Of a stretch of DNA of 9,354 nt, positions 1 through 9,354 are shown one piece after another. Origin of the DNA: an uncultured Bacteroidales bacterium (lineage in GTDB: Bacteria; Bacteroidota; Bacteroidia; Bacteroidales; F082); NCBI GenBank assembly GCA_946410535.1, contig CAMKAR010000066.1, forward strand, positions 1-9,354. The letters run 5' to 3'. Position 1 is the first letter of the stretch; each line of letters opens with the position of its first letter. The notes below the pieces were generated by a model. That model was given only the letters and a program-made list of their open reading frames with translations, was not told where the DNA came from and searched no databases. The translations under genes and the position numbers were made by a program.

Positions 1-2
1 CA

Positions 3-78
3 GAATCCGCAGAACTATGGGAAGCGCGAAGCGACGCAAAACAAGCGTCCGATAGGCTTCACAAGATTCTGCGGATTC
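3..78. repeat. Nested inverted repeat at the left edge
   Basis: The arms at 3-14 and 67-78 are perfect 12-nt reverse complements (GAATCCGCAGAA and TTCTGCGGATTC). Inside them, 28-32 (GAAGC) pairs with 56-60 (GCTTC), and 33-37 (GACGC) pairs with 45-49 (GCGTC). The element could therefore fold as a stem with an inner stem on either strand. It starts 20 nt beyond the stop codon of the minus-strand DUF937 gene. No T-run follows it, so it is not a classical intrinsic terminator. It may be a dispersed palindromic repeat or a structured 3' end. It may also continue beyond the window. Confidence 0.5.
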
Positions 79-98
79 AGCGTGAGAAAGAAAAACTA

Positions 99-662
99 TT
101 ACTTCCCGAAGAGGCTTCCCAATCCACCCAGGATGTCGGGTTTGCCGTCGCCGTCCTTGTCCTTCATGGCTGCGCCAAGGATGCTGCCGAGGCCACTGCC
201 TTGTTGCGAGCCTCCGAGGAGACCACCGAGCAGGTTGCCTATTCCAGCCGCGCCCGAGTTGCCGTTTTGCTTGCCAAGGATGGCCAACAGGCTCGGAGCG
301 ATGGAAGCCAAGATGTTGCTCACCGAGTTGGAGGCCACGCCCGTCGACTTGGAAATGCCGCCCAACACGTTGCTGAGGTTGCCGCCGAAGATGTGGCTCA
401 AGATTTTGTTGCCGTCCGTAAGGTCGGTGGCTTTCAGGTTGTTGAGGATGTTGCCAGCACTACCGGCATGGTTGCCAAGGGCTTGTGCCAGCGAGGCGGC
501 ACCGGCTTCGGTGGAGGCGTTCTTCTGCATGGCGCCGAGGAGCGACGGCAATGCAGCGGTGATGACTGACGACACTTGGTTCGAGTCGAGTTTGAGGTTT
601 TGCGAGATGGCACCGAGGGCATCGTTGCCCGTCAAAGCGCCCAAAATGTTGCTTAAGTCCAT
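99..662 (-). CDS. DUF937 family protein with a C-terminal calcium-loop-like motif
   Basis: A 187-residue protein, very rich in Gly, Ala, Ser, Leu and Asn, starting MDLSNILGAL. The pattern of short amphipathic helices broken by Gly/Asn matches DUF937, a family of unknown function found in many bacteria. There is no signal peptide, so it is probably cytoplasmic. Residues about 16-47 and 100-131 look like an internal duplication: both contain LG-x-IS, SN-x-VS, a PSLL core and a final Lys, with about 13 of 32 identities by eye. Residues 168-176 carry D-x-D-x-DG-x-x-D, a spacing seen in EF-hand, dockerin and thrombospondin-3 calcium loops. Gly-Leu repeats and FGK end the chain. The ATG at 660-662 is the only plausible start. 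No Shine-Dalgarno is seen, as usual for Bacteroidota. It is transcribed divergently from the flavodoxin gene. Role unknown. Confidence 0.85.
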   Translation of the reverse strand: MDLSNILGALTGNDALGAISQNLKLDSNQVSSVITAALPSLLGAMQKNASTEAGAASLAQALGNHAGSAGNILNNLKATDLTDGNKILSHIFGGNLSNVLGGISKSTGVASNSVSNILASIAPSLLAILGKQNGNSGAAGIGNLLGGLLGGSQQGSGLGSILGAAMKDKDGDGKPDILGGLGSLFGK

Positions 663-670
663 ATTAGATG

Positions 671-751
671 TTGTTTAATTGTTGGTTGTTGAATTAACTT
701 CGTTGAAATGATAATTCGGCGTTAGCCAATCTTCGATTTGTTTAATTGTTG
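671..751. repeat. 14-nt direct repeat in the leader of the DUF937 gene
   Basis: TTGTTTAATTGTTG occurs at 671-684 and again, exactly, at 738-751, a 67-nt offset. On the minus strand the copies read CAACAATTAAACAA. One lies just upstream of the DUF937 start codon and the other just inside the presumed transcription start. The A-rich sense resembles Bacteroidota translation-enhancing leaders, so it may be compositional rather than a protein-binding site. Confidence 0.5.
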
Positions 752-761
752 TTTTCGTCTG

Positions 762-769
762 CAAAAGTA
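762..769 (-). promoter_or_regulatory. Candidate -7 box for the DUF937 gene
   Basis: The plus-strand CAAAAGTA reads TACTTTTG on the minus strand, matching the Bacteroidota primary-sigma -7 consensus TAnnTTTG. It would give a leader of roughly 90 nt before the ATG at 662. No well-spaced -33 TTTG was found, so the call rests on the -7 box and its position in a divergent gap. Confidence 0.35.
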
Positions 770-779
770 GAAAAAATTG

Positions 780-787
780 TAATTTTG
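780..787 (+). promoter_or_regulatory. Candidate -7 box for the flavodoxin gene
   Basis: TAATTTTG matches the Bacteroidota -7 consensus TAnnTTTG exactly and is followed by C/G-rich bases. It lies 27 nt upstream of the ATG at 815, giving a short leader. A clear -33 TTTG at 19-21 nt spacing is not visible. Confidence 0.5.
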
Positions 788-814
788 CGGCCTCAAATTC
801 CAAAAGTTTCAACA

Positions 815-1438
815 ATGAAGAAAATTGCATTCGTCATGGTGCTGGCCGCCCTTTTCGGCTGCGGCAACGCACAAACCAAAGTACAGAACGGCGCTTCGGC
901 AGGCTCAGCGGCCGATGAGACTGCGACCGTAACGGAACAAGAACAAACACAAAACGAAAACACTATGAAAGCATTAGTGACCTATTTCTCGGCTTCGGGC
1001 GTGACCCGCAACGCCGCAAAGCAAGTGGCCGACATCATCGGTGCCGACCTTTACGAAATCACCCCTGAGACCCTCTACACTGATGCCGACCTCGACTGGC
1101 GCGACAAGCAGTCGCGTTCGAGCGTCGAGATGGCCGACAAGACCTCGCGCCCAGCCATCAAGGACGGCGGCAAAGTCGACCTCGCCAACTACGACGTGGT
1201 CTTCGTGGGCTTCCCCATCTGGTGGTACACCGCCCCGACCATCATCAACACCTTCATCGAGGCCAACGACTTCACGGGCAAGACCATCGTGCCCTTTGCC
1301 ACCTCCGGCGGCAGCAACATCAAGAAGTCGTGCGAAGACCTGCAAGCCGCCTATCCCGACTACAAGTTCGGCGAAGGCCGCCTGCTCAACAGCATCGACA
1401 AGGCCGACATCGAGGCCTGGGCCGCTTCGCTGAAATGA
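815..1438 (+). CDS. Lipoprotein-type flavodoxin (Flavodoxin_4-like)
   Basis: A 207-residue protein. The ATG at 815 gives a lipoprotein signal peptide: KK, a hydrophobic stretch, then LFG followed by Cys16. The upstream in-frame TTG at 746 would precede the candidate promoter, so it is rejected. Residues 17-50 form a low-complexity linker rich in Thr, Gln, Glu and Ala. The flavodoxin fold runs from about residue 51. It contains the FMN phosphate loop TYFSASGVTR (about 54-63), then FVGFPIWWYTAP, where aromatic residues would stack on the isoalloxazine, then PFATSGGS. This matches short-chain flavodoxins that carry electrons on FMN. Family members are usually cytoplasmic and about 150-160 residues, which is the length from the internal ATG at 965. 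No acidic residues follow the lipid-modified Cys, so a surface export signal is not evident and the periplasmic face is more likely. Redox partner unknown. Confidence 0.88.
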   Translation: MKKIAFVMVLAALFGCGNAQTKVQNGASAGSAADETATVTEQEQTQNENTMKALVTYFSASGVTRNAAKQVADIIGADLYEITPETLYTDADLDWRDKQSRSSVEMADKTSRPAIKDGGKVDLANYDVVFVGFPIWWYTAPTIINTFIEANDFTGKTIVPFATSGGSNIKKSCEDLQAAYPDYKFGEGRLLNSIDKADIEAWAASLK

Positions 1439-1456
1439 TTTTCTAATCCATCCAAT

Positions 1457-1528
1457 TTGTAGGGCTGCCACATCGTGGCAGCCGCTGGTTCAATCGCCAG
1501 CGGCTGCCGTGATACGACAGCCCTACAA
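1457..1528. repeat. Long imperfect inverted repeat between convergent genes (REP/MITE-like, possible bidirectional terminator)
   Basis: Arms of 32 nt (1457-1488 and 1497-1528) enclose the 8-nt loop TTCAATCG. Twenty-seven of 32 positions are Watson-Crick pairs. The other five are all transition-type differences: two become G-U pairs in plus-strand RNA, and the other three become G-U pairs in minus-strand RNA. The left arm also contains its own perfect 9-bp hairpin (1463-1471 with 1475-1483, loop ATC), and the right arm a weaker matching one. Outer ends are TTGTAGGG and CCCTACAA. It sits 18 nt after the flavodoxin stop and 2 nt past the end of the DUF4249 gene. No strong T-run follows on either strand, so termination is plausible but not classical. 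Confidence 0.85.
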
Positions 1529-1530
1529 GT

Positions 1531-2556
1531 TTATTCCTCCATCGGCAAAACCACCTGCAGCGTGTCGACCGTGCGCCCGCCAACGATGCCAAAGCCGCCA
1601 TCCACATTGCTGAAAGTCTGCACCGGCTCAGAGAAGAACCCCGACATTTCGCTGCCTTCCTGATTGGTATTCAGGTAGTTGAAATATTCCTTTGTGAAAT
1701 GCTCCATGTACATCTCGATGCGGAAGAAATCTGATGGCACATTCTTGGCAACGGTGTAATGGAACGAAATAGGCAAACTGATCGTATACGACCGCCCATC
1801 GAACAGCTGGTCGACGAAAGTGCCGTTTGGTTCATCCAGCTGATAGTCAACGAAATCAACGCCTGTTGGCGACACGCCGTCGAAAATTGGGTCGGTGTAG
1901 TTAGGCCAAGCCTGGTAATAATAGGTCTGTGGGTCGTAGCCATCGATGAAATGGCTTCCTTCTTCAAGCCGAAGCCTGAAGCAGTCGACAATGCCTGGAT
2001 GGGTGTCGGTGATTTCGACTTTTACGTCAACCGTGCCGTCTGCATACCACACCGTGTCGTTTGAGGTCTCGTCGAAGTAAGGCCACAAGTTCTTCTCTTT
2101 CAGCCGCATTTCGGTGATGCGCCAAGTAGGCTTTTCGGGCAGGGCGCTCGTTGTGCCTTCCGCATCGTCGAAGCCATTGGCCGAAGCGGTGATTTTAATC
2201 ACATCGCCCACATTGGGGCAATAGGGATGCCCAAAGGCTTTTTTCAGGCGGTAGGAAGTTTCGCCTTCCCAATAATAGGTCGCACCCCAAATCGTGTCCA
2301 TGAAGGGTGTCATCTCACCCATCGGTTGGCCGTTCACATAGAGCGAAACCACCACGTCGTCAGGGACTTGCGCGTTCTCTTCGTTGTCCAAGAAGAAATA
2401 GCTCTTGCTGACGTAGGCTTTCACGGGCTGCCCTGTCACTGCCACGCTGTTGATGACCAATTTGGGTTCGGTTTGCTCGCCGTTGAACTCGATTTCCTTC
2501 TCGCAGGAAACCAACACTATCAAGCTAACTATAAAAACAAACGCTTTTTTCATCAT
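1531..2556 (-). CDS. DUF4249 family lipoprotein, partner of the TonB-dependent receptor
   Basis: A 341-residue protein. The signal peptide ends in the lipobox LVSC with Cys18. The residues after it (EKEIEFNGE) are acidic, as in Bacteroidota surface-export signals, so it is probably anchored on the outside of the outer membrane. The text following (EPKLVINSVAV, then aromatic-rich beta-strand-like sequence with several Thr/Tyr/Trp clusters) fits DUF4249. That family is typically encoded beside a TonB-dependent receptor, and its molecular function is unknown. Two adjacent ATGs (2554-2556 and 2551-2553) are possible starts; an A-rich leader precedes both. It lies 93 nt downstream of the receptor gene on the same strand, suggesting one transcript, and ends beside the long inverted repeat. 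By analogy with SusD it may help capture or deliver a ligand to the receptor; this is inference. Confidence 0.85.
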   Translation of the reverse strand: MMKKAFVFIVSLIVLVSCEKEIEFNGEQTEPKLVINSVAVTGQPVKAYVSKSYFFLDNEENAQVPDDVVVSLYVNGQPMGEMTPFMDTIWGATYYWEGETSYRLKKAFGHPYCPNVGDVIKITASANGFDDAEGTTSALPEKPTWRITEMRLKEKNLWPYFDETSNDTVWYADGTVDVKVEITDTHPGIVDCFRLRLEEGSHFIDGYDPQTYYYQAWPNYTDPIFDGVSPTGVDFVDYQLDEPNGTFVDQLFDGRSYTISLPISFHYTVAKNVPSDFFRIEMYMEHFTKEYFNYLNTNQEGSEMSGFFSEPVQTFSNVDGGFGIVGGRTVDTLQVVLPMEE

Positions 2557-2571
2557 TTTTCTTTTTTATCA

Positions 2572-2641
2572 CAAAACTGACAAAACCGCCACACGCTTCT
2601 TTTTGGTCTTATTCATTGTTTTGCAAGTTTTGCTGGTTTTG
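2572..2641. repeat. 9-nt periodic inverted repeat between the receptor and DUF4249 genes
   Basis: GTTTTG recurs at 2618, 2627 and 2636, exactly 9 nt apart. Its complement CAAAAC recurs at 2572 and 2581, also 9 nt apart. In the minus-strand transcript the two arrays can pair in two registers: 2572-2586 with 2618-2632, or with 2627-2641. Each register gives a stem of about 15 positions, twelve or thirteen of them Watson-Crick. The stem would end about 15 nt before the DUF4249 start codon. A-rich rather than U-rich sequence follows, so it is not a standard terminator. A 15-codon reading frame (2569-2616, minus strand, starting MNKTKKK) sits in the loop and 3' arm; whether it is translated is unknown. 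Confidence 0.55.
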
Positions 2642-2649
2642 TTCCACAA

Positions 2650-5067
2650 TTAAAACTTAAAACTATATGAGACTGTCGGGATGATCGGGAAAATGCTGAC
2701 CTGCTTGAGCACCTTGCGTTCGTTCTGCAAGTTCTCGTCAAACTCGTAGCTGGTGTACACAAGGAACGGGTTGAGGTGGTTGTAGACATTGTAGACGCTG
2801 ACGTTGATGGTGCTGATGCCGTCGGGGGAGGGGATGTGGAAGTTGGCGCCGAGGTCGAGGCGGTGGTAGCTGCCAAGGCGGTAGTTGTTGCGTTCCAAGG
2901 CTTGGATTTGCGGGATATAGCCATCGTCGTCGGGGAAACCCTCGTAGATTTGCGTGCCTAAGGTGCCGCAGTTGCCGCTGCTGAAGACCCAAGTGGCGCT
3001 CAGGTCGATGTCGTCGCTGAGCTTGTGCTGCACGGTGATGCTGATGTCGTGGCGGCGGTCGTATTTGGCCGGAAACACTTTGCCGTTATTGATCGTCATG
3101 CCCTCGCGGTCGAACTGGCGTTTGGAGTGTGCCCAGGTGTAGCCCACCCAACCCGTGGTTTTGCCAAACGAGCGTTGCACGAGCAATTCCACGCCGTAGG
3201 CCCAGCCTTTGCCTAAGCAGACCTTGTTCTCCCAAGTCTCGGCTGACCCGAAAAACGAGGCGCCGTCCTTGTATTCCAGCAGGTTGTCCATCTGCTTGTA
3301 GTAGCCTTCAACGGAGATGTCGAAGAGGCGTGGCAGCTCGTAGAAGGCACCAAGCGACCACTGATGCGCGTTCATCGGGACGATGTTTTTGGTCACGGGC
3401 ACCCACAAGTCGGTGGGCAGGCTGAGGCTGCTGTTGCTGAGCAGGTGGACGTATTGCGTCATGTAGGCATAGCCAGCCTTGAGCGAGAAGTTGGAGGCCA
3501 ACATCAGGCTGGCACTGAGGCGCGGCTGGACGCTTTGGTAGGTTTTGCCATCGACGGTGAAAGTGGAATAGTGCACGCCTGCGTTCACACGGAAAATATC
3601 GCCGAAGGTCATGTTGTCCTCGGCATAGAGTGCGGTTTCGTGGGCGAATACGGTGGGTGCGCCCGTGACGGTGTCGATGACGGGGGTCTCGCCTTCAATC
3701 ATTTTAGTCGATTGCACTTCGGGCTTGAAGATGTGGTAGGTGTAGCTGCCGCCAAAGCGGATTTCGTGGTTGGGCAGGGGCGTGTAGTCGAAGTCGACTT
3801 TGGCGGTCAGGTCGTGGATGCTTGAGTTGTAGGCCATGCTGAAGTCGTTTTTGTAGCCGAGGTTGGTGAGATTATTGGTCATTTCCTCATTGATGCCCAT
3901 GCCAAGATGGTGGCGGTATTGCGTGTAGTTGACCGAAGCATCCATGAAGAGCTTCTGCGACATCACATGGTTCCAGCGCAGGGCGGCCACCTTGTTGCCC
4001 CACTTCCAGTCGATGTTCATCTTGGTGAGGTAGTGGGTGCTGTCGTCGGTGGCATAGTCGCGGTTCTTCACGCCGAAATAGATGGCGTCGTCGCCGGTGT
4101 AGAAACTCAGGTAGAGACGGTCTTTGTCCGAAATCTTCCAGTTCAGCTTACCGTTGAAGTCGTAGAAATAGTAGCCCACGTTGAACTTGCCGATGTCGGG
4201 GTCTCTCAGGCGGGCAATCCAGAGGACGGGCTTCAGCAACAGGTCGCCGTAGGTGCGGCGGTAGGAGAGGTTGAACGACAGCTTGTCTTTCACGATCGGG
4301 CCTTCGAAGTTGAACTTCGATGAGATGAGGCCGATGCTGGCGTTGCCATGGTATTTCTGCATGTCGCCTTCTTTCATGCGGATGTCGACCACCGACGAAA
4401 GTCGGCCTCCGAAATGCGCAGGGAAACTACCCTTATATAAGGTGACGTTTTTCAAGGCGTCGGGGTTGAAGACCGAGAAGAAGCCCAAAGCGTGGTTGAC
4501 GTTGTAGACTGGCACGCCGTCCAAGAGCAACAAGTTCTCGTCGGGACCGCCGCCGCGCACATACATGCCCGCCGAGCCTTCAGAGCCGTTCTGCACGCCG
4601 GGCAGCAGCTGGATGGCCTTCAAGACGTCGGCTTCGCCAAAGAGGGTCGGGATGCTCTTGATTTGCTGCACGGGCAGTTCCACCACGCTCATTTGCGGGC
4701 TGCGGGCACTCACCGTGGCGCGGGTGCTTTCGATGACCACTTCGTCCAAGGTGGTGTTGGCCTCCAAAGAAAAATTAATGTTTTGGTTTTCTTTCAGGTC
4801 GAGGGTGCGGGTTTGTTGGGTGTAGCCTACATACGACACTTGCAGCTCCACCTCGCCTTGATTCAAGGTCAGGGTATAGAAACCATAACTATTTGTGGCG
4901 CAACCTTTTCCGGAATTCTTATCGAAAACCGTCGCCCCGATGAGGGTTTCCTTGCTGGCCGCATCCATCACATAGCCGCTGATGGTGCGCCGTTGCGCGA
5001 AGCCTGGCACGCAGGCCAATAACAAGCCGATGGCAACCAACCATCGGCTCAATAAATGTTGTTTCAT
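2650..5067 (-). CDS. TonB-dependent outer-membrane receptor (carboxypeptidase-regulatory-like N-domain, plug, beta-barrel)
   Basis: An 805-residue protein. A Sec signal peptide covers residues 1 to about 24 (ending PGFAQ). Residues about 27-102 form a carboxypeptidase-D-regulatory-like beta-sandwich (ISGYVMDAASKETLIGATV, then SYGFY and VSYVGY). A TonB-box-like stretch, LDEVVIES, lies at about 107-114. The plug domain follows to about residue 231, with MYVRGGGPDENLLLLDGVPVYN (split here by the typical R-G-G-G) and FPAHFGGRLSSVVDIR. The remainder is rich in alternating aromatic strands, and the chain ends VSYSFKF, with the aromatic C-terminus expected for BAM insertion. It has no STN domain, so no direct anti-sigma signalling is predicted. 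It is shorter than SusC proteins (about 1000 residues) and belongs with DUF4249-paired receptors. It imports an unknown ligand across the outer membrane using TonB-ExbBD energy. The ATG at 5067 directly precedes the signal peptide. Confidence 0.95.
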   Translation of the reverse strand: MKQHLLSRWLVAIGLLLACVPGFAQRRTISGYVMDAASKETLIGATVFDKNSGKGCATNSYGFYTLTLNQGEVELQVSYVGYTQQTRTLDLKENQNINFSLEANTTLDEVVIESTRATVSARSPQMSVVELPVQQIKSIPTLFGEADVLKAIQLLPGVQNGSEGSAGMYVRGGGPDENLLLLDGVPVYNVNHALGFFSVFNPDALKNVTLYKGSFPAHFGGRLSSVVDIRMKEGDMQKYHGNASIGLISSKFNFEGPIVKDKLSFNLSYRRTYGDLLLKPVLWIARLRDPDIGKFNVGYYFYDFNGKLNWKISDKDRLYLSFYTGDDAIYFGVKNRDYATDDSTHYLTKMNIDWKWGNKVAALRWNHVMSQKLFMDASVNYTQYRHHLGMGINEEMTNNLTNLGYKNDFSMAYNSSIHDLTAKVDFDYTPLPNHEIRFGGSYTYHIFKPEVQSTKMIEGETPVIDTVTGAPTVFAHETALYAEDNMTFGDIFRVNAGVHYSTFTVDGKTYQSVQPRLSASLMLASNFSLKAGYAYMTQYVHLLSNSSLSLPTDLWVPVTKNIVPMNAHQWSLGAFYELPRLFDISVEGYYKQMDNLLEYKDGASFFGSAETWENKVCLGKGWAYGVELLVQRSFGKTTGWVGYTWAHSKRQFDREGMTINNGKVFPAKYDRRHDISITVQHKLSDDIDLSATWVFSSGNCGTLGTQIYEGFPDDDGYIPQIQALERNNYRLGSYHRLDLGANFHIPSPDGISTINVSVYNVYNHLNPFLVYTSYEFDENLQNERKVLKQVSIFPIIPTVSYSFKF

Positions 5068-5073
5068 TTCAAT

Positions 5074-5108
5074 TGCGTTATGATGGTTTTTCTAACCGCT
5101 TTAACGCA
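5074..5108. promoter_or_regulatory. Possible hairpin in the receptor gene leader
   Basis: TGCGTTA (5074-5080) and TAACGCA (5102-5108) are 7-nt perfect reverse complements. Between them GGTT (5085-5088) and AACC (5094-5097) can pair across a 5-nt loop. The structure lies in the 5' leader, 7 nt upstream of the receptor start codon on the minus strand, so it could affect translation initiation. No convincing TAnnTTTG box was found in this 81-nt gap. Confidence 0.25.
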
Positions 5109-5139
5109 TAGGGGGCTTTGTTATTGTGTTTCCATATCG

Positions 5140-5151
5140 TGAAACGTTTCA
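5140..5151. promoter_or_regulatory. Perfect 12-bp palindrome resembling a LacI-family operator
   Basis: TGAAACGTTTCA is a perfect palindrome with the central CG typical of LacI/GalR/RbsR-family operators. It lies 73 nt upstream of the TonB-dependent receptor start codon and overlaps the stop codon of the ATPase gene. Its position suits regulation of the receptor operon. No LacI-family gene is in the window, so the regulator is unknown and the assignment is inference. Confidence 0.4.
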
Positions 5152-6498
5152 AAGCAGTGGTGTCATATACAGAGGCAGGAAGTCGATGCCGTTTTCGTGC
5201 TTTAGGTCGGCGGAATGCAAAACGATAGGTGTAGTAAGGTATTTGTCGAACTTGGCGATACACTTTTTGATTGAAGTCAGGGTGTAGCGTTGCGACGATT
5301 TCACCTCAATAGGCGTGATGTTGTGACGCGAGGTTAGCTTTGATTTGGCCGTCAAGAAGTCAATTTCCATTCGGTCTTCAGCATTTTCGCGACTTGAGTT
5401 GCTGTAGAAATAAAGTTTGTGGCCTGCGGTGGCAAGCATCTGGGCCACAATGTTTTCAACCAACATCCCTTCGTTGATTTCCAATTTGTTATGAATGATT
5501 TTCTGGTAAATCTCGGTCGGGACGTGTCCTTTTTCGTCGAAAGCGTGGCTGAACAGCAGCCCAGTGTCGGCCATGTAGCACTTTAGCGTGTTGCGCTCCA
5601 TGTTGAGCCGCAACCCGATATTGGGGGCCGTACAATTGTAGCAAATGTTGACGATGCCTGCATCCGACAGCCAAAAGAAAGCGTCGTCGTAATCGCGATA
5701 AGCGGCACCGGATTCCAAGGCCGACAGACGGAATTTCTTCTCATGCTTCTGCAACTGGGCAGGAAGCTCATCAAAGATGCTTTTCACTTTGTGCTCGACA
5801 TTGGAGGCATATTTGGCGATGTCGTTTTTATAGACTTGTAGAATCGACCTTTTCACACGGTCAACTTCCTCAAAGTCTTTCGTCTCGATGTATTTCAGGA
5901 CGGCTTGTGGCATTCCGCCTACAATCATGTAGGTTCGAAAATAGTCCAACGCTTTGCGGTGGAGGCCACCAAGTGGTTGCTTTTTTTCGAAACATTCCCC
6001 GATGAACGGCATCAGCATGTCGTTGCCCATCGCCCAAAGGAACTCCTCAAAATCCATGGGATACATTGGCAGGGCTTCCTCTTCCGAAGGGATGACAATG
6101 TCTTTCACGTTCTTCTTGATGCTGATGAGCGAACCCGTCTCAATGTAGTCGAAACGCCCATCGGCAACGAGATATTTAATGGCGGAACGAGCGCGGGGGC
6201 ACAACTGCACTTCGTCGAAGATGACGACTGAATTGCGTGGGGTCAGCCTGACACTATAGTGGATTTGGAGGTTCGTCAGAAGTGTATCAAGGTCGCTGAG
6301 GTAGTTGTCGAACCATTCGCTGACGATGTTCTCCGCCTTGTTGAAGTCGATGAGCAGGTAGGAATCGTATTCGTTTCGGGCAAACTCCTCAACGATGTAG
6401 CTCTTCCCGATACGCCGCGCCCCTTCGATGAGGACGGCTGTTTCCCCGTGGCGCTTGTTTTTCCATTCAAGTAACTTGCTGTAAATCTTTCGTTTCAT
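5149..6498 (-). CDS. AAA ATPase with C-terminal DUF4143 (AAA_14/DUF4143, COG1373-like)
   Basis: A 449-residue protein. Walker A is GARRIGKS at residues 26-33. Walker B is VVIFDE at 91-96, with Asp95/Glu96. A sensor-like ETGS is at 120-123. This is the AAA_14 layout. The C-terminal part matches DUF4143, with a restriction-endonuclease-like signature: D380 in MEIDFL, then E398-x-K400 in IEVKSS. The family is widespread in bacteria and archaea, often multicopy, and its function is unsettled; toxin-antitoxin, mobile-element and nucleic-acid roles have been suggested. Length is normal and no frameshift is seen. The gene and its leader are visibly richer in A/T than the flanking S41 and receptor genes, which fits later acquisition. 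It has its own promoter with a triple dyad repeat, and its stop lies 81 nt before the receptor start. Confidence 0.92.
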   Translation of the reverse strand: MKRKIYSKLLEWKNKRHGETAVLIEGARRIGKSYIVEEFARNEYDSYLLIDFNKAENIVSEWFDNYLSDLDTLLTNLQIHYSVRLTPRNSVVIFDEVQLCPRARSAIKYLVADGRFDYIETGSLISIKKNVKDIVIPSEEEALPMYPMDFEEFLWAMGNDMLMPFIGECFEKKQPLGGLHRKALDYFRTYMIVGGMPQAVLKYIETKDFEEVDRVKRSILQVYKNDIAKYASNVEHKVKSIFDELPAQLQKHEKKFRLSALESGAAYRDYDDAFFWLSDAGIVNICYNCTAPNIGLRLNMERNTLKCYMADTGLLFSHAFDEKGHVPTEIYQKIIHNKLEINEGMLVENIVAQMLATAGHKLYFYSNSSRENAEDRMEIDFLTAKSKLTSRHNITPIEVKSSQRYTLTSIKKCIAKFDKYLTTPIVLHSADLKHENGIDFLPLYMTPLL

Positions 6499-6506
6499 AT
6501 TTGTAT

Positions 6507-6592
6507 TTACATCTTTTCAAGATTATTGAGATTGCAAAATTACATCTTTTCAAGATTATCGCAAGTTTAAATTTCCATCTTTTCAAGATTAT
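6507..6592. repeat. Three 20-nt dyad repeats with exact 33-nt period upstream of the ATPase gene
   Basis: Copies lie at 6507-6526, 6540-6559 and 6573-6592. They are identical except for one base (A or C at the third position) and share the core CATCTTTTCAAGATTAT. Each contains the dyad ATCTT-TTC-AAGAT, as expected for a dimeric repressor site. Spacers are 13 nt and differ in sequence. On the minus strand the first transcribed copy forms most of the ATPase mRNA leader, and the other two surround or precede the promoter. Three helical turns per period would put all three sites on nearly the same face of the DNA. Confidence 0.92.
6535..6564 (-). promoter_or_regulatory. Promoter of the ATPase gene (TTG-N19-TAATTTTG)
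   Basis: On the minus strand, TTG at 6562-6564 is followed after 19 nt by TAATTTTG (6535-6542), an exact match to the -7 consensus TAnnTTTG with standard Bacteroidota spacing. Transcription would begin near 6527-6531, giving a leader of about 30 nt. The middle dyad repeat fills the -33/-7 spacer and overlaps the first bases of the -7 box, so a bound protein there should block initiation. Confidence 0.7.
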
Positions 6593-6601
6593 TTGAAAAG
6601 A
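6578..6601. promoter_or_regulatory. 9-bp inverted repeat joining the third dyad copy to an inverted half-site
   Basis: TCTTTTCAA (6578-6586) and TTGAAAAGA (6593-6601) are perfect reverse complements around the 6-nt loop GATTAT. The right arm looks like a fourth, inverted half-copy of the dyad motif. It begins 8 nt past the S41 peptidase stop codon, so it could also be a weak 3'-end hairpin for that operon. It is A/T-rich and lacks a strong T-run. Confidence 0.45.
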
Positions 6602-6609
6602 CGACATCG

Positions 6610-7644
6610 TTACAACCCAACAATCCAATCCGCAGCCGTCTCAATCACGTTGTCGATGCCTTGGGCGGTGCAGGCGGGGTCGAGGAGGACGCGCACTGCT
6701 GGCGGCACGCCGTTCTCGTAGTTCTGGCCGTCGAGGGCGATGGTGCGGGTCGTGCTGAAACGGTAGTTCCAGCCGTTGGGCAGCGTGCCACCGTTGGGGA
6801 TGCCCATGCCGCCACCGCTGTAGTCGCCAAAGAGCTTGATGTTGTCGTAGCCCTGAGTGCACACCGAGAAGAACGACGTGGCGCTATACGACCCACGGTC
6901 GATGAGCACGGCCACGGGCTTGGTGTAGGCGTTGTCCTTGCCCAAGATGCTGCTGTCGGCAGCGTACACCTCTTGGAAGTCGGTGAACTCATCGTGGCCG
7001 GGGCCGCTCTTCACTTGGGTCTTGTAGAGGAGCTGCTTGTGGTTGTCGAAGATGCTGAGCAGGTTTTGCACGTTGGTGATGGCACCTCCGGTGTTTTGGC
7101 GCAAGTCGAGAATCATGCCGTCGCAGTCCTTGTAGTAGTTGACCATGTATTTCATGAGGTCGGTGCTGACATCGTTCGAGAACGAGGAATAGCGGATGTA
7201 GGCCACCTTGCCGTCGCGGATGGCGTTGTGGGCAAAGCTGCCAGTAGTGTGGTGATAGACAGTGAGATAATTAAGCAGAACGACCTCTGTGTTGATGTTG
7301 CGATCGGCATACATCTTATAATATACCGAGTCGTTGCGCGACGCATCGAAGCCAGAATAGAGGTTGGTGTGGCCGTCGCGAAGCGTGTTGAGCATGGCGA
7401 CGCACACGTCGAAGAGTTGGTAGTCGTCCATGTCGTCGTTCACCATTGGGCGGTACACTTCGCGCACCGAGTCCCAGTCGATGCCTTTCACGTCGAAGAG
7501 GGTGTAGTTGCGGTCCACTTGGTCCCAGAGATAGTCGAACACGTTGACGGGGTTCTTAGGCTCGTCTTTTTCCATGAAGGCACGCTCGCACGAGGCGAAG
7601 GCCAAGGCCAAAAGGCCGAAAATGATGATATTGAGTTTTTTCAT
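6610..7644 (-). CDS. S41-family peptidase lipoprotein (C-terminal processing protease fold, no PDZ)
   Basis: A 344-residue protein from the ATG at 7644; the in-frame TTG at 7656 overlaps the upstream stop and is less likely. The signal peptide ends AFASC with Cys19, making it a lipoprotein. Family S41 landmarks are LRDGHTNL (88-95, His92), the core strand LDLRQNTGG (179-187) and GSYSATSFF (251-259), with Ser254 aligning to the catalytic Ser of CtpA/Prc. The Lys of the Ser-Lys dyad is absent: the expected position, 25 residues later, falls in a GDYSGGGMG stretch. That looks more like the Tricorn/IRBP-type branch, which uses a Ser-His-Ser-Glu arrangement. No PDZ domain is evident. It is translationally close (8 nt) to the upstream barrel-protein gene. 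Substrate unknown; it may be an active peptidase or a non-catalytic homologue. Confidence 0.88.
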   Translation of the reverse strand: MKKLNIIIFGLLALAFASCERAFMEKDEPKNPVNVFDYLWDQVDRNYTLFDVKGIDWDSVREVYRPMVNDDMDDYQLFDVCVAMLNTLRDGHTNLYSGFDASRNDSVYYKMYADRNINTEVVLLNYLTVYHHTTGSFAHNAIRDGKVAYIRYSSFSNDVSTDLMKYMVNYYKDCDGMILDLRQNTGGAITNVQNLLSIFDNHKQLLYKTQVKSGPGHDEFTDFQEVYAADSSILGKDNAYTKPVAVLIDRGSYSATSFFSVCTQGYDNIKLFGDYSGGGMGIPNGGTLPNGWNYRFSTTRTIALDGQNYENGVPPAVRVLLDPACTAQGIDNVIETAADWIVGL

Positions 7645-7652
7645 GGCTTTAA

Positions 7653-8477
7653 TCAATTAAGTCTAAACAAAAAAGAAAGGTTAACGGAATGCAAGGCGTT
7701 GTCGTAGCGATAGGTGCCTTTCTTGCCCGTCGAGACGTAGTCCCAGCGGTAGGTGAGGCCGATGCGGTTGCCGTTGAGCAGGTTGAGGTAAAGCCCCAAG
7801 TCCGTATTGAGGCCAGGGAAGAACTTGCCGAAGGCTTCCTTTTCGCCGAACAAGGTCTCGACAGCATCTTCGTTGATGGCCGGATTGCCGATGTAGGCAT
7901 AGCCAGGACGGTTGACTGCACCATACAACGGCACGTTCAATTTGAAATAGGCCGTCAGCCAGTTGTGGTTTTTGTCGGGGTTGAAAGCGAAGTCGTATTG
8001 CACCATAGCCGTGGCGCCCACGTTGCCGAACAACGAAAGGCAAGTTGAGGCGTTCTGCAACGAGGGGATGCTCTTCGTGTCGAAGAAGCCTTGGAGCGTG
8101 CCGCCTGCCCACAGATGGAAGCGGTTTTGGGCACCGTCGACAAAGCGATACAGGAACTCGGTCGAGAAATCGAGGTCGGTGGCTGTGCCTGAAGGGTCTT
8201 TCAGGATGTTGTTGAAATACCGGAACGCGGGGCGGATGTGGCAGCGTCGCCATTCGATGGTGACACTCATGTCGAGGTTGGTACCCATGCCCATGTACTT
8301 GAAAGGCACGGTGCCGGCGTCGTAGCAGTCGACGGCATTCAAGCCCGCCGAGAGGTCGAGCCAGATGGGTACGCGGGTCTGTTTGGGGTAGTAGGCCCTG
8401 CCGTTTGAGGGGGCCTGTGCCATGCCGTTGGCGGCCAACAATAAAAACCCTGCAAGAATCAATGATTTGAATTTCAT
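7653..8477 (-). CDS. Outer-membrane beta-barrel-like protein of unknown function
   Basis: A 274-residue protein. The signal peptide is MKFKSLILAGFLLLAANGMA, with cleavage likely before Gln21. The mature chain has alternating aromatic and hydrophobic segments such as FRYFNNIL, FLYRFVDG, GLYLNLLNGNRIGLTYRW, and ends VNLSFLFRLN. That layout suits a small outer-membrane barrel of the kind common in Bacteroidota. I do not recognise a specific family. It begins a two-gene unit with the S41 lipoprotein: its TGA is 8 nt before the next ATG. A candidate -7 box (8515-8522) lies about 38 nt upstream. It may present substrates to, or be processed by, the S41 protein; that is inference from the pairing only. 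Confidence 0.75.
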   Translation of the reverse strand: MKFKSLILAGFLLLAANGMAQAPSNGRAYYPKQTRVPIWLDLSAGLNAVDCYDAGTVPFKYMGMGTNLDMSVTIEWRRCHIRPAFRYFNNILKDPSGTATDLDFSTEFLYRFVDGAQNRFHLWAGGTLQGFFDTKSIPSLQNASTCLSLFGNVGATAMVQYDFAFNPDKNHNWLTAYFKLNVPLYGAVNRPGYAYIGNPAINEDAVETLFGEKEAFGKFFPGLNTDLGLYLNLLNGNRIGLTYRWDYVSTGKKGTYRYDNALHSVNLSFLFRLN

Positions 8478-8514
8478 AGGCTAAAAAAGTTTGATGAAGG
8501 TTTAAAACCATTGG

Positions 8515-8522
8515 CAAAAGTA
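8515..8522 (-). promoter_or_regulatory. Candidate -7 box for the barrel/S41 operon
   Basis: The plus-strand CAAAAGTA reads TACTTTTG on the minus strand, matching TAnnTTTG. It would start transcription about 30 nt upstream of the ATG at 8477. The same octamer is found at 762-769 ahead of the DUF937 gene. No clear -33 TTG lies at the expected spacing. Confidence 0.4.
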
Positions 8523-8563
8523 AGGATTTATTTGGATGGTTTAGCGTATTGCGAAATGTTTTG

Positions 8564-8571
8564 TATTTTTG
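8564..8571 (+). promoter_or_regulatory. Candidate -7 box for metG
   Basis: TATTTTTG matches the Bacteroidota -7 consensus TAnnTTTG and is followed by CACCC. It would give a leader of roughly 80 nt containing two small hairpins before the metG ATG at 8660. The -33 region is weak. Confidence 0.5.
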
Positions 8572-8585
8572 CACCCGTTTTTATC

Positions 8586-8612
8586 CCCCTTCTAAGGGAG
8601 TGCCCGAAGGGC
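8586..8612. repeat. Tandem small GC-rich hairpins in the metG leader
   Basis: CCC (8587-8589) with GGG (8596-8598) around TTCTAA, then GCCC (8602-8605) with GGGC (8609-8612) around GAA. The block looks like a short dispersed palindromic repeat; from memory, similar C-run/TTCTAAGGG/GCCCGAAGGGC blocks recur in Bacteroidota intergenic DNA, but this cannot be confirmed here. It sits in the presumed 5' untranslated region of metG. Confidence 0.4.
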
Positions 8613-8618
8613 GATTAA

Positions 8619-8634
8619 CTGAACAACTGAACAA
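8619..8634. repeat. 8-nt tandem duplication in the metG leader
   Basis: CTGAACAA occurs twice without a gap (8619-8626 and 8627-8634), about 25 nt before the start codon. The stretch is unstructured and A/C-rich, as is usual upstream of Bacteroidota start codons. It may be a replication-slippage duplication without a function. Confidence 0.45.
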
Positions 8635-8659
8635 CGTCAAACTAACAACTTAGGATAAG

Positions 8660-9354
8660 ATGGAATCAACGAACAAACCATCAATCCGTGAAAACGGATT
8701 CAAGCGTTACACAGTAACCACGGCCTTGCCTTACGCCAACGGCCCAGTCCACATCGGTCACCTTGCCGGCGTCTACATCCCCGCCGACACCTACGTGCGC
8801 TACCTGCGAATGTGCGGCGCTGAGGTGCTGTTTGTCGGTGGTTCCGACGAGCACGGCGTGCCGATCACCATCAAGGCCGAAAAGGAAGGCGTCACGCCAC
8901 AAGACATCGTCGACCGCTACCATGCCATCATCAAGAAGTCGTTCGAAGACCTCGGCATGAGCTACGACATCTACTCGCGCACCTCTTCGAAGATCCATCG
9001 CGCGACGGCGCAAGAGTTCTTCAAGAAACTCTACGACGACGGCAAGTTTATCGAGAAGGAGACCGAACAATATTTCGACCCTGAACGTCAGAAGTTCTTG
9101 AGCGACAGATACATCGTCGGCACTTGCCCGAAATGCGGCGCCGAGGGTGCCTATGGCGACCAATGCGAGAAATGCGGCTCTTCACTCAGCCCCGACGAGT
9201 TTATCAACCCGCACTCGCAACTCAGCGGCGCGGCCTTGGTGAAGAAGCCGACCAAGCACTGGTACCTGCCCCTCGACCAATACGAGCAATGGCTTCGCGA
9301 GTGGATCCTCGAAGGCCACAAGGAATGGAAACCCAACGTCTACGGCCAAGTGAA
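8660..9354 (+). CDS. metG: Methionyl-tRNA synthetase, N-terminal part (cut by the right edge)
   Basis: The first 231 codons of a class I aminoacyl-tRNA synthetase that charges tRNA-Met with methionine in the cytoplasm. The Rossmann fold opens with [18 protein letters not shown], the HIGH signature being residues 31-34. It continues with [10 protein letters not shown] (60-69). A single zinc knuckle follows, CPKCG at 156-160 and CEKCG at 169-173 (C-x2-C-x9-C-x2-C), as in the E. coli-like zinc-bearing MetRS. SRxxSKIH-type and KHWYLPL stretches fit the family. The KMSKS loop, anticodon-binding domain and any C-terminal tRNA-binding domain lie beyond the window. The ATG at 8660 has a weak AGGA (8652-8655) close upstream. 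The gene is divergent from the barrel/S41 operon. Confidence 0.97.

Follow-up and report, generated by a model that had tools for sequence, protein, structure and literature searches.

An array of three direct repeats was found upstream of an AAA_14/DUF4143 ATPase gene in the window, the whole 9354-nt stretch of Bacteroidales DNA that was analyzed, and similar arrays were found upstream of many of its homologues. The array architecture is conserved, and there is no family-wide operator motif. The array is probably a private operator: each ATPase would bind its own array and repress its own promoter.

Repeat Array and Predicted Promoter of the ATPase Gene

The ATPase gene lies on the minus strand (5149..6498) and encodes 449 amino acids. 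A repeat search of the window located three copies in front of it, at 6507–6539, 6540–6572, and 6573–6605, with spacings of 33 and 33 nt. TRF gave a period of 33 with a score of 119, and the exact 33-nt period described in the earlier note on this DNA was confirmed by both searches. An identical 15-nt core, CATCTTTTCAAGATT on the plus strand, occurred three times, at 6510–6524, 6543–6557, and 6576–6590; read on the coding strand, the core was AATCTTGAAAAGATG. Every core formed a perfect 5-bp dyad, ATCTT-N3-AAGAT, as had been described.

The units were interleaved with a predicted promoter of the form TTG-N19-TAATTTTG (6564–6535, minus strand). The element TAATTTTG (6535..6542, minus strand) was assigned as a Bacteroidota-type −7 box on the basis of TAnnTTTG, which we take to be the −7 consensus of this phylum. 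The putative −33 element, TTG (6562..6564, minus strand), lies 19 nt from this box. Unit copy 2 (6543..6557, minus strand) fills the spacer between the two elements and abuts the −7 box. Copy 3 (6576..6590, minus strand) lies upstream of the −33 element, and copy 1 (6510..6524, minus strand) lies within the predicted first transcribed bases. The placement of all three copies agreed with the earlier description. An inverted fourth half-site had also been listed; this was TTGAAAAG at 6594–6601, and since the upstream regions of the three closest relatives (L001–L003) did not have it at that place, it was treated as a chance match.

The sites overlap the predicted promoter of the ATPase gene that follows them, as is seen in autoregulatory operators. 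Unique spacers of similar length with no tie to the promoter of one gene, the features of a CRISPR array, were not found. The arrays here and upstream of homologues comprise two to seven short units in a fixed position at one gene's promoter and are therefore not CRISPR arrays.

Arrays Upstream of Homologous Genes

The homologue set consisted of the best 80 of at least 565 confirmed candidate genome loci (61–91% protein identity) and one viral locus. Start codons were assigned mechanically, and the organism names of MAG contigs were used as labels. Of 82 upstream regions, including that of the window, 62 had confident arrays with between two and seven direct units. Most had a spacing of 33–34 nt and ended shortly before the start codon. 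The unit sequence changed between homologues while the architecture was kept. In the orthologue clade, the unit was approximately AATCT-N7-GTG, an asymmetric direct repeat with a variable middle common to the copies of one array. Copy-to-copy identity within an array was 0.72–0.99 over the 15 unit positions, which were chosen partly by likeness, 0.51–0.62 over the next five positions, and 0.24–0.43 beyond.

A triple-repeat score was calculated with 16-nt windows at spacings of 18–45 nt (maximum 48, threshold at least 36). The threshold was reached in 57 of 81 homologue upstream regions and in 0.25% of dinucleotide shuffles. Upstream regions of other long ORFs from these loci served as controls, and 8 of 202 reached at least 36. 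Four of these eight belonged to DUF4143 genes, and one (L043) faced a second array with the ATPase unit, so that the unexplained control arrays were those in L017, L020, and L072. The 202 control ORFs included at least five DUF4143 genes, one of them L024:431–1604. The unexplained case in L072, a locus of Porphyromonas bennonis, was a 22-nt-period repeat upstream of a ketopantoate hydroxymethyltransferase gene (L072:5846–6658).

The position of the units relative to the promoter was also conserved. Among the 62 orthologue arrays, TAnnTTTG boxes were found near units in 43 loci. There were 48 such boxes, and 44 of them were at offset 15 from the unit start, directly behind the unit. In 44 of 48 cases, the box followed the second or third copy, counted from the start codon.

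All five pairs of the window dyad were kept in 12 of the 62 orthologous units, and 34 units kept two or fewer. The dyad was rejected as a family-wide operator, and the binding of a dimer to the dyad, which the earlier note had suggested, was not supported. It had also been expected that the motif and its period of about 33 nt would recur upstream of homologues. The array architecture did recur; the exact motif was limited to close relatives.

A wider set was obtained by a profile search of the fetched loci, which gave 315 hits, 303 of them with an upstream region, and 220 DUF4143 genes after dereplication. Triple arrays (score at least 34/42) were found for 144 of the 220 genes and in 4 of 1100 shuffles. 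At least one of the 144, a low-complexity repeat in L075, is probably false. The 144 arrays contained 288 spacings, 28 of 22–23 nt and 260 of 31–35 nt, and no other spacing was found within the scanned range of 17–48 nt. The two classes correspond to about two or three helical turns. When proteins were grouped by the start of the winged-helix segment, the 22–23-nt period was found in none of the 112 arrays of five groups and in 14 of the 32 remaining arrays, which indicated that the period follows the protein type.

Sixteen plasmid and phage records with organism names were picked by hand from the hit lists and scored with a threshold of at least 36/42. Arrays were found in eight: Segatella copri DSM 18205, Agathobacter rectalis, Collinsella aerofaciens, Segatella hominis, Bacteroides ovatus (23 nt), Bacteroides finegoldii (22 nt), and two fecal contigs labeled bacteriophage. 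The threshold was not reached in Ruminococcus albus 7, Fusobacterium vincentii, Phocaeicola vulgatus, Thermus thermophilus HB27, Methanomethylovorans hollandica, Rhizobium leguminosarum, Chelativorans sp., and Acidithiobacillus caldus. The array architecture spans Bacteroidota, Bacillota, and Actinomycetota, yet it is not universal.

Unit Sequences of Paralogues

In the genomes of three relatives, the number of DUF4143 genes was 54 (G001), 58 (G002), and 35 (G008). For genomes of 2.8–3.5 Mb, this is a large expansion of one single-gene family. Paralogue regions were taken from G002 (45) and G008 (15), and two of the 60, which were shorter than 200 nt, were left out. Three-copy arrays were found in 34 of the 58 upstream regions, compared with 8 of the 202 control ORFs, and the units differed between paralogues of one genome. 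In G002, where 29 of 45 genes had arrays, the copies within an array matched at an average of 13.4 of 14 positions. The best match of a unit in the promoters of other paralogues averaged 9.7 of 14, and that in mononucleotide-shuffled sequences averaged 9.2. The only pair of G002 genes at 14/14 was L112 and L118, and one further pair reached 13. L112 and L118 (contig C16) are divergent DUF4143 neighbors with one common intergenic array of 22-nt period.

Matches to the unit were then counted in whole genomes. In the genomes of 10 relatives, 24 of 26 exact matches to ATCTTGAAAAGMTG were inside the array and two were outside; in G001, G002, and G011, all 12 were in the array. Matches with one mismatch outside arrays numbered 55, and a reversed control pattern gave 24 at up to one mismatch. 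A genome-wide regulon of the unit was unsupported, as exact matches lay almost only in the array. For the unit of L134, a paralogue with a period of 23 nt, all 17 exact matches in three genomes were in clusters with 23-nt spacing, i.e., in arrays. In G011, both clusters bordered contig ends, as would be expected if the assembly had split one array.

Strict unit privacy is not absolute. A search of the 619 kb of loci that carry the 144 array genes located 13 exact unit copies outside −300 to +60, spread over five loci. Four belonged to a longer, continuing array in L266 and five to the low-complexity repeat in L075; the others were in L059 (two), L062 (one), and L225 (one). A second copy of the unit-bearing leader was present in L043, L059, and L062. 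In L059, two copies of the ATPase unit were located at 1740–1800 in a leader repeat with 84% identity. These copies precede a nucleotidyltransferase (PF01909)/HEPN (PF05168) gene pair (1946–2699), which is toxin–antitoxin-like, just upstream of the ATPase gene. The extra copies may reflect co-regulation or a duplicated leader. In L043, a second, two-copy array with the ATPase unit was found about 3 kb downstream (4413–4480). A reverse-transcriptase gene, RVT_1 (4874–5758), is about 0.4 kb away. Two two-copy unit patterns were searched in viral contigs and gave 0 matches, and units on viral contigs were rejected as decoys or targets for these two patterns.

Predicted Protein and Covariation with the Unit

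The window protein matched PF13173 with 78.1 bits and PF13635 with 79.3 bits, both over the cut-offs, and the PADLOC model of PDC-S01 (PDLC04786), a single-gene candidate for phage defense, with 376.4 bits and an E value of 4.1e-113. The four paralogues tested (L134, L142, L125, and L148) also matched PDC-S01. PDC-S01 is described as a fusion of an ATPase with a PD-(D/E)XK member (PMC12988326).

A structure was predicted by AlphaFold2 from 63 sequences, with a mean pLDDT of 88.5 and a pTM of 0.89. In the model, an AAA+ domain is followed by a winged-helix-like segment and a PD-(D/E)XK-like C-terminus. The AAA+ domain covers approximately residues 1–200 (5899..6498, minus strand) and contains GARRIGKS and VIFDEVQ, which we take to be Walker A and Walker B, respectively. 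The winged-helix reading, approximately residues 232–310 (5569..5805, minus strand), was based on the secondary structure of the model, with helices at 232–250 and 267–279 and strands at 283–289 and 305–309; this segment is the proposed reader of the unit. The nuclease-like domain covers approximately residues 343–448 (5155..5472, minus strand). K32, S33, D95, E96, D380, E398, and K400 were invariant in the 63 sequences, and the Walker A, Walker B, and PD-(D/E)XK residues of the window protein are intact.

The best Foldseek match of the model was the Pyrococcus ATPase 2qen, with a TM-score of 0.39 by query length. Orc/Cdc6 proteins, several of them on origin DNA, followed with TM-scores of 0.21–0.29 by query length, and a MuB filament was also among the matches with a low TM-score. 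No solved structure related by sequence to the window protein was found up to an E value of 1.

Covariation between protein and unit was investigated with 62 of 82 upstream regions that had confident units (49 after dereplication). The tree was drawn from 99 orthologue-type genes, of which 74 had confident units and 63 were left after dereplication. Residue 266 (codon 5701–5703, minus strand), which caps helix 267–279, varied with base 13 of the unit. In the 62 orthologues, R or K was found with G in 46 of 46 cases, and A, S, or T with A, C, or T in 16 of 16; the corresponding values in the tree set were 50 of 50 and 13 of 13. After correction for overall distance, this was the best of 4433 residue–base pairs (r = 0.857). 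On the tree, the association amounted to one independent pair, and a tree-aware scan for co-change placed it 7th of 4134. In other clades, the association of R266 with GTG (25/35 versus 10/19) was not significant (p = 0.23). A code in which R or K at 266 reads G13 was not kept as a rule for these three reasons. The covariation is suggestive at most.

The partial correlation in 13-residue windows gave no peak at the recognition helix; the best window was 367–379, a loop of the nuclease domain. The nuclease domain may thus contribute to unit binding. The earlier note had named the C-terminal domain as a possible DNA binder, which was not supported: in the model, the winged helix is in the middle of the protein (232–310) and the nuclease-like fold at the C-terminus. 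The ATPase is the simplest specific reader, because its gene is the only one in the homology block described below, and many different units coexist in a single genome. A winged helix in the model and Orc1/Cdc6 origin binders among the top structural matches, at low TM-scores, agree with this role. The logical case that the ATPase reads its own array is strong, and the direct evidence is weaker.

Gene-Plus-Array Block and Its Site

The window was compared with 14 relatives. Homology extended from between −62 and −95 to between +1229 and +1346 of the 1350-nt gene. The 5′ limit is where the window array begins, and the block holds no second gene. No colinear flank was found between the window and the 14 relatives, of which L001, L010, and L013 have little DNA on one side. 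The gene and the array look like an inherited unit. The putative cassette (5075..6617, minus strand) lies between TonB-receptor and S41-peptidase flanks, which adjoin other genes in relatives.

In G001, G002, and G011, the two flanks were adjacent with 1.27–1.38 kb between them, and this DNA gave no blastn match to the window. An ATPase orthologue with its array was present on other contigs of these three genomes. The site held an ATPase_2 (PF01637) gene in G002 (L316:1596–2756) and G001 (L317:924–2048) and an AbiD/Abi_2 gene in G011 (L318:1879–2766). It behaves like a small exchange site for defense-type genes. That AbiD and ATPase_2 genes share the site in relatives is circumstantial evidence on a defense role; the PDC-S01 ATPase as an anti-phage factor is a conjecture. 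A similar upstream stretch, TTTTTATrCTAAAAAAATwATT...TCAGCATAA, was seen by eye in the ATPase_2 (L316, upstream of 2756) and Abi_2 (L318) inserts. It is possibly an operator or a remnant of exchange.

Flanking repeats were investigated in 78 of 80 loci and for 165 control ORFs by comparing 300 nt upstream with 500 nt downstream of the gene. Direct repeats of 32–165 nt flanked the gene in nine of the 78 ATPase loci (L005, L023, L032, L043, L056, L057, L062, L063, and L067) and in four of the 165 controls, one of which was a DUF4143 gene. Inverted flanking repeats were found in 0 of the 78 ATPase loci. In L005, L057, and L062, the second repeat copy started within 5 nt of the gene end. The identical 73-nt repeat of L057 ended at −89 beside the array and restarted 4 nt behind the stop codon, and the repeated stretch of L062 included units. 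DUF4143 members also occurred on plasmids and phage-like contigs.

Proposed Function and Alternative Explanations

Autoregulation is favored because the units are direct and phased, one unit abuts the −7 box, the units are specific to paralogues, and homology covers the gene plus the array. The ATPase would bind the units via its winged helix, and adjacent protomers would stack cooperatively on one face of the DNA. The assembly would block RNA polymerase, so that a potentially harmful ATPase-nuclease is kept at a low, self-limited level. Since one genome can hold dozens of paralogues, each may have drifted to its own unit, by which the copies would stay insulated. A transferred cassette of gene plus array would regulate itself in a new host. 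Invading DNA might relieve the repression, which is a conjecture. The operator-like array built into the promoter, with autoregulation by the ATPase as its best explanation, was supported as first proposed, and the array is specific to this gene and its architecture recurs upstream of homologues; the dyad and dimer part of the proposal was not supported.

The direct flanking repeats and second unit copies lowered our estimate for repression slightly in favor of a role in assembly or cassette movement. An ATPase-bound array could be mainly non-transcriptional, i.e., an assembly site resembling iterons or origin recognition boxes, for oligomerization, self-marking, or the spread, copying, or exclusion of cassettes. 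Helical phasing and several copies would suit a filament or ring, the matches to Orc1/Cdc6 on origin DNA and the MuB filament, at low TM-scores, point the same way, and so do homology of gene plus array at an exchangeable site, the direct flanking repeats, which were commoner than in controls and none of them inverted, and the members on plasmids and phage-like contigs. However, the lock of the unit to the −7 box at offset 15 is expected of promoter control and needless for assembly, and 69 of the 78 loci have no flanking repeat; we consider this explanation unlikely, though the most serious competitor of promoter control. A broader and still less likely proposal is that DUF4143/PDC-S01 genes are self-contained cassettes, either selfish or immune, each with an address of its own. 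The array-bound ATPase-nuclease would silence its gene and mark self, disturbance by an invader or arrival of the same address would activate the nuclease, the address would guide cassette movement, and dozens of insulated addresses would coexist in one genome. Movement guided by such an address would account for the direct repeats and the second unit copies that some loci have.

Readers other than the ATPase were also considered. Once the tree is taken into account, covariation with the ATPase is weak, as it would be if a separate trans-acting regulator read the arrays; but with differing paralogue units and a one-gene block, each array would require an unlinked regulator of its own, and we consider a separate regulator improbable. 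Neutral tandem duplication, with slippage or unequal crossing over to keep the copies similar, would fit the range of two to seven copies among confident arrays. It is very improbable, given that the DNA between units has diverged while the units, picked partly by likeness, stay alike, that unrelated units have only two classes of period, that one unit is locked to the −7 box, and that arrays are mostly absent before other ORFs in those loci. Control at the RNA level, raised in the earlier note, draws on the perfect 5-bp dyad of each window unit, which could form a leader hairpin. A transcript from the promoter does not include the units upstream of it, the dyad is poorly kept among orthologous units, as counted above, and we give this explanation the least credence of all.

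Comparison with Known Systems

Plasmid iterons are tandem direct repeats of about 20 nt, about two helical turns, beside an autoregulated Rep gene and often over its promoter. The DUF4143 arrays are likewise tandem direct repeats at a helical period beside the gene of their putative binder. Unlike iterons, they occur many times per genome with different units and a main spacing of 33 nt, the proposed binder is an AAA+/nuclease protein, and no replication function is claimed for them. Archaeal Orc1/Cdc6 proteins combine AAA+ and winged-helix domains, and in many archaea, origin recognition boxes lie near the orc gene. The window protein, which matched 2qby and 2v1u of this group, has the same two domains in the model and repeated sites by its gene. 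It differs in the PD-(D/E)XK-like domain that follows and in an array that covers the promoter, and the TM-scores were low, 0.24–0.29 by query length. ATPase_2 (PF01637, 2qen) is of the same broad AAA+ kind and occupies the window's site in two relatives; no obvious three-copy array was seen by eye upstream of it.

In toxin–antitoxin systems and in restriction–modification systems with a C-protein, promoter operators limit the expression of defense genes, and the regulator is a separate protein. Control of defense expression by a repressor, RptR, is reported as well (PMC12255303). The DUF4143 arrays are proposed to be operators of this type, at a promoter and limiting the expression of a putative defense gene. 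Unlike in toxin–antitoxin and C-protein systems, the ATPase-nuclease is proposed to regulate its own gene, through a multi-copy array that is specific to that gene. The PADLOC models of PDC-S01 are protein profiles, which the window protein and four paralogues match.

No mention of arrays upstream of PDC-S01, DUF4143, COG1373, or PF13173 genes was found in the literature searched, which consisted mostly of titles and excerpts, and no account of the substrate or control of PDC-S01 was found there. DUF4143 is a table entry in a Thermus Argonaute study. Autoregulation via direct repeats is of a known kind; as far as the searches show, a gene-specific, helically quantized array in a large ATPase-nuclease family is apparently undescribed.

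PDC-S01 is reported to be the fourth most common defense across all prokaryotes, and experimental validation is said to be pending for most such defense candidates (PMC12988326). A rumen survey gives PDC-S01 as the most frequent individual locus, with 10 358 occurrences (PMC13356809). With the arrays, well over 100 PDC-S01/DUF4143 members gain a candidate DNA ligand, and the autoregulation and target recognition of PDC-S01 become open to direct test. The arrays may also provide a natural set of mutually different protein–operator pairs inside one genome.

Family Members with Other Upstream Patterns

In the set of 220 genes, those without a triple array comprised 28 that had just a pair and 48 that lacked both array and pair. 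Arrays were present for 138 of 188 genes of at least 400 aa and for 6 of 32 shorter genes; 30 of the 48 genes without array or pair were at least 400 aa long. Perfect 8-bp inverted repeats were enriched in these 48 genes (16/48 versus a shuffle rate of 5%), which suggests that part of the DUF4143 family may use dyads instead of direct arrays. Several short (<400 aa) genes, e.g., among L119, L129, L115, and L098, had palindromes, some of them paired 32 nt apart. In the Rhizobium leguminosarum and Acidithiobacillus caldus members, CCTTGCA...TGCAAGG was seen by eye just before and at the start codon.
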